Shown: in pieces, positions 1-64,000 of the stretch
Numbering within the stretch: position 1 is the first letter of the stretch
Layout of the letters: each line of letters opens with the position of its first letter
Position numbers and translations under genes: made by a program
Assembly: GCA_902782665.1 (NCBI GenBank)
Contig: CACZOA010000027.1
Span: 1-64,000, forward strand
Length of the DNA stretch: 64,000 nucleotides
Source: an uncultured Bacteroidales bacterium
Lineage (GTDB): Bacteria > Bacteroidota > Bacteroidia > Bacteroidales > Paludibacteraceae
Direction of reading: 5' to 3'
Notes under the pieces: model-generated
Seen by the model: only the letters and a program-made list of their open reading frames with translations
Told to the model about the DNA's origin: nothing
Database searches by the model: none

Positions 1-1
1 A

Positions 2-549
2 TTTGTGTTGTTTTCCGAGGTGGAGGATATTTTGCGTCCATTATTTAAAAAATATAATTTATATGATGGAGAAGTGACACATACGGTATGTGATGTGCCA
101 ATTAATTATTCATCTATGAACCATGATTATTTTCGTATCAATAAGACAATAGAATCCGTAGAAGCATTTGAGCCATTAAGGCAGGAGATGCAACGGATTA
201 TAGACGATCTCAGTCTTCCGTTCATAGACAAATACAGCAATATGGAAAATGTTGCGGATATGATAAGTAGGTTAAGAATGGAAGAAATAGGTGGATTTGT
301 TAATTATTTAGGGTCAGCACATATTCGAGCTGCCTTTATTTTGAAGAGAACTGGGCATATAAGTTTCAAAAGGAGGCTTAATGAATTTTATAATTTTTTA
401 TGTGATTTTTACATTCGTAAAAAAATGAATATGGGGAAAATCATTGGCGCACAAAAGAATGTTTGAGTACGGTTTTGGCGATGAATGAATTTTTCTGTGA
501 GGATTTGGAGAGTTTAGGCTTTAGGTTTGAACATATATGGGAGAAGTAA
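2..549 (+). pseudogene. Frameshifted, 5'-truncated copy of the immunity-like gene at 1111-1857
   Basis: The reading frame is open from the window edge, so the start lies upstream. It is closely related to the intact gene at 1111-1857; for example TIESVEAFEPLRQEM is identical in both. After a run of seven A (419-425) the frame shifts and ends early at a TGA (464-466). Adding one A restores a frame that continues to match the paralogue (AMNEFFCEDLESLGFRF) to the TAA at 547-549. I therefore call it a broken gene, although slippage at the A7 tract could in principle yield the full protein. The product family is not recognised. The 18 bases after the stop are also identical to those after the second copy, so the duplicated block extends past the gene. 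Confidence 0.7.
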
Positions 550-756
550 GATTGGTCTCATAAAAACAACGAATAAACCGACACGAAAATGATTGATGAT
601 TAACGATTAATGATTAGCAGGTTCGTAGAACCTGTATCACGAAGTGACGCCATATTTGATTTCTTGGCGATTCCTGCGAAGCAGGTGTCGGAATCAGGAA
701 TCGAAATCGAAAAAATAAAGATGAATTAAAAAAAGATACAATTTGAATAAAAGAAA
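550..756. other. Gene-free stretch with short inverted repeats
   Basis: No plausible gene is seen. The stretch holds AT-rich degenerate repeats (ATGATTGATGATTAACG-like, about 590-616), a hairpin CAGGTTC-GTA-GAACCTG at 618-634, a smaller hairpin CCTGC-GAA-GCAGG at 673-685, and an outer inverted repeat CGATTCCTG...CAGGAATCG at 668-703 enclosing it. It sits between the two duplicated immunity-like copies and looks like rearranged intergenic DNA. No transposase or attachment site could be recognised. Confidence 0.5.
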
Positions 757-822
757 ATGATACGAAAAAAGCTCTATGTCCTGCTGGGCATCCTTTTATT
801 CTCTGTTGTGGCGGCAAGCTGA
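757..822 (+). pseudogene. Remnant signal peptide of a lost lipoprotein or secreted protein
   Basis: An ATG at 757 opens a 21-codon frame reading MIRKKLYVLLGILLFSVVAAS and then stop. This has a positively charged start, a hydrophobic core and a small-residue end: a complete signal peptide ending exactly where a lipobox cysteine would be expected (VAAS followed by C). The stop TGA (820-822) is followed at once by unrelated repeat sequence. I infer that the body of an exported protein was deleted here. A functional 21-residue peptide cannot be excluded but has no support. Confidence 0.45.
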
Positions 823-832
823 CATCGCAAAA

Positions 833-876
833 GATTGATGGTTGATGGTTGATGATTGAAGATTGATGGTTGAAGA
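833..876. repeat. Degenerate heptamer repeat (TTGATGG / TTGAAGA)
   Basis: About six near-copies of a 7-base unit of the type GATTGATGGTTGA follow each other directly. The repeat joins the signal-peptide remnant on its left to the orphan C-terminal fragment on its right, so it marks a probable rearrangement junction. It has no spacer structure and is not a CRISPR. Confidence 0.55.
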
Positions 877-1108
877 TTTTGTCATCATCGAGGATAAGTT
901 GAAGGAGACAACCAAACTTTCACGAAATCAAAGTGAGGCATTTAAATGTATGAACTTTACGGTGAGATCAAATAATAGGGTTTCTGATGATGGTAAAACA
1001 TTAATTAAAGGAACATCTATAAGCTTTACAGGTGGTAACGCTCAGATCTACAAAGTATTTGATAGTGATACTGGTGATAATATAAAAGATATTAAAAAGC
1101 TAAAATAA
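866..1108 (+). CDS. Hypothetical protein, probable orphan C-terminal fragment
   Basis: An 80-residue frame from ATG 866 (an alternative TTG lies at 863). Both candidate starts lie inside the heptamer repeat, and no ribosome binding site is visible. The protein has no signal peptide, no membrane segment and no motif I recognise; its C-terminal half is polar and Gly/Asp rich (SDDGKTLIKG, DSDTGDN). Its stop is two bases before the ATG of the immunity-like gene at 1111, so the two would be translationally linked. I infer that it is the tail of a larger protein whose 5' part was lost. A toxin-tip/immunity pair would fit the layout, but this is not shown by sequence. Confidence 0.4.
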   Translation: MVEDFVIIEDKLKETTKLSRNQSEAFKCMNFTVRSNNRVSDDGKTLIKGTSISFTGGNAQIYKVFDSDTGDNIKDIKKLK

Positions 1109-1110
1109 TC

Positions 1111-1857
1111 ATGGCATTAGAAAAATCAGATATAAAAACATGTCTCGGATCTTTGAAGGTGAGAGACTATAAACTTAAACATAACGTTTCTAGTTATGAT
1201 TTTAAGAAATTGAATAAAGAGACCGGAGACAGATATCATATTACGATAAATTATGATAAGGCATATAATGGATATCAATTTTATGAGCCTATTTCATTTG
1301 TGTTATTTAGCGAGATAGAGGATATTTTGCGACCATTATATAAGAAATATAATTTATATGGAGAATTATTTGATGGAGAAGTGACACATACGGTATGTGA
1401 TGTTCCTATTATTTATTCAGCTATAAACCACGAGAATTTCAGTATTCTGAACACAATAGAATCCGTAGAAGCATTTGAGCCATTAAGGCAAGAAATGCAG
1501 CGGATTATAGATGATTATAGTTTGCCTTTTATAGACAAATACAGTAATTTGGAGGATGTGGCCGATATGATAAGTAGGTTAAGGTTCGAAGAAACATGGA
1601 AATTTGTTAATTCATTGGGCACTGCTTATATACGAGCTGCTTTTATTTTGAAGAAGACGGGACATCTGAGTTTCAGGAGAAAACTTAATGAATATTATCA
1701 ATCATATAAAGATTTATATCTCCAAAATAAAAATGAGTATGGGGATGACCATTGGTTGACAAAAGATAAATCGAACACGATTTTGGCGATGAATGAGTTT
1801 TTCTGTGAGGATTTGGAGAGCTTAGGCTTTAGGTTTGAACATATATGGGAGAAATAA
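1111..1857 (+). CDS. Hypothetical protein, immunity-like paralogue (intact copy)
   Basis: The product has 248 residues, is soluble, and has no signal peptide or transmembrane segment. It is rich in Glu, Tyr and Phe (many EEF/YKKYN-type patches), with a predicted mixed alpha/beta N-terminus and a helical C-terminal half from about residue 120. I recognise no family. It is the intact member of a tandem pair: the copy at 2-549 covers residues from about 66 to the end and is frameshifted. It follows an 80-codon frame with a 2-base gap. Small acidic cytoplasmic proteins repeated in tandem behind C-terminal fragments are typical of immunity genes in polymorphic-toxin loci, and that is my working inference only. 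Base composition is more AT-rich than the neighbouring housekeeping genes, in keeping with accessory DNA. Confidence 0.6.
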   Translation: MALEKSDIKTCLGSLKVRDYKLKHNVSSYDFKKLNKETGDRYHITINYDKAYNGYQFYEPISFVLFSEIEDILRPLYKKYNLYGELFDGEVTHTVCDVPIIYSAINHENFSILNTIESVEAFEPLRQEMQRIIDDYSLPFIDKYSNLEDVADMISRLRFEETWKFVNSLGTAYIRAAFILKKTGHLSFRRKLNEYYQSYKDLYLQNKNEYGDDHWLTKDKSNTILAMNEFFCEDLESLGFRFEHIWEK

Positions 1858-2181
1858 GATTGGTCTCATAAAAACCGATAGTATTTTATTCTGCAAAATA
1901 CAAACGGTTTGTAGATAACCAGAGGTTATGTGTTCCCCAAAGGAACGGGTGATGATTTAAGAAAAATGAAATATCAGAATGTGGAGGTGGATGTCCCCTA
2001 GATGGGACGCATTGACATGGTCAATCTCCAACCGATTGTCATGATACTCAGCATCGGTGACTGTTTGTGTTTGCCCATATAAGAAAGCCTTGTTAGAAAG
2101 TTGAGGCTATAAATCGAACGCATTTGGAATGAAAGAATTTTAACATCCATTAAGAGTTCAAAAAAATATTATTGATTTTAT
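1858..2181. other. Gene-free stretch after the duplicated locus
   Basis: I see no supported gene. The first 18 bases (1858-1875) repeat 550-567 exactly, marking the right boundary of the duplicated block. A small hairpin GTTCC-CCAAA-GGAAC lies near 1940. On the minus strand about 45 codons (roughly 2100-1957) are open without a start codon and have a coding-like composition (TDAEYHDNRLEIDHVNA). They could be a gene fossil, but nothing identifies it. Confidence 0.4.
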
Positions 2182-2212
2182 TTGCAGTGAAATCAAAAAA
2201 GCACTAATATTG
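2182..2212 (+). promoter_or_regulatory. Promoter of the ferredoxin gene
   Basis: TTG (2182-2184), a 20-base spacer, then TAATATTG (2205-2212). This matches the Bacteroidota -33/-7 consensus TTG-N19/20-TAnnTTTG with one mismatch, about 35 bases before the ferredoxin ATG. Confidence 0.6.
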
Positions 2213-2246
2213 CATTGTATTTATAAACTAAAACAAAAAAAGAATT

Positions 2247-2414
2247 ATGGCATACGTAATTGGTGAAGACTGCGTAGCATGTGGTACATGCGCAGGCGAG
2301 TGCCCAGTAGGAGCAATCTCTGAGGGCGATATCTACAAAATTGATGCAGATGCATGCACAGAGTGTGGAACTTGTGCAGGAGTTTGTCCTTCAGAGGCTA
2401 TCACTTTGGGATAA
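2247..2414 (+). CDS. fdx: 2[4Fe-4S] ferredoxin
   Basis: A 55-residue protein with two classical iron-sulfur motifs: C9-x2-C12-x2-C15-x3-C19-P and C37-x2-C40-x2-C43-x3-C47-P. This is the clostridial-type bacterial ferredoxin that carries electrons at low potential in the cytoplasm, for example for pyruvate:ferredoxin oxidoreductase in anaerobes. Length and the internal two-fold repeat are normal for the family. It has its own promoter at 2182-2212 and its own terminator at 2425-2457, so it is a single-gene unit and likely strongly expressed. The partner enzyme is not encoded in this window. Confidence 0.95.
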   Translation: MAYVIGEDCVACGTCAGECPVGAISEGDIYKIDADACTECGTCAGVCPSEAITLG

Positions 2415-2424
2415 GGATATTGAG

Positions 2425-2457
2425 GTCCAGTCTTGAGTTCAAGGCTGGACTTTTTGT
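2425..2457 (+). terminator. Terminator of the ferredoxin gene
   Basis: GTCCAG...CTGGAC stem extended by CTTG/CAAG with a small loop (2425-2450), followed by a run of T at 2451-2455. Confidence 0.85.
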
Positions 2458-2497
2458 TTGTTTAGTCTAAACTACTAAAAAAAAATGTGAGATTTAT

Positions 2498-2528
2498 TTG
2501 ACGATAATAAAACAAAAATATAATTTTG
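2498..2528 (+). promoter_or_regulatory. Promoter of rho, with a long leader
   Basis: TTG (2498-2500), 20 bases, then TAATTTTG (2521-2528): a perfect match to the Bacteroidota -33/-7 consensus. Transcription would start near 2535, leaving an untranslated leader of about 220 bases before the rho ATG at 2758. The leader holds a few weak hairpins (for example ACACA...TGTGT near 2611). Rho is autoregulated by attenuation in its own leader in E. coli; similar control here is an inference. Confidence 0.65.
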
Positions 2529-2757
2529 TCGTCGCAATCAGGAAAGAGCAACAATAGAGATTGCTTATTCTCATAAAAATTCCATAGCAAGTCGTATTTA
2601 TTAATGTGTATTACACATCGGGAGTGTGTCACAGACTTTTGTTATATGCATAAGGGAAATCCTGATTATTTAGTCTATACAATTATTCGAAAAAAAAGAA
2701 GATGATATGCAGCTTTGCTGTGTCTCGTTCAACAGAGTATAAGTCAATAATATATAC

Positions 2758-4476
2758 ATGACAGAAGCAGAATTGAAGGCAAAAAAACTGCCCGAATTGC
2801 AAACAATCGCAAGATCTATAGGTATTCATCGTCCAGATTCATATCGAAAAGAACAGCTGATAAATGCAATAATGGGTCAGTCTCAGTCGCCAAATGAAGA
2901 TTCGGAGCCAGAACCTCAGGCTGTGAAAGAAGAGCCTAAAATAGAAAAAGAAGAGATCTTGGCAACGGAACCCAAAAATGATACAGAAAAGGTAGTGGAC
3001 CCCATAAACAGCGGTAGAGCTGGTCTTTCCACAAGCAGTAATAATAATGCAGCAGCTGCGGTTGCCAGAATGATTCTTGAAAAAAAGAAATTGGCAAAAC
3101 AAAAGGCTGCGGAAAACTCGGGTGTCGCAGAACCCTTCGTCTACCAGAAACAGGAAATCGAAGAGATGTTCCGTCAAAAACAACTTGAGGAAGAGCGTAG
3201 ACGTGAGGAAGAGGAAAATCAAAGAAGATTAGCAGAAGAGGAGGCTATCAGAGCTAGAGAAGAGGCTGCCAGAATAAAGGCTGAAGAGGAACGTGCGAGA
3301 ATTGAGGCTGAAAGAGCCGCTGAAGAAGCAAAAAAGCAAAAACAATATGATTTCGAAGGTGTAATCAAGGGTAGTGGAGTGCTTGAAATTATCCAGCCTG
3401 ATGGTTACGGATTCCTTCGTTCTCCTGATTATAATTATCTAAGTTCACCTGACGATATCTATGTCTCTTCTAATCAGATCAAACTGATGGGATTGAAGAC
3501 GGGAGATGTTGTGACTGGTGACATCAGACCTCCTCGTGACGGGGAAAAATATTTCCCTCTTACACGTGTGGATACAATCAACAATTGTCCTCCAGAGCAT
3601 GTGAGAGACCGTGTCCCTTTTGACCATCTGACTCCTTTGTTCGCAAATGAGAAATTCAATTTGACTGGTGATCCTAAGACTTGCAACACTTCTGTAAGAA
3701 TCGTCGATCTGTTCAGCCCGATCGGAAAAGGTCAGCGTGGATTGATCGTTGCCCAGCCAAAGACTGGTAAGACAATACTATTGCAGGATATCGCAAACGC
3801 TATCGCCGCCAACCATCCAGAGGTGTATATGATGGTTCTCCTTATTGACGAGCGTCCTGAGGAGGTTACCGATATGCAGAGAAGCGTAAACGCTGAGGTT
3901 ATCGCGTCTACATTTGATGAGCCTGCAGAGCGTCATGTGAAGGTTGCCAGCATCGTGTTGGAGAAGGCGAAAAGAATGGTGGAATGCGGACATGATGTGG
4001 TGATCCTTTTGGATTCTATCACACGTCTTGCCAGAGCTTACAACACTGTATCTCCTGCTTCTGGTAAGGTGTTGAGTGGTGGTGTGGACGCAAACGCATT
4101 GCAGAAACCAAAGAGATTCTTCGGTGCTGCTCGTAATATTGAAAACGGTGGTAGCTTGACTATCATTGCCACAGCTCTTACTGATACTGGTTCGAAGATG
4201 GATGATGTCATCTTTGAGGAGTTCAAGGGAACAGGTAATATGGAGCTTCAGCTCGACCGTCGTCTTGCCAACAAGAGAATATTCCCAGCTGTCGACATCA
4301 TGGCAAGTAGTACTCGTCGTGACGATCTGCTTCAGGATAAGATCACTCTTCAGAGAATGTGGATCTTGAGAAAGCATTATTCTGATATGACTCCTATCGA
4401 GGCTATGACTGAGGTTAAGGAAAACCTTGAAAGAAGCAGAACCAATGAGGAGTATTTGGCTTCAATGAACCAATAA
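2758..4476 (+). CDS. rho: Transcription termination factor Rho
   Basis: The product has 572 residues and is the hexameric RNA-dependent ATPase that ends transcription. In order: a SAP/Rho N-terminal helical domain (about 1-42, [14 protein letters not shown]); a long charged insert (about 45-200) that is Lys/Glu rich and becomes a coiled coil of EEA/RAE repeats; the cold-shock-like RNA-binding domain (about 205-275, [15 protein letters not shown]); and the ATPase core. The P-loop is at 325-339 (AQPKTGKT), Walker B is [16 protein letters not shown], and the Q/R-loop region is [21 protein letters not shown]. coli Rho is about 419 residues; the extra length is the insert, a known feature of many Bacteroidota Rho proteins. 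The gene stands alone between its promoter and a UUCG-loop terminator. Confidence 0.97.
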
Positions 4477-4494
4477 TAAAATGAAATAATACAA

Positions 4495-4524
4495 GCAGAG
4501 AGACTTCGGTTTCTCTGCCTTTTT
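4495..4524 (+). terminator. Terminator of rho
   Basis: GCAGAGAGAC-TTCG-GTTTCTCTGC stem-loop with a UUCG tetraloop, followed by CTTTTTG. It ends directly at the start of the next gene. Confidence 0.9.
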
Positions 4525-4528
4525 GTTT

Positions 4529-5710
4529 ATGAGAATGAAGAATTTTGAAAAACTACTGTTGTGTCTTCTATCTTATTTCTGTTTTACAGCCTGTGATGAA
4601 ATAGACGAGGATTTAGATGAAACTCGTTCGACTGCAGAAAACACTATTATCATGTTTTTCCCATGGTCGAACAATCTGAAACCTTGTTTTATCCAGAATA
4701 TCAGTGATTTCAAGCAAGTTCTTCAGCAGAAGGGACTGGATAATGAACGCTATGTCGTATGTATCGAGTCATCTCATGGAAAAGTGGATATCATTGAGTT
4801 GAAGAAAGCTAATGGCTCTTTTGTTGAGGATACTTTGGACAGTTATTCGGATCCAAGATTCACGACGAGCGAAGGTATAACATATCTTCTTGACAGACTA
4901 TATCCTAAGTTCCCATCCAACACTTATTCGATGACTGTCGGATGCCATGGGACAGGTTGGGTGCCAGCAGGTTCTTTCTCTACACGTTCAGCCAATGTCG
5001 GCTCGGATGAAAAGTCTGTGCCGGAGACGAGGTTTATTGGAGGCACCATGATGGAATCTCAGATAGAGATCTCTACTTTTAAGGAAGGAATAAAAAATTC
5101 AAAGATCAGGAAGTTTGAGATGATCCTGTTTGATAATTGCTATATGGCAAATATCGAGGTGGCGTACGAGTTGAAGGATGTGTGCAAACATATCGTGGCA
5201 TATCCTACAGAGGTTATGGCATACGGTTTCCCATACCAGATAAGTGGAAATTATTTGATAGGAGGAGTCGATTATGAGAATATATGCGAGTCGTTCTACA
5301 GATTCTATGTCAATTATGAAAGACCATGTGGCACGATTTCGACAATCAATTGTGATGCTCTCGACTCTCTTGCCCGATTCATGAAAAAGGTCAATCTTTC
5401 TCTTGATGCGACGGTGCATGTAGACGCTTCATCATTACAACGTTTGGATGGCTATACACCTACCGTATTTGTTGATTTTGAGGATTATGTGTATCATCTG
5501 ACAGAAGACGCAAGCATGTTGAGTGAGTTTGACGACTTGATGAGCGTTTTGATTCCGTATAAGAAAAATACCCCTACTTATTATACAACGATGGGAGGGG
5601 AGATGCCGATTGTGAAATATTCTGGAATCACAACGTCAGAGCCAAGTGAACATTCTTTAATGTCTGCGTATAAGAAGACGAGTTGGTATATGGCTACCCA
5701 TGAGAATTGA
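4529..5710 (+). CDS. Clostripain-family (C11) cysteine peptidase, lipoprotein
   Basis: The product has 393 residues from ATG 4529 (ATG 4535 is equally possible; an upstream TTG lies in the rho terminator T-run and is rejected). The N-terminus is a lipoprotein signal peptide with lipobox FTAC. The C11 fold is shown by GCHGTGW with the catalytic His at about 140 and LFDNCYMANIEVAYEL with the catalytic Cys at about 204. Family members cut after Arg or Lys and are usually secreted or surface-attached; clostripain and fragipain are examples. The substrate here is unknown. The gene begins only a few bases after the rho terminator and I find no good promoter, so its expression may depend on readthrough from rho. 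An inverted repeat overlaps its stop codon. Confidence 0.85.
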   Translation: MRMKNFEKLLLCLLSYFCFTACDEIDEDLDETRSTAENTIIMFFPWSNNLKPCFIQNISDFKQVLQQKGLDNERYVVCIESSHGKVDIIELKKANGSFVEDTLDSYSDPRFTTSEGITYLLDRLYPKFPSNTYSMTVGCHGTGWVPAGSFSTRSANVGSDEKSVPETRFIGGTMMESQIEISTFKEGIKNSKIRKFEMILFDNCYMANIEVAYELKDVCKHIVAYPTEVMAYGFPYQISGNYLIGGVDYENICESFYRFYVNYERPCGTISTINCDALDSLARFMKKVNLSLDATVHVDASSLQRLDGYTPTVFVDFEDYVYHLTEDASMLSEFDDLMSVLIPYKKNTPTYYTTMGGEMPIVKYSGITTSEPSEHSLMSAYKKTSWYMATHEN

Positions 5711-5738
5711 TAATAGGATTTTGTCCTATCCTCAATTC
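5704..5738 (+). terminator. Possible terminator overlapping the C11 peptidase stop codon
   Basis: GAATTGA-ta-ATAGGA-ttttg-TCCTAT-cc-TCAATTC, a two-part stem with a small internal loop. A run of T follows only about 11 bases later, so termination here is uncertain. Confidence 0.45.
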
Positions 5739-5793
5739 AGTAAGAGTGTTTTTTGTTTTCTTTTTGGATTGATTACGCGAAAATATATAACCT

Positions 5794-6285
5794 ATGGCCA
5801 GTAAAAAATATATAGAAGCTCGTGATAACCTAATAAAGGCTATTGATTTGGCTAACGAAGCTCTTTTGAGATATCCTAATGGAAAAGACAAACAGAAATT
5901 CGTTTATGACGGAGTCTCTTATACAGAACTTGAGTGGATGATTAAATGGCATAACGAAATAAAGGATAGACGTTTAAACGAAGAAAAGAAATATGAAACG
6001 TTGCAAAGTCTAAAATATACAATTGAAGATGTCTTTACTTATTTCCAAGAGGCAGCGGGACCTGACGTGGATGAGTTTTGGCGACTTATTAAGGAAGCGA
6101 ACCTTCCTTATGAGCGGGAAAACAAACTGGAGAAGATAATGACTCGTGGCCGTATTCGTAATGATATTGAGTATGACTATGTGATAGACACTATTGTTCC
6201 ATTTCAGCAAGAGGGAATCCTCTCAGAAGAAGATGTCCAAAAACTGAATGAGATGATTGGAAAGTTTGAAAGTAGGAGACGGTGA
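5794..6285 (+). CDS. Hypothetical protein, helical and charged
   Basis: A 163-residue soluble protein with no signal peptide or membrane segment. It is rich in Glu, Lys and Arg with a likely all-helical fold: residues 1-35 look like a TPR-type hairpin (EARDNLIKAIDLANEALLRY), and the end is ERE/KLEKIMTRGRIRNDIEYDY followed by a helix. No catalytic motif is visible and I do not recognise the family. It stands alone between the C11 peptidase and a bidirectional terminator, with no clear promoter. The start ATG 5794 is the first in frame. Confidence 0.7.
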   Translation: MASKKYIEARDNLIKAIDLANEALLRYPNGKDKQKFVYDGVSYTELEWMIKWHNEIKDRRLNEEKKYETLQSLKYTIEDVFTYFQEAAGPDVDEFWRLIKEANLPYERENKLEKIMTRGRIRNDIEYDYVIDTIVPFQQEGILSEEDVQKLNEMIGKFESRRR

Positions 6286-6302
6286 TGTTAGTATCGAATA
6301 AG

Positions 6303-6335
6303 TAAGACGTTTTCCACAAAAGTGGTGACGTCTTA
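6303..6335. terminator. Bidirectional terminator between converging genes
   Basis: TAAGACGT-TTTCCAC-AAAA-GTGGTG-ACGTCTTA stem-loop with T-runs on the plus strand (6336-6341). It overlaps the stop codon of the minus-strand TfoX-like gene. Confidence 0.75.
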
Positions 6336-6650
6336 TTTTTTTGCCTTCTTTTTCGGATAAGGCAACACTTCGACAAGCTTTCTCACCACACGTTTCGCAT
6401 CGTCTCCATGTTCGATGTCAAGGATGTAATGCTCTTTAGCTCCATCGTATGGACAGCCACATTCCGCATCACTCATCAAATCCTCAATAGCTGCATGTTT
6501 CTTTACATAGCAGATGTTGTCGCAAGCTAAGACGACCGGTTTCTCATCGATATAGATACACCAGTCTCCGAACATTTTGCGTGTGCGTATTTCTCCGATG
6601 CCGTTAAGCTGGGAACATACGAAATCGATATAATCCAATGTGCAGGCCAT
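6333..6650 (-). CDS. TfoX N-terminal-domain protein
   Basis: 105 residues from the ATG at 6650 (MACTLDYIDFVCSQL); a longer upstream extension is unlikely because it overlaps non-conserved sequence. The hallmark of the TfoX N-terminal domain is RKMFGDWCIYIDEKPVVLACDNICYVKK near residues 23-50. In gamma-proteobacteria TfoX controls competence, but stand-alone N-domain proteins like this one are widespread and of unknown role. The C-terminus is a Lys-rich tail. It is last in the minus-strand set prmC-recX-CPBP protease-tfoX and lies 34 bases after the protease stop. Confidence 0.85.
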   Translation of the reverse strand: MACTLDYIDFVCSQLNGIGEIRTRKMFGDWCIYIDEKPVVLACDNICYVKKHAAIEDLMSDAECGCPYDGAKEHYILDIEHGDDAKRVVRKLVEVLPYPKKKAKK

Positions 6651-6684
6651 TTTTATTTTTTTTATGATCGTTGAGGACCCTAGT

Positions 6685-7704
6685 TTACGACAAATGATCA
6701 GCCTCTTCATTTGAATCTTCTGATTCTCCTGATTTTGGCAGATCTTGATTATTGTTTTGTTTTTCCAATGCTTCTACATCATCAGACTTCACTGGCATCA
6801 GACTTTCTCTGTCGCCTTTGTCTGTTTTTTGATAGATTACCCACATTATTCCGGCAAATAGCACGGTCGCAAGGATTACAGGGACGAAATCCTCTTTGCC
6901 TAATGTTTCTGTTGGGGCATCATCGATAGGAATGTTGGCGATGGTGCAGATGTAATATATAAATACAGCCAACGCATTATTGCTGAAATGCACTAACATG
7001 TTTAGTTTGATGCTTCCGCTTAAATAGTATAGCATACCTAGGAATACAGAAAGCAGGAATCGAGGAACGAAACCGTAGAATTGGAAGTGTAGGGCGCTGA
7101 ATAGGACGGATGTGATTACGATAGCCCAAAATGGAGAAAACTTTTCATGCAATGTCTTCTGCAATGCACCGCGAAACATCAGTTCTTCTCCGATTGCAGG
7201 TGCGGCGGCTATTACAATCATATTGATTATGAATATTAGTACTGAGTCGGTCTTAAGTAGTTCCATAGTGATCCTCTTTGCCTCCTCTTCCATGCCTTTG
7301 ATTAATTCTTCAATATTTTTAAGACTTTCTGGCAAAGTCATCTGCTCGTTTATATAGGCGGTATAGTTGACGATTGGGGTGATGGATAATAATGCCAAAA
7401 ATGCCAATATATATAGGAAAAGACTATTCTTTTTGTTTAGCTTGAAGTATTCTGTGAATGAGCATTGTGGTTTGGCCGTGAGATAGAAGAAAACGCATGG
7501 GGTTCCGATAAAGACAATCATTGACGCAACGAATTGGATCAAACGTAAAGAATTCGAATGAGAAAGTAGTTTTGATCCCACCATGTCGCATCCTAATCCG
7601 ACTACATTTCCTATAACATCCAACAGTATGAAAATGCCGAGCAACAATAGTATTTTTTTGCCTGTTTTATAGTTGGCAAACATTCCTTTGATAAACTTAT
7701 TCAT
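6685..7704 (-). CDS. CPBP-family intramembrane metalloprotease
   Basis: A 339-residue polytopic membrane protein with about eight hydrophobic segments. The CPBP (CAAX protease and bacteriocin-processing) motifs are present: EE at 173-174 and R178 in GEELMFRGAL, H206 in SALHF, and the LVHFSNN motif near 238. These residues bind the catalytic metal in family members, which cut inside or near the membrane. Substrates in Bacteroidota are mostly unknown. The last 55 residues are acidic, cytoplasmic and low complexity. The start overlaps the end of recX by 8 bases, so the two are probably translated together. Confidence 0.9.
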   Translation of the reverse strand: MNKFIKGMFANYKTGKKILLLLGIFILLDVIGNVVGLGCDMVGSKLLSHSNSLRLIQFVASMIVFIGTPCVFFYLTAKPQCSFTEYFKLNKKNSLFLYILAFLALLSITPIVNYTAYINEQMTLPESLKNIEELIKGMEEEAKRITMELLKTDSVLIFIINMIVIAAAPAIGEELMFRGALQKTLHEKFSPFWAIVITSVLFSALHFQFYGFVPRFLLSVFLGMLYYLSGSIKLNMLVHFSNNALAVFIYYICTIANIPIDDAPTETLGKEDFVPVILATVLFAGIMWVIYQKTDKGDRESLMPVKSDDVEALEKQNNNQDLPKSGESEDSNEEADHLS

Positions 7705-8206
7705 TGTCGTATCCTTCTAAATTATCGTTTAATATTTTTTCGATCATATCAAGAGCCACACCGCTTTCATATCCGCGAGATGCGGCAAATCTGAATAGTT
7801 TTGCCTTTGCGTCGTAGCGGTTCTGAAATTTGATTGTTTTTAGTTTCGACGTGAGTGCGGCCATCATAGTCTCTTCGTATGCGTCATCTGGAATTTCGTC
7901 CAGTGCCTCTTTGATATAGTCGGATGGAATTCTTTTCATTTTGAGAGCATACTCTATTTTTTCCCGTCCCCATTTGGCAAATTTGTATTTGTCTTTTGCG
8001 AAGAACTTGGAATATCTGGTTTCGTCGATGAATCTTTCAGTTTCCAGGTAATTCAGTATAGAAGTAATGTCTTCAGAAGAGAGCCCGTGTTGTTTTAGCT
8101 TTTCAGCGATGTCGCACTTGCATTTTTCCGATTCCGCGCACAACATCGACATTTTAGCCAAAGCCTCGTCTTTGCTCCATATTTTTAATCTCGTCTCTCC
8201 GATCAT
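7697..8206 (-). CDS. recX: RecX family regulatory protein
   Basis: A 169-residue helical protein made of three RecX-type three-helix repeats (LNYLETERFIDETRYSKFFAKDK and related). RecX binds RecA filaments and limits recombinase activity. recA is not in this window, which is common in this phylum. Its ATG overlaps the prmC stop (ATGA at 8203-8206) and its end overlaps the CPBP protease start, placing it in the middle of a four-gene operon. Confidence 0.88.
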   Translation of the reverse strand: MIGETRLKIWSKDEALAKMSMLCAESEKCKCDIAEKLKQHGLSSEDITSILNYLETERFIDETRYSKFFAKDKYKFAKWGREKIEYALKMKRIPSDYIKEALDEIPDDAYEETMMAALTSKLKTIKFQNRYDAKAKLFRFAASRGYESGVALDMIEKILNDNLEGYDNE

Positions 8207-9057
8207 ATCTTTTTGCCAATCACGAAACGTTCACGGTCAAAACAATCTTTTATCACCACGACGTCGCTGAATCCCGTTTCGCTCATCATCTTTTCTACGT
8301 CGTGGACATACGCCACATTGGTTTCGAATAGCAGAGCACCGTCGCTTTCAAGATTATTGATTGCAAATTTAGCGATTTTATTGTAAAATAACAATGGTTC
8401 GTCTTGTGGAACGAAGAGAGCAAGATGAGGCTCGAAGTCAAGCACATTTGATCGCATCTCCGCTTTCTCATCAGGACATATATATGGAGGGTTGCTTACA
8501 ATCACGTTGAATGGAGCACAACCAGATAAGAAAGAGTCGGATAGAGCATCGTCGCAGATGAATTTCACGTCTGCTCCATTATTCTTAGCATTTGTCGACG
8601 CTACTTCAATAGCATCTTTGCTGACATCCACCGCTGAGACTTCTGCGTAGGGAATCCTTTTTTTTACTGCGACCGCAATAGCTCCCGAGCCAGTGCCGAT
8701 ATCCAACACTCTCATTTTGCATTTCGCATTTCTGTTTTTTAATTTCTCAATCTCATCCACCAGAGCCACAGTTTCTGGACGGGGAATCAACACTCTGGGA
8801 TCAACAGCAAATTTCATTCCGTCGAACCATTCAAAACCTAATACATACTGCATTGGCTCTCCTTTTTTGAGACGGGAAAGAAACATATCACATTGTTTGA
8901 TAATTTCATCGGAAGCCTTGTCGGACAACGACATTATTATCTGGCTTCGTGATTTTCCGGATATATGAGAAACACATTCGTAGAAAATTTCATTGATTTC
9001 AGAAGTTTCATATAAATTAGAAAGAGCTGTGATGAAATTATTCTTTATCTGTTTCAT
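8203..9057 (-). CDS. prmC: Peptide chain release factor N5-glutamine methyltransferase
   Basis: 284 residues from ATG 9057 (MKQIKNNFITAL). PrmC methylates the Gln of the GGQ motif in release factors RF1 and RF2. It has an N-terminal helical bundle (about 1-75) followed by a Rossmann methyltransferase domain: VLDIGTGSGAIAV at 116-128 binds AdoMet and NPPY at 189-192 holds the substrate glutamine. The longer upstream frame is AT-rich intergenic DNA and is rejected. It is the first gene of the minus operon. A -7 element TATCTTTG (9153-9160, minus strand) lies about 90 bases upstream. Confidence 0.95.
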   Translation of the reverse strand: MKQIKNNFITALSNLYETSEINEIFYECVSHISGKSRSQIIMSLSDKASDEIIKQCDMFLSRLKKGEPMQYVLGFEWFDGMKFAVDPRVLIPRPETVALVDEIEKLKNRNAKCKMRVLDIGTGSGAIAVAVKKRIPYAEVSAVDVSKDAIEVASTNAKNNGADVKFICDDALSDSFLSGCAPFNVIVSNPPYICPDEKAEMRSNVLDFEPHLALFVPQDEPLLFYNKIAKFAINNLESDGALLFETNVAYVHDVEKMMSETGFSDVVVIKDCFDRERFVIGKKI

Positions 9058-9100
9058 AAAAAAAGTTAAATAAAACGTACATTTCGTAAAAAATCTAATT

Positions 9101-9160
9101 ATATTTGCATATCCAATAGTGCTGATAGCATTATTGATATGCGATTTTGTGGCAAAGATA
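9101..9160. promoter_or_regulatory. Divergent promoter region between prmC and the 9179 gene
   Basis: On the plus strand TATATTTG (9101-9108) and on the minus strand TATCTTTG (9153-9160) both match the -7 consensus TAnnTTTG. Neither has a consensus TTG at the expected -33 distance. Confidence 0.45.
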
Positions 9161-9178
9161 AAGTAAAAATTATTCTTA

Positions 9179-10036
9179 ATGAATAAAAATAAACTTATCA
9201 CATTTATACTGAACGACATTTCCGAACTTGATATGCTAACGAAATGCATGGAAAGTATGGAAACGATTCCGTACGCAATGCACGATCTCGCCCTTCAAAA
9301 GGTAAGAAACATATTGTCGGAGTTTGAGCAGCTAAGTGTAGAAAGCAAGGAGGCAGCTCAAGAGAAGTCAGAAGAGAAGACTGTGGCAGCAAAACCTGTA
9401 AAGGAGGTCTGTCAGAAAGTTGAAACTAAAGATGCAAAGACGACAGAGAAGGCGGAGTCGGAAGTCGAAAAGGAAAGTGTAGTCGAGGAAACGCAGAGTA
9501 TACAAGATCAGAAAGTCAACGTTGAGGAAGAGTTGGTTAGTCCTAGAAAAAACGCTACTATTGAGGTTGACGTTTCTGCTATAGATACTGTTAAAGTTGT
9601 TGTGAAAGAGCCAGAGCCAAAGGTGGTTGAGGAATTGAGTCAGCCGGAGCCTGAGGTTCAGAAAGAGGCGGTCAAAACAGTTGAGACAGAAAAACCTGCA
9701 CCATCAAAAAGTGTAGAGAAGAAAGTGGCTGAACAGCCTAAGGCAGCGATCAGTAATCCGGTAATCACTAATGAGAGATTCAAGGGCGGCCGAAGATTAG
9801 AGAGCAGATTTGTGACAGATCTGCGTAAATCACTTAATTTCAACGATAGATTCCGTTATCAGAGGGAATTGTTTGGTGGTGATATGGCGTTGTTGAACAC
9901 AACAATTGACAAATTGAATTCAATGTCGTCATTGCAGGAAGCTGAGGCCTATGTCGCTGAAAATTTCAATTGGGACACAACAGAAGGCGCAGCATTTGAA
10001 TTTATGGAGTTGTTGGAAGCAAGGTTCACTAACTAG
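9179..10036 (+). CDS. Conserved hypothetical protein with charged linker
   Basis: A 285-residue soluble protein in three parts. Residues 1-55 form a helical head (LITFILNDISELDMLTKCME). Residues 56-190 are a low-complexity Glu/Val/Lys/Pro linker. Residues 195-285 form a compact conserved tail (RFVTDLRKSLNFNDRFRYQR, LFGGDMALLNTTIDKLN, NFNWDT). I know similar proteins only as uncharacterised Bacteroidales proteins. It is followed by rsmI after 4 bases, so they are one transcript. No enzyme motif is seen. The head-linker-tail design suggests an adaptor or scaffold, which is inference. Confidence 0.75.
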   Translation: MNKNKLITFILNDISELDMLTKCMESMETIPYAMHDLALQKVRNILSEFEQLSVESKEAAQEKSEEKTVAAKPVKEVCQKVETKDAKTTEKAESEVEKESVVEETQSIQDQKVNVEEELVSPRKNATIEVDVSAIDTVKVVVKEPEPKVVEELSQPEPEVQKEAVKTVETEKPAPSKSVEKKVAEQPKAAISNPVITNERFKGGRRLESRFVTDLRKSLNFNDRFRYQRELFGGDMALLNTTIDKLNSMSSLQEAEAYVAENFNWDTTEGAAFEFMELLEARFTN

Positions 10037-10040
10037 TGTT

Positions 10041-10754
10041 ATGGCAAAACTGTACATAGTTCCGACTCCGGTCGGCAATCTTGAGGACATGACATTCAGG
10101 GCTATTAGAGTGTTGAAGGAGGCTGATTTGATATTGGCTGAAGACACTCGTACATCCAGTGTCTTGCTTAAACATTTTGAGATCGAAAACAAGATGATGT
10201 CTCACCACAAGTTTAATGAGCATCAGACTTGTGATTCAGTTGTGACGAGGATAAAGTCGGGTGAGAATGTGGCATTGATAAGTGATGCAGGCACACCTGG
10301 AATATCGGATCCTGGTTTTATGTTGTCGAGAGCATGTGCTGAGGCTGGAGTAGAGGTGGAATGCCTTCCTGGAGCGACAGCTTTTGTGCCGGCGATAGTG
10401 GATTCAGGATTACCTACAGACAGATTCTGTTTTGAAGGGTTCCTGCCACAGAAGAAGGGCCGTCAGACTCGTTTGAAAGAGATCGTCGAGGAGGAGCGCA
10501 CTTCTATTATATATGAGTCTCCATACAGAGTCGTCAAGACTTTGTCGCAGATAGAGGAACTTGCTGGACCAGACAGAGTGGTGTCTGTATCACGTGAGAT
10601 TTCAAAGAAATTTGAACAGACTGTTAGGGGAAGCGTATCTGAAGTCAAAGCACATTTTGAAGCAAATGAACCAAAAGGAGAGTTTGTGATTGTCATTTCC
10701 GGAAAAGAGAAGGAGAAGGCAAGCAAAAAGAAATATGATGACGACGAGGATTGA
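10041..10754 (+). CDS. rsmI: 16S rRNA (cytidine-2'-O)-methyltransferase RsmI
   Basis: 237 residues from ATG 10041 (MAKLYIVPTPVGNLEDMT). This is the tetrapyrrole-methylase-fold enzyme that 2'-O-methylates C1402 of 16S rRNA in the decoding centre. Motifs: the PTPVGN start, LAEDTRTSSVLLKHF, ISDAGTPGISDPG and LPGATAFVPAIVDSGLP. Family length is about 280, so this copy is somewhat short at the C-terminus, which ends in a Lys/Asp tail. It follows the conserved hypothetical gene with a 4-base gap. Confidence 0.95.
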   Translation: MAKLYIVPTPVGNLEDMTFRAIRVLKEADLILAEDTRTSSVLLKHFEIENKMMSHHKFNEHQTCDSVVTRIKSGENVALISDAGTPGISDPGFMLSRACAEAGVEVECLPGATAFVPAIVDSGLPTDRFCFEGFLPQKKGRQTRLKEIVEEERTSIIYESPYRVVKTLSQIEELAGPDRVVSVSREISKKFEQTVRGSVSEVKAHFEANEPKGEFVIVISGKEKEKASKKKYDDDED

Positions 10755-10802
10755 TTCGTTATGACGGTATTATCAAGAATAAATTAAATAAAAATATATA
10801 AA

Positions 10803-11657
10803 ATGAAAAAAGCAATTTTATTCGCAAGCGTAGCGCTAGTGGCTGCTACATCTTGCAACCCATGGCAGGGAGAGATTGATCAGGCCAACAAGACTTCAGA
10901 TTCTTTGAGAACTGTTTTGGCTGAGGAGCGTCAGATTTCACAGCAGATGTCTGATTTGTTCGAGGAGGTTAACGCTAACATGAAGCAGATCAAGGAGGTT
11001 GAGCTTGGTGTTCTTAACGACAAAGGTCAGGAAGGTGGTACAAACAAGGCTACTATCCAGGAGGATTTCAAACTAATCTCTGAGCGTATTCAGCAGAGCA
11101 ACCAGAAGATCAACGAGTTGGAGGAGAAGTTGGCTAAGTCTAACGGTCAGCTTAACGGTCTTCGTGGTACAATCGGTAAGTTGAAGAAGCAGTTGGCTGA
11201 GAGCCAGGCTGAGATGGCTAAACTTAAGGAAGAACTTGAGGCTAAGAACATCAAGATCGCTGACCTTGAGAACCAGAACTCAATTGCAATCCAGAGAATC
11301 GACTCTGTTAACAATGTTTCTGCACAGCAGGCTGCTGCTATCGCTGCTCAGGATGCAGAGTTGAACGCAGTATATTACTTGGCTGCAGACAAGGCTACTT
11401 TGAAGAACAAGGGTCTTTTGGAGAAGGCACTTAAGAAGGGTGGTGACATCAGAACTTCTGACTTTACTAAGGTTGACAAGAGAGATTTCACTGAGCTTGA
11501 TCTTAAGACTAAGAAGGCTGTTATCCTTTCTCGTCACCCATTGACATCTTACACTCTTCTTCCAAAGAGCGCTGAGGACAAGACTTTGATCTTGAAGATC
11601 AAGGATTACAACAGATTCTGGTCTACTTCAGACTACTTGATCATCCAGACTAAGTAA
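10803..11657 (+). CDS. Coiled-coil lipoprotein
   Basis: 284 residues. It has a signal peptide with a lipobox-like ATSC near residue 18, so a lipid-anchored envelope protein is expected. Residues 20-200 are a long helical coiled coil with heptads rich in Gln, Glu, Lys and Leu (INELEEKLAKSNGQL, LKEELEAKNIKIADLENQN). Residues 205-284 form a compact domain of mixed strands. Codon use is strongly biased to a few codons, typical of an abundant protein. A strong terminator with a GCAA loop follows. I know relatives only as uncharacterised Bacteroidota proteins; a structural envelope role is an inference. Confidence 0.8.
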   Translation: MKKAILFASVALVAATSCNPWQGEIDQANKTSDSLRTVLAEERQISQQMSDLFEEVNANMKQIKEVELGVLNDKGQEGGTNKATIQEDFKLISERIQQSNQKINELEEKLAKSNGQLNGLRGTIGKLKKQLAESQAEMAKLKEELEAKNIKIADLENQNSIAIQRIDSVNNVSAQQAAAIAAQDAELNAVYYLAADKATLKNKGLLEKALKKGGDIRTSDFTKVDKRDFTELDLKTKKAVILSRHPLTSYTLLPKSAEDKTLILKIKDYNRFWSTSDYLIIQTK

Positions 11658-11677
11658 TTTTAGTTTAGATCTCATAT

Positions 11678-11709
11678 AATCCCGGCAATGCAAATTGTCG
11701 GGATTTTTT
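11678..11709 (+). terminator. Terminator of the coiled-coil lipoprotein gene
   Basis: AATCCCGGCAAT-GCAA-ATTGTCGGGATT stem with a GNRA loop, followed by a run of T. Confidence 0.9.
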
Positions 11710-11735
11710 GTTTCTTTCACGTCCGTCAAAATGCC

Positions 11736-11766
11736 TTGCTTGATAACTGAAAAAATACTACCTTTG
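11736..11766 (+). promoter_or_regulatory. Promoter of the methyltransferase gene
   Basis: TTG (11736-11738), 20 bases, then TACCTTTG (11759-11766): a full match to the Bacteroidota consensus, 22 bases before the ATG at 11788. Confidence 0.7.
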
Positions 11767-11787
11767 AGCAAATTAAAACAATTGATT

Positions 11788-12495
11788 ATGAGCGACGCAT
11801 ACGGCAAAGCTTTGACCGCATATTTCAATGGAGACAAGAAGACTCGAATCAAAGTTGAAAGCAATGTGGTGGAGACGGAATATTGGAATATTAAGGAGTT
11901 CTTCCATACTTGGGAACAGATGAGTGAGATAGAGCATCGTGCATTGAAACTGTGTGAAGGACGTACACTGGATGTCGGTGCCGGGTCTGGCAGTCATACT
12001 CTTTGGTTGCAGGATAAAGGTATGGATGTTGAGGCGATTGATGTTTCTGCCGGAGCCGTAGATGTGATGAAGCAGAGGGGAGTCAAGAATGCCCAGATAC
12101 GTGATTTTTATGATATCGTCGGAGAAAAATACGACACGTTGCTGATGCTGATGAATGGAGCTGGAATAGCAAAGACGATGAAGAACCTTCCGTCTTTCCT
12201 GAACCATTGCAAGAGTTTGCTTGCCGACGGAGGCAAAATTGTGATGGACAGTTCTGATTTGATTTATCTTTACACTGACGAAGACGGTAATGTTGATCCT
12301 GGAATAGATGATGAGCCTTATTACGGGGAGATTGATTATGCTATCACTTACCGTGGAGAGAAGGATGAACCGTTTGAATGGCTATTTGTGGATTTCAACC
12401 GTCTTAACGCTGTTTGTCAGATGTGTGGGCTGAAAGCAGAGAAGGTTTATGAGAATGATCACTACCAATATTTGGTAGAGATTCACTATGCATAA
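11788..12495 (+). CDS. Class I SAM-dependent methyltransferase
   Basis: 235 residues from ATG 11788 (MSDAYGKALTAYFNG). The longer upstream frame overlaps the previous terminator and this gene's promoter and is rejected. The Rossmann methyltransferase core carries motif I LDVGAGSGSHTLWLQ (near residue 61) and the acidic loop EAIDVSAGAVDVM. Downstream motifs are FYDIVGEKYDTLLMLMNG and LADGGKIVMDSSDL. The substrate is unknown; small-molecule methyltransferases of this type are frequent in Bacteroidales. It is a single-gene unit. Confidence 0.85.
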   Translation: MSDAYGKALTAYFNGDKKTRIKVESNVVETEYWNIKEFFHTWEQMSEIEHRALKLCEGRTLDVGAGSGSHTLWLQDKGMDVEAIDVSAGAVDVMKQRGVKNAQIRDFYDIVGEKYDTLLMLMNGAGIAKTMKNLPSFLNHCKSLLADGGKIVMDSSDLIYLYTDEDGNVDPGIDDEPYYGEIDYAITYRGEKDEPFEWLFVDFNRLNAVCQMCGLKAEKVYENDHYQYLVEIHYA

Positions 12496-12532
12496 TTCGC
12501 AATGCATAATTCATAATTAATTAAGAATTTGC

Positions 12533-12540
12533 TAAATTTG
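12533..12540 (+). promoter_or_regulatory. -7 element upstream of ddl
   Basis: TAAATTTG matches TAnnTTTG, 25 bases before the ddl ATG. At the -33 distance the sequence is TTC rather than TTG. Confidence 0.5.
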
Positions 12541-12565
12541 CAAGACAATAAAAGTGTATCAACAA

Positions 12566-13540
12566 ATGAAAAAAAATATCGCAATTGTAGCAGGTGGCGA
12601 CCAGTCGGAAGTGGTTGTGTCACTGAAAAGTGCTAAGGGTATCTACTCTTTCATGGACAAAGAGAAGTATAATGTATATATTGTGACAATCATTGGCACA
12701 GAGTGGAACTTGGAGGTTAATGATGCAAAATATCCAATCGACAAAAATGATTTTTCAGCTGATATAGATGGCTTGAAAATCAAATTCGATTACGCCTACA
12801 TCACTATCCATGGCACACCAGGTGAGGATGGTAAATTGCAGGGTTATTTTGAGTTGATGAAGATCCCATACTCTTCATGTGGTGTACTTGCTTCTGCATT
12901 GACATACAACAAGTTCACTTGTAATACATACTTGAAGAATTTTGGTATACCTGTCGCTAAATCATTGCGTTTGAGAAGTGAGAGCGACTACACAGATAAG
13001 GAAATTGTAGATGCTGTAGGTTTGCCATGTTTTGTCAAACCGAACGACGGAGGAAGCAGTTTCGGTGTGACAAAAGTAAAGACAATAGAGCAGGTAAAAC
13101 CGGCAGTGAAGAAAGCATTCGCAGAAGGTTCAGAAACAGTGATAGAGAGTTTCATGCAGGGAACAGAGATCACATGCGGAATCTATAAGGCAGGTGGAAA
13201 AACTACCGTCTTCCCTATTACAGAGGTGGTCAGCGAGAATGAGTTTTTTGATTACGACGCGAAGTATAAAGGACAGGTTAAGGAGATCACTCCAGCCAGA
13301 ATTTCAGAGGAAATCGCTGCAGTTGTCCGTAAGCAGACAGAAAGAATCTATAATGTGCTTGACGCTCATGGAATCATCCGTGTGGATTATATCATTTCAG
13401 CAGACGGTACTGTGAACCTTCTAGAGGTCAATACAACTCCAGGAATGACACCTACAAGTTTCATTCCTCAGCAGGTGGCTGCAGCAGGTTTGGAGATGAA
13501 GGACGTGTTGTCGAACATTATAGAAAATCAGTATAAATAA
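12566..13540 (+). CDS. ddl: D-alanine--D-alanine ligase
   Basis: 324 residues from ATG 12566 (MKKNIAIVAGGDQSE). This is the ATP-grasp enzyme that makes D-Ala-D-Ala for peptidoglycan in the cytoplasm. The N-terminal fold has AYITIHGTPGEDGKLQGY near 84-101. The ATP-grasp region has CFVKPNDGGSSFGVTKV, ESFMQGTEITCGIY and RVDYIISADGTVNLLEVNTTPGMT (metal-binding Glu and Asn). Length is normal. Its stop overlaps the mrp start (TAATG at 13537-13541). Ddl usually sits with mur genes; here its partner is mrp. Confidence 0.95.
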   Translation: MKKNIAIVAGGDQSEVVVSLKSAKGIYSFMDKEKYNVYIVTIIGTEWNLEVNDAKYPIDKNDFSADIDGLKIKFDYAYITIHGTPGEDGKLQGYFELMKIPYSSCGVLASALTYNKFTCNTYLKNFGIPVAKSLRLRSESDYTDKEIVDAVGLPCFVKPNDGGSSFGVTKVKTIEQVKPAVKKAFAEGSETVIESFMQGTEITCGIYKAGGKTTVFPITEVVSENEFFDYDAKYKGQVKEITPARISEEIAAVVRKQTERIYNVLDAHGIIRVDYIISADGTVNLLEVNTTPGMTPTSFIPQQVAAAGLEMKDVLSNIIENQYK

Positions 13541-14655
13541 TGGCATTATATCCAAAGTTGATTATTGACGCACTTACACATGTGCGTTATCCGGGCACAG
13601 GTAAGGATATTGTGTCGTCGGAGATGGTGGAGGATAACATCCGAATCGATGGAAACAAAGTGTCGTTCTCATTGATATTTGAGAAAGAGAATGATCCGTT
13701 CGCGAGATCGTTGGTGAAAGCATGTGAGACAGCAATCTTGACATATGTAGGCAAGGAGGTTGAGATAGCAGGCAATATCACCTGTAAATATAAGACGGCG
13801 ATACCAAAGAAAGATCCGGACAATCCGTTGCCAGGCGTGAAGAATATCATAGCCGTTTCGTCAGGAAAGGGTGGAGTAGGAAAGAGCACCGTCTCTGCTA
13901 ATCTTGCAGTTTCTCTTGCAAAGATGGGTTATAAAGTCGGTTTGCTCGACGCAGATATATTCGGACCTTCGATGCCAAAAATGTTCGGACTAGAGGATGC
14001 CCGTCCTATTTTGGAAGAAAAAAATGAGCAGGGACGTGAGTTGATCCGTCCTGAGGAGCGATACGGAGTTAAACTGTTGTCAATCGGATTCTTTGTCAAT
14101 CCTAACGATGCAGTGTTGTGGAGAGGCGGAATGGCAAGCAATGCATTGAAACAGCTTATTACGGATGCCAATTGGGGTGAATTGGATTATTTTGTGTTGG
14201 ATTTGCCTCCAGGCACAAGTGATATCCATCTGACATTGGTGCAGACTCTAGCGTTGACGGGAGCTATTGTGGTCAGCACACCGCAGGAAGTGGCGTTGGC
14301 AGACGCAAAGAAAGGAATCAGCATGTTTGTCGGAGAGAAGGTCAATGTTCCGATCATTGGGTTGGTGGAGAATATGGCATGGTTTACTCCGGCAGAGTTG
14401 CCAAACAACAAGTATTATATCTTTGGTAAGGAAGGATGCAAAAAGTTGGCTGAGGATATGAACGTGGAGTTGCTAGGACAGATTCCTATTGTTCAGTCGA
14501 TATGTGAGTGTGGAGATAATGGAGCACCTGCAGCGTTGAAAGATGACACGATCACGTCTCAGGCATTCATGGATTTGGCATCACGAGTTGTTGCAAAAGT
14601 TGATGAAATTAATGCTTCTGGAATCAAAACAAAGCGTGTGATTACACATAAATAG
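13540..14655 (+). CDS. mrp: Mrp/NBP35 family iron-sulfur cluster carrier ATPase
   Basis: 371 residues. An N-terminal MIP18/DUF59-like domain (about 1-95, IIDALTHVRYPGTGKDIV) precedes a ParA/MinD-type ATPase. The deviant Walker A is SSGKGGVGKSTVSANLA (about 108-124), followed by GLLDADIFGPSMPKMFG, YFVLDLPPGTSDIHLTLVQ and NMAWFTP. Mrp proteins assemble or carry Fe-S clusters to target proteins in the cytoplasm. The start overlaps the ddl stop, so translation is coupled. A 371-residue length is usual for Bacteroidota. Confidence 0.93.
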   Translation: MALYPKLIIDALTHVRYPGTGKDIVSSEMVEDNIRIDGNKVSFSLIFEKENDPFARSLVKACETAILTYVGKEVEIAGNITCKYKTAIPKKDPDNPLPGVKNIIAVSSGKGGVGKSTVSANLAVSLAKMGYKVGLLDADIFGPSMPKMFGLEDARPILEEKNEQGRELIRPEERYGVKLLSIGFFVNPNDAVLWRGGMASNALKQLITDANWGELDYFVLDLPPGTSDIHLTLVQTLALTGAIVVSTPQEVALADAKKGISMFVGEKVNVPIIGLVENMAWFTPAELPNNKYYIFGKEGCKKLAEDMNVELLGQIPIVQSICECGDNGAPAALKDDTITSQAFMDLASRVVAKVDEINASGIKTKRVITHK

Positions 14656-14741
14656 CAATTAGCATTGTTTTTTTCAAAAAAAGATTTATCTTTGGAGCGT
14701 TGATAGAAAGCAACATAGTATAAATTTATAAAGGGTAAAAA

Positions 14742-15185
14742 ATGAAAAGACTAGGAAATTATTTCGTAATGTTGACAGTTGCCATTTTGGCATTGTTTGG
14801 TACATCATGTTCTGGTGATGATTCTGAAGAACTAGGACCATTCGTGGAGTATACAGAAGCAAAAACGTTCTATGACACTTATACAGCATACACTGGATCA
14901 AAGGCGTTGATTGACACTCGTGAGAAATCAAAGTTTGCGGCAGGACATATAGATGGTGCTGTTAACTTGCCAGCAGACATTTATAATACTGCAGATGACA
15001 ATGCACAGTGGAGTCAGGATCTTTTGGCATTGTATCCAAAGAACACATGTTTGTTTTTCTACGGAACAACTTCATTCCAGATGACAAAGGCTGTTGCAGG
15101 TCGTGCGTCAAGACTTGGATACGGAAAAGAGAACTCACGTATCTTCTCTAAGGGTTACGATGCGTTGAAGTCTGAATGGAAGTAA
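14742..15185 (+). CDS. Rhodanese-like lipoprotein lacking the active-site cysteine (copy 1)
   Basis: 147 residues with a lipoprotein signal peptide (lipobox FGTSC, Cys about 23). The rest is a single rhodanese fold: ALIDTREKSKFAAGHIDGAVNLP is the typical D-x-R...H-I-x-G-A-x-N signature, and CLFFYGTTSFQMTKAVAGRASRLG is where the catalytic loop belongs. A normal rhodanese has Cys at the start of that loop; here the sequence is YGTTSF, so sulfur transfer by the usual mechanism is not expected. A close tandem paralogue follows at 15264. It is probably attached to an envelope membrane and may be a binding module. Confidence 0.8.
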   Translation: MKRLGNYFVMLTVAILALFGTSCSGDDSEELGPFVEYTEAKTFYDTYTAYTGSKALIDTREKSKFAAGHIDGAVNLPADIYNTADDNAQWSQDLLALYPKNTCLFFYGTTSFQMTKAVAGRASRLGYGKENSRIFSKGYDALKSEWK

Positions 15186-15205
15186 GATTTTATCTTAGAA
15201 TATCA

Positions 15206-15234
15206 AAAGGGAGGCATATATGCTTCCCTTTTTT
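15206..15234 (+). terminator. Terminator after rhodanese-like copy 1
   Basis: AAAGGGAGGCAT-AT-ATGCTTCCCTTT stem (one G-T pair) followed by T. It separates the two paralogues. Confidence 0.85.
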
Positions 15235-15263
15235 GTTTGAATAAATCCAACTATCTGAAATTA

Positions 15264-15722
15264 ATGAAAATGAAAAAATCAAGAATTTGTTTTGTGATGT
15301 TGATATCTGTTATCATGTCTTTGTCTTATCTTTCGTGTGATAAAAATTGCGAAGGATGTGGAGATGAAATATATCCTTTCGTAGAATACACAGATTCAAA
15401 AACATTTTATGAAACTTATGTTTCTTATACAGGACCAAAGGCATTGGTAGACACTCGTGAGAAATCGATGTATGAGACAGAACATTTGGAAGGAGCTGTA
15501 AACTTGCCAGCAGACATAAATAATACTGCTAATAATGACACTCAGTGGTGTAAGGATCTTTTGGCATTGTATCCAAAGAGCACATGTTTGTTCTTCTACG
15601 GAACAACTTCATTCCAGATGACAAAGGCTGTTGCAGGTCGTGCGTCAAACCTTGGATATGGTAAAAATAACTCACGTATCTTCTCTAAGGGTTACGATGT
15701 TTTGAAGTTTGAATGGAAGTAA
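15264..15722 (+). CDS. Rhodanese-like lipoprotein lacking the active-site cysteine (copy 2)
   Basis: 152 residues from ATG 15264 (ATG 15270 also possible), with lipobox SYLSC. From the PFVEYT motif on it is nearly the same protein as copy 1: NLPADINNTANND, LLALYPKSTCLFFYGTTSFQ and NSRIFSKGYD recur with few changes, while signal peptides and the first mature residues (DKNCEGCGDE) differ. The same catalytic Cys is missing. The extra CxxC pair near the anchor is unique to this copy. A terminator lies between the copies, so they may be expressed separately. Confidence 0.8.
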   Translation: MKMKKSRICFVMLISVIMSLSYLSCDKNCEGCGDEIYPFVEYTDSKTFYETYVSYTGPKALVDTREKSMYETEHLEGAVNLPADINNTANNDTQWCKDLLALYPKSTCLFFYGTTSFQMTKAVAGRASNLGYGKNNSRIFSKGYDVLKFEWK

Positions 15723-15735
15723 GAGTTTTATCTTA

Positions 15736-15762
15736 GGGAGGCTGATATGTTTCCCTTTTTTG
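15736..15762 (+). terminator. Terminator after rhodanese-like copy 2
   Basis: AGGGAGG-CTGATATG-TTTCCCT with G-T pairs, followed by a run of T. It is a weaker version of the terminator after copy 1. Confidence 0.6.
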
Positions 15763-15786
15763 TTCAGAATATAATATCCAATTATC

Positions 15787-15820
15787 AAAAAATGGACGTT
15801 GGTTGTAACGACCAACGTCC
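15787..15820 (-). terminator. Terminator of amt
   Basis: GGACGTTGGT...ACCAACGTCC, a perfect 10-base stem with a 7-base loop. Read on the minus strand it is followed by six T. It lies 55 bases after the amt stop. Confidence 0.88.
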
Positions 15821-15875
15821 AGAATATGAAAAAAATACGTAATAAATATTTAAGATTAGTTATGCCACGTCTTTG

Positions 15876-17267
15876 TTAAGCATCTCCTTTATGCTCGTGC
15901 TCAAAATACTCGGCAAGCTCTCTTTCTACAACTTTAGAACCATACACTTCGTCATGCTGACTCATATCTAGACCCATCTCCTCGCTTTCTTCACTCACAC
16001 GCATCGGAATCATCTTGTTTGTCAACCAATATAGTCCGTAGCTTACAACGAAAGAGTAAACAATCACACCTGCCATGACCATGCAATGGTTTCCAAAATA
16101 TTGAAGGTGAGTCAACTCTGCTTTCACTGCTGGATCTTCATAGTTGTAGACGAAGATTCCTGTCATCAAAGTACCGACGATACCTCCTACTCCGTGAGTA
16201 GGGAATACATCCAAAGCGTCGTCAAGGTTGGATTTCTTGTTTTTGAAGTAGACAGCGAAATTGCAGATCAGTGTTGTCACGAATGAGATGAATACGCTCT
16301 CTCCGACAGATACCCATCCTGCAGACGGAGTGATTGCCACCAAACCAACTACTGCACCGACTGCAGCTCCAACAGCAGATGGCTTTCTTCCGCGTAGACA
16401 GTCGAAAACGATCCAAGTGATCATAGCTACAGCAGAAGCTGTGTTAGTGTTCAAGAATGCCTTGATTGCCATTCCGTCGGCAGCCAAAGAAGATCCTGCG
16501 TTGAATCCAAACCATCCAAGCCACAACATAGCGGCACCAAGAAGAATGAACGGAACGTTGGCTGGAAGGTGATCTCCTGCTTCTTTTCTTTTGCCTAAGA
16601 ACATTGCACCTGCCAATGCGGCGATACCAGAAGATGCGTGAACAACAATACCACCGGCGAAGTCCTTTACATGGATGCTTGCAAATAAACCTTGTGGATG
16701 CCATGTGCAGTGAGCCAATGGACAGTATACAAAAATAAAGAAGAAAATCATGAAGAATAGGTAACCAGAGAAACGCACTCTTTCGGCAAAAGAACCAGTG
16801 ATTAGAGAAGGTGTGATAATCGCAAATTTCATTTGGAACAAAGCAAAAAGTGCAATTGGAATTGACAATCCTTCAACAAAGTTTGTGTCTGAACATGCGC
16901 CTCCTACATTATTGAAAAATAAATATGAAAGAGGATTTCCAATAATTCCTCCCAAATCATGACCGAAGCATAAACTAAAACCAAATACAACCCAAAGAAC
17001 ACTGATTATTCCCATCGCAATGAAACTTTGTAACATTGTAGAAATAACATTCTTTTCTCGTACCATGCCACCGTAAAAAAATGATAGACCCGGTGTCATC
17101 ATAAGGACAAAGATTGTGGCTGTGATCAACCATGCCACATTAGCTAATAGTTGAGCGTCTTCGCTCAATTCAATGTTGAATCCGAAATCCACGTCTCCGG
17201 GAACGAATAGTCCGCAAATGCTTATTATAAGCATAAAGGCGAACATGATAATCCATCTTTTCTGCAT
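15876..17267 (-). CDS. amt: Ammonium transporter
   Basis: 463 residues. It starts with a cleavable or first membrane helix (MQKRWIIMFAFMLIISICGL), then about eleven membrane segments of the Amt/Mep/Rh fold. Signatures: TPGLSFFYGGMVREKNV, the twin histidines of the pore in AGGIVVHASSG and DVFPTHGVGG, and HLPANVPFILLGAAMLWLGWFGFNAGSS. The C-terminal cytoplasmic tail (about 45 residues) ends in an acidic, His-containing stretch. It takes up ammonium across the inner membrane. No PII gene (glnK) lies next to it. A -7 element TAACTTTG (minus, 17346-17339) lies upstream. Confidence 0.96.
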   Translation of the reverse strand: MQKRWIIMFAFMLIISICGLFVPGDVDFGFNIELSEDAQLLANVAWLITATIFVLMMTPGLSFFYGGMVREKNVISTMLQSFIAMGIISVLWVVFGFSLCFGHDLGGIIGNPLSYLFFNNVGGACSDTNFVEGLSIPIALFALFQMKFAIITPSLITGSFAERVRFSGYLFFMIFFFIFVYCPLAHCTWHPQGLFASIHVKDFAGGIVVHASSGIAALAGAMFLGKRKEAGDHLPANVPFILLGAAMLWLGWFGFNAGSSLAADGMAIKAFLNTNTASAVAMITWIVFDCLRGRKPSAVGAAVGAVVGLVAITPSAGWVSVGESVFISFVTTLICNFAVYFKNKKSNLDDALDVFPTHGVGGIVGTLMTGIFVYNYEDPAVKAELTHLQYFGNHCMVMAGVIVYSFVVSYGLYWLTNKMIPMRVSEESEEMGLDMSQHDEVYGSKVVERELAEYFEHEHKGDA

Positions 17268-17629
17268 AACTTTATATTTTGTCAGTTTTATGTGAGTTTT
17301 TATTTCTATTTTTCTTAAATGTCCTCTTTTTTCGGTTCCAAAGTTATACTTTTTGTTCGTATGCTTGCATTTTGATATTTTTTAGCTTTTGTAATTTGTG
17401 ATGTGTGGTTTAAGAGTGTAAGGTAATATTTATATAAAATAAAAAAATGTAATTAATTTATAGGTGTTTGGTTATGATTTGTAACGGATCTTTCCACGTA
17501 CTTTACAGTGTAGTTTGGTAGGTTCATTTCCATTTTACTCTTTTCTTTCTGTTTTTTGTTATAAAAATGGGAATGTGTTACTGTGTTTTGCTGACATTTT
17601 TGTTTATATTTGTAGAAAATATTATAAAA
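17268..17629. promoter_or_regulatory. Divergent intergenic region between amt and the SseB-domain gene
   Basis: It holds no gene. It has a -7 element for amt on the minus strand (TAACTTTG, 17339-17346) and one for the right-hand gene on the plus strand (TATATTTG, 17605-17612). Neither has a consensus TTG at 19-20 bases. The rest is AT-rich. Confidence 0.5.
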
Positions 17630-19006
17630 ATGGGATTTTTCAATAAAATTTTCGGAAATAAAGAACAGGAGAAACCAAAAGACGAGTCAACGTCGGTTCC
17701 TGTAAAAGAGGCGGAAAATAACAAGCCAGAATCAAATAACGAGTCAGATCAAAAGTTTAATCCAGCGGATAAGTTTGATCCAACCAAAGTGAATAGTACG
17801 GCAGCCGCTAATGTTAATAGTGCGGAGCCAGTAGGAAAAGTTGATGAATCTCAGTTCAGATTCAGAAGCAATGATCCGGCTCAGAATATTCAGCAGGGCC
17901 AGCAGCAGATGCAGTTGAGTCTCAACATGAACATGGGAACACCTGTTGAGAGTGATGAGAAACGTACTGAGTTGTTGCAACAGTGTTTTAAGGGCCCTGA
18001 AGGATTGAAACTATTTGCTGGCAATACGATTCAGGAGAATCTGTTCGTGATGTCATACATGCAGAATGTGATGATTCCGAAAGCTCGTAACATGAAGAAG
18101 GATCAGGATGTGAAAGTTTTCAATAATCTTCTTGCTATCAACGCAAAGATGATGGTTGCCAAGATTGCATCACAGGAGAAAGTATGGATTACAATATGTA
18201 AGACTACGGGTTATCCGTATGAATTGCAGCATGGAGCTTTGATCCTTGTTACAGATGAGAATAAGGAGGCTTTCATAAAGAAAATGGAAGAGGGGCATTA
18301 CGACGTGGATATCATGCCTGTGAAGAGAGAGGAGTTACACTTGTGTATGGATGCGCTTCGTAAAGACGGATATTTGGCTGTATTTGTTGCGGATGGTATC
18401 AGACCGGCTGTAGGAATTCCTATGCAAGAGTGGCCAACTGCTAAGAAAGAGGGTGAAAATTCAATTCAAAACCCACGTCTTCAGATCGCTATGACTGCAT
18501 TCTTCCAGGAAATGCGTCGAGAAAATATCGAGGAGGGTGCAAACAAAGATATGCACAACAGAATGTGTGCATACCTTGAGCATGAGATGATGGCGGCTAT
18601 TGTATCGTCTACTTATTTGATCCCAACTCGTAAAGATGAAAAAGGCAACATGATATACCCTGTGATGAATGGCAGCGATAAAACTTCTGCATTGGCTGTT
18701 TATACAGATATTGTGGAGCAGTCTAAGGAGTTTGGTGCTGATTGGATGACAACAACATTGTCTTATGATAAAGTAGTGGAGATGGTAGAGGCAATGAATG
18801 CGGATGCGTTTATCGTTAACAGTAAAGGCTTGTGTTTGACTGTTAATAAGAAAATCATGGAGCATTTGGCAGTTGTAAAGAAAGAGCTAAGAGAGGAGTA
18901 TGAAAAACAACAGACTCAGACTCAACCAGAAAACTTTGTTAATGTGATAGATGAAGAGAATGAAGATTTTGTTAATGAGACAGATGAAGAGAATGAAGAG
19001 TCATAA
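17630..19006 (+). CDS. SseB-domain protein with long N-terminal extension
   Basis: 458 residues from ATG 17630 (MGFFNKIFGNKEQ). An upstream in-frame start would put the promoter inside the gene and is rejected. Residues 1-105 are polar low complexity (Asn, Glu, Lys, Gln). The middle (about 110-320) is a folded region I do not recognise (GPEGLKLFAGNTIQENLFVM). Residues about 315-440 resemble the SseB N-terminal domain (AAIVSSTYLIPTR, GNMIYPVMNG, ADAFIVNSKGLCLTVNK). SseB is named for serine sensitivity in E. coli and its biochemical role is unknown. The C-terminus is acidic with a duplicated EENEDFVNETDEENE motif. Confidence 0.75.
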   Translation: MGFFNKIFGNKEQEKPKDESTSVPVKEAENNKPESNNESDQKFNPADKFDPTKVNSTAAANVNSAEPVGKVDESQFRFRSNDPAQNIQQGQQQMQLSLNMNMGTPVESDEKRTELLQQCFKGPEGLKLFAGNTIQENLFVMSYMQNVMIPKARNMKKDQDVKVFNNLLAINAKMMVAKIASQEKVWITICKTTGYPYELQHGALILVTDENKEAFIKKMEEGHYDVDIMPVKREELHLCMDALRKDGYLAVFVADGIRPAVGIPMQEWPTAKKEGENSIQNPRLQIAMTAFFQEMRRENIEEGANKDMHNRMCAYLEHEMMAAIVSSTYLIPTRKDEKGNMIYPVMNGSDKTSALAVYTDIVEQSKEFGADWMTTTLSYDKVVEMVEAMNADAFIVNSKGLCLTVNKKIMEHLAVVKKELREEYEKQQTQTQPENFVNVIDEENEDFVNETDEENEES

Positions 19007-19032
19007 AACAGGAATCTGATTGTAAAAAAATA

Positions 19033-19064
19033 AAAAGGCGAGCCAATTTGGCTCGCCTTTTTTG
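19033..19064. terminator. Bidirectional terminator
   Basis: AAAGGCGAGCCAA-TTTGGCTCGCCTTT, a 12-base stem with A and T runs on both sides. It ends the SseB-domain gene and lies just after the stop of the converging WD40-like gene. Confidence 0.92.
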
Positions 19065-19074
19065 TTTGATTATG

Positions 19075-19953
19075 TTATTTTAATTCATAGCTCATGAATG
19101 CGAATTTTGTGCCACATGGACTCCATGAGTTGACGTTCAAAGACCCTTGTCCACCAAACAATTTTACAAGTGTCTGGATGTTTTTCCCGTCGTTATCCAT
19201 CATTCGTATTTCTACATTCTTGTTGGCTGGATGATCTCCTGGAGCGACATCTCCCTCATGATATGAGATGAAAATGACATTTTTCCCATCAGGAGAAAGG
19301 TGGGCAAACCAATCATTCATTCCATCATCAGTTATCTGAGTTTGTTCTGATCCATCGGCTTTCATTCTCCATATATGCATTAATCCGCTTCTGACGGAGT
19401 TGAACCATATATAATTGCCGCATGGACTGTATTCAGGACCGTCGTCAAGCCCGGGAGTATTTGTCAGTTGAACCTCTATTCCGCCGTTTACTGGGATAGT
19501 ATAAATGTCGTATTGTCCGTTCCTTTCTGCGCAATAGGCTAGGGTAGATCCGTCGGGACTCCATCCGTGGAGATAGCTTGGTGCCATTGGTGTCACGAGT
19601 GTAGGAGATCCACCTTCTATAGGGAAAGTGTATATACGACTTTCTCCATCTTCACGTGTGTGGTGGCTCACTGCCACGCGTTTGCCATCAGGGGAAAGTA
19701 CGTGATCGTTGTTGCAGTGGTTGCAATAGTGGCTGTCGATCATAGTCGAGACTTTTGTCTCGATGTTGAAACGGTAAAGCCTGCCTAGACTATTGTAGAC
19801 GAGATGTATACCATCGCGTTCCCAGTTAGGAGCCTCTGCAAGAGCGTCGATTATAGCGACTGTCTCGTATGTTTTCGTCTTCAGATTGAAAATGTTAAGG
19901 ATGCTTTTGACGTTTCGGTTTTCAATAGGTTTTTGCTCTTTTAGTGTTCTCAT
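19075..19953 (-). CDS. TolB-like WD40/PD40 beta-propeller protein
   Basis: 292 residues from ATG 19953 (MRTLKEQKPIENRN). A longer start at 19986 would run into the preceding terminator. The protein is a run of PD40 repeats: VLSPDGKRVAVSHHT, GWSPDGSTLAYCAERNGQYDIYTIP, EYSPCGNYIWFNSVRSGLMHIWRM, HLSPDGKNVIFISYHEG and SWSPCGTKFAFMSY. It is a six-bladed propeller like the C-terminal domain of TolB but has no signal peptide and no TolB N-domain, so it is probably cytoplasmic. The function and ligand are unknown. Confidence 0.85.
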   Translation of the reverse strand: MRTLKEQKPIENRNVKSILNIFNLKTKTYETVAIIDALAEAPNWERDGIHLVYNSLGRLYRFNIETKVSTMIDSHYCNHCNNDHVLSPDGKRVAVSHHTREDGESRIYTFPIEGGSPTLVTPMAPSYLHGWSPDGSTLAYCAERNGQYDIYTIPVNGGIEVQLTNTPGLDDGPEYSPCGNYIWFNSVRSGLMHIWRMKADGSEQTQITDDGMNDWFAHLSPDGKNVIFISYHEGDVAPGDHPANKNVEIRMMDNDGKNIQTLVKLFGGQGSLNVNSWSPCGTKFAFMSYELK

Positions 19954-19982
19954 AAGAATGTTTGTTTGTTGAAAAGATTTAA

Positions 19983-20020
19983 TCAAAAAGCCAAACTGGA
20001 ATGCAGTTTGGCTTTGATTT
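19983..20020 (-). terminator. Terminator of the greA-HIT operon
   Basis: AAAGCCAAACTG-GAATG-CAGTTTGGCTTT, a 12-base perfect stem. On the minus strand it is followed by TTTTTG. It leaves only about 30 bases before the WD40-like gene. Confidence 0.88.
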
Positions 20021-20034
20021 AGTTGAAGTCTTTA

Positions 20035-20430
20035 TTATTTAACACGCTTTGCAATGTCAGCAGCGATAGCTTCGAATTCCTCTTTGCTGAGTTCCTTCTT
20101 TGGATTTGAGAAAAGCATGTCTTTTTCACTGTTCATTGGTACAAGGTGGATATGTACGTGAGGCACTTCCATGCCAAGAACTGTTACGCCAACTCGTTTG
20201 CAGTTTGTGCTTTCTTTGATGGCTGCTGCAATTTTCTTAGCTGTCATCATCAATCCAGCATAAGTGGCGTCATCAAGATTGAAGATGTAGTCGTCTTCCT
20301 TCTTTGGAATTACCAAAGTATGACCCTTCTGTAGAGGGTTGATGTCAAGGAAAGCGAAGTAGTTTTCATCCTCGTATATTTTGTAGCAAGGAATTTCTCC
20401 TTTGATGATTCTTGTAAAAATAGTAGCCAT
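20035..20430 (-). CDS. HIT family protein (HinT-like nucleotide hydrolase)
   Basis: 131 residues. The histidine triad is PHVHIHLVPM near residue 100, and the family start TIFTRIIKGEIPCYKIYED is intact. HIT proteins hydrolyse nucleoside phosphoramidates such as AMP-lysine in the cytoplasm. Length fits the HinT branch. Its ATG overlaps the greA stop (TAATG), so greA and this gene are translated from one message, an arrangement often seen in Bacteroidota. Confidence 0.94.
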   Translation of the reverse strand: MATIFTRIIKGEIPCYKIYEDENYFAFLDINPLQKGHTLVIPKKEDDYIFNLDDATYAGLMMTAKKIAAAIKESTNCKRVGVTVLGMEVPHVHIHLVPMNSEKDMLFSNPKKELSKEEFEAIAADIAKRVK

Positions 20431-20900
20431 TAGATAGAGATGCTAAGAATTTCAAAAGACATTTTTGCGGCAGGAGTCACCACTTCAACGATGTCTCCAA
20501 CTTTCTTTCCAAGTAGAGCCTTTGCGATAGGAGTAGTTGTAGAGATCTTGAATTCTTTTAGATTAGCCTCGTTTTCCGACACGATAGTGTAGCTCATCTT
20601 GGCATTTGTCTTAGTGTTCTTGATTTCAACCTTGTTAAGGATATGTACAGTCTCAGTGTCGATTTTAGACATGTCAATCACCTTAGAGTTCAAGATTTTT
20701 TCTTTTAGCATAGAGATTTCTCCTTCAAGTAGACCTTGCGCTTCTTTAGCGGCGTCATACTCGGCATTTTCGCTTAGGTCGCCTTTTTCTCTTGCCTCAG
20801 CAATTTGAGCTGAAATTCTTGGACGCTCCACTGTTTCAAGGCGGTGCAATTCCTCTTGCATCTTCTGCAAGCCCTCTTTACTAACGTAAGATACAGCCAT
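20430..20900 (-). CDS. greA: Transcription elongation factor GreA
   Basis: 156 residues from ATG 20900 (MAVSYVSKEGLQKMQEEL). The N-terminal coiled coil has RPRISAQIAEAREKGDLSENAEYDAAKE; the acidic tip DLSENAEYD is the part that enters the polymerase and stimulates RNA cleavage. The C-terminal FKBP-like domain has ISTTTPIAKALLGKKVGDIVEV. GreA rescues backtracked RNA polymerase. An upstream in-frame extension is rejected as leader. The promoter is at 21003-21033, giving a leader of about 95 bases that includes a small hairpin TCGAC-ATTCC-GTCGA. Confidence 0.97.
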   Translation of the reverse strand: MAVSYVSKEGLQKMQEELHRLETVERPRISAQIAEAREKGDLSENAEYDAAKEAQGLLEGEISMLKEKILNSKVIDMSKIDTETVHILNKVEIKNTKTNAKMSYTIVSENEANLKEFKISTTTPIAKALLGKKVGDIVEVVTPAAKMSFEILSISI

Positions 20901-21002
20901 AATTTTATTTGATTTGGTATTATTTTTAAGTTTATAAAAACACAATAAAAAAGAATCTCGACATTCCGTCGAAACTCTCATTGGGTTAACTCTTAATCGG
21001 TG

Positions 21003-21033
21003 CAAAGATACCCTACTTTTTTGATATTCCCAA
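21003..21033 (-). promoter_or_regulatory. Promoter of greA
   Basis: On the minus strand TTG (21033-21031), 20 bases, then TATCTTTG (21010-21003): a full Bacteroidota consensus. Confidence 0.75.
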
Positions 21034-21054
21034 ACTATTTGAGGAAAACAAAAT

Positions 21055-21088
21055 AAAAAACAGACGGAGCAAAAAGTTGCTCCGTCTG
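21055..21088 (-). terminator. Terminator of the rpmB-rpmG operon
   Basis: CAGACGGAGCAA-AAAG-TTGCTCCGTCTG, a perfect 12-base stem followed on the minus strand by six T. Confidence 0.93.
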
Positions 21089-21110
21089 AGATATTGTGAA
21101 TAAAGAATTC

Positions 21111-21266
21111 TTACTTCTTTGCTAAGAATGCCTTTACGTCGTCGTTGTGAACCATAGTCTCCTCGAATACGTAAGCACCGCTCTTTGGCGACTTAACCAT
21201 CTTGATGACCTTTGCGTATGAACGACCTTCACCTGTCTGCAATGATGCAACCGCTTTCTTTGCCAT
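21111..21266 (-). CDS. DUF4295 family small protein
   Basis: A 51-residue basic protein starting MAKKAVASLQTGEGRSYAKV and ending VKAFLAKK. This small family is found in Bacteroidota next to ribosomal protein genes L28 and L33, exactly as here, and is presumed ribosome-associated; its role is not established. The gene begins 9 bases after the rpmG stop and ends just before the operon terminator. Confidence 0.9.
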   Translation of the reverse strand: MAKKAVASLQTGEGRSYAKVIKMVKSPKSGAYVFEETMVHNDDVKAFLAKK

Positions 21267-21275
21267 AGTAGCTTA

Positions 21276-21464
21276 TTATTTAATTTCTTTGTGAATAGTA
21301 TAACGCTTAAGAATAGGATTGTATTTCTTCAACTCCAAACGCTCTGGAGTGTTCTTTCTATTCTTTGTAGTAATGTAACGAGATGTTCCTGGCATTCCGC
21401 TATCTTTGTGCTCAGTACACTCCAAAATTACCTGTACTCTATTCTCTTTACTTTTCTTTGCCAT
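21276..21464 (-). CDS. rpmG: 50S ribosomal protein L33
   Basis: 62 residues: [18 protein letters not shown]...[23 protein letters not shown]. It is the zinc-free form, because the paired CxxC knuckles of C+ L33 are absent and only one Cys remains. It is a component of the large ribosomal subunit near the E site. It lies 15 bases after rpmB and 9 bases before the DUF4295 gene. Confidence 0.97.
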
Positions 21465-21479
21465 CGTTAGACCTCCCGA

Positions 21480-21713
21480 TTAAAATAGACCTTTCTGAGC
21501 TGCCTCTACAAGGGCGGCATCAATACCTTTCTTGTTAATTGTACGCAATGCTTTTGCAGACACCTTAAGCTCAATCCAGCAGCCCTGCTCTGGCCAGTAG
21601 AACTTCTTTGTCTTCAAATTTACGTTGAACAATCTCTTTGTTCTTCTCTTTGAGTGAGATACGTTGTTACCGTTCTGCGCTTGCTTTCCGGTAAGCTGAC
21701 AAACCTTAGACAT
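21480..21713 (-). CDS. rpmB: 50S ribosomal protein L28
   Basis: 77 residues: [27 protein letters not shown] is the family signature, followed by [16 protein letters not shown] and [15 protein letters not shown]. It is the first gene of the rpmB-rpmG-DUF4295 operon, with a promoter at 21880-21909 and a leader of about 160 bases. The leader is long for a ribosomal gene and could bind a regulator; no known r-protein leader motif was recognised. Confidence 0.97.
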
Positions 21714-21879
21714 TTTTGTTTAACTTTTTTGTTATTGCTTACAGAATATATTCAAGGAGGAGTGTCTGAATCTTTCTCTCGAAAGTAGCGTAACTATCAG
21801 AGTCCACCAAAGAAACAATTCATTTTTATCTCCATTTGTGTTTTTGCCCTCACGTATAGGCTATTTCACAAATTCGGTG

Positions 21880-21909
21880 CAAAAATATAAAAAAGTTTTT
21901 AACAAACAA
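21880..21909 (-). promoter_or_regulatory. Promoter of rpmB-rpmG
   Basis: On the minus strand TTG (21909-21907), 19 bases, then TATTTTTG (21887-21880). The -33 part lies inside the end of the cinA-like gene. Confidence 0.7.
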
Positions 21910-22393
21910 TCTCTAAAAGCATAAAAATGGCTGTTTTTGTGGCTTTTTCTATTATTTCTTCTCTACTTCCATCAAAATTCCACTTCTTGCTCACGACTTT
22001 ATTCCCGTCGCTCACAGCCATCCATACTGTTCCGACTGGTTTTTCTTCACTTCCTCCCCCTGGCCCAGCAATTCCGGATGTTGCCACACTGTAGTCGCTG
22101 CCAATGGTTCTGCATGCTCCCGTCGCCATGGATTCCACCACAGCTTTGCTGACAGCTCCGTATTTGTCAAGGTCTTCTTTGCTGACTCCCAACACGTTCA
22201 TCTTCACTTCGTTTGCATACGACACTATTCCACCAAGAAAATATTGCGAACTTCCTGCGAGTAAAGTGATGTTGTGGGCAATGTTGCCACCTGTACAGCT
22301 CTCAGCTGTGGCGATCGTCTTTCCTCTTGTGAGTAGCTTTTGTGCCAGCTCTTTTACCAATTCGTTTGTGTTGGCGTTATCTATGTTTTCCAT
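21899..22393 (-). CDS. pncC: Nicotinamide-nucleotide amidase (CinA C-terminal domain only)
   Basis: 164 residues, the amidohydrolase half of CinA without the N-terminal COG1058 domain. Motifs: TIATAESCTGGNIAHNIT, LGGIVSYANEVKMNVLGVS, GAVSKAVVESMATGA and SVATSGIAGPGGGSEEKPVGTVWMAV. The enzyme deamidates NMN to nicotinate mononucleotide in NAD recycling. Single-domain forms are common. A -7 element TATTTTTG (minus, 22422-22415) lies about 20 bases upstream of the start. Confidence 0.93.
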   Translation of the reverse strand: MENIDNANTNELVKELAQKLLTRGKTIATAESCTGGNIAHNITLLAGSSQYFLGGIVSYANEVKMNVLGVSKEDLDKYGAVSKAVVESMATGACRTIGSDYSVATSGIAGPGGGSEEKPVGTVWMAVSDGNKVVSKKWNFDGSREEIIEKATKTAIFMLLEIVC

Positions 22394-22468
22394 AAGTCTC
22401 TGTATAAATATTTACAAAAATAGCTCTTATTATTCGCTATACATATTAAAAGTGAAAAATAATTTTTT

Positions 22469-22476
22469 TATATTTG
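22469..22476 (+). promoter_or_regulatory. -7 element upstream of the 22511 gene
   Basis: TATATTTG matches TAnnTTTG; TTA instead of TTG is found at -33. It lies 34 bases before the ATG. Confidence 0.45.
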
Positions 22477-22510
22477 CATCGTAAATCACTATGCAAATTA
22501 AAGCGTACCA

Positions 22511-23941
22511 ATGAAAAACAGTTCTTCAATAATGAAATTAGTCATCGCGGCGGCCTTGTTGGTGTCGTGCTTCGCTGACGTATTTTCCCAGAAGAATATG
22601 ATTTTCAAGTTTTCCAATGATTTGATGGTCGGTAAGGATTTCTGCGGGTCAAAGAATGATTGGACTTTCGCTTCTGAATATGCGGTGGAACTTCCTTTGT
22701 GGGGAGACTGGAATCAGGATTACACGTACAATTTTCCAAGTGTTGGTTTTGCTGTTACCCCTTTCTATACGATGTTCCCAGACAGTGTCGCTCCGTTAAT
22801 CAAAAGTGGTGACATATCTGAGTGGACTGTTGCTACTTATGCTTATTTTAAGTGGCCGTTTATCCACACTCCTCGTTTTGCGGCTAATTTGAAACTTGGT
22901 TCAGGTTTGGCTTTGTATCCGAAAGAACTTTTTAAGAAGGACAATTGGAACCAGACGGATGCTTTTTCTGTGTTATCCCGTAATATTGTGGCTTTATATA
23001 GTGGAGGATTGGATTTCAATATCCGTCTTGGCAAAACATATGGTCACAAACTGTATCAGTGGGAGATTGCTTTTGGTGGAGATATCTTTGCAATGAGTTC
23101 ATTCGGAATAAACCGAAGAGCTGAGGATAAAATTATATGGGATGCTTTTCTTGGTGCACGCTACACACCTAATGTGTGGCCATTCCCACTGAAGAATGAT
23201 GCAGAGAAGATAAAGAAAATTCTTGCGTTGGAGTTTGAGTTGACGGGAGGTGTCAATCAGCTTGATGTTGATGATGGCAGCCATTACTATCCAGATTTCA
23301 GTTTCTGTGCTCGTGCCGCACTTCCTCTTTCTAACGCTTATAGAATAGGTCTGTTCTCGGATGTCTTCTTTAATAGCATCTATAATGGAAAGGATAGGGA
23401 AATCAACCGTCGATACAACTTCATAGAGGAGGATAAGTTCAAAAATAAACTTCGTGTCGGCGTCGGTTTGTCGAACGATATCACCATTTATCGTTTCACT
23501 GTCGGTTTGGAGTGCGGTTTCTATGTATATAAGCCATGGAAAGTGCCTGAAGAGGATGATCTTGGAAATCCGAATAAGAATTACAAGTTGGAGAATCTGA
23601 TGTATCAGAAACTTACAACAAAGTATTATTTCTCTGATAATTGGTATGGTGTTGGTAGGGTTAAGACTCATCTATTGCAGTATGAGAATGTGGAGATGGG
23701 TATAGGTTTTGCCATTCCTGATTTTGGATCTCGTTTGAAAAGCAATCCATTCAAGCGCTTGAAAAATCCGTTCAAGCGAAAGGAGGATTATACAGAATTG
23801 AAAATTCAGGGTGAGCGAAACCGTTATTACACTCCAAGAAAGTATGATCATCCTAGTAAGAAATACCAAAAGAAAAAGAACAAACCAAAAGGAAAAGGAA
23901 CCAAGGGAAGTGAGGCATCAGGTGTGACTAATTTGGAGTAA
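22511..23941 (+). CDS. Probable outer-membrane beta-barrel protein with Lys-rich tail
   Basis: 476 residues with a signal peptide (MKNSSSIMKLVIAAALLVSCFADVFSQ). The mature part is rich in aromatic residues and alternating strands (YAVELPLWGDW, GFAVTPFYTMFP, NLKLGSGLALYP, WEIAFGGDIFAMSSFGINR), as expected for a barrel. It faintly recalls acyloxyacyl-hydrolase/PagL-type barrels, but I could not identify catalytic residues, so I leave the function open. From about residue 410 it becomes basic: a doubled NPFKR motif (SNPFKRLKNPFKRKED) and then a Lys/Pro/Gly tail (KKYQKKKNKPKGKGTKG). Such a tail is odd on a barrel protein and might face peptidoglycan or LPS. Confidence 0.6.
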   Translation: MKNSSSIMKLVIAAALLVSCFADVFSQKNMIFKFSNDLMVGKDFCGSKNDWTFASEYAVELPLWGDWNQDYTYNFPSVGFAVTPFYTMFPDSVAPLIKSGDISEWTVATYAYFKWPFIHTPRFAANLKLGSGLALYPKELFKKDNWNQTDAFSVLSRNIVALYSGGLDFNIRLGKTYGHKLYQWEIAFGGDIFAMSSFGINRRAEDKIIWDAFLGARYTPNVWPFPLKNDAEKIKKILALEFELTGGVNQLDVDDGSHYYPDFSFCARAALPLSNAYRIGLFSDVFFNSIYNGKDREINRRYNFIEEDKFKNKLRVGVGLSNDITIYRFTVGLECGFYVYKPWKVPEEDDLGNPNKNYKLENLMYQKLTTKYYFSDNWYGVGRVKTHLLQYENVEMGIGFAIPDFGSRLKSNPFKRLKNPFKRKEDYTELKIQGERNRYYTPRKYDHPSKKYQKKKNKPKGKGTKGSEASGVTNLE

Positions 23942-23951
23942 TTAATATATT

Positions 23952-23982
23952 AAGTCTTTCCGGAAACGGAAAGACTTTTTTA
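23952..23982 (+). terminator. Terminator after the beta-barrel gene
   Basis: AAGTCTTTCCG-GAAA-CGGAAAGACTT stem with a GNRA loop, then T-run. Confidence 0.9.
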
Positions 23983-24050
23983 TAGGTATTGTTACGAAGA
24001 TAAGACTGATATTGACGAATAATGATTCCAAAAAACAATATAAAATAATA

Positions 24051-24082
24051 ATAGCCTTGACAGAAGATTCTGTCAAGGCTAT
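24051..24082 (-). terminator. Terminator region of paaK
   Basis: ATAGCCTTGACAGAA-GA-TTCTGTCAAGGCTAT, a 15-base nearly perfect palindrome. The T-run on the minus strand is interrupted (TTATTATTTTA). Confidence 0.75.
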
Positions 24083-24138
24083 TTGTTTGGATTTTCTCAT
24101 TGTTGATACCAGTGAGAAATATTAAAAGCCATACTTTT

Positions 24139-25455
24139 TTATTGGTATACCTTTCTGAAATCTTTTACGCGGACAGCTTTGCCTTCTGCCTGAGGAAGAG
24201 TTCCGAGAGGAAGCAATTTGACGTGAGGCGTAAGCAAAATCTCGTCTTTTAGCGCACGAGTCACATCTTTAGTCAATTGCTGAACCTTATCTTTGTCGTT
24301 CAAGTCGAAGTCGTTAACCTCTACCTCTACAGTCATGTTGTCGTTGTCGTTATCTGTTGTCAACGTGATCAAGTAGTTTGTAGAAAGTTCTTTGAACTTC
24401 ATTAGGATCTTCTCAATCTGGATAGGGAAGATGTTGACACCACGAAGCACCATCATGTCGTCAGAGCGTCCTTTCATACGGTCCAAACGGATGTGGTTAC
24501 GGCCACATGGACATGTACGGCCCAACACTCTTGTCAAGTCACGTGTACGGTAACGGATAAGTGGCATAGCCTCACGATTGATTGTTGTCAGAATCAATTC
24601 TCCGATTTCTCCGTCTGGCACTGGCTCCAATGTCTCTGGATCAACAATCTCCACAATATAATAATCTTCCCAGAAATGTAGACCATTTTGCTCTTTGCAT
24701 TCGAATGCCACACCTGGTCCACACATCTCACTCATGCCGAAACTGTTGTAGGCTTTTACACCAAACATGTTCTCGATACGTTTGCGCTGCTCTTCTGAGT
24801 GAGGTTCTGCTCCAATGGCAAGAACCTTTAGTTTTGTATCTTTGCGGGGGTCGATTCCCTGCTGGTCCATCACTTCCTTGATGCGAGTCAAATAAGAAGG
24901 GACTGCGTGAATTGCTGTCGTTCCAAAGTCTGTGATAAACTTTATCTGACGCAATGTGTTTCCTGCTGCTGCAGGGACAGTCAACATGCCTAGACGCTCA
25001 GCTCCGTATTGGAATCCCAATCCGCCTGTGAACATTCCGTAACCTGATGAGTTCTGGAATACGTCGTTAGGTCTTAATCCTACCATCCACAAACAACGTG
25101 CTACAGCATTAGCCCACTCATCCAAATCTTTTTGGCTATGTAAAACGACTGTAGGATTACCTGTCGTTCCGCTTGAAGAGTGAAGGCGCACACATTTGTC
25201 TAGTGGCACACTGGCCAAACCAAAAGGATAGTTGTCTCGCAAATCTTGTTTTGTAGTGAAAGGCAACTTGCGCACATCCGCTGGTGTTTTGATATCTTCG
25301 GGCTTGATGCCCATCTCTTCAAATTTTTTCTTGTAAAAAGGAGAGTTCATGCAGTGGCGGATAGTCGCCTGCAATCTTTCTACTTGCAATGCATCAATCT
25401 GCTCTCTTGTGAGGCATTCTTTGTCTGGATGCAAAAATTCGTTTTGGTCCAACAT
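24139..25455 (-). CDS. paaK: Phenylacetate--CoA ligase
   Basis: 438 residues from ATG 25455 (MLDQNEFLHPDKECL); an in-frame TTG 12 codons upstream is less likely. It is an adenylate-forming enzyme: the ATP loop is HSSSGTTGNPTVVLHS, followed by YNSFGMSEMCGPGVAFEC and the C-terminal lid GRSDDMMVLRGVNIFPIQIEK. The enzyme makes aryl-acetyl-CoA from phenylacetate. In gut Bacteroidales such ligases are linked with amino-acid-derived aryl acids, and no paa degradation genes are present here. It diverges from a porin and a sodium symporter. Confidence 0.92.
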   Translation of the reverse strand: MLDQNEFLHPDKECLTREQIDALQVERLQATIRHCMNSPFYKKKFEEMGIKPEDIKTPADVRKLPFTTKQDLRDNYPFGLASVPLDKCVRLHSSSGTTGNPTVVLHSQKDLDEWANAVARCLWMVGLRPNDVFQNSSGYGMFTGGLGFQYGAERLGMLTVPAAAGNTLRQIKFITDFGTTAIHAVPSYLTRIKEVMDQQGIDPRKDTKLKVLAIGAEPHSEEQRKRIENMFGVKAYNSFGMSEMCGPGVAFECKEQNGLHFWEDYYIVEIVDPETLEPVPDGEIGELILTTINREAMPLIRYRTRDLTRVLGRTCPCGRNHIRLDRMKGRSDDMMVLRGVNIFPIQIEKILMKFKELSTNYLITLTTDNDNDNMTVEVEVNDFDLNDKDKVQQLTKDVTRALKDEILLTPHVKLLPLGTLPQAEGKAVRVKDFRKVYQ

Positions 25456-25575
25456 CTTTATTTGGTTATCTTTTTGTTTTATTTTTGACAAATTCTAATT
25501 TGACTTGTAAATTTATTGTAAATATTTGGTAAAGCAAAACCTTTCATGCTAATATACAATTTTTATGCTGTTTTT

Positions 25576-25605
25576 TTGTATATTAGATAATGCATTTTAC
25601 TTTTG
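25576..25605 (+). promoter_or_regulatory. Promoter of the porin-symporter pair
   Basis: TTG (25576-25578), 19 bases, then TACTTTTG (25598-25605). It gives a leader of about 100 bases before the ATG at 25712. The rest of the 256-base gap to paaK shows no gene. Confidence 0.65.
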
Positions 25606-25711
25606 TACTGATTAAGGGAACTCTTATCTTGACTTTTTTTGAATAGAGTAGGAGTCGACCATGATTTATTAATTAATAATGTATAAAGTGTAATTAAACT
25701 ATAAATTAAAA

Positions 25712-26839
25712 ATGTATCGACAACAAAAAGGTTACGTTCCGTTTCTTCTCTTGTCGCTTTTCAGTTTTTCTAATGTACAAGCGGAAGAGAATGGATCTGT
25801 AAAGAATGACTCCACTCGTGTGGAGAATCTAGTCCAAGAAAAGCAATGCGAAGAAAATTCAGCTAAAAAGTTTGTGTCAGACGTCTCTGAACGAATCAAG
25901 TTGCATGGCTATGCACAGGCTGGATATACCTACCAAAAGAATTCAGCTCAAGAAGTTAACACATTTGACATCAAAAGAACGCTACTATGGGCGAATGCTC
26001 AGATAAATGATCGGTGGTCGTTCCTTTTTATGCACGATTTCAATTCCCAGGTGCAAGAGTTTTATACTGATTTCCGAATCACTAAGAACAATGCTCTTTA
26101 CGTTCGTTTGGGTCAGTTCAAAAATGGATATTCTCTTGAGAATCCTTTGTCTCCTACCGCAATGGAGACTATCGACGTCTACTCGGAAGGTGTGACTTAT
26201 CTTTCTGGATGCGGAAGCGATCCTTTGTTCGGTGTTCAATATGGTCGTGATTTGGGTTTGTCGTTGTTTGGTAATGTATGTGAAAACAAATTACGCTATG
26301 AATTTCAGGTGATGAACGGACAGGGTATCAACCGTAAAGACAAAAACAATAGCAAGGATGTCATCGGTAGACTGGAGTGGGAGCCTGCCAAAAACCTTAA
26401 AATTGTCACAACAGGACAGCTTGGCCGTGGTCATGCAGTGGCGACATCTGTTTATGCTCCAGATATCGCTCTTGATCAGAACTACGACAGAAACCGTTTC
26501 AGTGTAGGTGTTGATTATAAGTCACGCAGACTCAATGTTCACAGTGAATATTTGCAGGGTAAGGACGACAAGGTAACAAGCAATGGTGTTTATGTGACAG
26601 GAAGTGTTGCTCTTATACCAAGTACGTTGGATTTGGTCGGTTCTTACGATTATTTCAATTTCAACCAGGATCTTGATTTTGATCAGCATAAGTGTGTGTT
26701 TGGTATACAATGGTGGTACTTTAAGAAATGCAGATTGCAGTTACAGTACGTCTATAAGAATGCCGTCGCAACTCCAACTAGTTTCGTTCACGACGACAAC
26801 CATGCAATTATGTGCCAAGTACAGGTTCGATTCAATTAA
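25712..26839 (+). CDS. Outer-membrane porin, phosphate-selective porin O/P-like
   Basis: 375 residues. A signal peptide is followed by a polar segment (about 26-60) and then a 16-strand-type barrel. Typical stretches are IKLHGYAQAGYTYQ, FDIKRTLLWANAQINDRWSFLFMHDFN, LYVRLGQFKNGYSLENPLSPTAMETID and a closing IMCQVQVRFN with terminal aromatic-type ending. The family forms substrate channels in the outer membrane. It lies 15 bases before a sodium:solute symporter, so the pair likely moves one solute across both membranes. The solute is not shown by sequence. Confidence 0.82.
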   Translation: MYRQQKGYVPFLLLSLFSFSNVQAEENGSVKNDSTRVENLVQEKQCEENSAKKFVSDVSERIKLHGYAQAGYTYQKNSAQEVNTFDIKRTLLWANAQINDRWSFLFMHDFNSQVQEFYTDFRITKNNALYVRLGQFKNGYSLENPLSPTAMETIDVYSEGVTYLSGCGSDPLFGVQYGRDLGLSLFGNVCENKLRYEFQVMNGQGINRKDKNNSKDVIGRLEWEPAKNLKIVTTGQLGRGHAVATSVYAPDIALDQNYDRNRFSVGVDYKSRRLNVHSEYLQGKDDKVTSNGVYVTGSVALIPSTLDLVGSYDYFNFNQDLDFDQHKCVFGIQWWYFKKCRLQLQYVYKNAVATPTSFVHDDNHAIMCQVQVRFN

Positions 26840-26854
26840 TTATAATATAATGTC

Positions 26855-28417
26855 ATGTTAGTAAAAATTATACTTACTATTCTTTTTTTGGCACTTACAG
26901 TTGGTGTCGGTGTCAATTCCCGCAAACATGCCAATAGTGTCGACGGATTTGTTTTAGGAGGAAGATCTGTTGGCCCGTGGCTTACTGCGTTTGCATTCGG
27001 AACATCATATTTTTCAGCGGTAGTTTTCGTAGGTTATGCAGGTCAGTTCGGATGGAAATATGGTCTGTCTGCTTCTTGGATCGGTATTGGAAACGCTCTT
27101 ATCGGTTCGTTGCTAGCCTGGTTGGTTTTGGGCCGACGTACCAAATTGATGACTCAACATATCCAGAGTCGCACGATGCCAGACTTCTTTGGTACTCGTT
27201 ACAACAGTGAAGGTCTGCGTGTCGTTGCATCAGTGATCGCTTTCGTATTTTTGATTCCTTACACTGCTGGTGTTTATGTCGGAATCTCCAAACTTTTCGA
27301 GATGGGCTTTGGAATACCTTATTCTTATTGTGCTATCATCATGGCTTGTTTGACGGCTGTATATGTTATCCTTGGTGGCTATAAGGCGACTGCGATCAAC
27401 GATTTTATCCAGGGTATCATCATGCTTTTTGGTATCGTTACTATCACAGCTGTCATCTTGAATCACCAAGGTGGTTTGGTGGCTGCTATCAGTAAGATGA
27501 CGGAGCAGGTGCCTACCGCGCATGATATGGCAGACAAGTCTGGCTTGTACGCCAATTTCCAGGCTGGAGATTTTGCCTCTTTGTTTGGACCTAATCCTCT
27601 AAGTTTGTTGGGTGTGGTTGTCCTTACTTCATTGGGTACATGGGGATTGCCACAGATGGTCGGCAAGTTCTATTCAATCACAGATGAGGCTGCTATCAAA
27701 CGTGGTACAGTCATTTCCACTGTTTTCGCATTGATCGTGGCTGGAGGTTGCTATTTCCTTGGTAGTTTTGGTAGATTGTTCCCAGAGCCTGCTTTCGACG
27801 AGGTCAAAGGAAAATATGCGTTCGACTCAATTGTTCCGTCTATGTTGGAGACATTGCCAGATATCTTGATTGCATTGGTTGTGCTACTTGTGCTTTCTGC
27901 ATCAATGTCTACTTTGGCAAGCCTTGTTTTGACATCTTCTTCAACTATGACTTTGGATATTATCTACAGAGATAAGAAAGCTGATTTCTCGGAGGTGAAA
28001 GACGGTGAGATTGATGCTCATGTTGCAGAAAAGAAAGAGAAAAGAAAGGTGGTGGTAATGCGTGTTCTTATCATCTTCTTCATTGTCATTTCATTGATGA
28101 TTGCATTGAATCCGCCTCACTTTATTGCCCAGCTGATGGGAATCTCTTGGGGTGCGTTGGCAGGTGCTTTCTTGGCTCCTTTCATGTTAGGTCTTTACTG
28201 GAGAGGTGTGACTACAGCCAGTGTATGGGCTTGTTTCGTTTGGGGTGTCGGTCTCACTGTAATCAACATGATGATGGGCAATACTATCCTAAATCCTATC
28301 GACTGTGGTGCGGTAGCAATGTTGGGCGGATTTGTTGTCGTTTTCGTTGTTAGTTTGGTGACAAAGAAGATGAACGCTGAAACTGTAGAAAAGATATTCG
28401 ACTGCTACAAAAAGTAA
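26855..28417 (+). CDS. Sodium:solute symporter (SSS family)
   Basis: 520 residues with about 13 membrane helices of the LeuT-like fold. SSS signatures: VGVNSRKHANSVDGFVLGGRSVGPWLTAFAFGTSYFSAVVFVG, TAGVYVGISKLFEMG and VLVLSASMSTLASLVLTSSSTMTLDI (Na2-site serines). It imports a solute with sodium; the family includes transporters for proline, pantothenate, sugars and monocarboxylates, and I cannot choose between them. It is cotranscribed with the porin and ends at a bidirectional terminator. Confidence 0.92.
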   Translation: MLVKIILTILFLALTVGVGVNSRKHANSVDGFVLGGRSVGPWLTAFAFGTSYFSAVVFVGYAGQFGWKYGLSASWIGIGNALIGSLLAWLVLGRRTKLMTQHIQSRTMPDFFGTRYNSEGLRVVASVIAFVFLIPYTAGVYVGISKLFEMGFGIPYSYCAIIMACLTAVYVILGGYKATAINDFIQGIIMLFGIVTITAVILNHQGGLVAAISKMTEQVPTAHDMADKSGLYANFQAGDFASLFGPNPLSLLGVVVLTSLGTWGLPQMVGKFYSITDEAAIKRGTVISTVFALIVAGGCYFLGSFGRLFPEPAFDEVKGKYAFDSIVPSMLETLPDILIALVVLLVLSASMSTLASLVLTSSSTMTLDIIYRDKKADFSEVKDGEIDAHVAEKKEKRKVVVMRVLIIFFIVISLMIALNPPHFIAQLMGISWGALAGAFLAPFMLGLYWRGVTTASVWACFVWGVGLTVINMMMGNTILNPIDCGAVAMLGGFVVVFVVSLVTKKMNAETVEKIFDCYKK

Positions 28418-28436
28418 TAGTGTAATAGAATTGTAT

Positions 28437-28473
28437 AAAAAAGCCTTGGCGGTTATTCCGTCAAGGCTTTTTT
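28437..28473. terminator. Bidirectional terminator
   Basis: AAAAAGCCTTGGCGG-TTAT-TCCGTCAAGGCTTTTT with one G-T pair, between the converging symporter and AraC genes. Confidence 0.92.
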
Positions 28474-28499
28474 ATTTGTTGTAGAGAAAATCTCCACGT

Positions 28500-29363
28500 T
28501 TATTTTTTCAATATGTTCTGCCTGTATTCCTTAGGGGATATTCCCACACTCTCTTTGAAGAACTTGCCGAAGAAACTTTGGCTTGTGAAGTTGAAATGGT
28601 ATGCGATCTCCTTGATTGGCATGTTGGGATTTGAAAGATAATGTTTGATCTCTTCAATCACTACTTGCTCGATCCATTGTTTTGGAGTCTTGCCACTTTC
28701 GCTTTTGATCATTGTTGAGAAATAGCGTTTGGAAAGACCGATTTGAGACGCATAAAACTCCACACTTCTCTCTTTGATATAGTTGTGGAAAAGAAGCACC
28801 AAGAAGCGTTTTAATATGTCAGAACTTCTGTTGAACGAGTTGTTCTTGTTCTCTGATTCGCTTCTGTAAATGCTGTAAAGGTGGAGAACATAGTAGCAGA
28901 CGGAATTGACAAGAGAGTCTTTCAGCTTCTTTGTGTAGTCAGTTTCCGACTGGCTTGTCTCCTTGAATACTTCGATCGCACTTTTTACAAACTGAGACAA
29001 AGTATTCAATTGTTCCTGATACAAGTGCAGGGTAGGGTTGGAGCGAAGATAGATAAGTCTTTCAACGTTGAATACTGAATATATTGTACGTTGCAAACGG
29101 TCGTTTGAAGAACCCAAAAGCAGTCCACTCAGGTCGTGAGAATAGTCTATCAATGAGACATTTCGACCTGGGGTATAGATGCAGACATCGCCTTTGAATA
29201 GCTCAAAAGCCACACCTTCAATCATGATTTTCAATCTTCCGTTTTCGCAAATGAACAGAAAATACATATCCTTTGAGATCTCGGATGAAAGATCTTCTAC
29301 AAGATGAAGGTTTCCTGAACTTATTTTCTTAAATACTATTTCTAAATCTTCACTGTTTTTCAT
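28500..29363 (-). CDS. AraC-family transcriptional regulator
   Basis: 287 residues. The N-terminal half (about 1-170) is a cupin-like sensor with GDVCIYTPGRNVSL. The C-terminal 100 residues hold two helix-turn-helix motifs: ASQIGLSKRYFSTMIKSESGKTPKQWI and IKEIAYHFNFTSQSFFGKFFKESVGISPKEYR. It lies between the symporter and the efflux operon on the minus strand. A terminator separates it from the efflux operon, and only about 17 bases remain for a promoter before its ATG. It may control the neighbouring porin/symporter pair; this is inference. Confidence 0.93.
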   Translation of the reverse strand: MKNSEDLEIVFKKISSGNLHLVEDLSSEISKDMYFLFICENGRLKIMIEGVAFELFKGDVCIYTPGRNVSLIDYSHDLSGLLLGSSNDRLQRTIYSVFNVERLIYLRSNPTLHLYQEQLNTLSQFVKSAIEVFKETSQSETDYTKKLKDSLVNSVCYYVLHLYSIYRSESENKNNSFNRSSDILKRFLVLLFHNYIKERSVEFYASQIGLSKRYFSTMIKSESGKTPKQWIEQVVIEEIKHYLSNPNMPIKEIAYHFNFTSQSFFGKFFKESVGISPKEYRQNILKK

Positions 29364-29379
29364 ACTCCCCTTAGTTTAA

Positions 29380-29412
29380 GAAAAACAGGTGGACTTTGCA
29401 GAAGCCCACCTG
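29380..29412 (-). terminator. Terminator of the efflux operon
   Basis: On the minus strand CAGGTGGGCTT-CTGCA-AAGTCCACCTG (one G-T pair), followed by TTTTTCTT. Confidence 0.88.
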
Positions 29413-29424
29413 CAATTGACTACA

Positions 29425-29718
29425 TTAAATAGTTCGTTCGATATTCCAAACGAAAGCTCTCAATCCAAGTTCCTCGCTTCTCTTGTCGATTTTCTTGATG
29501 ACTGTTAGCAATTCGTCGACACGATCGTCTTCCACCACTGTCATGATGGCTGAGTTCATATCTGGCCATACATGCGAGCCACGATGTGGATTTCCACCAT
29601 AGGTGCCTCGACCCTGCACTTGCTCAAACAATGTGAATCCGTAAATGTTGAGTGAGTCCAACACATACTCAACTTTTTCGGTGTTAGCCTGATTGAATAT
29701 TATGAATACTGATTTCAT
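29425..29718 (-). CDS. PG0541-family transporter-associated PII-like protein
   Basis: 97 residues. A small alpha/beta protein of the family named after Porphyromonas PG0541: KSVFIIFNQANTEKVEYVLDSLN, GFTLFEQVQGRGTYGG, WPDMNSAIMTVVEDDRVDELL and FVWNIERTI. The layout resembles PII proteins, with a loop (GRGTYGGNPHRGSH) rich in Gly and His at the place where PII proteins carry their T-loop. It is the last gene of the RND operon, 17 bases after the pump. A role as a regulator or sensor of the pump is suggested by its constant neighbourhood but is not established. Confidence 0.88.
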   Translation of the reverse strand: MKSVFIIFNQANTEKVEYVLDSLNIYGFTLFEQVQGRGTYGGNPHRGSHVWPDMNSAIMTVVEDDRVDELLTVIKKIDKRSEELGLRAFVWNIERTI

Positions 29719-29735
29719 TTTTTCTCGATTTTCGT

Positions 29736-32700
29736 TTAACCTATACGAACTGGCTCGTCCTCATCTGAGAATCCGCCTTCACCTCTTTTGACAGAACCTC
29801 TCACTGGTTTTGTGTTTGGTCCGGCGATCTCATCTTTATTGACGTCGATGTCCATGAAGATGAACTGTCCGCGTACTTCTTTCTGAAGGTCACGTTCTCC
29901 GTGGCGGCTCATGATACCGTAAAGTACAGGCACGATGATTAGTGTTACCAGCGTTGACACGCAAAGACCACCGATCACGACGATACCCATTGATACCCAC
30001 ATCTCTGATCCTTCCGCTCTACTCAATGTCATAGGAATCATACCTAAGACTGTAGTTGCGGCTGTCATAAGCACCGGACGAAGACGGCTCTGGCCTGACA
30101 ATGCGATAGCCTCGTTAAGCTCGTATCCACGGTCGCGCATCAAATCGATGTAGTCCACCAGCACAATACCGTTCTTCACTACGATACCCACCAACATGAT
30201 TACTCCAAGCACACCGATCATATCCAAATATGTGTTTGTCACAAGCAATGCGATGATAGTACCTGAGATCGCAAACGGAACGGCCATCATGATCATGAAT
30301 GGCTTAGCCAATGATTCAAACTGCGATGCCATAACCACGTATACAAGGAAGATGATAAGACCCAAAAGCATACCCATGTCGGCGAACGACTCCTGCTGGT
30401 CTTCGTATGCTCCAGACAACATGACTGTACATCCTACTGGAATTTCTGTCTTGTCGACTGTCTTTTGAATCTCGACGGCAAGCTCACCAAGAGAAGTGTT
30501 GTATGGAGTCACCTTCATTGTCAACATACGCTGACGGCTCTTACGCTCAATTTCAGGTGGAGCCCAGTACTCTTCCACTTTGGCAATCTCACTAAGTTTA
30601 ACTCTACCCATCGTCGTCGGGATAGAAAGATCGTTGATCAATGATAGTGAATTACGGTTCTCCTCTTTCAAACGTACAAGGATATAATACTCATCTCCGT
30701 CTTCCTTTAGAAGTCCAGCGTTCATACCGTTTACTCGGTTGTGTACGTAAGTTGAGATAGTCGCAGATGTTAGACCAAGCTTAGATGCTTTCTCTTTGTC
30801 TACGATAATCTTTAGCTCAGGACGGTCTTTCTCACGGCTGATATCAACGTCACGTGCTCCTGGAACGTTCTTCTCAATCAAATCTTTTAGCTCGTATGCA
30901 TATTTACTTGTCATGTCGAACTCATATCCGAAGACTTCTATGTCGACGGTCTGTCCGCCCTGACCACCGAAACCACCTTGGTTTTCTGCCTTGTATGTGA
31001 TGATTTCTGGATATGTACTAAGAATCTGACGTAGTTTTTCAGCGATCTCATCGATAGTGACAGAACGCTCTGACTTACGTGTGCAGATCACACGCATCTG
31101 GATCTTGTTGTTTGTTGTAGATGAGAACAAGGCTCCGATACCAGCTTCGTCGTTAGAACCACATGTAGTAGAGATAAGTCTGATCTCTTCTGGGAATGCT
31201 GCTTCAAACTGAGCTTCTAGTTTACGTGCAATCTTAGCTGTCTCTTCAACTCTGTTACCTTGCTGCAACTCAACATCAACCACTAGACGTCCGTTATCCT
31301 GGTTTGAGATAAAGTTTGTACCGATCATGCCTGTCAGGATAGGGACAAGAGATAGCGCAAAGAATGCGATAGCTCCAAGCATTGTGACTTTCTTGTGTGT
31401 CAAACACCAGCGAAGTACATTTGCGTAGAATGCATCGATTTTGTCGAGAGCCTTCACGACTGTGTTGTGATACCAACCCTCTTTTACCTCTTCTTCTACC
31501 AATTTTCCATTCTCTATATGAACAGGCTTGTTCTTCAATAGCTTAGAACAAAGCATTGGTGTCAAAGAGATGGCAACGGCGGTAGATGTACAACAACAGA
31601 TTGTCACAATCCAACCAAGTTCCTTAAACAAGATACCTGCAATACCAGTCACCATTGTTAGTGGCACGAACACAGCACAGATAACGAGTGTTGTTGCAAT
31701 AACTGATACCCAAACCTCGTTTGTTGCATAGATAGCTGCCTCTCGTGGTGAACTTCCTCGCTGAATGTGTGTAGAAATGTTCTCAAGCACCACAATTGCG
31801 TCGTCCACAACCATTCCGACTGCGATTGTCAACGAACAGAGCGAGATGATGTTGATTGAACTGCCTGCACCCAACAGATACAGGAATGCCACAAGCAGTG
31901 AGATTGGAATTGTGATACCGATAATAAGTGCCGCTCTCCATTTTCCAAGGAAGAACAATACCACAAGAACCACGAATACTAACGCGTACATGATAGATTC
32001 CTCAAGTGAGTTGATCGCGTTTACGATATCTCTTGAAGAGTCGTAAAGAAGGTTGAACTCGACATCTTTAGGAAGAGTCTTTTGGATTTTCTCAATTTCC
32101 TTCTTGATGTCTGTACAAATCTGTACTGTGTTTCCTCCAGTCTGTTTTGTTACAATTAGACGTACACCATCTTGTCCGTTGATCTTCTCCTCCAAGCAAA
32201 GGTCTTTGATAGTATCCTTTACAGTGGCGATGTCTCGGATGTAGATTGTCTTGCCATCTGATGTAGTTGTTACTACAATGTTCTCGATTTCTGAACTTTC
32301 TGCGTACTCACTTCTAACCTCAAGCTCATACTGCTCTTTTTTCATCTTGATAGTACCGCTTGAAAGGTTGAGGTTGTTGCTTGCTACTGCATTACCCACC
32401 TGCTCCAAAGAGATCGCATAAGCGTCAAGCTTGTTCTGGTCGATATCCACGTATACACGACGCTCTGGCTCACCACTTAGAGAGATGTTACCGATCTGGT
32501 CGACGTGGTTAAGCTGTGGCACTACGATATCGTTAAGGATTTTTTCAAGTCCTGGATACGACTCTTTTGCCTGTACGATATACTGGATGATTGGCATTGA
32601 ACTTGTAGAGAACTTGATCACAAGTGGAGTGCTGGCTCCGTCAGGCAGATTGTCTTTCACCATATCCACGAAAGATCGGATATCTGCAACTGCTTCGTCA

Positions 32701-33002
32701 AGTGAAGATCCCCACTCAAACTCCATGGCAACAAGAGAGATGTTGTCTTTACTTGTAGATGTCAATGTTTTTAGTCCATCCACTGAGTTGAGGGTGTTTT
32801 CCATTATCTTCGTCACGTTTGTCTCCACCTCACTGGCATTTGCTCCAGCGTACGTGGTCATTACGCAGACGTATGGAGGCTCCATCTCTGGGAATTGGTC
32901 GATAGGTAGTTTCTTGAAGGAGAATATACCTAACACCATCACCGCAATGAAGATGAGCGATGTTGTTATCGGCTTGTCAATCGCCGTTTTGAATATACTC
33001 AT
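29736..33002 (-). CDS. RND efflux transporter permease (AcrB/HAE1 family)
   Basis: 1088 residues, the usual length. It starts MSIFKTAIDKPITTSLIFIAVMVLG (TM1), with 12 membrane helices and two large periplasmic loops. The proton-relay aspartates lie in TM4 (AVGMVVDDAIVVLENIS) and the lysine in TM10 (VGIVVKNGIVLVDYID). The HAE1 signature SGRSR region is replaced by LSGQSRLRPVLMTAATTVLGMIPM. It pumps hydrophobic compounds from the inner membrane through adaptor and TolC partners encoded just upstream. The cytoplasmic C-terminal tail of about 60 residues is acidic and Gly rich. Confidence 0.96.
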   Translation of the reverse strand: MSIFKTAIDKPITTSLIFIAVMVLGIFSFKKLPIDQFPEMEPPYVCVMTTYAGANASEVETNVTKIMENTLNSVDGLKTLTSTSKDNISLVAMEFEWGSSLDEAVADIRSFVDMVKDNLPDGASTPLVIKFSTSSMPIIQYIVQAKESYPGLEKILNDIVVPQLNHVDQIGNISLSGEPERRVYVDIDQNKLDAYAISLEQVGNAVASNNLNLSSGTIKMKKEQYELEVRSEYAESSEIENIVVTTTSDGKTIYIRDIATVKDTIKDLCLEEKINGQDGVRLIVTKQTGGNTVQICTDIKKEIEKIQKTLPKDVEFNLLYDSSRDIVNAINSLEESIMYALVFVVLVVLFFLGKWRAALIIGITIPISLLVAFLYLLGAGSSINIISLCSLTIAVGMVVDDAIVVLENISTHIQRGSSPREAAIYATNEVWVSVIATTLVICAVFVPLTMVTGIAGILFKELGWIVTICCCTSTAVAISLTPMLCSKLLKNKPVHIENGKLVEEEVKEGWYHNTVVKALDKIDAFYANVLRWCLTHKKVTMLGAIAFFALSLVPILTGMIGTNFISNQDNGRLVVDVELQQGNRVEETAKIARKLEAQFEAAFPEEIRLISTTCGSNDEAGIGALFSSTTNNKIQMRVICTRKSERSVTIDEIAEKLRQILSTYPEIITYKAENQGGFGGQGGQTVDIEVFGYEFDMTSKYAYELKDLIEKNVPGARDVDISREKDRPELKIIVDKEKASKLGLTSATISTYVHNRVNGMNAGLLKEDGDEYYILVRLKEENRNSLSLINDLSIPTTMGRVKLSEIAKVEEYWAPPEIERKSRQRMLTMKVTPYNTSLGELAVEIQKTVDKTEIPVGCTVMLSGAYEDQQESFADMGMLLGLIIFLVYVVMASQFESLAKPFMIMMAVPFAISGTIIALLVTNTYLDMIGVLGVIMLVGIVVKNGIVLVDYIDLMRDRGYELNEAIALSGQSRLRPVLMTAATTVLGMIPMTLSRAEGSEMWVSMGIVVIGGLCVSTLVTLIIVPVLYGIMSRHGERDLQKEVRGQFIFMDIDVNKDEIAGPNTKPVRGSVKRGEGGFSDEDEPVRIG

Positions 33003-33021
33003 AGCCTAATTCCTAGCTTAA

Positions 33022-34065
33022 TTAATCATTAATGATTTTTATATTGCAACCGTCAACCAAACGAGCCTGACCTGATGTCACGATGATATCACCTGGCTTG
33101 ATTTCGTCTGTGATGATCTCGACCATGTCGTCAAATCTGTCTCCAAGAGTGACGTCTACTCTTTTTGCTGTACCATCTGGCTGCACTGTGAACATGTAGC
33201 GGTTGTTTGAACCTACAAGTTTAAGCACTGACATATATGGCACAACCATTGTTTCTGCTTTTCCTACACCAAGAACAGTCTTCACATACATACCTGGGCG
33301 AAGAGTGTTTGCTCCGTTAGGAATTTTGACTTTCACTTGGAATGTGTGAGTCGATGCGTCTACAGTAGGGTATACCACATCGATGATTCCAGAGAACTCC
33401 TTGCCTGGGTAGATGTCAGATGTGAATGCCATCTTCTGACCCTTTTTGATTGCAGGGATATATGATTCTGGAATACTTACCAAAGCTTTAAGAACATTAG
33501 TCTGCTTGATAGTGTAGATAGGGCGTGCTGCGTTGTAAAGCTCACCGCTCTCGTAATTCTTCTCTGCGATAACTCCTGAGCATTCAGCCTTGAAGAAAGT
33601 GTTCTTCTGAAGGTAATCAAGATTTTGTTTTGCCTGATCCATCTGAAGCTTTACAGCGTCATACTGCTGCTGAGTTGTGTTTCCGCCTGCTAGAAGAGCC
33701 TCCATACGCTGCATCTCTGTAGATACGTTAGCATAAGAGAGTTTAGCCTGATTCAACTGAGTCTGATCCATGCGTACTACAACTTCTCCGGCACTTACTC
33801 TATCTCCGATTTCTTTGTTTAATTTCTCGATGATTCCAGTCACTGAAGGTGATACCGCAACAGTTTCCCAACCGTCAAGAACGGCTGAACAAGACAGTTT
33901 GCGTTCGATTTGGCGTTTTTCCACCAATCCAGTTCGCACAAGCTGAGCCTCTACAGAGTCAGCAACCGCAACAGCGTCTCCTGCTGCTTTTGCGTTGTCT
34001 TTCTTGCCGCATGAAGAAAGCGCGATCATGCCGGCTGCTAAGAAAATTAGTGATTTTCTGTACAT
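33022..34065 (-). CDS. RND efflux periplasmic adaptor (membrane fusion protein), lipoprotein
   Basis: 347 residues with a lipoprotein signal (IALSSC, Cys 19). HlyD/AcrA architecture: first barrel-sandwich strand LDGWETVAVSPSVTGIIEKLNKEIGDRVSAGEVV, a short helical hairpin (LNQAKLSYANVSTEMQRMEA), the second half-lipoyl strand FKAECSGVIAEKNYESGELY, then beta-barrel and membrane-proximal domains (LRPGMYVKTVLG). It links the pump to TolC in the periplasm and is second in order after tolC in the operon. Confidence 0.95.
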   Translation of the reverse strand: MYRKSLIFLAAGMIALSSCGKKDNAKAAGDAVAVADSVEAQLVRTGLVEKRQIERKLSCSAVLDGWETVAVSPSVTGIIEKLNKEIGDRVSAGEVVVRMDQTQLNQAKLSYANVSTEMQRMEALLAGGNTTQQQYDAVKLQMDQAKQNLDYLQKNTFFKAECSGVIAEKNYESGELYNAARPIYTIKQTNVLKALVSIPESYIPAIKKGQKMAFTSDIYPGKEFSGIIDVVYPTVDASTHTFQVKVKIPNGANTLRPGMYVKTVLGVGKAETMVVPYMSVLKLVGSNNRYMFTVQPDGTAKRVDVTLGDRFDDMVEIITDEIKPGDIIVTSGQARLVDGCNIKIIND

Positions 34066-34087
34066 AATTTATATATCTTTATTGTTT

Positions 34088-35425
34088 TTACTTGTTAAGG
34101 AGCTTCTTAAGCTCGATATTTGCGTTTACCATTTCAAGCACTGAGTTGACGTAGTTTGTCTGCGCTGTTGTAAGGTTCATGCTTGAATTTGTGACATCCA
34201 TACTTGAAGCACGTCCGTACTTGAATTTCTCTCCATAGCTGTTGAATACAGAAGACATTACATTGATGTTCTCTTTCTGCACTGTGTAGTTTTCGTATGC
34301 GGAAGTCAAGTTGTATTTCAATTGTTTCTCCTTAATCTTCAGTCCAATCTCAGTGTCTTCCACTGTGTTTGCTTGCTCAATCTGTGCGATTTTAGCCTCT
34401 TTCACAGCACATGTTCTTTTTCCAGAAGAGAAGATAGGAACAGTTAAAGTTGCTACAAATGTGTTTGTAGGTGTCATGTCGAAGTTCATTCCGTCTGTAA
34501 AGTAGTGCTTGTGTGTGTTTTGAAGAGCTACGCCTACAGTTGGGAAGAAAGCTGCGACAGCCATCTGTTTCTGCTTGTCTGTTATCTCAGAACTCTTTGT
34601 AAGCATCTGGTAGTCGAGATTTTGGTTCAAATCAAGATTTGAATTAGTAAGCTCAAGGATTGTACCGTCGTTTACAAGATCTTCAAATTTTTGATTTAGA
34701 GTGATTTCGACATCACTGTCAGCTCCAATATTCAGAATCAAAGCGTTATATAAAGCTTCTATAGAACGCTTTGTTGAGTTTACTGAACTTTTTATAGATG
34801 CGACCTGGACTGAGATTTGATCTGCGTCATTCTTTTCTGCAACACCTGCCTTGACAGCGTTTTCTGTCATAGATTTCAACTTCTCAAGGTTCTCTACGTT
34901 TGTTTCAAGAAGACGGACAGTTTCTTCAAGAGCAAGAATAGTAGTGTATGTTGACTCTACTTGATATTTTGTCTCTTGTTGGCTTTTCTGCACATTTATT
35001 TCCTGCATTTCTTTTGCCATACGTTGCATCTGAGCTCCGATGATTCCTTGGACAGACACTCCTGCAGAAGCTTGGAATGTCATCTGGCCGTAAGGATTCA
35101 TTTTCATTTTCTGCCCCATAAGTTCCATTTCCTGATTAAACATATTAGTGTATTGGAAATTTCCATCTATCTGAGGCAACATCTGTGCTATAGTCTGCCA
35201 ACGTTGCATTTCTGCTTTCTGTACGTCAAGGGATGCGTTTTTCAACTGACGGTTGTGCTCAAGAGCGTAGTTGATAGCGTCTTGAAGCGACAAACTCATT
35301 TTCTTGTCGTTTTGCTGTGTGACTGTTGAAGTCTGCTGCGTGCTTTCTGTGCCTTGTGCCACAATTCCTTGTGTGACGCTAAGCATTGCAATTAATGCTG
35401 TGGCTGAAAGTGTGATTCGTCTCAT
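34088..35425 (-). CDS. TolC-family outer-membrane efflux protein
   Basis: 445 residues with a signal peptide (MRRITLSATALIAMLSVTQGIVAQ) and two OEP repeats: LSLQDAINYALEHNRQLKNASLDVQKAEMQ and the matching second-half helix TAYENYTVQKENINVMSSV, with the family end SSMDVTNSSMNLTTAQTNYVNSVLEM. It forms the outer-membrane exit duct. It is first of the structural genes, 44 bases after tetR. Confidence 0.94.
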   Translation of the reverse strand: MRRITLSATALIAMLSVTQGIVAQGTESTQQTSTVTQQNDKKMSLSLQDAINYALEHNRQLKNASLDVQKAEMQRWQTIAQMLPQIDGNFQYTNMFNQEMELMGQKMKMNPYGQMTFQASAGVSVQGIIGAQMQRMAKEMQEINVQKSQQETKYQVESTYTTILALEETVRLLETNVENLEKLKSMTENAVKAGVAEKNDADQISVQVASIKSSVNSTKRSIEALYNALILNIGADSDVEITLNQKFEDLVNDGTILELTNSNLDLNQNLDYQMLTKSSEITDKQKQMAVAAFFPTVGVALQNTHKHYFTDGMNFDMTPTNTFVATLTVPIFSSGKRTCAVKEAKIAQIEQANTVEDTEIGLKIKEKQLKYNLTSAYENYTVQKENINVMSSVFNSYGEKFKYGRASSMDVTNSSMNLTTAQTNYVNSVLEMVNANIELKKLLNK

Positions 35426-35469
35426 ATTTATATTTCTTTAATTTCAGTTTGTAAGCTATATATGTTGAA

Positions 35470-36090
35470 TTATTGTCGTTTGTCTGCGATCCATGCGTCA
35501 ATGACTTTTCGTCCGTAATCAGTAGCTATGCCTCGCATAAAAATTCTCCATGATGTCGAGAATGTATCAAAATAAGACATTTTTGAATAGTCGAACATTG
35601 GATCTTGAGCCATAGCCTTCAATTGTGATACAAGTAATCTCGACATGATTTCAGGATTCAGACCTGGGTCAATCTCTGGTTCATGTCCGTCTTTTGCTTT
35701 TTGCCCTTCCCTTAACAGACGCTCAAAATATTCAAATTGGAGATCTTTGTTCTCCTTTTTCTTTTCGCTATGTGCGCTCTTCTTTATCTCCTCCAAAAAA
35801 GATTTGTGGGTGTTTCGCACATGTCTGATGAAGAGTTCGTTAAGACTTAGAATTCTTTCAAATGTAGAACTATAATCTTTGTTTAAGATGGATTCAAATT
35901 TGCTTCTTAGTTCCTTAACGAATTTTTGGCAACAAAGTTGAATGAGCTCATCTCGACTTTGTATTGTCTCGTAAAGAGTGCGTTTTGATATGCCTAAAGC
36001 AGATGAGATGTCGTCCATTTTGACATCTTTTATGCCTTGACTTTCAAATAACTTGGTAGATGTGTCGATTATCGAATCTATCAAACTCAT
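35470..36090 (-). CDS. TetR-family repressor of the efflux operon
   Basis: 206 residues. The N-terminal TetR helix-turn-helix is VKMDDISSALGISKRTLYETIQSRDELI (about 24-51); the rest is a helical ligand-binding and dimerisation domain. It is first in the operon tetR-tolC-adaptor-pump-PG0541. Two inverted repeats lie in its promoter, one just downstream of the start site and one over the -33 element, so autorepression that also controls the pump is likely. The inducer is unknown. Confidence 0.93.
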   Translation of the reverse strand: MSLIDSIIDTSTKLFESQGIKDVKMDDISSALGISKRTLYETIQSRDELIQLCCQKFVKELRSKFESILNKDYSSTFERILSLNELFIRHVRNTHKSFLEEIKKSAHSEKKKENKDLQFEYFERLLREGQKAKDGHEPEIDPGLNPEIMSRLLVSQLKAMAQDPMFDYSKMSYFDTFSTSWRIFMRGIATDYGRKVIDAWIADKRQ

Positions 36091-36106
36091 TTTTAATTAA
36101 TTTTAT

Positions 36107-36122
36107 AAGATTAATTAATCTT
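36107..36122. promoter_or_regulatory. Candidate TetR operator (16-base palindrome)
   Basis: AAGATTAATTAATCTT is a perfect palindrome placed just downstream of the tetR -7 element, where a repressor would block the polymerase. Chance is a concern because the sequence is AT-rich. Confidence 0.45.
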
Positions 36123-36134
36123 TATTAGACGTTG

Positions 36135-36164
36135 CAAATTTAGCCTATAAAACTCAGAAAACAA
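36135..36164 (-). promoter_or_regulatory. Promoter of the tetR-efflux operon
   Basis: On the minus strand TTG (36164-36162), 19 bases, then TAAATTTG (36142-36135). A second inverted repeat, AAAACTCA-N10-TGAGTTTT (36149-36174), spans the -33 element and is another operator candidate. Confidence 0.7.
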
Positions 36165-36598
36165 AATGAGTTTTCAAAATAATGCTATAAAAAATGAAAA
36201 TTAACAATTTTTAAGACTTCTTTTTGCCCAATCAGTTTAATTTCTTGAATATATGATCATGATTTTATTTTGCTATTTTAATAAGTATGTGATAGCTGGA
36301 TAAAACGTATATATAAATATGTAATAGGGATGTGAAGATTTAAGCATATATTAAAGACTGTATAGTATAGTAGTGGTATTTAGTATGACAAATTCACACA
36401 AAAAACAATCATATTGTAAGTATGAGTGTAATTAGTTTATCAATATTTGTATAAAAGTTAGGTGGAAAACCAGTGTGATTGTAAAAAAATGTTACGATTT
36501 AATAAAATACTCTAAAAAAGTTATATATTTGTGGCAAAGAAACGTGATAAAGAAAAGAAAATAATAAAAAATATATAAATTTCATTCTACACGAAAAG

Positions 36599-38086
36599 AT
36601 GAAAAAGATTTTAACTTTAGCGTGTGCAGCGGTTGCAGGAATTACTGCTGCTACAGCTCAAACAGAGTCTAATCAGTGGGCTGTTGGTGTCTACGGAGGT
36701 TTGACAGAGTATGAAGGAGAGCTTGCGAGCAACATGATGGGTATCCTAAAGGATAACTATAGTTTCTACGGACACGGAGCTATCTCAGTCAACCGCTTTT
36801 TGAACAAGCGTTGGGATGTGGCATTCTTCGGTTCTTATGGATTGTTGGGCGCAAAGAAAGAGGGAATTGAGTTTGATAATGAGAACAACAGAGGTTCTCT
36901 AGTTCTTGGAACAAACTCAAGTAACAATGCTGAGATGAAGTTGACAGAGGCTTATGGTGATTTGACAGCAGCTTTCAAGTTCGTTACTAAGGATTCTTGC
37001 CGTTTCAGCCCATACATTTTCGCAGGTGCTGGTTATCGTTATTTGATGGTTAAGGATGCAGACAAGTACATCGGTCAGGAGGGTGGAGACCCAGTTATCG
37101 TTGCCGGTCTTGGATGTGACTTTAAGATCAATGATCGTTTGGCTTTGACTTACACAGCACGTTATGGTTACACTCTAGGTGATGATAAGGACCAGTATGA
37201 GTGTGGTAGCGCTAAAGATCAGCAGTTGATGCATAGCCTAGGTTTGAAGATCTGTTTCGGATCTCCAAAGGATTCAGATAAGGATGGTGTTGAGGATAAG
37301 CTTGACAAATGTCCAAACACTCCACTTGGAGTTGCTGTAGACGCAAATGGTTGTCCACTTGATGAGGATAAGGATGGTGTTCCAGATTACCTAGACAAGT
37401 GTAAGGGTACTCCTGCTGGTGTAACTGTTGACTCACTTGGTTGTCCAGTTGATACAGACGGTGACGGTGTTGCTGATTACCTAGACAAGTGTGCTGACAC
37501 TCCTAAGGAGGCTGAGGTAGACGAGAACGGATGTCCTAAGGATACAGACGGTGACGGTGTTGCTGATTATCTAGACAAGTGTCCTGGTACTCCTGCTGAG
37601 GCTAGAGGTTATGTAGATGAGAACGGTTGCCCAACAGATAAGGACGGTGACGGTGTATTCGATTACGAGGATAAGTGTCCTGAGACTCCAGGTATCAAGG
37701 AGAACAAGGGATGTCCAGAAATCAAGGCTGAGGTTAAGCAGTTGTTCAAGAAGGCACTTAACGGTATCCAGTTTGAGACTGGTAAGGCTAAGATCAAGGG
37801 TAAGACTTCATTCGCAATCCTAGACGATGTTGTAAAGGTAATGCAGGAGAACCCAGCATACAAGTTGAATATCGGTGGTCACACAGATAACGTAGGTAAT
37901 GCAGAGAAGAACATGCAGCTTTCTAAAGAGCGTGCAGCTTCTGTAAGAGAGTACCTAATCAGCAAGGGTGTTGAGGAGTCTCGTTTGGCTGCTGCAGGTT
38001 ACGGTGATACTCAGCCAGTTGCAGACAACAAGACTGCAAAGGGTCGTGCAGAGAACCGTCGTGTTGCATTCGTTGTTGAGTTCTAA
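36599..38086 (+). CDS. OmpA-family outer-membrane protein with thrombospondin type 3 repeats
   Basis: 495 residues. The signal peptide is MKKILTLACAAVAGITAATAQ. Residues about 22-220 form an OmpA-like beta-barrel. Residues about 223-375 hold five calcium-binding thrombospondin type 3 repeats (DTDGDGVADYLDKC and variants, with ENGCP links). The last 120 residues are the OmpA peptidoglycan-binding domain (IGGHTDNVGNAEKNMQLS, RVAF). It is an abundant anchor between outer membrane and cell wall, and the codon use is strongly biased as for highly expressed genes. Near-identical repeats at DNA level come from the protein repeats. Confidence 0.95.
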   Translation: MKKILTLACAAVAGITAATAQTESNQWAVGVYGGLTEYEGELASNMMGILKDNYSFYGHGAISVNRFLNKRWDVAFFGSYGLLGAKKEGIEFDNENNRGSLVLGTNSSNNAEMKLTEAYGDLTAAFKFVTKDSCRFSPYIFAGAGYRYLMVKDADKYIGQEGGDPVIVAGLGCDFKINDRLALTYTARYGYTLGDDKDQYECGSAKDQQLMHSLGLKICFGSPKDSDKDGVEDKLDKCPNTPLGVAVDANGCPLDEDKDGVPDYLDKCKGTPAGVTVDSLGCPVDTDGDGVADYLDKCADTPKEAEVDENGCPKDTDGDGVADYLDKCPGTPAEARGYVDENGCPTDKDGDGVFDYEDKCPETPGIKENKGCPEIKAEVKQLFKKALNGIQFETGKAKIKGKTSFAILDDVVKVMQENPAYKLNIGGHTDNVGNAEKNMQLSKERAASVREYLISKGVEESRLAAAGYGDTQPVADNKTAKGRAENRRVAFVVEF

Positions 38087-38108
38087 TCAGAATTAACAAT
38101 AGATATTT

Positions 38109-38146
38109 GAGAAAGAATCGTTCCGACGGTTCTTTCTCTTTTTTTG
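38109..38146 (+). terminator. Terminator of the OmpA-like gene
   Basis: GAGAAAGAATCG-TTCCGA-CGGTTCTTTCTC (one G-T pair) followed by seven T. Confidence 0.92.
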
Positions 38147-38162
38147 GTTTCAACTTTCAACT

Positions 38163-38726
38163 ATGAGTGGTATGATAGAAGATTCAGAAGACGATATTAT
38201 AGTTTGGGAAAATTCGACAGCTCCTTCGCCAAAAAAATCTGAAGAAGAGATTCATGCAGTCGATAACGAGGGATTTCAGGAGATAGGAGAAGACGAGAAT
38301 GATACAGATTTGGTTGGATCTGATTGTGATATTGAAGAGAATGAAGATGTTGAAGATTCAGATAATTCCGTCTACGAAAAGAAGTACTACAAAATAGGTG
38401 AAGTCGAATCAATAATTGGGGAAACCCAATCGACAATACGTTTTTGGGAAGACTCTTTTGCTGAGTTGGGGAAAAATTTTTGTAGCCAACGTTCACGAGG
38501 AGGTACTCGAAAATACACAAAAGAGAATATTGAAAATCTGAAATTGTTGCAACAGTTGCTTAGAGAGCGACGTCTTACAATAGAGGGTGCTATTTCAGAA
38601 ATCAAAAGCGAAAGAAAGCGAAATGTCAAAGAAAGGGCATTAATTCTTTTGAAGGAGACGAGAGATGAGCTTAACAATCTAATAGATGCTTACAATTACG
38701 TCCTTCACAAAAATGTTGACAAATAG
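38163..38726 (+). CDS. MerR-family transcriptional regulator
   Basis: 187 residues. The first 75 are acidic and disordered (Glu, Asp, Ser, Asn). The MerR DNA-binding domain follows at about 78-150: YYKIGEVESIIGETQSTIRFWE, RGGTRKYTKENIENLKLLQQLLRERRLTIEGA, then a short helix. No metal-binding cysteines or drug-binding domain are seen. The related Bacteroidota proteins are short MerR regulators with an N-terminal acidic arm. Target genes are unknown. Confidence 0.9.
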   Translation: MSGMIEDSEDDIIVWENSTAPSPKKSEEEIHAVDNEGFQEIGEDENDTDLVGSDCDIEENEDVEDSDNSVYEKKYYKIGEVESIIGETQSTIRFWEDSFAELGKNFCSQRSRGGTRKYTKENIENLKLLQQLLRERRLTIEGAISEIKSERKRNVKERALILLKETRDELNNLIDAYNYVLHKNVDK

Positions 38727-38798
38727 TCCTGAAAAAAATGTTTGGTCGGTTTTTTTTGCCTATTTGCTGATATTAATTGATTTTTAAATACGTAAATT

Positions 38799-38829
38799 TT
38801 GTTTTTGTTAAGTCGAATAGATACATTTG
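38799..38829 (+). promoter_or_regulatory. Promoter of the CotH-domain gene
   Basis: TTG (38799-38801), 20 bases, then TACATTTG (38822-38829), a full consensus 30 bases before the ATG. Confidence 0.75.
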
Positions 38830-38858
38830 CGTGTCTGTACAATTGTAATAGGGATAAT

Positions 38859-41800
38859 ATGAAGAACATGATACTAAGAAAACTTACAACTATTATGTTG
38901 CTCGCCACATCATTAGGAATGTCGGCTACTGTCAAGATCAATGAGATCATGCCATGCAATATTTCTGCATATATGGATGGTAGCACTTATGATTTTCCTT
39001 CGTGGATCGAGTTCTATAATGATGGTGATGCTGTTGATTTGAAAGGAGCAATTGTAACTGCTTATAAAGAGTCAGGCAAGGTTGATTGGACAGGTGAGTT
39101 TAAGGAAAGCCATAAGATTCCAGAGGGATATAGTATTCTTGCATTTTATGGAGACGAGGAGGTAAAACCGTCGTCTTCTACAATATTGGGTAGCTTCCCA
39201 AAGAATTTGGAGTATAAAGCAGGAAAGTTGGAGATTAAATTTGCTGATGGCAAAACTATTTCAATGACTTATCCGTTGCAATTGCCAAATGTTTCTTATG
39301 GTGATGGAGGTTATATGGAGCCAACTCCGAAAACCAAGAACTCTAAGGCGTTTTCAAGCCGTGTGCCAACTCCAAAATTTGTCACGAAACCAGGTTTCTA
39401 TTTTGGAGAGGAAAGCAAAAAGATATCGCTATCTTGTGATATGGAAGGTGCTGTGATATATTATACGACAGATGGCTCTACACCTACAGAGGAGAGCAAG
39501 TTGTATGAAGGGCCTATTGAAATCAAGGAAAATAAACCAATTAGAGCGAAAGCCTTTGTTGAAGGACAATTGGCAAGTGATGTTTTGACTGGTACTTTCA
39601 TTTTAAAATCTCCTTATTCTGAGAGTTGTACAGGAAAAGATCTTCCTGTTGTAGCCATTGTTACAGATGAAGTGTTCCTTAAAGATGATGAAATAGGAAT
39701 ATGTGTTAAGGGAACTAATGGTGTGGCTGGTCCATCATCTTGTGTTGGAGAAAAAGCCAATTATAACAGAGATTGGAGTCGCCCTGCATTTTTTGAATAT
39801 TTTGAAGATGGAGATTTGAAGTGTAGCCAGAAAATAGAGATAGGTGTGACTGGTGGATGCTCACGTCAAGAGTCATATAAGGTGAAAAGTATGAAGATGA
39901 AGGCATCCAAGAAAACAGGAAACAATCGTTTTGGCTATACTAAATTTTTCAAGGATAAACCTTTCAAGGAGGTGAAGAGTCTGCAAATCCGTAACGGTGG
40001 TAATGGATACGGTTCTTTGAGATGCCGAGATGGCTTCATGCAGTCGTTAGGTAAAGAAATGGGTATTGATTATCAGGGCTATCAGCCTGTCGCATACTAT
40101 ATAAATGGTAAGTATCATGGCTTGATGGGTTTACGTGAGCGTACAAATGAGGATTATGTTTTCCATAATTATGGTTTGGATGAGGATGAGGTTGATGAGG
40201 TATCTCTCAAACTAGAGCAGGTGTTTGTTGTGGCAGGTTCTGGTGATCCTTACCATGAGATGATTTCATATGTGGAAAATCATTATTCTGATCCTGACTT
40301 CTATGAACAACTTTCTTTGAGAATGGACATTGACGAATATATCCATTTCCAAATTTTGGAGCAGTTTATCGTAAATACAGACTGGCCGGGAAACAACACA
40401 AAAATTTGGAGAAAAAAGAAGGGAGGAAAATTCCGTTGGATCGTCTATGACACAGACTTTGGATACGGAATGTATAGTGATTGGGCACCAAACTATTGTA
40501 ATGCTAATCTGAATATGATGGATTTTGCAATGGGTGTTGGAGATGCTGTAAACTGGGGAAATGGTTATGATTTGGGTGGAGGATCATACCAGTTCAATGA
40601 AAAGGCAAAGTGGAAAACAACATTGTTCTATCATTGCATGCAGAACGAAGATTTCAAATGGCGTTTTGCAACAGAGTTCCTTAAGCAGTTGAATACAAAT
40701 TTGACTGAGGAGAGGATTATGGCAAAATGGGATTCCATCGCTTCTTTGGTCAAGAAAGACTTCTGTGCCACAAAAGAGGTATCTGGAAGTGTAAATGATT
40801 ATACAGATGGAATAAAATCGTTTACTTCAACAAGATGTCGTAAAATTAAGGAACAGTTGCTTTCTAGGTTCGATATGTCTGACACAAAGGTGAAGTTTGA
40901 TTTCAAGGTCATTTTGCCTGATGAATTGTCATCTGTCGACTATTTGTTAAATAAGGAGTTGAAGAATGATGTCTCTTACAGTATGTCGGCATATGTTGGT
41001 CAGAAAATCAAGATTGAGCCGGAATTGCCTGCTGGCTATAAAGTCAAGAATTGGCATTTGTCTGATTCTCTTGTGGATACTAGAGATTTGATCACAAAGG
41101 CTACTGAATGGACATATTTCTATGATAGCATTATGCCAGCCAAGAATTGGATGGCAACAGATTATGATGATTCCAAGTGGTCTGTAGGAAAAGGAAAATT
41201 CGGATATGCTAGTGATAGAGATTATGATACTAAGTTGGATTATGGTAAGGATAAGGAGAACAAGTATCTGACAGCATATTTCCGTACAACAGTTGATTGT
41301 GACAGAGACAATGAATTCAAAAAAGTCTCGTTTAAGGTTATGTATGACGACGCTGCTGTTGTCTATGTGAATGGCACCAAAGTGGCAGTTTACAATTTGC
41401 CTAAAGATACAACATATACTTATGACATGTTGGCTGTTGTGGAAGATGGATATGTAAACGACGATGAGGCTTCATTCTCAATTGATGGATCTTTGTTCAA
41501 AAAAGGTAAGAATGTGATTGCGGTAGAGATTCATCAGAACGAGCCTGAAAGTTCGGATATGACAATGAAGTTGACAGCATCTTCTGTTTCTACTGCTAAG
41601 TCTGAAGTTGAGGGTGATATCTTTGAAGGAAAAGTCGGAAAGGATATGACAGTTAAGTTGTATGTTGAGGAAGATCCAGACTATAGCAGACCACAGTTGT
41701 TCATCAATGAGGTTTGTTCTTCTAACAACAAGACAGTTGATGAGTTTGGAGAAAAACCAGATTGGATTGAAATTTACAACGCTGGCGATACGGATGTTGA

Positions 41801-42443
41801 TTTGGCAGATATGATTTTGGTAAATAAGACAAAAGCTAAAACACATGTCTTCCCAAGATTCCAGTCTGATTCAACAACAGTTCCTGCTAATGGAAGAATA
41901 TTGCTTTGGGCAGACGGTAATGCCGATGAAGGTCCACGTCACTTGAATTTCAAACTTTCTGCGGATGTCTCTCAGCAGTTGATCTTGATGCAGACCTACA
42001 AGGGTAAGAACGATACATTGGATGTTTTCGCTACCCAGACACATCCTAAGAACGGAAGTTATGGACGTAAAACAGATGGATCTAGTGACATAGTTGTTTT
42101 TGCAAATTGTTCGACAACGGCTAATTTCGGTTATGCGATAGCATCTCCTCGTGATGGTAATGGAGACGTTTTGTGTGATGCGGATATTATGGCAGGAGAA
42201 AAATTGCTTGACACAGGTATTGTGATCTATCCTAATCCAGTGGATAATACATTGTTTGTAGAGGTTAACTCAAAAGGCTCTCATCAAATTCAGATCACAG
42301 ATTGTATGTCACGTAGAGTGGTTGAACAATATTCTGATGAGAATGTGACAGCGGTTGATGTGAATAAATTGACTTCAGGTGTTTATGTCATCTCAGTCAT
42401 CACAGATGAGTCAACTTATACGACAAGATTTATCAAGAAGTAA
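38859..42443 (+). CDS. Secreted CotH/lamin-tail protein with T9SS sorting domain
   Basis: 1194 residues from ATG 38859 (MKNMILRKLTTIMLL); upstream in-frame sequence is the promoter. In order: a signal peptide; a first lamin-tail domain (about 25-140, INEIMPCN...WIEFYNDGD); a chitobiase/FN3-like domain (about 165-250, YYTTDGSTPTEESKLYEGP); a CotH kinase-like domain (about 255-660, with RERTNEDYVFHN and WIVYDTDFGYGMYSD); a jelly-roll domain (about 745-905); a second lamin-tail domain (about 930-1060, INEVCSSNNKT...WIEIYNAGD); and a C-terminal T9SS type A sorting domain (about 1115-1194, IYPNPVDNTLFVEV...LTSGVYVISV). It should be exported and surface-attached. Whether the CotH domain phosphorylates proteins here is unknown. 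Confidence 0.9.
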   Translation: MKNMILRKLTTIMLLATSLGMSATVKINEIMPCNISAYMDGSTYDFPSWIEFYNDGDAVDLKGAIVTAYKESGKVDWTGEFKESHKIPEGYSILAFYGDEEVKPSSSTILGSFPKNLEYKAGKLEIKFADGKTISMTYPLQLPNVSYGDGGYMEPTPKTKNSKAFSSRVPTPKFVTKPGFYFGEESKKISLSCDMEGAVIYYTTDGSTPTEESKLYEGPIEIKENKPIRAKAFVEGQLASDVLTGTFILKSPYSESCTGKDLPVVAIVTDEVFLKDDEIGICVKGTNGVAGPSSCVGEKANYNRDWSRPAFFEYFEDGDLKCSQKIEIGVTGGCSRQESYKVKSMKMKASKKTGNNRFGYTKFFKDKPFKEVKSLQIRNGGNGYGSLRCRDGFMQSLGKEMGIDYQGYQPVAYYINGKYHGLMGLRERTNEDYVFHNYGLDEDEVDEVSLKLEQVFVVAGSGDPYHEMISYVENHYSDPDFYEQLSLRMDIDEYIHFQILEQFIVNTDWPGNNTKIWRKKKGGKFRWIVYDTDFGYGMYSDWAPNYCNANLNMMDFAMGVGDAVNWGNGYDLGGGSYQFNEKAKWKTTLFYHCMQNEDFKWRFATEFLKQLNTNLTEERIMAKWDSIASLVKKDFCATKEVSGSVNDYTDGIKSFTSTRCRKIKEQLLSRFDMSDTKVKFDFKVILPDELSSVDYLLNKELKNDVSYSMSAYVGQKIKIEPELPAGYKVKNWHLSDSLVDTRDLITKATEWTYFYDSIMPAKNWMATDYDDSKWSVGKGKFGYASDRDYDTKLDYGKDKENKYLTAYFRTTVDCDRDNEFKKVSFKVMYDDAAVVYVNGTKVAVYNLPKDTTYTYDMLAVVEDGYVNDDEASFSIDGSLFKKGKNVIAVEIHQNEPESSDMTMKLTASSVSTAKSEVEGDIFEGKVGKDMTVKLYVEEDPDYSRPQLFINEVCSSNNKTVDEFGEKPDWIEIYNAGDTDVDLADMILVNKTKAKTHVFPRFQSDSTTVPANGRILLWADGNADEGPRHLNFKLSADVSQQLILMQTYKGKNDTLDVFATQTHPKNGSYGRKTDGSSDIVVFANCSTTANFGYAIASPRDGNGDVLCDADIMAGEKLLDTGIVIYPNPVDNTLFVEVNSKGSHQIQITDCMSRRVVEQYSDENVTAVDVNKLTSGVYVISVITDESTYTTRFIKK

Positions 42444-42472
42444 AAAAGTTTTACAAAAAAGTGCAAGATAAA

Positions 42473-42502
42473 TTGTCATAATCTCATTTTTATGTAATTT
42501 TG
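42473..42502 (+). promoter_or_regulatory. Promoter of the his operon
   Basis: TTG (42473-42475), 19 bases, then TAATTTTG (42495-42502), a full consensus. Transcription would start near 42509, about ten bases before the leader peptide ATG. Confidence 0.75.
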
Positions 42503-42519
42503 TAGAAAATATTAAGAAA

Positions 42520-42609
42520 ATGAGATTTCGCAGATTACATAAGCACCATCATGAGCATTGTATAGAAAATGATGCAAGTGAGCTTTGTGTGTGTTCTGCA
42601 AAACATTAA
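42520..42609 (+). CDS. hisL: Histidine operon leader peptide
   Basis: A 29-residue peptide with sequence MRFRRLHKHHHEHCIENDAS... and ending SAKH. Five of the seven codons at positions 7-13 are His (CAT/CAC). It starts about ten bases after the predicted transcription start and is followed 11 bases after its stop by a terminator, which is in turn 24 bases before hisG. This is the classical layout of ribosome-mediated attenuation: if His-tRNA is scarce the ribosome stalls on the His codons and the terminator does not form. The peptide needs no function of its own. The name hisL follows the enteric analogue by arrangement, not by homology. Confidence 0.85.
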   Translation: MRFRRLHKHHHEHCIENDASELCVCSAKH

Positions 42610-42634
42610 ATAGAGGAACGAAGGAGGCTTACTT
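42576..42634 (+). promoter_or_regulatory. Antiterminator pairing of the his attenuator
   Basis: CAAGTGAGCT (42575-42584), inside the leader peptide gene after the His codons, can pair over ten bases (two G-U) with GGCTTACTTG (42626-42635), which contains most of the 5' arm of the terminator. The two structures exclude each other. A further pairing GCA(cc)ATCAT (42543-42552) with ATGATGC (42569-42575) could hold the upstream arm when the ribosome does not stall. Confidence 0.6.
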
Positions 42635-42655
42635 GAAAGGTAGGTCTCCTTTTTT
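42621..42655 (+). terminator. Attenuator terminator of the his operon
   Basis: AAGGAGGCTTAC-TTGAAAG-GTAGGTCTCCTT (12-base stem with two G-T pairs) followed by a run of T. It lies between the leader peptide and hisG. Confidence 0.85.
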
Positions 42656-42679
42656 ATAAAACCATTACAAATTCAAATT

Positions 42680-43537
42680 ATGTTAAGAATAGCAGTTCAG
42701 GCAAAAGGACGTCTATTTGAAGAGACGATGACGATGTTGGAAGAGTCGAGCATCAAAGTAGAGTCAGGAAAGAGAACATTGTTGGTGAAAGCCAAGAATT
42801 TCCCTGTGGAGATTCTTTATTTGAGAGATGACGATATTCCTCAGGCGGTTGCAACAGGTATCGCTGATGTCGGCATCGTAGGTGAGAACGAGTTTGAGGA
42901 GAAGGGAGAAGACGCAGATATCATCAAGCGTCTTGATTTCAGCAAATGCCGTCTATCTTTGGCTATACCAAAGGCAGCAGACTATAATGGAATCCAGTGG
43001 TTCAATGGCAAGAAGATTGCGACTTCTTATCCTCGTATCTTGAAAAACTTTTTGGATAAGAATGGTGTGAAAGCCGAGATCCACACTATCATGGGTAGTG
43101 TTGAGATCGCTCCTGGTATCGGAATGGCAGACTGTATCTTTGATATCGTAAGTTCTGGCTCAACATTGGTAAGCAACAACTTGAAAGAGGTTGAAGTTGC
43201 AATGTATTCTGAGGCTTTGCTTATCGGTAACAAGCATCTAAATGATGATGCAGAAAAGATGGCCACTTTGAAGGAGATTCTTTTCCGTTTCGATTCTTAC
43301 AAGAATGCGGAAGGAAAGAAGTATATCCTTTTGAACATTCCTAACGATAAGATCGACGAAGTATGTAAGATTCTTCCAGGAATGAAGTCTCCTACAGTTA
43401 CTCCACTTAAGCAGGAGGGTTGGTCATCTCTTCACTCTGTGATTGAGGAGAAAACTTTCTGGGATATCATCAGCCAGTTGAAGCAATTGGGCGCTGAGGG
43501 TATTCTTGTGGTTCCTATTGAAAAAATGATTCTCTAA
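42680..43537 (+). CDS. hisG: ATP phosphoribosyltransferase (long form)
   Basis: 285 residues: catalyses the first step of histidine biosynthesis, ATP + PRPP to phosphoribosyl-ATP. Catalytic part about 1-210: IAVQAKGRLFEETMTML, VATGIADVGIVGENE and the PRPP loop IGMADCIFDIVSSGSTLVSN. The C-terminal ACT-like domain (about 211-285, YILLNIPNDKIDEVCKILPGMKSPTVTPL) binds histidine for feedback inhibition, so no HisZ partner is needed. It is the first structural gene behind the attenuator, and its stop overlaps the hisD start (TAATG). Confidence 0.97.
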   Translation: MLRIAVQAKGRLFEETMTMLEESSIKVESGKRTLLVKAKNFPVEILYLRDDDIPQAVATGIADVGIVGENEFEEKGEDADIIKRLDFSKCRLSLAIPKAADYNGIQWFNGKKIATSYPRILKNFLDKNGVKAEIHTIMGSVEIAPGIGMADCIFDIVSSGSTLVSNNLKEVEVAMYSEALLIGNKHLNDDAEKMATLKEILFRFDSYKNAEGKKYILLNIPNDKIDEVCKILPGMKSPTVTPLKQEGWSSLHSVIEEKTFWDIISQLKQLGAEGILVVPIEKMIL

Positions 43538-44814
43538 TGAAGATAATCGAATATCCACAACATAAGGATTGGAAGACGTTGCTGTCTCGTCCGGCTCTCG
43601 ATAATAGTAGCTTGACAGAGACGGTGACTGCTGTGCTTGACGACATCAAAAGTCGTGGTGATGCAGCGGTAAAAGAGTATGAGTTGAAATTCGATAAGGT
43701 TCAGCTTGATTCTTTACAGGTGTCTGAGTCTGAAATCGCTGAGGCTGAGACTTTGGTGGCAGAAGAATTGAAGAATGCTATCCGTCTTGCGAAGAGCAAC
43801 ATCGAAAAATTCCATGCTGCTCAGGATCATGAACTTCCTCGTATCGAGACCATGCCTGGCGTGACTTGTTGGCAGAAGGCTATGCCGATTGAGAAGGTCG
43901 GCTTATATATTCCAGGTGGTACAGCTCCATTGTTTTCGACAGTGTTGATGTTGGCTGTCCCTGCCCGTATCGCAGGTTGCAAGGAAATAGTTCTTTGTAC
44001 TCCTCCTGCTAAAAACGGTAAGGTGCATCCTGCTGTATTGTTTGCGGCTAAAGTCGCAGGCGTGAGCAAAATATTCAAGATCGGTGGTGTACAGGCAATC
44101 GGTTCAATGGCATATGGTACGGAAAGCGTGCCGAAAGTCTACAAGATTTTTGGACCAGGCAACCAATATGTCACTGCAGCTAAGCAGAGAGTGTCGTTGA
44201 AAGATGTCGCTATTGATATGCCTGCAGGTCCAAGTGAGGTGGAGGTTATTGCTGACGAAACTGCAAATCCATCATTTGTGGCTGCTGATTTGTTGTCGCA
44301 GGCTGAGCATGGTGTAGATAGCCAGGCTGTCTGTATCACAACAAGCAAAGATCTTGCTGAGAAGGTTTTGGCTGAGGTTGAACGTCAGTTACAGTTGCTT
44401 CCTAGAAAGGAGATTGCGGAGAAGTCTGTCGCAAACAGCAAGATTATCTTGGTGAAAGATTTGGAGGAGGTCATCGACGTCACAAATGAATATGCACCTG
44501 AGCATCTGATTATATCTACGTCTAACTATATGCAGATCGCAGAGAGAATCACTAATGCAGGTTCTATTTTCTTGGGTCATTTGACTCCAGAAAGTGCAGG
44601 TGATTATGCTTCTGGAACAAACCATACTCTTCCTACAAATGGTTACGCAAAAGCATATAGCGGAGTAAACCTAGACAGTTTCCGTAAAAAGATCACTTAT
44701 CAGGAAATCACACCTGATGGTCTTCAGCGTATTGGAAACGCAATTGAGATAATGGCAGAGAATGAGCAATTATTCGCTCACAAGAATGCTGTTACTCTCA
44801 GAATGAACAAATAA
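43537..44814 (+). CDS. hisD: Histidinol dehydrogenase
   Basis: 425 residues: oxidises histidinol to histidine in two NAD-dependent steps, the last reactions of the pathway. Signatures: [74 protein letters not shown] and the zinc and catalytic histidines in [13 protein letters not shown] and ANEYAPEHL-like [10 protein letters not shown]. Length is normal. The stop region AACAAATAAAATTT is repeated 7 bases downstream (44827-44840) in the gap to hisC. Confidence 0.97.
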
Positions 44815-44846
44815 AATTTGGAATTCAACAAATAAAATTTTGTTAT

Positions 44847-45878
44847 ATGAAAGAATTAAGTCAATTGGTTCGACCAAACATCCTCAAGCTAAAGCCATAC
44901 TCATGCGCACGTGATGAGTTTAAGGGCGAAGCGTCTGTCTATTTGGATGCTAACGAAAATCCACGTAATGATCCCTACAACAGGTATCCAGATCCATTGC
45001 AGTGGGCAGTTAAGCATCGTGTGGCGGAGGTGAAGCATGTGGATGCGAAGAACATATTGTTCGGAAATGGTAGCGATGAACCTATTGACTTGGTTTACCG
45101 TGCATTCTGCGAGCCAGGTGTTGATAATGTTGTGGCGATTGCTCCTACATATGGAATGTATGAGGTATGTGCAGATGTCAACAATGTTGAGTATCGCGCT
45201 GTCCTTTTGAAGGAAGGTTTTCAGATAGATGTCGACGCGATGCTTGCCGCAGTGGACGATCACACAAAAGTGATGTGGTTATGTTCGCCAAACAATCCTA
45301 CTGGCAATTGCTTGAAGGACGGAGATATTGAGAAACTATTGAAGGAGTTTGGTGGTATCGTCGTTATTGACGAGGCTTACTGGGATTTCTGCGGCAGAGA
45401 ATCGTATAGCCAGAAGTTGGCGAAGTATCCAAATATGATTGTGTTGCAGACATTCTCCAAGGCATGGGCAAGTGCGTCGGTGCGTTTGGGAATGGCATTC
45501 GCTTCTGAAGAGATTATTGGAATTTTGAACAAAATAAAATATCCATACAATATCAATAAACTTACTCAGGATTATGCGTTGAAGATTCTTAAGAATCCAG
45601 ACGTCATCAAGAATTGGGCAAAAGAGACTATTTCTCTTCGTTCTGATTTGGTTTATGAGTTGAAGGGATTCAATTTTGTTGAGAAGATTTATCCTACGGA
45701 TGCCAACTTCGTGTTGGTTAAGGTGACAGATGCCAACGGATTGTACGCTTATTTGACGGAGTGTGGAATAATAGTTAGAAATCGTCATCGTGTGCAGTTG
45801 TGTGGCAATTGTGTTCGTATTACGATTGGTACAAAAGAAGAAAATGAAGAGTTAATTAAAGCATTAAAGAAATATTGA
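44847..45878 (+). CDS. hisC: Histidinol-phosphate aminotransferase
   Basis: 343 residues, fold-type I PLP enzyme. Signatures: [19 protein letters not shown] at the N-terminus, [40 protein letters not shown] and the PLP lysine in [17 protein letters not shown]. It converts imidazole-acetol phosphate to histidinol phosphate. hisG-hisD-hisC is a usual Bacteroidota order, but the expected hisB does not follow; the next gene is a DUF3127 gene 1 base downstream. Confidence 0.96.
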
Positions 45879-45879
45879 T

Positions 45880-46419
45880 ATGACATACGAATTTATTGGA
45901 AAGGTTCTAAACCTGAATGAAAGAAGCGGCCAGTCTGCAAGAGGTCCATGGAAGATGTGGGAGTGCGTTGTGGAGCATGACACAACAGGACAGTTCCCTC
46001 GCCGTGTGCTTGTTAGTGTTTGGGATGAGAACGCATATAATACAATAGCAGCTGTTCAGCAGCAGGGTGGATTAGTCCACATAACATGTAGCATCGACGC
46101 AAGAGAATATAATGGCCGTTGGTTCAATGATATCCGTGCATTCCGTGCAGAACCATACAATGCGATGGCACAGCAGGGTTATGGACAGCCAATGGGTGGC
46201 TATCCTCAGCAGCCAATGCAGCAGGGTTATGCTCAGCCACAGGGTGGTTACCAGCAGCCTGTGCAGCAGCAAGGTTTTGCTCAGCCTCAAGGTTTTCAGC
46301 AGCCACAGGGTGGATATCAGCAGCCAATGCAGCAGGGAGGATTCACTGCTCCAGCAGCTCCGGCTACTCCTGATGCACAGTCTGCACCTAACGCAGACGG
46401 TGGTGACTTGCCTTTCTAA
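45880..46419 (+). CDS. DUF3127 OB-fold protein with Gln/Pro/Gly repeats and an SSB-like tip
   Basis: 179 residues. Residues 1-90 are the DUF3127 domain, an OB-fold-like strand set (YEFIGKVLNLNERSGQSARGPWKMWECVVEHD, RRVLVSVWDENAYN, YNGRWFNDIRAFR). Residues 92-155 are a low-complexity linker built of units like QQGYAQPQGG and QQPMQQG. The protein ends GGDLPF, close to the acidic-hydrophobic tip (DDDIPF) of single-stranded DNA-binding proteins that recruits partner enzymes. I infer a nucleic-acid-binding role. It lies 1 base after hisC and 2 bases before nth, so it is in the same message. Confidence 0.85.
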   Translation: MTYEFIGKVLNLNERSGQSARGPWKMWECVVEHDTTGQFPRRVLVSVWDENAYNTIAAVQQQGGLVHITCSIDAREYNGRWFNDIRAFRAEPYNAMAQQGYGQPMGGYPQQPMQQGYAQPQGGYQQPVQQQGFAQPQGFQQPQGGYQQPMQQGGFTAPAAPATPDAQSAPNADGGDLPF

Positions 46420-46421
46420 GT

Positions 46422-47057
46422 ATGCTCTCTCGTAAGGACCGTTACTCAAATATCTTGGCATGGTTCGCTGAAAACATGCATAATGCCAAGAGTGAATTGA
46501 ATTTTCGTAATCCGTATGAATTGCTAGTGGCTGTGATGCTTTCGGCACAGTGTACGGACAAACGAGTGAATCAGGTGACACCTGCGTTGTTTGAGCGTTA
46601 TCCGGATATATACTCATTGGCAAAGGGAACGGAGGATGAGATTCTTGAGTATATCAAGAGTGTTTCCTATCCAAACGCAAAGGCCTTGCATCTGTTGCAG
46701 ATGGCACAGATTGTGGTGGATAAGTGTGATGGAGAAATTCCGTCGACATTGGAAGCCTTGACCTCATTGCCAGGAGTAGGTAGAAAAACCGCCAATGTGA
46801 TGCTTGCCGTGGCATTTGGTAAACCAGCTATGCCTGTGGATACTCATGTGTTCAGAGTGTCGCACAGATTAGGTCTAGCAGATGAGGCCAAGAATCCACT
46901 TCAGACGGAGATGATTCTGCGTCAGTATATACCAGAGTCTATTTTGAGTGACGCTCATCACTGGCTTCTTCTTCATGGAAGATATGTCTGCACAGCGTTG
47001 GCACCAAAGTGTGATGAGTGCGGTATACGAGATTATTGTAAAGAATTTAAAGAATAA
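46422..47057 (+). CDS. nth: Endonuclease III
   Basis: 211 residues: DNA glycosylase/AP lyase of base-excision repair for oxidised pyrimidines. The helix-hairpin-helix is LPGVGRKTANVML with the catalytic Lys (about 121), followed by PVDTHVFRVSHRLGL with the catalytic Asp (about 139). The 4Fe-4S cluster loop is C-x6-C-x2-C-x5-C in CTALAPKCDECGIRDYC. It follows the DUF3127 gene by 2 bases. Confidence 0.96.
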   Translation: MLSRKDRYSNILAWFAENMHNAKSELNFRNPYELLVAVMLSAQCTDKRVNQVTPALFERYPDIYSLAKGTEDEILEYIKSVSYPNAKALHLLQMAQIVVDKCDGEIPSTLEALTSLPGVGRKTANVMLAVAFGKPAMPVDTHVFRVSHRLGLADEAKNPLQTEMILRQYIPESILSDAHHWLLLHGRYVCTALAPKCDECGIRDYCKEFKE

Positions 47058-47060
47058 GAG

Positions 47061-48017
47061 ATGAATAAAGCATTGACAAAAACTGATTTCAATTTTGCAA
47101 ATCAGAAATCCGTTTATCACGGAAAGGTTAGAGATGTATACAGTATCGGTGATGATGTGCTAGTAATGGTAGCAACAGACCGTATTTCTGCATTCGACGT
47201 GATTTTGCCAAAGGGTATTCCTTTCAAGGGACAGGTGTTGAACCAGATCGCAAAGACATTCTTGGAGGCAACAAAGGATATCTGTCCTAACTGGTTGTTG
47301 GCAACTCCGGATCCAATGGTGTCTGTTGGTGTACGTTGTGAAGGATTCCCAGTTGAGATGATCGTTCGTGGTTATTTGTGTGGTAGCGCATGGAGAGCCT
47401 ACAAGAGCGGTGTCAGAGAAATCTGTGGCGTTAAGTTGCCAGAGGGAATGAAGGAAAACCAGAAGTTCCCAACTCCAATCATCACTCCAACAACAAAGGC
47501 AGAGATCGGTAAGCATGACGAGGATATCTCAAAAGAGGAGATTATCGCTCAGGGTCTTGTTTCTGCTGAGGATTACGCAGTTCTAGAGAAGTATACTTTG
47601 GCTTTGTTCCAGAGAGGTACAGAGATCGCTGCAAAGAGAGGTTTGATCCTAGTAGATACTAAATATGAGTTTGGTAAGCACGATGGTAAAATCTATTTGA
47701 TGGATGAGATCCACACTCCAGATTCATCACGTTATTTCTACGCTGATGGTTATGAGGAGAAATTCAAGAATGGTGAGCCTCAGAAGCAGCTTTCTAAGGA
47801 GTTCGTTCGTGAATGGTTGATGGATAACGGTTTCCAGGGTAAGGCTGGTCAGCAGGTTCCTGAGATGACAGATGCAATTGTAGAGTCTATCTCAAACCGT
47901 TACATCGAACTTTACGAGAATATCACAGGAGAGAAGTTCGTTAAGAAAGATGACTCAGATTCAATCAACGCAAGAATTGAATCAAATGTTAAGGAATGCC
48001 TTGCTAAATTAAAATAA
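47061..48017 (+). CDS. purC: Phosphoribosylaminoimidazole-succinocarboxamide synthase
   Basis: 318 residues, the larger fungal/Bacteroidota-type SAICAR synthetase. Signatures: [80 protein letters not shown]. It joins aspartate to CAIR in purine synthesis. It starts 3 bases after nth and is last in the run hisG-hisD-hisC-DUF3127-nth-purC, closed by a strong terminator. Codon bias suggests good expression. Confidence 0.97.
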
Positions 48018-48040
48018 GGATTGTTCCTTAAACAATATAT

Positions 48041-48070
48041 AGGAGACGCGAGTAATCACGTCTCCTTTTT
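48041..48070 (+). terminator. Terminator of purC
   Basis: AGGAGACG-N10-CGTCTCCT stem followed by a T-run. Confidence 0.88.
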
Positions 48071-48080
48071 GTTTGTTATA

Positions 48081-48100
48081 GAGACGCACGGCAGTGCGTG
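48081..48100. repeat. Short REP-like hairpin
   Basis: GAGACGCACGGCAGTGCGTG contains ACGCAC-GGCA-GTGCGT. It resembles GAGACG-type palindromes that recur between genes in many bacteria; a related palindrome lies at 58556-58583. Confidence 0.5.
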
Positions 48101-48107
48101 TTTACGG

Positions 48108-48149
48108 GTTAAAAAAAAGAAAGAAGACGGAATTTCTCCCGTCTTCTTC
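48108..48149 (-). terminator. Terminator of the Tyr-rich lipoprotein gene
   Basis: GAAGACGG-AATTTCTC-CCGTCTTC stem; on the minus strand followed by eight T. Confidence 0.85.
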
Positions 48150-48170
48150 TATATTTGAATGATATTTGGA

Positions 48171-48584
48171 TTATCTGTAGTAGATATGGTTGAGGGTGAC
48201 CCAACAGCGTCCGCTTTTGTCATAGTCTTCAACAAAAGCAAATCTCACCATGACTTCGTGATCGTATACATTGTGGTAACCAAGTTGAGAATCTAGGAAT
48301 TGTTGGCTGTTAGTAATGTAACACACCAACCCATAATAAGGATTTTCTCTTAAAACTACAGCCCAACGATCGCCTTTCCACTCAAGTCTGCCATAGTAAT
48401 AGTGGTTATAGTCGAAGTCGTAGCGGTAACGGTGCTCTGGATCTGAATAGTAATAGCCGTCGTAGTAGTAATAGTGAGTGGCGTAATCATCATATTCGTA
48501 GCCTCTGAAGTGATCGTGGTCACTAGAGCATCCGCTTGTGATCATCGCCAATACAAAAATCAAAAATCCTAATGTTCTTTTCAT
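48171..48584 (-). CDS. Tyr-rich hypothetical lipoprotein
   Basis: 137 residues with a lipoprotein signal (MITSGC). Residues 25-70 are extremely rich in Tyr, His and Asp (THYYYYDGYYYSDPEHRYR), followed by a small globular part (WKGDRWAVVLRENPYYGL). About one fifth of the protein is Tyr. I do not recognise a family. The Tyr/Asp/His clusters could bind metal or coat material, but this is speculation. A -7 element TATTTTTG (minus, 48620-48613) lies upstream. Confidence 0.7.
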   Translation of the reverse strand: MKRTLGFLIFVLAMITSGCSSDHDHFRGYEYDDYATHYYYYDGYYYSDPEHRYRYDFDYNHYYYGRLEWKGDRWAVVLRENPYYGLVCYITNSQQFLDSQLGYHNVYDHEVMVRFAFVEDYDKSGRCWVTLNHIYYR

Positions 48585-48650
48585 TATACTCTATAATCTG
48601 TTTTCTTTTCCACAAAAATACTACAAAAATTATGCCAATGAACAAGTTTT

Positions 48651-48681
48651 TTGCAGATTTCTGCATTATTTTCTATTTTTG
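48651..48681 (+). promoter_or_regulatory. Promoter of cysE
   Basis: TTG (48651-48653), 20 bases, then TATTTTTG (48674-48681), a full consensus. It decides against the farther-upstream start codons. Confidence 0.75.
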
Positions 48682-48704
48682 TATTGATTTTAATGAAATT
48701 CTAT

Positions 48705-49601
48705 ATGAACAAAGACAACGAAAGATTACATAGGGTTGTCGACATATTGTCAGACACGACGTCGGTGGAGAATATGGTTAATCCTACTCGTGAACAGAGT
48801 CTACCTTCGTTATCGTCGCTTAAGAAGATTGTGCAGCTCACAAAAAGCGTCGTTTTCCCTGGGTATTTCGATATGGAGCCAGTAGGGGATGGAATGCGCA
48901 AATTCAGTATAGGAGTCGCAATAGATAATTTATATGGTGAATTGAAGACGCAGATCAGCTCTGGATTGGAGTTTGATCCGAATATATCAGCATCTGAGGC
49001 ACAAAAGAAAGCCCCTGGTCTTGCTATGGATTTCATTGAGCAGATCCCTGAGATCAGACGACTTCTTTATACCGATGTGAATGCGATGTTCGACAATGAT
49101 CCTGCAGTGGTAAGCCATGGTGAGATTATTCTATGTTATCCTGTACTTCAGGCTATGAGCAATTATCGTATCGCACATTGTTTGCTTAAAATGGGTGTTC
49201 CGATCATTCCTCGTATCATTTCAGAGATGGCTCATTCGCGTACTGGAATCGATATACATCCTGGCGCTCAGATCGGAGAATATTTCAGTATAGACCATGG
49301 TACAGGTGTCGTTATTGGAGAGACTTGTATTATAGGAAATCATGTCAATCTATATCAGGGTGTGACTCTTGGAGCGAAGAATTTCACTCTAGACGAGAAC
49401 GGACATCCTATGAATCTGCCTCGTCACCCAATTATAGAAGATCATGTGACTATTTATTCTAATGCATCCGTGCTTGGTAGAATCACGATCGGTCATGATT
49501 CCATCATTGGCGGTAACGTTTGGATAACACATGATGTGCCTCCTCATTCAAAAATTTCACAGGGTAGACTAAATGATGCTCCGACTCAAAAAAATGTTTG
49601 A
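48705..49601 (+). CDS. cysE: Serine O-acetyltransferase
   Basis: 298 residues from ATG 48705 (MNKDNERLHRVVDIL); ATG 48693 is possible but lies almost at the predicted transcription start. It makes O-acetylserine for cysteine synthesis. An N-terminal helical domain (about 1-170) precedes the left-handed beta-helix of hexapeptide repeats: GIDIHPGAQIGEYFSIDHGTGVVIGETCIIGNHVNLYQGVTLG, with catalytic Asp and His in SIDHGTG and GHDSIIGG. The C-terminus is short (DAPTQKNV) and lacks the usual terminal Ile that binds cysteine synthase in CysE of enterics. Confidence 0.92.
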   Translation: MNKDNERLHRVVDILSDTTSVENMVNPTREQSLPSLSSLKKIVQLTKSVVFPGYFDMEPVGDGMRKFSIGVAIDNLYGELKTQISSGLEFDPNISASEAQKKAPGLAMDFIEQIPEIRRLLYTDVNAMFDNDPAVVSHGEIILCYPVLQAMSNYRIAHCLLKMGVPIIPRIISEMAHSRTGIDIHPGAQIGEYFSIDHGTGVVIGETCIIGNHVNLYQGVTLGAKNFTLDENGHPMNLPRHPIIEDHVTIYSNASVLGRITIGHDSIIGGNVWITHDVPPHSKISQGRLNDAPTQKNV

Positions 49602-49618
49602 TTTTTTTGCTTGAAATT

Positions 49619-49648
49619 TTGTTTAGTTTGGATTTATTGCTACTTTTG
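49619..49648 (+). promoter_or_regulatory. Promoter of rpoD
   Basis: TTG (49619-49621), 19 bases, then TACTTTTG (49641-49648), a full consensus 37 bases before the ATG. Confidence 0.72.
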
Positions 49649-49685
49649 CACCAATTTTTGTAAAATAGTCTAATAGTCTATATTT

Positions 49686-50546
49686 ATGAGGCAGTTAAAA
49701 ATTACCAAGTCAATTACCAACAGAGAGAGTGCATCGCTTGACAAGTATTTGCAGGAGATCGGCCGTGAACCATTGGTTTCAGTGGAGGAAGAGGTAGATT
49801 TAGCGCAGAGAATCCGTCAGGGAGATGAGCGAGCTTTGGACAAGTTGGTTCGTGCGAATTTGCGATTTGTTGTGTCTGTGTCAAAGCAGTACCAGAATCA
49901 AGGCTTGAGTTTGCCAGATTTGATCAACGAAGGTAATTTGGGATTGATTAAGGCTGCTGAAAAGTTCGACGAAACTCGTGGATTCAAATTCATCTCTTAT
50001 GCGGTGTGGTGGATCCGTCAGAGTATTTTGCAGGCTTTGGCAGAGCAGTCACGTATTGTGCGTTTGCCTTTGAATCAGGTTGGCTCATTGAACAAAATCA
50101 ACAAGGCATTTTCAGCATTTGAGCAGAAGTATGAGAGAAAACCATCCGCAGAAGAGTTGGCTCGTGAGCTTGACATGCCGGAGGATAAGGTGGCTGATAC
50201 TTTGAAAGTGTCTGGACGAAGCACTTCTATCGACGCTCCTTTCGCAGAGGGTGAGGATAACAGTTTGCTTGATGTCCTTCCAAACGCTGACTCTCCAGTC
50301 GCAGACCGCTCGTTGATCAACGAGTCTTTGTCTAAGGAGATCGACCGTGCGTTGGATACGTTGACAGAACGTGAGAGCGAGATCATCAAGATGTTCTTCG
50401 GTATCGGTTGTCAGGAGATGACATTGGAAGAGATCGGTGAACAGTTCGGCTTGACTCGTGAGCGTGTCCGTCAGATTAAAGAGAAGGCGATTCGTCGTTT
50501 GCGTCAGAATTCAAGAAGCAAACTTTTGAAAGGTTACTTGGGATAA
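49686..50546 (+). CDS. rpoD: Primary RNA polymerase sigma factor RpoD (short Bacteroidota type)
   Basis: 286 residues, lacking region 1.1 and the large non-conserved insert of enteric RpoD. Region 1.2: [23 protein letters not shown]. Region 2: [40 protein letters not shown] and [19 protein letters not shown]. Region 3: RPSAEELA-like [18 protein letters not shown]. Region 4: [29 protein letters not shown]. This factor reads the TTG/TAnnTTTG promoters marked across the window. It is a single-gene unit. Confidence 0.97.
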
Positions 50547-50567
50547 TAACTCCAAGTTGATGATATC

Positions 50568-50602
50568 AGCGGAATCTTGCTTTGGTAGGATTCCGCTTTT
50601 TT
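50568..50602 (+). terminator. Terminator of rpoD
   Basis: AGCGGAATC-N12-GATTCCGCT followed by six T. Confidence 0.9.
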
Positions 50603-50619
50603 GTGTAGAGTTTATTTCT

Positions 50620-50627
50620 TACTTTTG
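50620..50627 (+). promoter_or_regulatory. -7 element upstream of the FAD oxidoreductase gene
   Basis: TACTTTTG, 21 bases before the ATG at 50649. The nearest TTG (50601-50603) is 16 bases away, shorter than usual. Confidence 0.45.
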
Positions 50628-50648
50628 CATAATTAGATTTCAATTCAT

Positions 50649-52229
50649 ATGTTCTACGATAATATTCAATTGGTGGTATTGCCAAAGCAGGCAGCGAAGG
50701 AGGATTTGTTACGTGCGGAAGTGGCGAAGAAGATAGGTGTGCGTCCCGACAGAGTTCGTCAGGTGCGTATTATCCGTAAGAGTATTGACGCCCGATCTAA
50801 AGTGCAGGTTAAGGTCAACCTTACTGTACAGGCTTTTACTGATAAGACAGTGGCAAAGCCAATTGAGTATCCTTTCAAATATGGCGACGTGAAGGATGGC
50901 GAGAAAATCGTCATCGTAGGTGCTGGCCCTGCCGGTCTGTTCGCTGCGTTACGTCTGATCGAATTGGGCTATTGTCCTGTTGTGTTGGAACGTGGAAAAG
51001 CGGTGTCCGACAGAAAGGTTGATGTGGCTCAATTATGTCGTAACAATGGGTTGAATGAGGAATCTAACTATTGTTTTGGAGAGGGTGGTGCTGGAACCTT
51101 CTCTGATGGAAAACTGTTCACTCGAAGCAAGAAGAAAGGTGACAGTGAGCGTATATTGCAGGTGTTCCATTATCATGGGGCTCAGGATTCTATTTTGTAT
51201 GAGGCTCACCCACATATCGGCACAGATCGTTTGCCGGAGGTTATCAAGAAGATGCGAAAGACGATCCTTGATTGCGGTGGTGAGATACATTTTGAGACGA
51301 AGGTGTCTCATCTGATAATTGAGGATGATACAGTCAAAGGAGTTGTAACTTCCGATGGCACAGAATACAAGAGTAGGGCAGTTGTGCTTGCTACGGGACA
51401 TTCAGCGAGGGATATCTACCAGATGCTTCACGACGAAGGTGTCGCTCTTGAAGCTAAAGGTTTTGCAATGGGTGTCAGAGTGGAGCATAAGCAGGCTTTG
51501 ATTGATAAAATACAGTATCATGCAGCCGACAGAGGTTTATATTTGCCTGCTGCGGAATATTCGTTTGTCACTCAGGTTGACGGTAGAGGTGTCTACACAT
51601 TCTGTATGTGTCCCGGAGGATTCGTTGTCCCAGCGTCTACATATAAAGGAGAGACTGTTGTCAATGGAATGTCTTCATCTGGACGAAATTCTCCATATTC
51701 CAATTCGGCCGTTGTCGTTGAGATACGTGTGGAGGATTTGCCAGAGTTGATGCCAGACTATGAGCAGTATGGTGTGCTCGCTGGACTGGAGTTTCAAAAA
51801 CGATATGAGCAGATGGCGTATGCCAATTCTGGAGGCGGAAATAAAGCTCCTTGCCAAAGACTGTTTGATTTTGTGATAGGCAGGATGAGTTTTGATCTTC
51901 CTGAAGTCTCGTATTTGCCTGGAGTCACTTCTTCTCCTATGCATTTCTGGATGCCAGATTTTATATCAAAGCGTTTGCGTGAAGGATTTGTGGAGTTTGA
52001 TAAGAAGCGTAAGGGATTTTTGACTAACGACGCGGTGATTATCGGAGTTGAGAGCCGTACATCGTCGCCTGTGCGTATACCAAGAGATATGGAGACGATG
52101 CAGCATATCCAGATAAATGGACTCTATCCGGCTGGAGAAGGTGCTGGATACGCGGGTGGCATCACAAGTTCTGCGGTTGATGGCGACAATGTAGCTGTGA
52201 AGATTTCAGAGTGGCTAAAGAGTTGTTGA
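50649..52229 (+). CDS. FAD-dependent oxidoreductase (uncharacterised dehydrogenase family)
   Basis: 526 residues. Residues 1-80 form a small N-terminal domain (LPKQAAKEDLLRAEVAKKIG...VRQVRIIRKSIDARSKVQVKVNL). The FAD-binding Rossmann motif is IVIVGAGPAGLFAALRLIELG (about 88-108, GxGxxG) with VVLERGKAVSDRK. The rest includes NYCFGEGGAGTFSDGKLFTR, VLATGHSARDIYQML and the C-terminal FAD motif GLYPAGEGAGYAGGITSSAVDG. The family is widespread in anaerobes and its substrate is unknown. The stop is one base before the radical SAM gene, so the two are one translation unit. Confidence 0.9.
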   Translation: MFYDNIQLVVLPKQAAKEDLLRAEVAKKIGVRPDRVRQVRIIRKSIDARSKVQVKVNLTVQAFTDKTVAKPIEYPFKYGDVKDGEKIVIVGAGPAGLFAALRLIELGYCPVVLERGKAVSDRKVDVAQLCRNNGLNEESNYCFGEGGAGTFSDGKLFTRSKKKGDSERILQVFHYHGAQDSILYEAHPHIGTDRLPEVIKKMRKTILDCGGEIHFETKVSHLIIEDDTVKGVVTSDGTEYKSRAVVLATGHSARDIYQMLHDEGVALEAKGFAMGVRVEHKQALIDKIQYHAADRGLYLPAAEYSFVTQVDGRGVYTFCMCPGGFVVPASTYKGETVVNGMSSSGRNSPYSNSAVVVEIRVEDLPELMPDYEQYGVLAGLEFQKRYEQMAYANSGGGNKAPCQRLFDFVIGRMSFDLPEVSYLPGVTSSPMHFWMPDFISKRLREGFVEFDKKRKGFLTNDAVIIGVESRTSSPVRIPRDMETMQHIQINGLYPAGEGAGYAGGITSSAVDGDNVAVKISEWLKSC

Positions 52230-52230
52230 T

Positions 52231-52848
52231 ATGCAGGAGGCTCCATTCATAGGTGTTGCACGTCATAGACTTGTTGTTGACGGTGCTGGAGTGACGACAC
52301 TTGCCGCATTCCATACTTGCACATTGAGTTGCAAGTATTGTTTGAATCCCCATTCGTTAAGGAATATTGATGCGGCAAAAGTCTTCTCTACAATGGATCT
52401 GTATGAAAAGGTGAAGATTGATGAATTGTATTTTCTGGCTACAGGAGGAGGAATCTGTTTTGGAGGAGGCGAGCCCAGTTTGAGATATGAGTTCATACGT
52501 GAGTTTAGAGATATTTGTGGACCAGATTGGAAACTGACTATAGAAACAGCATTGAATGTTCCGAAAAAGAATATTGAAGCACTTCTGCCAGTGATTGATT
52601 GCTGGATTGTGGATATCAAAGATATGAATCCTGAAATCTACAAGTCCTACACAGGTAAGACGAATGATCAGGTGATGGAAAACCTGGAACTTTTGCGAGG
52701 AATACAAGACAAAGTCAAGATTCGTATTCCGTCGATTCCTGAATATAATACGAAAGAGGATCAGGATAGCAGCGTCGCCAAATTGAAAGAGATGGGTTTT
52801 TCTGATTTTGATATTTTTAATTATAGGACGGAGATTAATAAGGGTTGA
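52231..52848 (+). CDS. Radical SAM protein, glycyl-radical-enzyme-activase-like
   Basis: 205 residues. The 4Fe-4S/AdoMet motif is C30-x3-C34-x2-C37 (CTLSCKYC). Further signatures: the Gly-rich AdoMet motif GGGICFGGGEPSLR, IETALNVPKK and WIVDIKDMNPEIYKSYTG, as in pyruvate formate-lyase activases. It lacks the extra ferredoxin insert of many activases. No glycyl radical enzyme is encoded nearby. It begins 1 base after the FAD oxidoreductase stop; the constant pairing suggests that the flavoprotein may feed it electrons or share its substrate. Confidence 0.9.
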   Translation: MQEAPFIGVARHRLVVDGAGVTTLAAFHTCTLSCKYCLNPHSLRNIDAAKVFSTMDLYEKVKIDELYFLATGGGICFGGGEPSLRYEFIREFRDICGPDWKLTIETALNVPKKNIEALLPVIDCWIVDIKDMNPEIYKSYTGKTNDQVMENLELLRGIQDKVKIRIPSIPEYNTKEDQDSSVAKLKEMGFSDFDIFNYRTEINKG

Positions 52849-52919
52849 CGGTTGGGCGTGTCTGATATCGAAAAATAAATGGACATGTATTGGGTAATGA
52901 TTAATATTGAGAAATAATT

Positions 52920-53303
52920 ATGAAAACAAACGGAAGAATAATTTGCGACGAATTAAAGAGAGTCAGATTGGAATTGGCAAAAGCAAATGGAATAGACTAC
53001 CAGCCTACAGTTTGCAACCATCAGGGTGAATGCTCTGGCACATGCCCAAAGTGTGAGGCTGAACTTGCGGAGTTGACACGTCAGATAAAGGAAAAGAAGA
53101 GTGCGAAGGTGATTGGCATCGCTCCGTTAAAGGTGGCAGCTGTTGCAGCAGCTACTGCTACAGCATTATCTTTATCTGCTTGTCATGAAGAAGAAGGCGA
53201 TATGATAGATCCTTCATGGAATGATTCTACGTCTGTAAAAAAGCAAAATGTATTGGATCCTAATGTTTTGCCAGCAGATTCTATTCCTGTCGAAAAAAAG
53301 TAA
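52920..53303 (+). CDS. Hypothetical Cys-rich protein with internal lipobox-like segment
   Basis: 127 residues. Residues 1-55 are charged and helical with Cys 32, 38, 42 and 45 in VCNHQGECSGTCPKCE, plus C9; this could hold zinc or an Fe-S cluster. Residues 61-88 form a hydrophobic Ala-rich segment ending LSLSAC, which looks like a lipobox but sits in the middle of the protein rather than at its start. The rest is polar. I recognise the general type as a Bacteroidota protein of unknown function. It lies 71 bases after the radical SAM gene and 80 bases before ssrA. Confidence 0.7.
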   Translation: MKTNGRIICDELKRVRLELAKANGIDYQPTVCNHQGECSGTCPKCEAELAELTRQIKEKKSAKVIGIAPLKVAAVAAATATALSLSACHEEEGDMIDPSWNDSTSVKKQNVLDPNVLPADSIPVEKK

Positions 53304-53319
53304 AAAGCGTTTAGAACTG

Positions 53320-53350
53320 TTGCGTAGGAAAAATAAAACATTTATTTTTG
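53320..53350 (+). promoter_or_regulatory. Promoter of ssrA
   Basis: TTG (53320-53322), 20 bases, then TATTTTTG (53343-53350), a full consensus. Transcription would start near 53357, leaving about 27 bases to be trimmed from the 5' end. Confidence 0.8.
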
Positions 53351-53383
53351 CAAAACAATCTTACAGGATTGCATCTCAAATAT

Positions 53384-53776
53384 GGGGATGACCGGTTTTG
53401 ACAGCGGGCAGAAGCGGTATGTAAGCATGCAGTGCGCTGGTGGCTAGCACTATAATCTGGAGACCAAAAATTTAACTGGCGAGAATAACTATGCTCTTGC
53501 AGCCTAACCGAAGTACAGTAAGTTAGCTTTATCGCGGTCAAGATGACTGCGACAAGACGTCTCCCCAAGCCCATGTCCTGAGGCGATTGGATTAGCGAGG
53601 CGCAGAATATCGGGAATAGTGTCGTTAGAGTCTGGATGACGGCATGAAATTTTCAGACTAAGGTGTTGGTTGGTGGTCCAGGTCTTGCCAACACTCGAAA
53701 ACCGAAGGCTGGAATAAGCATGTAGAAAGCATATTGATTCCTCGTTTGGACGAGGGTTCGACCCCCTCCATCTCCA
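53384..53776 (+). ncRNA. ssrA: Transfer-messenger RNA (tmRNA)
   Basis: The 5' end GGGGATG pairs with CATCTCC (53769-53775) as the seven-base acceptor stem, and the T-arm region GAGGGTTCGACCCCCTC is present. The tag frame GGC GAG AAT AAC TAT GCT CTT GCA GCC TAA (53478-53507) encodes GENNYALAA, preceded by an Ala delivered by the charged tmRNA. tmRNA rescues ribosomes stalled on broken messages and marks the product for proteolysis. The 3' CCA is not encoded (ACG follows the stem) and must be added after transcription. The middle contains the pseudoknot region. The minus-strand frame here is only a shadow. Confidence 0.97.
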
Positions 53777-53786
53777 CGTTTAAAAT

Positions 53787-53822
53787 GAAGGGCTGTATCT
53801 TTTGGTACAGCCCTTCATTTTT
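53787..53822 (+). terminator. Terminator of ssrA
   Basis: GAAGGGCTGTA-N8-TACAGCCCTTC, 11-base perfect stem, followed by ATTTTT. Confidence 0.92.
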
Positions 53823-53899
53823 ATTAAGAATTAAGAATGTGTTGTTTAGCATATTGTTACGGATTTTTTACTAATTTTGCATCCGAAAAATATATAAAG

Positions 53900-54871
53900 A
53901 TGGATTCGGTAATTAAATTTCTTAGGAATTGGACATTGCCTTGCGCTATGGTGTTTGGCGCGACATGTTATTTGATTTGGCATTTTTTGCTTCCTGTTTC
54001 GACGCAATGGCGTGCAAATGCTGCGGATATAGTCGCTGTAGTCCAGCCGATTCTGATTTTCACGATGCTGTTCATCTCTTTCTGTAAGATAGATATCCGT
54101 GATTTGCGTTGGAAACGCTGGCATTTTTACGGACTCGCATTCCAGATTCTGATTTTTGTTTTGACTGGATTTTTGGTTTATTTATTCCCTGACAGTGTCT
54201 ATAGAATCAGATGGGAGTCGGCGATGATCTGTTTTATTTGCCCTACAGCTACAGCAGCCGCTGTGCTCACTCAAAAACTTGGAGGAAATGGAGCGACGTT
54301 GGTGTCGTATACTATGTTTATCAATCTTGTTACAACTGTCGCAGTGTCGGCGATCGTGCCGATTCTGAATCCTGAGAGTGGCATCACATTTTGGGTTGCT
54401 TTTTTCAAAATCATGGCTAAGGTGTTCCCGATGCTTATTTGTCCGTTCTTTTTGGCGGTACTTGTAAGGTATACAATGCCGAAATTCCACAACAGGGTTA
54501 TTTCTACAAGAAATCTTGCTTTCTATATCTGGGCTGTTTCTCTTTCCATTGCAATAGCAGTCACTGTAAGATATGCAGTCTTGGCAGAGAACCTCACCGT
54601 CGCAACTGTGATAGGCATTGGTTTGGCATCCTTGGTGGCATGTATAGCACAATTCGCATTCGGCAAATTGATTGGCAGAAAGTACGACGACGAGATAAGT
54701 GGAGGTCAGGCGTTGGGCCAGAAAAACACAGTCTTCGCAATATGGGTGGGATATACATTTTTCTCTCCGATCACATCAATCGCTGGAGGCTTCTACAGTA
54801 TTTGGCATAATGTGTTCAACAGTTGGCAACTCTATAGGAAGAATAAGGAGAATGAGAAGAATGGAAAATGA
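53900..54871 (+). CDS. Membrane transporter, bile acid:sodium symporter-like
   Basis: 323 residues from ATG 53900 (MDSVIKFLRNWTLPC); the upstream in-frame stretch lies over the promoter. About ten membrane helices. The closest resemblance is the bile-acid:sodium symporter (BASS)/arsenical-resistance fold: ICPTATAAAVLTQKLGGNG with a broken helix, and a matching ALGQKNTVFAIWVGYTFFSPITSI near the end. The transported solute cannot be told from sequence. A -7 element TAATTTTG lies at 53872-53879. Confidence 0.72.
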   Translation: MDSVIKFLRNWTLPCAMVFGATCYLIWHFLLPVSTQWRANAADIVAVVQPILIFTMLFISFCKIDIRDLRWKRWHFYGLAFQILIFVLTGFLVYLFPDSVYRIRWESAMICFICPTATAAAVLTQKLGGNGATLVSYTMFINLVTTVAVSAIVPILNPESGITFWVAFFKIMAKVFPMLICPFFLAVLVRYTMPKFHNRVISTRNLAFYIWAVSLSIAIAVTVRYAVLAENLTVATVIGIGLASLVACIAQFAFGKLIGRKYDDEISGGQALGQKNTVFAIWVGYTFFSPITSIAGGFYSIWHNVFNSWQLYRKNKENEKNGK

Positions 54872-54917
54872 TTCTATTCTAAATAGAATACATGTCGTTT
54901 AAATACCCCAAAAGATT

Positions 54918-55751
54918 ATGAACAAAGCAATCCTGTTTATATTATTGTTGTTGTCTCAACTTGTTTTTGCAGGCAATAGTGTTAGTTATTTAGGATTGAA
55001 AGGTCCAGTAAAGCGTTATAAAGGAAACTCGCAAGTTTATTATTTTGACGAAGCTGGGTATTTGACACATGCGGATCGTTGTAGACCGGTGGATATTCGT
55101 ATATCTTGGAAAGAGTGTTACAAACATGTATTTGATGAATCCGGAAATTTAATCAAAACGTATATCGCTAAAACAGAACCTCCATTTGTCGATGAGGCTA
55201 TGTCTGATTCTATAGTCTATAACGATGCTTATACCAATGATCGACCCTCGTTTATAGATGATTTTTATAAAAATAAGATAGGCAGACGTAGAAAAAAACT
55301 TATCCTGTCGTATGGAGATTCGGCCATTTGTTATTATAAAAAAGGTTTTTTGAATAGAATAGAATATTTTAAGGAATTCCCATCATTTATTGTAAAATAT
55401 CATTGTAACCCAAAATCTGACTCTTTAGATAAAGTGGAATTTATTTATAAGAAATTATCAGTATCCATAATATCAGATGTGGATGGAAACGGTAAAATGC
55501 GGCCGCGTAAATACTATGAAAATAGAAATGATACAATTTGTGATGAGCAATACACGTATTACGAGGATGGCCGAGTGAAACAGAAGACAATGTATCGTAA
55601 AAACTATAATATTGCTTGGGAGATAAGCAATATTGATTGTGTCATAACTTATATCTACGACGAGTGGAAAAATATGATCAAAGAAGAATGGTATTATAAA
55701 GATACAGGAGAGACATCGTTTGTGGATTATGAAATAGAATATTATGAGTGA
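54918..55751 (+). CDS. Secreted hypothetical protein with YD-like repeats
   Basis: 277 residues with a signal peptide (MNKAILFILLLLSQLVFA). The mature part has repeated short strands with Tyr-Phe-Asp and Glu-x-Gly (VYYFDEAGYLTH, HVFDESGNLIK, TYYEDGRVKQK, TYIYDEWKNMIKEEW), resembling degenerate YD/RHS-type repeats of small Bacteroidota proteins. The composition is Tyr and Lys rich and AT-rich at DNA level, unlike the flanking housekeeping genes. The role is unknown. No partner gene is evident. Confidence 0.7.
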   Translation: MNKAILFILLLLSQLVFAGNSVSYLGLKGPVKRYKGNSQVYYFDEAGYLTHADRCRPVDIRISWKECYKHVFDESGNLIKTYIAKTEPPFVDEAMSDSIVYNDAYTNDRPSFIDDFYKNKIGRRRKKLILSYGDSAICYYKKGFLNRIEYFKEFPSFIVKYHCNPKSDSLDKVEFIYKKLSVSIISDVDGNGKMRPRKYYENRNDTICDEQYTYYEDGRVKQKTMYRKNYNIAWEISNIDCVITYIYDEWKNMIKEEWYYKDTGETSFVDYEIEYYE

Positions 55752-55808
55752 AGATTATGGACATCTGCACTATGTGGAAAAATCATATGGATTTTCACAT
55801 TCCAACGA

Positions 55809-55826
55809 TAATTTTGCGTATTTTTG
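55809..55826 (+). promoter_or_regulatory. -7 elements upstream of kdsA
   Basis: TAATTTTG (55809-55816) and TATTTTTG (55819-55826) overlap in tandem; neither has TTG at -33. The ATG is at 55891. Confidence 0.4.
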
Positions 55827-55890
55827 CACAAATCGTAGAGAGTTTAGGTTAAGTGCCTCCTACAAGAATTGATAATACACATATAAAAAT

Positions 55891-56718
55891 ATGACTATGG
55901 ATTATTCTTTCATCCCAAAATTAAAATATCTAGCCGACAACAATTTCTTCTTGATGGCAGGTCCTTGCTGTATTGAAGGAGAGGAGATGGCTTTTGAAAT
56001 AGCCGACAAGATGGTCGCTATCTGTGATAAACTACATATTCCATATATCTTCAAGGGTTCTTACAGAAAAGCAAACCGTTCACGTCTTGACAGCTTCTCT
56101 GGAATCGGAGATGAGAAAGCATTGGATATTTTGAAGAGAGTGGGAGAGAAGTATAATATACCTGTGGTGACGGATATCCATTCTGCTTCTGAAGCAGACA
56201 TGGCTGCCAAGTATGTTGATGTCATTCAGATTCCGGCATTTCTTTGCCGCCAGACAGATATCTTGGTCGCAGCCGCTAAAACAGGCAAGGTCGTCAATAT
56301 CAAGAAAGGTCAGTTTATTTCTCCTGAGTCGATGAAATTCGCAGCAGGTAAAATCAAGGAGTGTGGCAACGACAAAATCCTTCTGACTGATAGAGGAACA
56401 GAGTTCGGTTATCAGGATTTGATTGTGGACTATCGTGGCATCCCTACAATGCAGAAGATCGGTTATCCTGTTGTGCTTGACATCACTCACTCACTTCAGC
56501 AACCAAACCAGACTTCAGGAGTGACTGGGGGTAATCCGGATATGATAGAGACAATCGCACGTGCTGGAATCGCAGTAGGTGCGGATGGTTTGTTTATGGA
56601 AACCCATCCAAAGCCAAGTGAGGCGAAGAGTGACGGTGCGAATATGCTCCGTCTTGATTTGGCTGAGGCGTTGTTGACAAAGTTGGTGAAATTGCGTAAG
56701 ACGGTAGTAGAGTTGTAA
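55891..56718 (+). CDS. kdsA: 3-deoxy-8-phosphooctulonate (Kdo-8-P) synthase
   Basis: 275 residues (ATG 55897 is an alternative). It condenses PEP with arabinose-5-phosphate for the Kdo of lipopolysaccharide. Signatures: FFLMAGPCCIEGEEMA, YIFKGSYRKANRSR, VTDIHSASEADMAA, VDVIQIPAFLCRQTDILVAA, TDRGTEFGY and DITHSLQQPN. It shows that the organism makes LPS. It starts a three-gene run kdsA-DUF3109-M16 peptidase with 5-base and overlapping junctions. Confidence 0.97.
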   Translation: MTMDYSFIPKLKYLADNNFFLMAGPCCIEGEEMAFEIADKMVAICDKLHIPYIFKGSYRKANRSRLDSFSGIGDEKALDILKRVGEKYNIPVVTDIHSASEADMAAKYVDVIQIPAFLCRQTDILVAAAKTGKVVNIKKGQFISPESMKFAAGKIKECGNDKILLTDRGTEFGYQDLIVDYRGIPTMQKIGYPVVLDITHSLQQPNQTSGVTGGNPDMIETIARAGIAVGADGLFMETHPKPSEAKSDGANMLRLDLAEALLTKLVKLRKTVVEL

Positions 56719-56723
56719 TAGGT

Positions 56724-57308
56724 ATGTTGCAGATTCAAGATACGATTGTAAGTTTCGATGTGTTGGAACGCCGATTCCTTTGTGATTTGGCAAAGTGCAA
56801 GGGAGAGTGTTGCATCGAAGGTGATTGTGGAGCTCCGTTGGAAGATGATGAGATACCCGTTTTGGAACGTCTTGTAGACGTCGTATGGGATCAACTTTCA
56901 GATGCATCGAAAGAGGTTATCAAGAAGCAAGGTGTGTGGTATACCGATCCTCAGGGCGACAAGGTGACTTCCATTGTGAATGGCAGGGAGTGCGTCTTTA
57001 CAACCATAGATAAAGATGGAATGTGCAAGTGTGCTTTGGAGATAGCATACAGAGAAGGCAGAAGTGATTTCTACAAGCCAATCTCTTGCCATCTGTATCC
57101 GGTCAGACTAGACAAGGTCGGAGACTGTGTGGCGGTGAACTATCATAAGTGGGATGTCTGCAAGTGCGCAAGAAAATTGGGTAGCATAAACGATCTTCCC
57201 GTCTACAAATTTTTAAAAGAGCCTTTGATACGAAGATTTGGACAAGAGTGGTATGATGAACTTGAACTCTGTGTCGGAGAGTTGAAAAAACAAGGAATGA
57301 TTAAATGA
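56724..57308 (+). CDS. DUF3109 family Cys-rich protein
   Basis: 194 residues. It carries many conserved cysteines: CDLAKCKGECCIEGDCGAP near the start, RECVF, MCKCALE, ISCHLYPVR, and DVCKCARKL. The pattern resembles YkgJ-type zinc or iron cluster proteins. The function is not established. It lies 5 bases after kdsA, and its TGA overlaps the ATG of the M16 peptidase. Confidence 0.88.
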   Translation: MLQIQDTIVSFDVLERRFLCDLAKCKGECCIEGDCGAPLEDDEIPVLERLVDVVWDQLSDASKEVIKKQGVWYTDPQGDKVTSIVNGRECVFTTIDKDGMCKCALEIAYREGRSDFYKPISCHLYPVRLDKVGDCVAVNYHKWDVCKCARKLGSINDLPVYKFLKEPLIRRFGQEWYDELELCVGELKKQGMIK

Positions 57309-58543
57309 TGAATACGGATATTCATATTCATACGGCCACGTTGCCAAATGGAGTGCGTATAGTACATAAAGAAGATGTCTCTCAGGTAGCGTATTGTGGT
57401 TTCGCGATCAATGCCGGCACCCGTGATGAGGAAGAGGACGAGAGCGGTATGGCTCATTTCATAGAGCACATGCTGTTTAAGGGAACCGAGAAAAGAAACT
57501 CTTGGCATATCCTCAACCGTCTTGAAGGAGTGGGCGGTGAGATTAACGCATACACAACAAAAGAGGAGACATTTGTTTATTCTACGGTGTTGACTGCTGA
57601 TTTTGAAAAAGCGGTCGACTTATGTTCTGATATTGTTTTCCATCCTACGTTTCCTTCTCATGAGATAGAAAAAGAGGTCGACGTGATTATAGAGGAGATC
57701 AACTCTTACAATGACTCGCCGTCGGAATTGATCTATGATGAGTTTGAAAGCATCGTCTTCAAAAATTCGCAGCTTGGCAGAAACATATTGGGAGATGCCG
57801 AGCGATTGCAGGAATATACGACAGAGAATGCTTTGCGTTTTGTGGCGAACAATTATTGTACTGACAGAATCCTCTTTTTTTCTGTAGGCAATATCCCTTT
57901 CAAAAAAGTGATGAGGCTTGCTGAGAAATATTTTGGCGACGTTGCAGCGAAGTATTCAACGAAGACCAGACAGAAGTCTGCGTTGTATGTGCCAGACCAC
58001 GTGCGTAAGAATCTGAGTACCCATCAGACGCATGCGTTGATTGGAGCAAGAGCATATTCTTTGTCGGATGAACGACGTTTGCCTCTATATTTGTTGAACA
58101 ATATTCTTGGAGGTCCAGGAATGAATTCCAAACTAAATATAGCTGTGCGAGAGAGGAGGGGACTGGCATATACAATAGAGTCCGCTTATACTGCTTATTC
58201 CGACGACGGCCTGATCAACATATATTTCGGCACTGAGCATGATGATACAGAGAAATGTCTCAATGTCATATATAAAGAGTTGAAAGGGTTGCGTGAAAAG
58301 GAAATGCCGTCATCACAGTTAGAGCGTGCGAAAAAGCAATTGATGGGACAACTTGCCATTGCCAATGAAAACAGAGAAAACTATGCTTTGAATATGGCGA
58401 AAAGCTTTCTTTTCTTTGGTATGAATGAATCCAATTCGGTTGTGGCCGAAAGAATCTCGAAAATCACGTCGAAGCAACTTTTGGAGATCGCAAACGATAT
58501 ATTCGCGGAAGACAAACTATCTACACTAATATATACCAAATAG
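57305..58543 (+). CDS. M16 family zinc peptidase
   Basis: 412 residues, a single-chain pitrilysin-type protease. The inverted zinc motif H51-F-I-E54-H55 is in SGMAHFIEHMLFKGTEKR, and the third ligand Glu lies in EKEVDVIIEEINSYNDSP. The second half has the usual GGPGMNSKLNIAVRERRGLAYTIES signature of the mitochondrial-processing-peptidase-like branch. No signal peptide, so it is probably cytoplasmic. Its ATG overlaps the DUF3109 stop (ATGATG at 57305). Confidence 0.92.
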   Translation: MMNTDIHIHTATLPNGVRIVHKEDVSQVAYCGFAINAGTRDEEEDESGMAHFIEHMLFKGTEKRNSWHILNRLEGVGGEINAYTTKEETFVYSTVLTADFEKAVDLCSDIVFHPTFPSHEIEKEVDVIIEEINSYNDSPSELIYDEFESIVFKNSQLGRNILGDAERLQEYTTENALRFVANNYCTDRILFFSVGNIPFKKVMRLAEKYFGDVAAKYSTKTRQKSALYVPDHVRKNLSTHQTHALIGARAYSLSDERRLPLYLLNNILGGPGMNSKLNIAVRERRGLAYTIESAYTAYSDDGLINIYFGTEHDDTEKCLNVIYKELKGLREKEMPSSQLERAKKQLMGQLAIANENRENYALNMAKSFLFFGMNESNSVVAERISKITSKQLLEIANDIFAEDKLSTLIYTK

Positions 58544-58555
58544 AAATTTTTATAT

Positions 58556-58583
58556 GTGGAGACGTGGATATTCCCGTCTCTAC
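58556..58583. repeat. REP-like palindrome after the M16 gene
   Basis: GTGGAGACG-N10-CGTCTCTAC (one G-T pair). No T-run follows, so it is less likely a terminator. Core GAGACG is shared with the hairpin at 48081-48100. Confidence 0.5.
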
Positions 58584-58678
58584 ATAATATAATGCGGAAA
58601 CTTGATTTTGTTTTTGTAATGTTAATTTGAAACGTCAAAAAAAATGCCGAAAAATACGCAAATGATATTTTTTTATCT

Positions 58679-58686
58679 TAAATTTG
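58679..58686 (+). promoter_or_regulatory. -7 element upstream of secDF
   Basis: TAAATTTG, 54 bases before the ATG at 58740, without TTG at -33. Confidence 0.45.
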
Positions 58687-58739
58687 CACATTAATAGTGT
58701 TAAGATGAATATAAATAAAAAAATTAAATAACAAAAAAA

Positions 58740-61700
58740 ATGCAAAACAAAGGAATTGTATGGTTTCTGATTGTTGCTCTTTTTTTGGCATGCGTGTATT
58801 CACTTTCGTTCACATTTGTCTCAAATCACTATAAGAGTGAAGCTGAGGCATACGCTAACGGAGACGCTCAGAAGTATAATGAGTACATGGATACATTGGC
58901 AAGCCACAACGAGTCAATATGGTCGTTGAAAGAGTGCCGTGAGAAAGAGTTGAACTTAGGTTTGGACTTGAGAGGTGGTATGAATGTGGTGATGGAAATT
59001 TCTGTTCCAGACATTTTGAAAGCTCTTGCAGGTAATCAGTCATCAGAGGAATCTTTCACAAAGGCAATCGCTTTGGCGAAAGAAAAACAGAAGACTTCAC
59101 AGAAAGACTTCTTAACACTGTTTATTGATGCATTCAACGAAGTTAACCCAGGAGGCCAGTTGGCTTCAATCTTCAGCGGTTACACGTTGAAAAATAAAAT
59201 CAACTACACATCAACAAACGACGAAGTAGTAAAGGTATTGAGAGAAGAGGTTGATAGTGCTATCGACAACTCATTCAATGTGCTTCGTTCTCGTATCGAC
59301 CGTTATGGTGTGGTACAGCCAAATATCCAGAAACTTGAGGGTTCTAGCCGTATCTTGATTGAGATGCCAGGTGTGAAAGAGCCAGAGCGTGTACGTAAGT
59401 TGCTTCAGGGAAGTGCGGATTTGGCATTCTGGGAAACTACTGAGTTCTCTGAAATCGCACGTAATATCTCTGCTGTCAACGAGATGGTGGCTGAGATGAA
59501 TAAAAATGCAGCAGACACAACTAAAACAGATACAACTAAGGCCGTTGCAGAGACAACAGCATCAGACAGCTTGCTTGCTAACCTTAATAAAGATGCTGAT
59601 TCTACAAAGGTAGAGGGAGCAACTTCATTGTTCTCTTATTTGCAGCCAAGCATTAATTTCCAGACTGGTCAGGTTTATCCTGGTCCACGTGTTGGTTACG
59701 CTCATTATAGCGATACAGCTAAGGTGTCTGAGTATTTGAATATGGGCCGTGCAAAAGGTTTGATCCCAAGCTCTACATTCTTCGCTTGGACAGTGAAGGA
59801 AGAGTTTAACGGATATTTCGGACTTATCGCTTTGAAGTCTAAGACTTTGAAGGGAAAAGAAAGAAAGGCACAGTTGACAGGAGCTAGTGTGACAGATGCA
59901 CGTGCAGACTTCAACGAGCGTTCTATCTATGCTGCTGTAAGCATGGAGATGAATCAGGAAGGTGCTAAGACTTGGGCTAAGATGACACGTGAGAACATTG
60001 GTAAGTGTATTGCTATCGTTCTTGATGGTTATGTATATTCTTATCCTCGTGTTAATGGAGAAATCGCAGGTGGACGTTCTGAGATCACTGGTGATTTCAC
60101 TGTTGATGAGGCAAAAGACTTGGCTAACGTATTGAAGAGTGGTAAGATGCCAGCCCCTGCAAAGATTGTTCAGGAAGACGTGGTTGGTCCATCTCTAGGT
60201 CAGGAGGCTATCAACGCAGGTATGATTTCATTTGTTGTAGCGTTCGTTCTTGTCCTTCTATATATGATTGCATACTATGGTTTGGTACCAGGACTTATTG
60301 CTGATGCTGCATTGGTTTGCAACGTATTCTTGATTTTCGGAGTTTTGGCTTCATTGAAGGCAGTCTTGACTTTGCCAGGTATTGCGGGTATCGTACTTAC
60401 TTTGGGTATGGCGGTCGATGCTAATGTGTTGATCTATGAGCGTATCCGTGAGGAGTTGGCTTCAGGTAAGAGTATGAAGCAGGCTTTGAAGGATGGTTAC
60501 GGAAATGCGATGAGTGCAATCATTGATGCCAACGTGACTACAATCTTGACAGGTATCATCTTGGCTTATTTCGGTACAGGTCCTATCAAGGGATTTGCTA
60601 CAACATTGATCATCGGTATCCTTTGCTCATTGTTGACAGCTATCTTCGTGACTCGTTTGATCTTCGACTTGTATTCTAAGAACGAGAATTTTGAGAAACT
60701 TACATTCTCTACTAAACTTTCAGAGAATTGGTTCAAGAATGTCAAATATGACTTTATTGGTAAGTCTAAGCCATATTTGATGGCTGCCTTTGGTGTGATT
60801 GTTGTTGCTATTGTATCATTGTTTGCTATTGGTTTGCAGCAGGGTATTGATTTCTCTGGTGGTAGAAACTATACAGTGAAGTTTGAGAAGGAAGTAACAA
60901 CAGGTGAAGTTAAAGATATGCTAGATAATGCATTTGATGGTGTTAACGCAAGCGTAATCACAATCGGTAGTGCAGATCAGGTACGTATTTCAACGAACTT
61001 CCGTATTCAGGATACTGACGACAATGTGGATGCAGATATCGAGACAAGATTGTACAACTCATTGAAACCTCTTTTGAATGAGGGAGTTACAGAGGATATG
61101 TTTGTAAACCGTTATGTTGTTAATGATGGTGTTGCCTCACTTGCTGATGCTCAGTCAGAGGTTACATACGGTATCCAGTCGTCACAGAAAGTAGGACCAA
61201 CAATGGCAGACGATATCAAGATTTCAGCTGTGATTGCAGTCTTGATTGCAATGTTAGGTATCGGATTGTATATCTTCTTGAGATTTAGCCGTCTTGCATA
61301 TTCAGGAGGTGCTTTGGTAGCTCTTGCTCATGATACATTGTTCATCCTATTATTGTACTGTGTATTGCCATTGACAGGTATTGTTCCTTTCTCATTGGAG
61401 GTTGACCAGTCATTCATTGCAGCAATTTTGACAGTTATCGGTTATTCTATCAACGATAAAGTGGTCATCTTCGACCGTATTCGTGAGTTTATCCGTAACC
61501 GTAAAGGTGTTGATTTCGACAAGCAGGAAGTATTCAACTCAGCTATCAGCTCTACTCTAAGCCGTACATTTAGTACATCATTGAGTACGTTGATCGTGTT
61601 GGTTATCATCTTCTTCTTCGGAGGAGAGACAATCCGTGGATTCATCTTCGCAATGTTGATCGGTGTAATCGTCGGTACTTACTCTTCAATCTTCATTGCA

Positions 61701-61796
61701 GCTCCATTCGCTTGCAAGTACTACTCAGCTAAGGCTGATGAAGAGGAAGAAGCTAAGAGAATCGAGAAAGAGAAACGTCTTGCTGAAAGAGCATAA
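58740..61796 (+). CDS. secDF: Fused protein translocase subunit SecDF
   Basis: 1018 residues: SecD and SecF fused, as usual in Bacteroidota. SecD part (about 1-640): TM1, the SecD motif LNLGLDLRGGMNVVM, a periplasmic domain carrying a low-complexity insert (about 255-290, Thr/Ala/Asp rich), SYPRVNGEIAGGRSEITGDF, then five helices with LGMAVDANVLIYERIREEL. SecF part (about 650-1018): GIDFSGGRNYTVKFEK, FLRFSRLAYSGGALVALAHDTLFI and GYSINDKVVIFDRIREFIR. It uses the proton gradient to help exported proteins leave SecYEG. Confidence 0.97.
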   Translation: MQNKGIVWFLIVALFLACVYSLSFTFVSNHYKSEAEAYANGDAQKYNEYMDTLASHNESIWSLKECREKELNLGLDLRGGMNVVMEISVPDILKALAGNQSSEESFTKAIALAKEKQKTSQKDFLTLFIDAFNEVNPGGQLASIFSGYTLKNKINYTSTNDEVVKVLREEVDSAIDNSFNVLRSRIDRYGVVQPNIQKLEGSSRILIEMPGVKEPERVRKLLQGSADLAFWETTEFSEIARNISAVNEMVAEMNKNAADTTKTDTTKAVAETTASDSLLANLNKDADSTKVEGATSLFSYLQPSINFQTGQVYPGPRVGYAHYSDTAKVSEYLNMGRAKGLIPSSTFFAWTVKEEFNGYFGLIALKSKTLKGKERKAQLTGASVTDARADFNERSIYAAVSMEMNQEGAKTWAKMTRENIGKCIAIVLDGYVYSYPRVNGEIAGGRSEITGDFTVDEAKDLANVLKSGKMPAPAKIVQEDVVGPSLGQEAINAGMISFVVAFVLVLLYMIAYYGLVPGLIADAALVCNVFLIFGVLASLKAVLTLPGIAGIVLTLGMAVDANVLIYERIREELASGKSMKQALKDGYGNAMSAIIDANVTTILTGIILAYFGTGPIKGFATTLIIGILCSLLTAIFVTRLIFDLYSKNENFEKLTFSTKLSENWFKNVKYDFIGKSKPYLMAAFGVIVVAIVSLFAIGLQQGIDFSGGRNYTVKFEKEVTTGEVKDMLDNAFDGVNASVITIGSADQVRISTNFRIQDTDDNVDADIETRLYNSLKPLLNEGVTEDMFVNRYVVNDGVASLADAQSEVTYGIQSSQKVGPTMADDIKISAVIAVLIAMLGIGLYIFLRFSRLAYSGGALVALAHDTLFILLLYCVLPLTGIVPFSLEVDQSFIAAILTVIGYSINDKVVIFDRIREFIRNRKGVDFDKQEVFNSAISSTLSRTFSTSLSTLIVLVIIFFFGGETIRGFIFAMLIGVIVGTYSSIFIAAPFACKYYSAKADEEEEAKRIEKEKRLAERA

Positions 61797-61818
61797 TAGA
61801 TCTCTTTTGAAATATAAA

Positions 61819-61848
61819 AAACCGGATTTGAAAAAATCCGGTTTTTTT
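61819..61848 (+). terminator. Terminator of secDF
   Basis: AAACCGGATTT-GAAA-AAATCCGGTTT stem (GNRA loop) followed by T-run. Confidence 0.92.
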
Positions 61849-61918
61849 ATTTTATATCTAAACCTTTTATTTACTGTTTTTATTATTGTTGTCCACTAAA
61901 TTTAGAAGTTTCTTATTA

Positions 61919-61966
61919 TACCTTTGGTATCAATTAGGAAAATTCAATATAAAATCATTATCTTTG
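61919..61966 (+). promoter_or_regulatory. -7 elements upstream of the 61994 lipoprotein gene
   Basis: TACCTTTG (61919-61926) and TATCTTTG (61959-61966) both fit TAnnTTTG; neither has a clear TTG at the usual distance. The nearer one lies 28 bases before the ATG. Confidence 0.4.
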
Positions 61967-61993
61967 TCATGTAATTTTTAAAATAGGGTATAT

Positions 61994-62653
61994 ATGGAAA
62001 AAATTAATTTTTTGAAGTTAGCGAAAATTTCGTTTTTGATTTTGAGTTTGTCTTCACTTATTTTTACATCTTGCCGTAGTGAGGACGAAGAAATACCAAC
62101 GTCTCCAGGTCAGGATTTACCTGGTGTTCCAGTTTTGCAGGTGGGTGATTTTTATGTGCCTTATCCTGAAAACCATACTTTCAAGGGTAGTGATCAGAAT
62201 GACATTTCAGTTCGAGTAGGTGATTATAGAACTGGTCATACAGATAAATTTAAGTATTATATGACTTATGATTCGTTATCATCTCAGGTAAGAGTACATT
62301 ATTATTCACTTATTGATCCTTCTACTGTAGATGCATCAGATGTTGATGGTTTGACAAAAACATTTGTTGAAGATCAGTATAGTGAAGATAATGGGTTTGA
62401 GCAAACAACCGAAGAAACAGTTCTTTTTGCTGGTTTTAATGCTAAAAAAATCACCTCAATGCAAGTTTGGGCTAGAGATCCACAAACAAATGAGAAAATT
62501 GAGGGACGTTTCTATCACGAGCGATATATTTTCTTTGATAGTTCATCAAAGAAAGTGTATTCTGTGCTTATACAAATGCCAGAGTCTTTGGTGGCAAGCC
62601 GTCGACCTGAGTTGTATAACATCCTTTCTGGTCTAAAGGTTAACAAAAAATAA
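61994..62653 (+). CDS. Hypothetical lipoprotein
   Basis: 219 residues. The signal peptide ends with lipobox FTSC (Cys about 27), then an acidic Pro-rich linker (SEDEEIPTSPGQDLPGVP). The body (about 50-219) is one mixed alpha/beta domain: FYVPYPENHTFKGS, MTYDSLSSQVRVHYYSLIDP, RFYHERYIFFDSSSKKVYSVLIQMPESL. It faintly resembles PsbP/Mog1-like or DUF lipoproteins but I cannot assign it. The ABC-F gene starts directly after its stop (TAAATG). Confidence 0.7.
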   Translation: MEKINFLKLAKISFLILSLSSLIFTSCRSEDEEIPTSPGQDLPGVPVLQVGDFYVPYPENHTFKGSDQNDISVRVGDYRTGHTDKFKYYMTYDSLSSQVRVHYYSLIDPSTVDASDVDGLTKTFVEDQYSEDNGFEQTTEETVLFAGFNAKKITSMQVWARDPQTNEKIEGRFYHERYIFFDSSSKKVYSVLIQMPESLVASRRPELYNILSGLKVNKK

Positions 62654-64000
62654 ATGATATCAGTTGATGGATTGGCCGTAGAATTTAGCGGCAGAACTCT
62701 TTTTGAAAACATTTCTTTCCAGGTCAATGAGAAAGACAGAATTGCGTTGATGGGAAAGAATGGTGCTGGTAAGAGCACATTGTTGAAAATCTTGGCAGGT
62801 GTACAGAAACCTACAAGAGGAAATGTGTCGGCACCAAAAGATACGGTGATTGCATATCTTCCTCAGCATTTGATGACGGAGGATGGCCGTACTGTACGTG
62901 AAGAGGCAAGTCTTGCATTCGAGCAACTTTTCGCCATGGAGAAAGAAATCGAGTCACTTAACAAAGAACTCGGTGAACGTACAGATTACGAAAGTGATGA
63001 GTATATGGCGTTGATAGAAAAAGTTTCCGCATTGAGTGAGAAATTTTATGCTATCGACAATACGAATTATGAAGAAGACGTGGAGAGAACTCTTCTTGGT
63101 CTTGGATTCCTTCGTTCTGATTTCGATCGTCAGACAAGTGACTTCAGCGGAGGATGGAGAATGCGTATTGAATTAGCCAAGTTGTTGTTGAAGAAACCGG
63201 ATGTTCTGCTTCTTGACGAGCCTACAAACCATCTGGATATCGAGTCAATTCAATGGCTTGAAGATTTTATTGTGAATAGTGCAAAGGCAGTGATCGTGAT
63301 TTCCCACGACCGCGCCTTTGTCGACAATATCACTACACGTACAATTGAGGTGACGATGGGACGAATTTACGACTATAAGGTCAATTATTCTCATTACCTC
63401 GAGTTGCGTAAGGAGAGACGTGTGCAACAGCAGAAGGCTTACGAGGAACAACAGAAGATGATCGCTGAAACAAAAGATTTTATCGAGCGTTTCAAGGGAA
63501 CCTATTCAAAGACTCTTCAGGTGCAGTCTCGCGTCAAAATGCTTGAAAAGCTTGAACTTATTGAGCCAGAAGAGGTGGATACTTCAGCTTTGAAGATCCG
63601 TTTCCAACCTGCTCCTCGTTCTGGTAATTATCCTGTTATCGTAGAAGATCTGCAGAAAGCATACGATGATAAGGTTATCATTTCTGGTGTGAATATGACA
63701 ATTGAGAGAGGAGACAAGGTCGCTTTTGTCGGAAGAAACGGTGAAGGTAAGTCTACTCTCGTGAAATGTATAAAGAATGAAATTCCGTTTGATGGAAAAT
63801 GTCAAATCGGACATAATGTGCAAATTGGATATTTTGCACAAAATCAGGCCTCTCTTCTTGATGGTGAACTGACTGTGTTTGAGACGATTGACAACGTCGC
63901 ACAGGGAGATATCCGTACAAAAATCAAGGACTTGCTTGGTGCATTTATGTTTGGTGGAGAGGCCTCGTTAAAGAAAGTAAAGGTGTTGTCGGGTGGAGAG
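62654..64000 (+). CDS. ABC-F family ATPase, truncated by the window end
   Basis: 449 codons are visible and the frame is open at 64000. Two ABC domains without membrane segments: Walker A GKNGAGKST (34-42), signature SGGWRMRIELAKLLL, Walker B VLLLDEPTNHLD, switch ISHDRAFVDN, a charged linker (about 250-300, with RKERRVQQQKAYEEQQ), then the second Walker A GRNGEGKST and the start of the second signature LSGGE at the edge. ABC-F proteins act on ribosomes (translation factors or antibiotic protection). The Uup/YheS-type linker suggests the housekeeping kind. It follows the lipoprotein gene with no gap. Confidence 0.93.
   Translation, partial: MISVDGLAVEFSGRTLFENISFQVNEKDRIALMGKNGAGKSTLLKILAGVQKPTRGNVSAPKDTVIAYLPQHLMTEDGRTVREEASLAFEQLFAMEKEIESLNKELGERTDYESDEYMALIEKVSALSEKFYAIDNTNYEEDVERTLLGLGFLRSDFDRQTSDFSGGWRMRIELAKLLLKKPDVLLLDEPTNHLDIESIQWLEDFIVNSAKAVIVISHDRAFVDNITTRTIEVTMGRIYDYKVNYSHYLELRKERRVQQQKAYEEQQKMIAETKDFIERFKGTYSKTLQVQSRVKMLEKLELIEPEEVDTSALKIRFQPAPRSGNYPVIVEDLQKAYDDKVIISGVNMTIERGDKVAFVGRNGEGKSTLVKCIKNEIPFDGKCQIGHNVQIGYFAQNQASLLDGELTVFETIDNVAQGDIRTKIKDLLGAFMFGGEASLKKVKVLSGGE

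Follow-up and report, generated by a model that had tools for sequence, protein, structure and literature searches.

A probable ribosome-mediated histidine attenuator before hisGDC in an uncultured Bacteroidales bacterium, and its counterparts across Bacteroidota

Background

Ribosome-mediated attenuation is a textbook case from Proteobacteria, and the his attenuator of E. coli combines a leader peptide with His codons, alternative hairpins and a terminator before hisG. A short ORF with a run of His codons also precedes hisG in the DNA analysed here, a stretch of 64,000 nucleotides from an uncultured Bacteroidales bacterium of the Paludibacteraceae (hereafter the window), which raises the question of whether a switch of the same kind controls histidine biosynthesis in this phylum. 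The original prediction for this locus had affirmed this, and had added that such control is little documented in the phylum. As far as the open-access literature shows, the description is fair, but the phylum is not undocumented in this respect: according to excerpts of PMC9723704, amino-acid operons show strong clues of control by leader-peptide attenuation, and hisG is preceded by a structured 5' element that is conserved in other Flavobacteriaceae and has no Rfam hits, and the Bacteroid-trp leader RNA (RF01692) is already listed in the excerpted text of PMC2864571. Further excerpts from the literature place His leaders in some Firmicutes (PMC2965389, PMC9413887), suggest that leader-peptide attenuators may have originated in gamma-proteobacteria (PMC3766115), and mention B. 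thetaiotaomicron sORFs reminiscent of leader peptides (PMC7366714). In the excerpted text of a study of the his genes of this superphylum (PMC8305728) the word 'leader' is absent, and attenuation is mentioned once, for E. coli and Salmonella.

The analysis presented below indicates that the region between the promoter and hisG is very probably a ribosome-mediated transcription attenuator of hisGDC that senses charged tRNA-His. Its interest lies mainly in the spread of the switch across Bacteroidota and in the extended leader of the window's clade.

Results and discussion

Locus organization and promoter

The genes and upstream elements of the locus are as follows:

42473..42475, plus strand: weak -33 promoter element TTG, a partial fit only to the consensus TTTG
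42495..42502, plus strand: -7 promoter element TAATTTTG, which fits TAnnTTTG
42520..42609, plus strand: leader peptide ORF of 29 amino acids, MRFRRLHKHHHEHCIENDASELCVCSAKH, with frame and His run kept in the relatives L004, L006, L008 and L060
42538..42558, plus strand: regulatory His codons 7, 9, 10, 11 and 13, which by the predicted fold also lie within the 5' arm of the protector hairpin
42680..43537, plus strand: hisG (TIGR00070 and TIGR03455 over cut-off)
43537..44814, plus strand: hisD (TIGR00069 over cut-off)
44847..45878, plus strand: hisC (TIGR01141 over cut-off)

The profile matches bear out the identification of the gene 3' of the leader as hisG, and the gene order after the terminator is hisG, hisD, hisC. 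The closest relatives of this hisG come from metagenome-assembled genomes labelled Bacteroidales, Paludibacteraceae or Candidatus Scybalocola fimicaballi. The 5' neighbour encodes a CotH/LTD protein with a type IX sorting tail; it reads in the direction of the leader and ends at 42443, 76 nt before the leader start. The distance from the leader stop to hisG is 70 nt. The hisB gene of the same genome is found on a contig other than that of hisGDC (L254, G000:C78), and a qualifying His leader was found before hisB neither in this genome nor in seven relatives (8 loci).

According to the excerpted text of PMC7366714, Bacteroidota lack the classical promoter boxes and instead use a consensus of TAnnTTTG at -7 and TTTG at about -33. 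The 'consensus promoter' predicted for this locus holds for the -7 half; at -33 only TTG is present. A sigma-70 pattern scan of 42300-42800 found no plus-strand site, as expected for Bacteroidota. Of 127 loci, 92 have a TAnnTTTG element no more than 70 nt 5' of the leader start, against 8.5 expected.

The leader ORF (42520-42609) comprises 29 codons and a TAA stop at 42607-42609. His is encoded at codons 7, 9, 10, 11, 13 and 29, and the first five of these fall within seven codons, precisely as predicted. Dinucleotide shuffling of the upstream region, repeated 5000 times, produced an ORF with four or more His in seven codons on 11 occasions and never one with five or more. In the clade members L004, L006, L008 and L060 a reading frame of 28-29 amino acids is retained, and the His run survives both synonymous change (codon 9, CAC to CAT in L006) and rearrangement (HTHIHHHH in L008).

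Mutually exclusive hairpins between the leader and hisG

The predicted RNA elements downstream of the promoter are:

42530..42599, plus strand: protector (1:2, possible pause) hairpin, in which the His-codon stretch pairs with strand 2 and the GU-rich run that follows it (-24.2 kcal/mol, z -3.2)
42575..42586, plus strand: strand 2, the 5' arm of the antiterminator, pairing with 42624-42635 (p = 0.005 against 200 shuffles)
42592..42597, plus strand: 5' side of the antiterminator upper helix, pairing with 42615-42620
42624..42635, plus strand: strand 3, common to antiterminator and terminator, by pairing and by covariation of both helices
42620..42655, plus strand: intrinsic terminator (3:4) with a T-run at 42650-42655 (-18.7 kcal/mol, z -4.5)

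When folded apart, the protector (42530-42600; -24.2 kcal/mol, z -3.2), the antiterminator (42575-42636; -20.0 kcal/mol, z -4.3) and the terminator (42620-42655; -18.7 kcal/mol, z -4.5) each beat all 200 of their shuffles, and the whole stretch 42515-42665 folds at -43.7 kcal/mol (z -4.6). The terminator, whose stem is formed by 42620-42634 and 42638-42652, agrees with the predicted one in having a T-run; a simple pattern scan missed it on the plus strand. In the protector, 42536-42561, which contains the His codons, pairs with 42569-42584 (strand 2 and its surroundings) and with 42588-42593 in the GU-rich run. The protector and the terminator are compatible and are both present in the minimum-energy fold, whereas the antiterminator, which has strand 3 in common with the terminator, excludes both. 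The ten-base alternative pairing originally proposed, 42575-42584 with 42626-42635, is exact, with ten standard pairs of which two are G.U. The antiterminator is longer than first noted: it reaches 42586/42624 and carries the upper helix 42592-42597/42615-42620, which closes a loop at 42598-42614. In the relative L022, 10 of 200 own shuffles matched or beat the fold of the corresponding 82-nt piece.

An attenuator is expected to have tandem codons for the end product in a short ORF before its own biosynthetic operon, an intrinsic terminator between this ORF and the first structural gene, and an antiterminator that competes with this terminator for strand 3, so that only one of the two can form. 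All three are present here, the terminator having a predicted energy of -18.7 kcal/mol and a T-run. The sequence is therefore supported as holding the parts of a ribosome-mediated histidine attenuator, with a mixed state at the stop codon in the model described below. From these parts we infer the stalling of the ribosome, the order of folding, the effect of its footprint and the physiological response as follows. Without translation, strand 1 (the His-codon stretch) would pair with strand 2, the terminator 3:4 would form, and transcription would stop near 42655. When histidine is scarce, a ribosome stalled on the His codons would disrupt 1:2 and leave strand 2 free to pair with strand 3 as the latter emerges; the terminator would then come too late and hisG would be transcribed. 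When histidine is plentiful, the ribosome would cross strand 2 and arrive at the stop codon. This codon (42607-42609) is part of the antiterminator loop (42598-42614), and a ribosome there would cover most of the antiterminator upper helix, while 1:2 would partly re-form behind it and the terminator would form.

A ribosome-position model of the switch

We computed pairing probabilities for growing transcripts that end 7, 5 or 3 nt before the terminator end (-7, -5 and -3), or contain the complete terminator, with a ribosome placed at each codon in turn as a mask that covers the RNA from 15 nt 5' to 12 nt 3' of the first base of the A-site. At -5, a ribosome with its A-site on codons 7-13 gives antiterminator probabilities of 0.95-0.97, and one on codons 16-27 gives 0.00, with 0.92-0.93 for the terminator. 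The latter state also prevails at the stop codon (antiterminator/terminator 0.01/0.92) and without a ribosome (0.00/0.93), with codon 29 giving a mixed state (0.39/0.55). Strict specificity for His is not a property of the model, as the antiterminator is also favoured at codons 3-6, 14 and 15 (0.65-0.96). The choice of transcript end has a marked effect. At -7 the antiterminator still prevails with the ribosome at the window's stop codon (0.81/0.15); at -3 the terminator is already ahead at codons 7 (0.22/0.73) and 13 (0.38/0.58), and codons 9-12 hold the antiterminator (0.84-0.95). With the complete terminator, the terminator wins at every ribosome position tested, which implies that antitermination must be kinetic. 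A second ribosome footprint gave the same picture for most codons.

The difference in terminator probability between late positions and the His codons is 0.92 in the window. In 200 shuffles of 42559-42619 the mean difference was 0.02, with 0.5 or more in four and 0.92 in none. Four relatives were also modelled. The direction of the switch is that of the window in L022 and, for four of the six His codons, in L009; L215 shows a clear switch only at -7, the earliest end tested, and a weak one at -5. L008, a close relative with an extended leader, switches on its His codons; with the ribosome at its stop codon the antiterminator/terminator probabilities are 0.96/0.01 at -5, and the antiterminator still has 0.66 at -3. 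This counts as a point against the simple model in L008. The behaviour in which a stall frees strand 2 and onward translation restores the terminator is thus seen in the window model at -5, whereas the window with a ribosome at the stop codon at -7, and L008, depart from it.

Distribution of the leader among hisG upstreams

The comparison drew on 57 hisG loci from genome records and on further loci from genomes of the family (64 loci from 80 genomes with hisG), the order (56 from 57) and the phylum (70 loci taken from 171 genomes with hisG, namely the 30 best-scoring and 40 chosen). Once duplicates, L011 (too short), and L035 and L246 (without a usable hisG start) were removed, 213 distinct upstreams were available, with leader starts assigned by script. 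Of these, 129 contain an ORF with four or more His in seven codons, against 0.37 expected from shuffles (the upstreams share descent, and these are not phylogenetic p-values); the same test for any other residue reaches at most 47 of 213, the maximum being for Leu. The conserved His codons sought in relatives are accordingly present. By set, the ORF occurs in the window's own locus (1/1), 32/51 near relatives, 2/39 family members outside the near set, 39/53 loci of the order, 27/33 of the class and 28/36 of the rest of the phylum. The host's own family has a His leader in 17 of its 64 fetched hisG loci (noted as L121-L150 and L177-L210), which may reflect repeated loss or relocation of the switch.

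When the leader position is limited, 127 of the 213 upstreams have a leader, 107 of these 127 a terminator below -8 kcal/mol, and 63 of these 107 a significant antiterminator duplex. A wider selection examined 142 loci, of which 127 had a leader, a terminator candidate and a long enough interval, and yielded a duplex at p<0.05 in 75, with about 6 expected. In this wider selection the significant duplexes are distributed as 1/1 (own), 27/31 (near), 1/2 (family), 19/42 (order), 19/31 (class) and 8/20 (phylum).

A different arrangement is seen in 14 distant, phylum-level loci (L092-L096, L102, L110-L113, L115, L241, L245 and L247), which have a His-containing leader, with at least four His in seven codons in 13 of them, and lack a terminator below -8 kcal/mol. 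Between their leader stop and the hisG ATG lie 57-83 nt with a G content of 4-11% and a pyrimidine content of 61-77%, as compared with means of 18.7% and 47% in the 107 loci with a terminator, where the intervals were cut slightly differently. These loci are possibly subject to Rho-dependent or translational control. At the class level seven further loci are without a strong terminator.

Covariation of the alternative helices

Compensatory change was examined in an alignment (A1) of 28 Bacteroidales rows picked by hand from 47 references, all of which had been pre-filtered for an antiterminator at p<=0.05 and a terminator energy cut of -10, so that the percentages of paired cells are biased upward. 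The strand 2 region appears to be out of register in two of the rows (L078 and L159). The leader, terminator and duplex counts of the preceding section are free of this selection. With this bias, 90.1% of the antiterminator cells and 93.4% of the terminator cells are paired, values that fall to at most 42.1% and 58.6%, respectively, when the partners are slid by 1-3 columns. Two-sided changes affect 23 cells of the antiterminator (shuffled mean 8.4) and 38 of the terminator (shuffled mean 15.4), with none of 500 shuffles as high in either case. Counted by pairs, they occur at 5 of 9 pairs of the antiterminator (mean 3.1; 19/500 shuffles as high) and at 8 of 12 pairs of the terminator (mean 5.7; 17/500). 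At three antiterminator pairs the window has C-G, A-U and A-U where the commonest states in A1 are U-A, C-G and G-C. In these 28 selected sequences the compensatory changes looked for in both helices are therefore above the shuffled and the slid controls.

Alternative explanations

The hairpin might be a mere terminator of the upstream CotH/LTD gene, with the His-rich ORF beside it by coincidence. This gene and the leader are codirectional and 76 nt apart, and the pattern scan, which also missed the real terminator, shows no other plus-strand terminator there. We regard this explanation as highly improbable, given that the -7 promoter element and the leader stand between the gene and the terminator, that His leaders precede hisG in 129 of 213 upstreams against 0.37 expected, and that both helices covary. 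His-rich peptides can bind metals, and the leader could instead be a functional small protein, for example a metal-binding one, rather than a regulatory ORF; the 28-29-aa frame kept in L004, L006, L008 and L060 would be in line with this. Such a role is just as hard to credit: across lineages it is the His run and its position that are conserved while the leader length and the remainder vary, the window leader matches no NCBIfam or Pfam family, and the coding stretch doubles as the RNA arms of the alternative hairpins.

It could also be that the leader acts mainly on translation, by coupling, reinitiation or masking of the hisG start, and not on transcription termination. Excerpts of PMC4833913 propose that leader ORFs close to genes raise translation via reinitiation, and the 14 phylum-level loci with a His-containing leader but without a strong terminator would fit such a role. 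The window, with its strong terminator and T-run and with 70 nt from the leader stop to hisG, is very unlikely to work in this way, and a terminator below -8 kcal/mol is present in 107 of the 127 loci with a His leader. Ribosome-mediated attenuation, as originally proposed, is in turn supported by the leader, the exclusive hairpins, the conservation and the covariation, and a response to histidine would be its expected consequence.

Geometry of the switch and the extended leader

In the window strand 2 begins 16 nt downstream of the last clustered His codon, and of the 74 loci counted, all with a significant antiterminator, 57 have its start 11-18 nt after that codon (one unpaired base counted). 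This would be the spacing expected if a stalled ribosome must leave strand 2 uncovered. In 67 of the 74 loci the leader stop either precedes the end of strand 2 or follows it by no more than 9 nt. In the window and in L004, L005, L006, L008 and L060 the stop is found 17-20 nt beyond the end of strand 2, and the sole other locus with such a late stop, L105 (19 nt), is regarded as doubtful. As L009, a candidate same-genus relative, keeps a short leader of 16 residues with its stop before strand 2, the extended leader of the window's clade looks like a recent change.

These observations can be joined in a reading that we offer tentatively, and which as a whole is somewhat doubtful. The clade's stop codon would have moved past strand 2, so that a fast ribosome, unlike in the classic scheme, crosses strand 2 and sits in the antiterminator loop over the upper helix while the hairpin of His codons and strand 2 re-forms behind it. 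The ancestor of Bacteroidota would already have had histidine attenuation, and in one or more lineages a G-poor, pyrimidine-rich run, which suggests Rho-dependent or translational control, would have replaced the intrinsic terminator. The short leaders, the extended leaders and the loci without a strong terminator form a natural variant series of one switch on which the rules of attenuation can be tested.

Relation to known leader RNAs

At gathering score the only Rfam match in the window is a tmRNA gene (RF00023, 53384-53779), with RF00514, RF01692 and the T-box RF00230 absent. At E<=10 the stretch 42380-42760 gives six matches, all far below gathering scores and neither RF00514 nor RF00230 among them, and no His leader family was found in 16 related loci. 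The locus resembles the his attenuator of E. coli and Salmonella (RF00514, His_leader) in its His-codon leader, alternative hairpins and terminator before hisG. It differs in that the window does not match the model, strand 2 lies within the leader ORF, and a single strand 3 serves both antiterminator and terminator. The Bacteroidete tryptophan peptide leader RNA (Bacteroid-trp, RF01692) is from the same phylum and likewise has a short leader with tandem regulatory codons, but these are Trp codons and the window does not match its model. The element described in excerpts of PMC9723704 shares the gene, the phylum and the lack of an Rfam hit; it comes, however, from Flavobacterium psychrophilum and genera of its family, and the excerpted description includes no leader sequence, antiterminator or other orders. 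The Firmicutes attenuators, as excerpted from PMC9413887, were likewise found by comparative genomics and have His-rich leaders with terminator and antiterminator hairpins, but belong to a different phylum. A covarying His attenuator that is spread through Bacteroidota, and for which no Rfam family was found, suggests wide use of leader peptides for amino-acid control in the phylum.

A covariance model of the terminator structure (R1) was discarded as evidence of a distinct RNA family, as it also matches ordinary terminators and trp and pheA leaders (for example the window at 18967-19067, 36 bits).

Other loci in the genome and its relatives

Two stretches of 38-44 nt, at 17595-17638 of the window and at G000:C90:8003-8040, are 84-87% identical to the region of the his promoter and leader start. 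The former (44 nt) was considered as a second attenuator and rejected: the likeness is to the promoter and start region, before another ORF, and no attenuator is seen in the sequence there. A match to the FopS sRNA (RF04319) at L054:9574-9641 falls in the same locus as hisG of an uncultured Phocaeicola. Bacteroid-trp was not found in the window's own genome with filters that were stricter and able to lose weak matches. Of 61 genomes from the host's family, 13 have it at E<=0.001 and 8 of these over cut-off, and nine of the ten leaders at such loci (L269-L278) contain WWW. Upstream of pheA in the window's genome (L266, G000:C9) there is a Phe/Tyr-rich leader, MQQRYFAYYYFFFFYFRR, followed by a terminator-like hairpin discernible by eye, and eight other pheA loci (L260-L265, L267 and L268) have Phe-rich leaders too.
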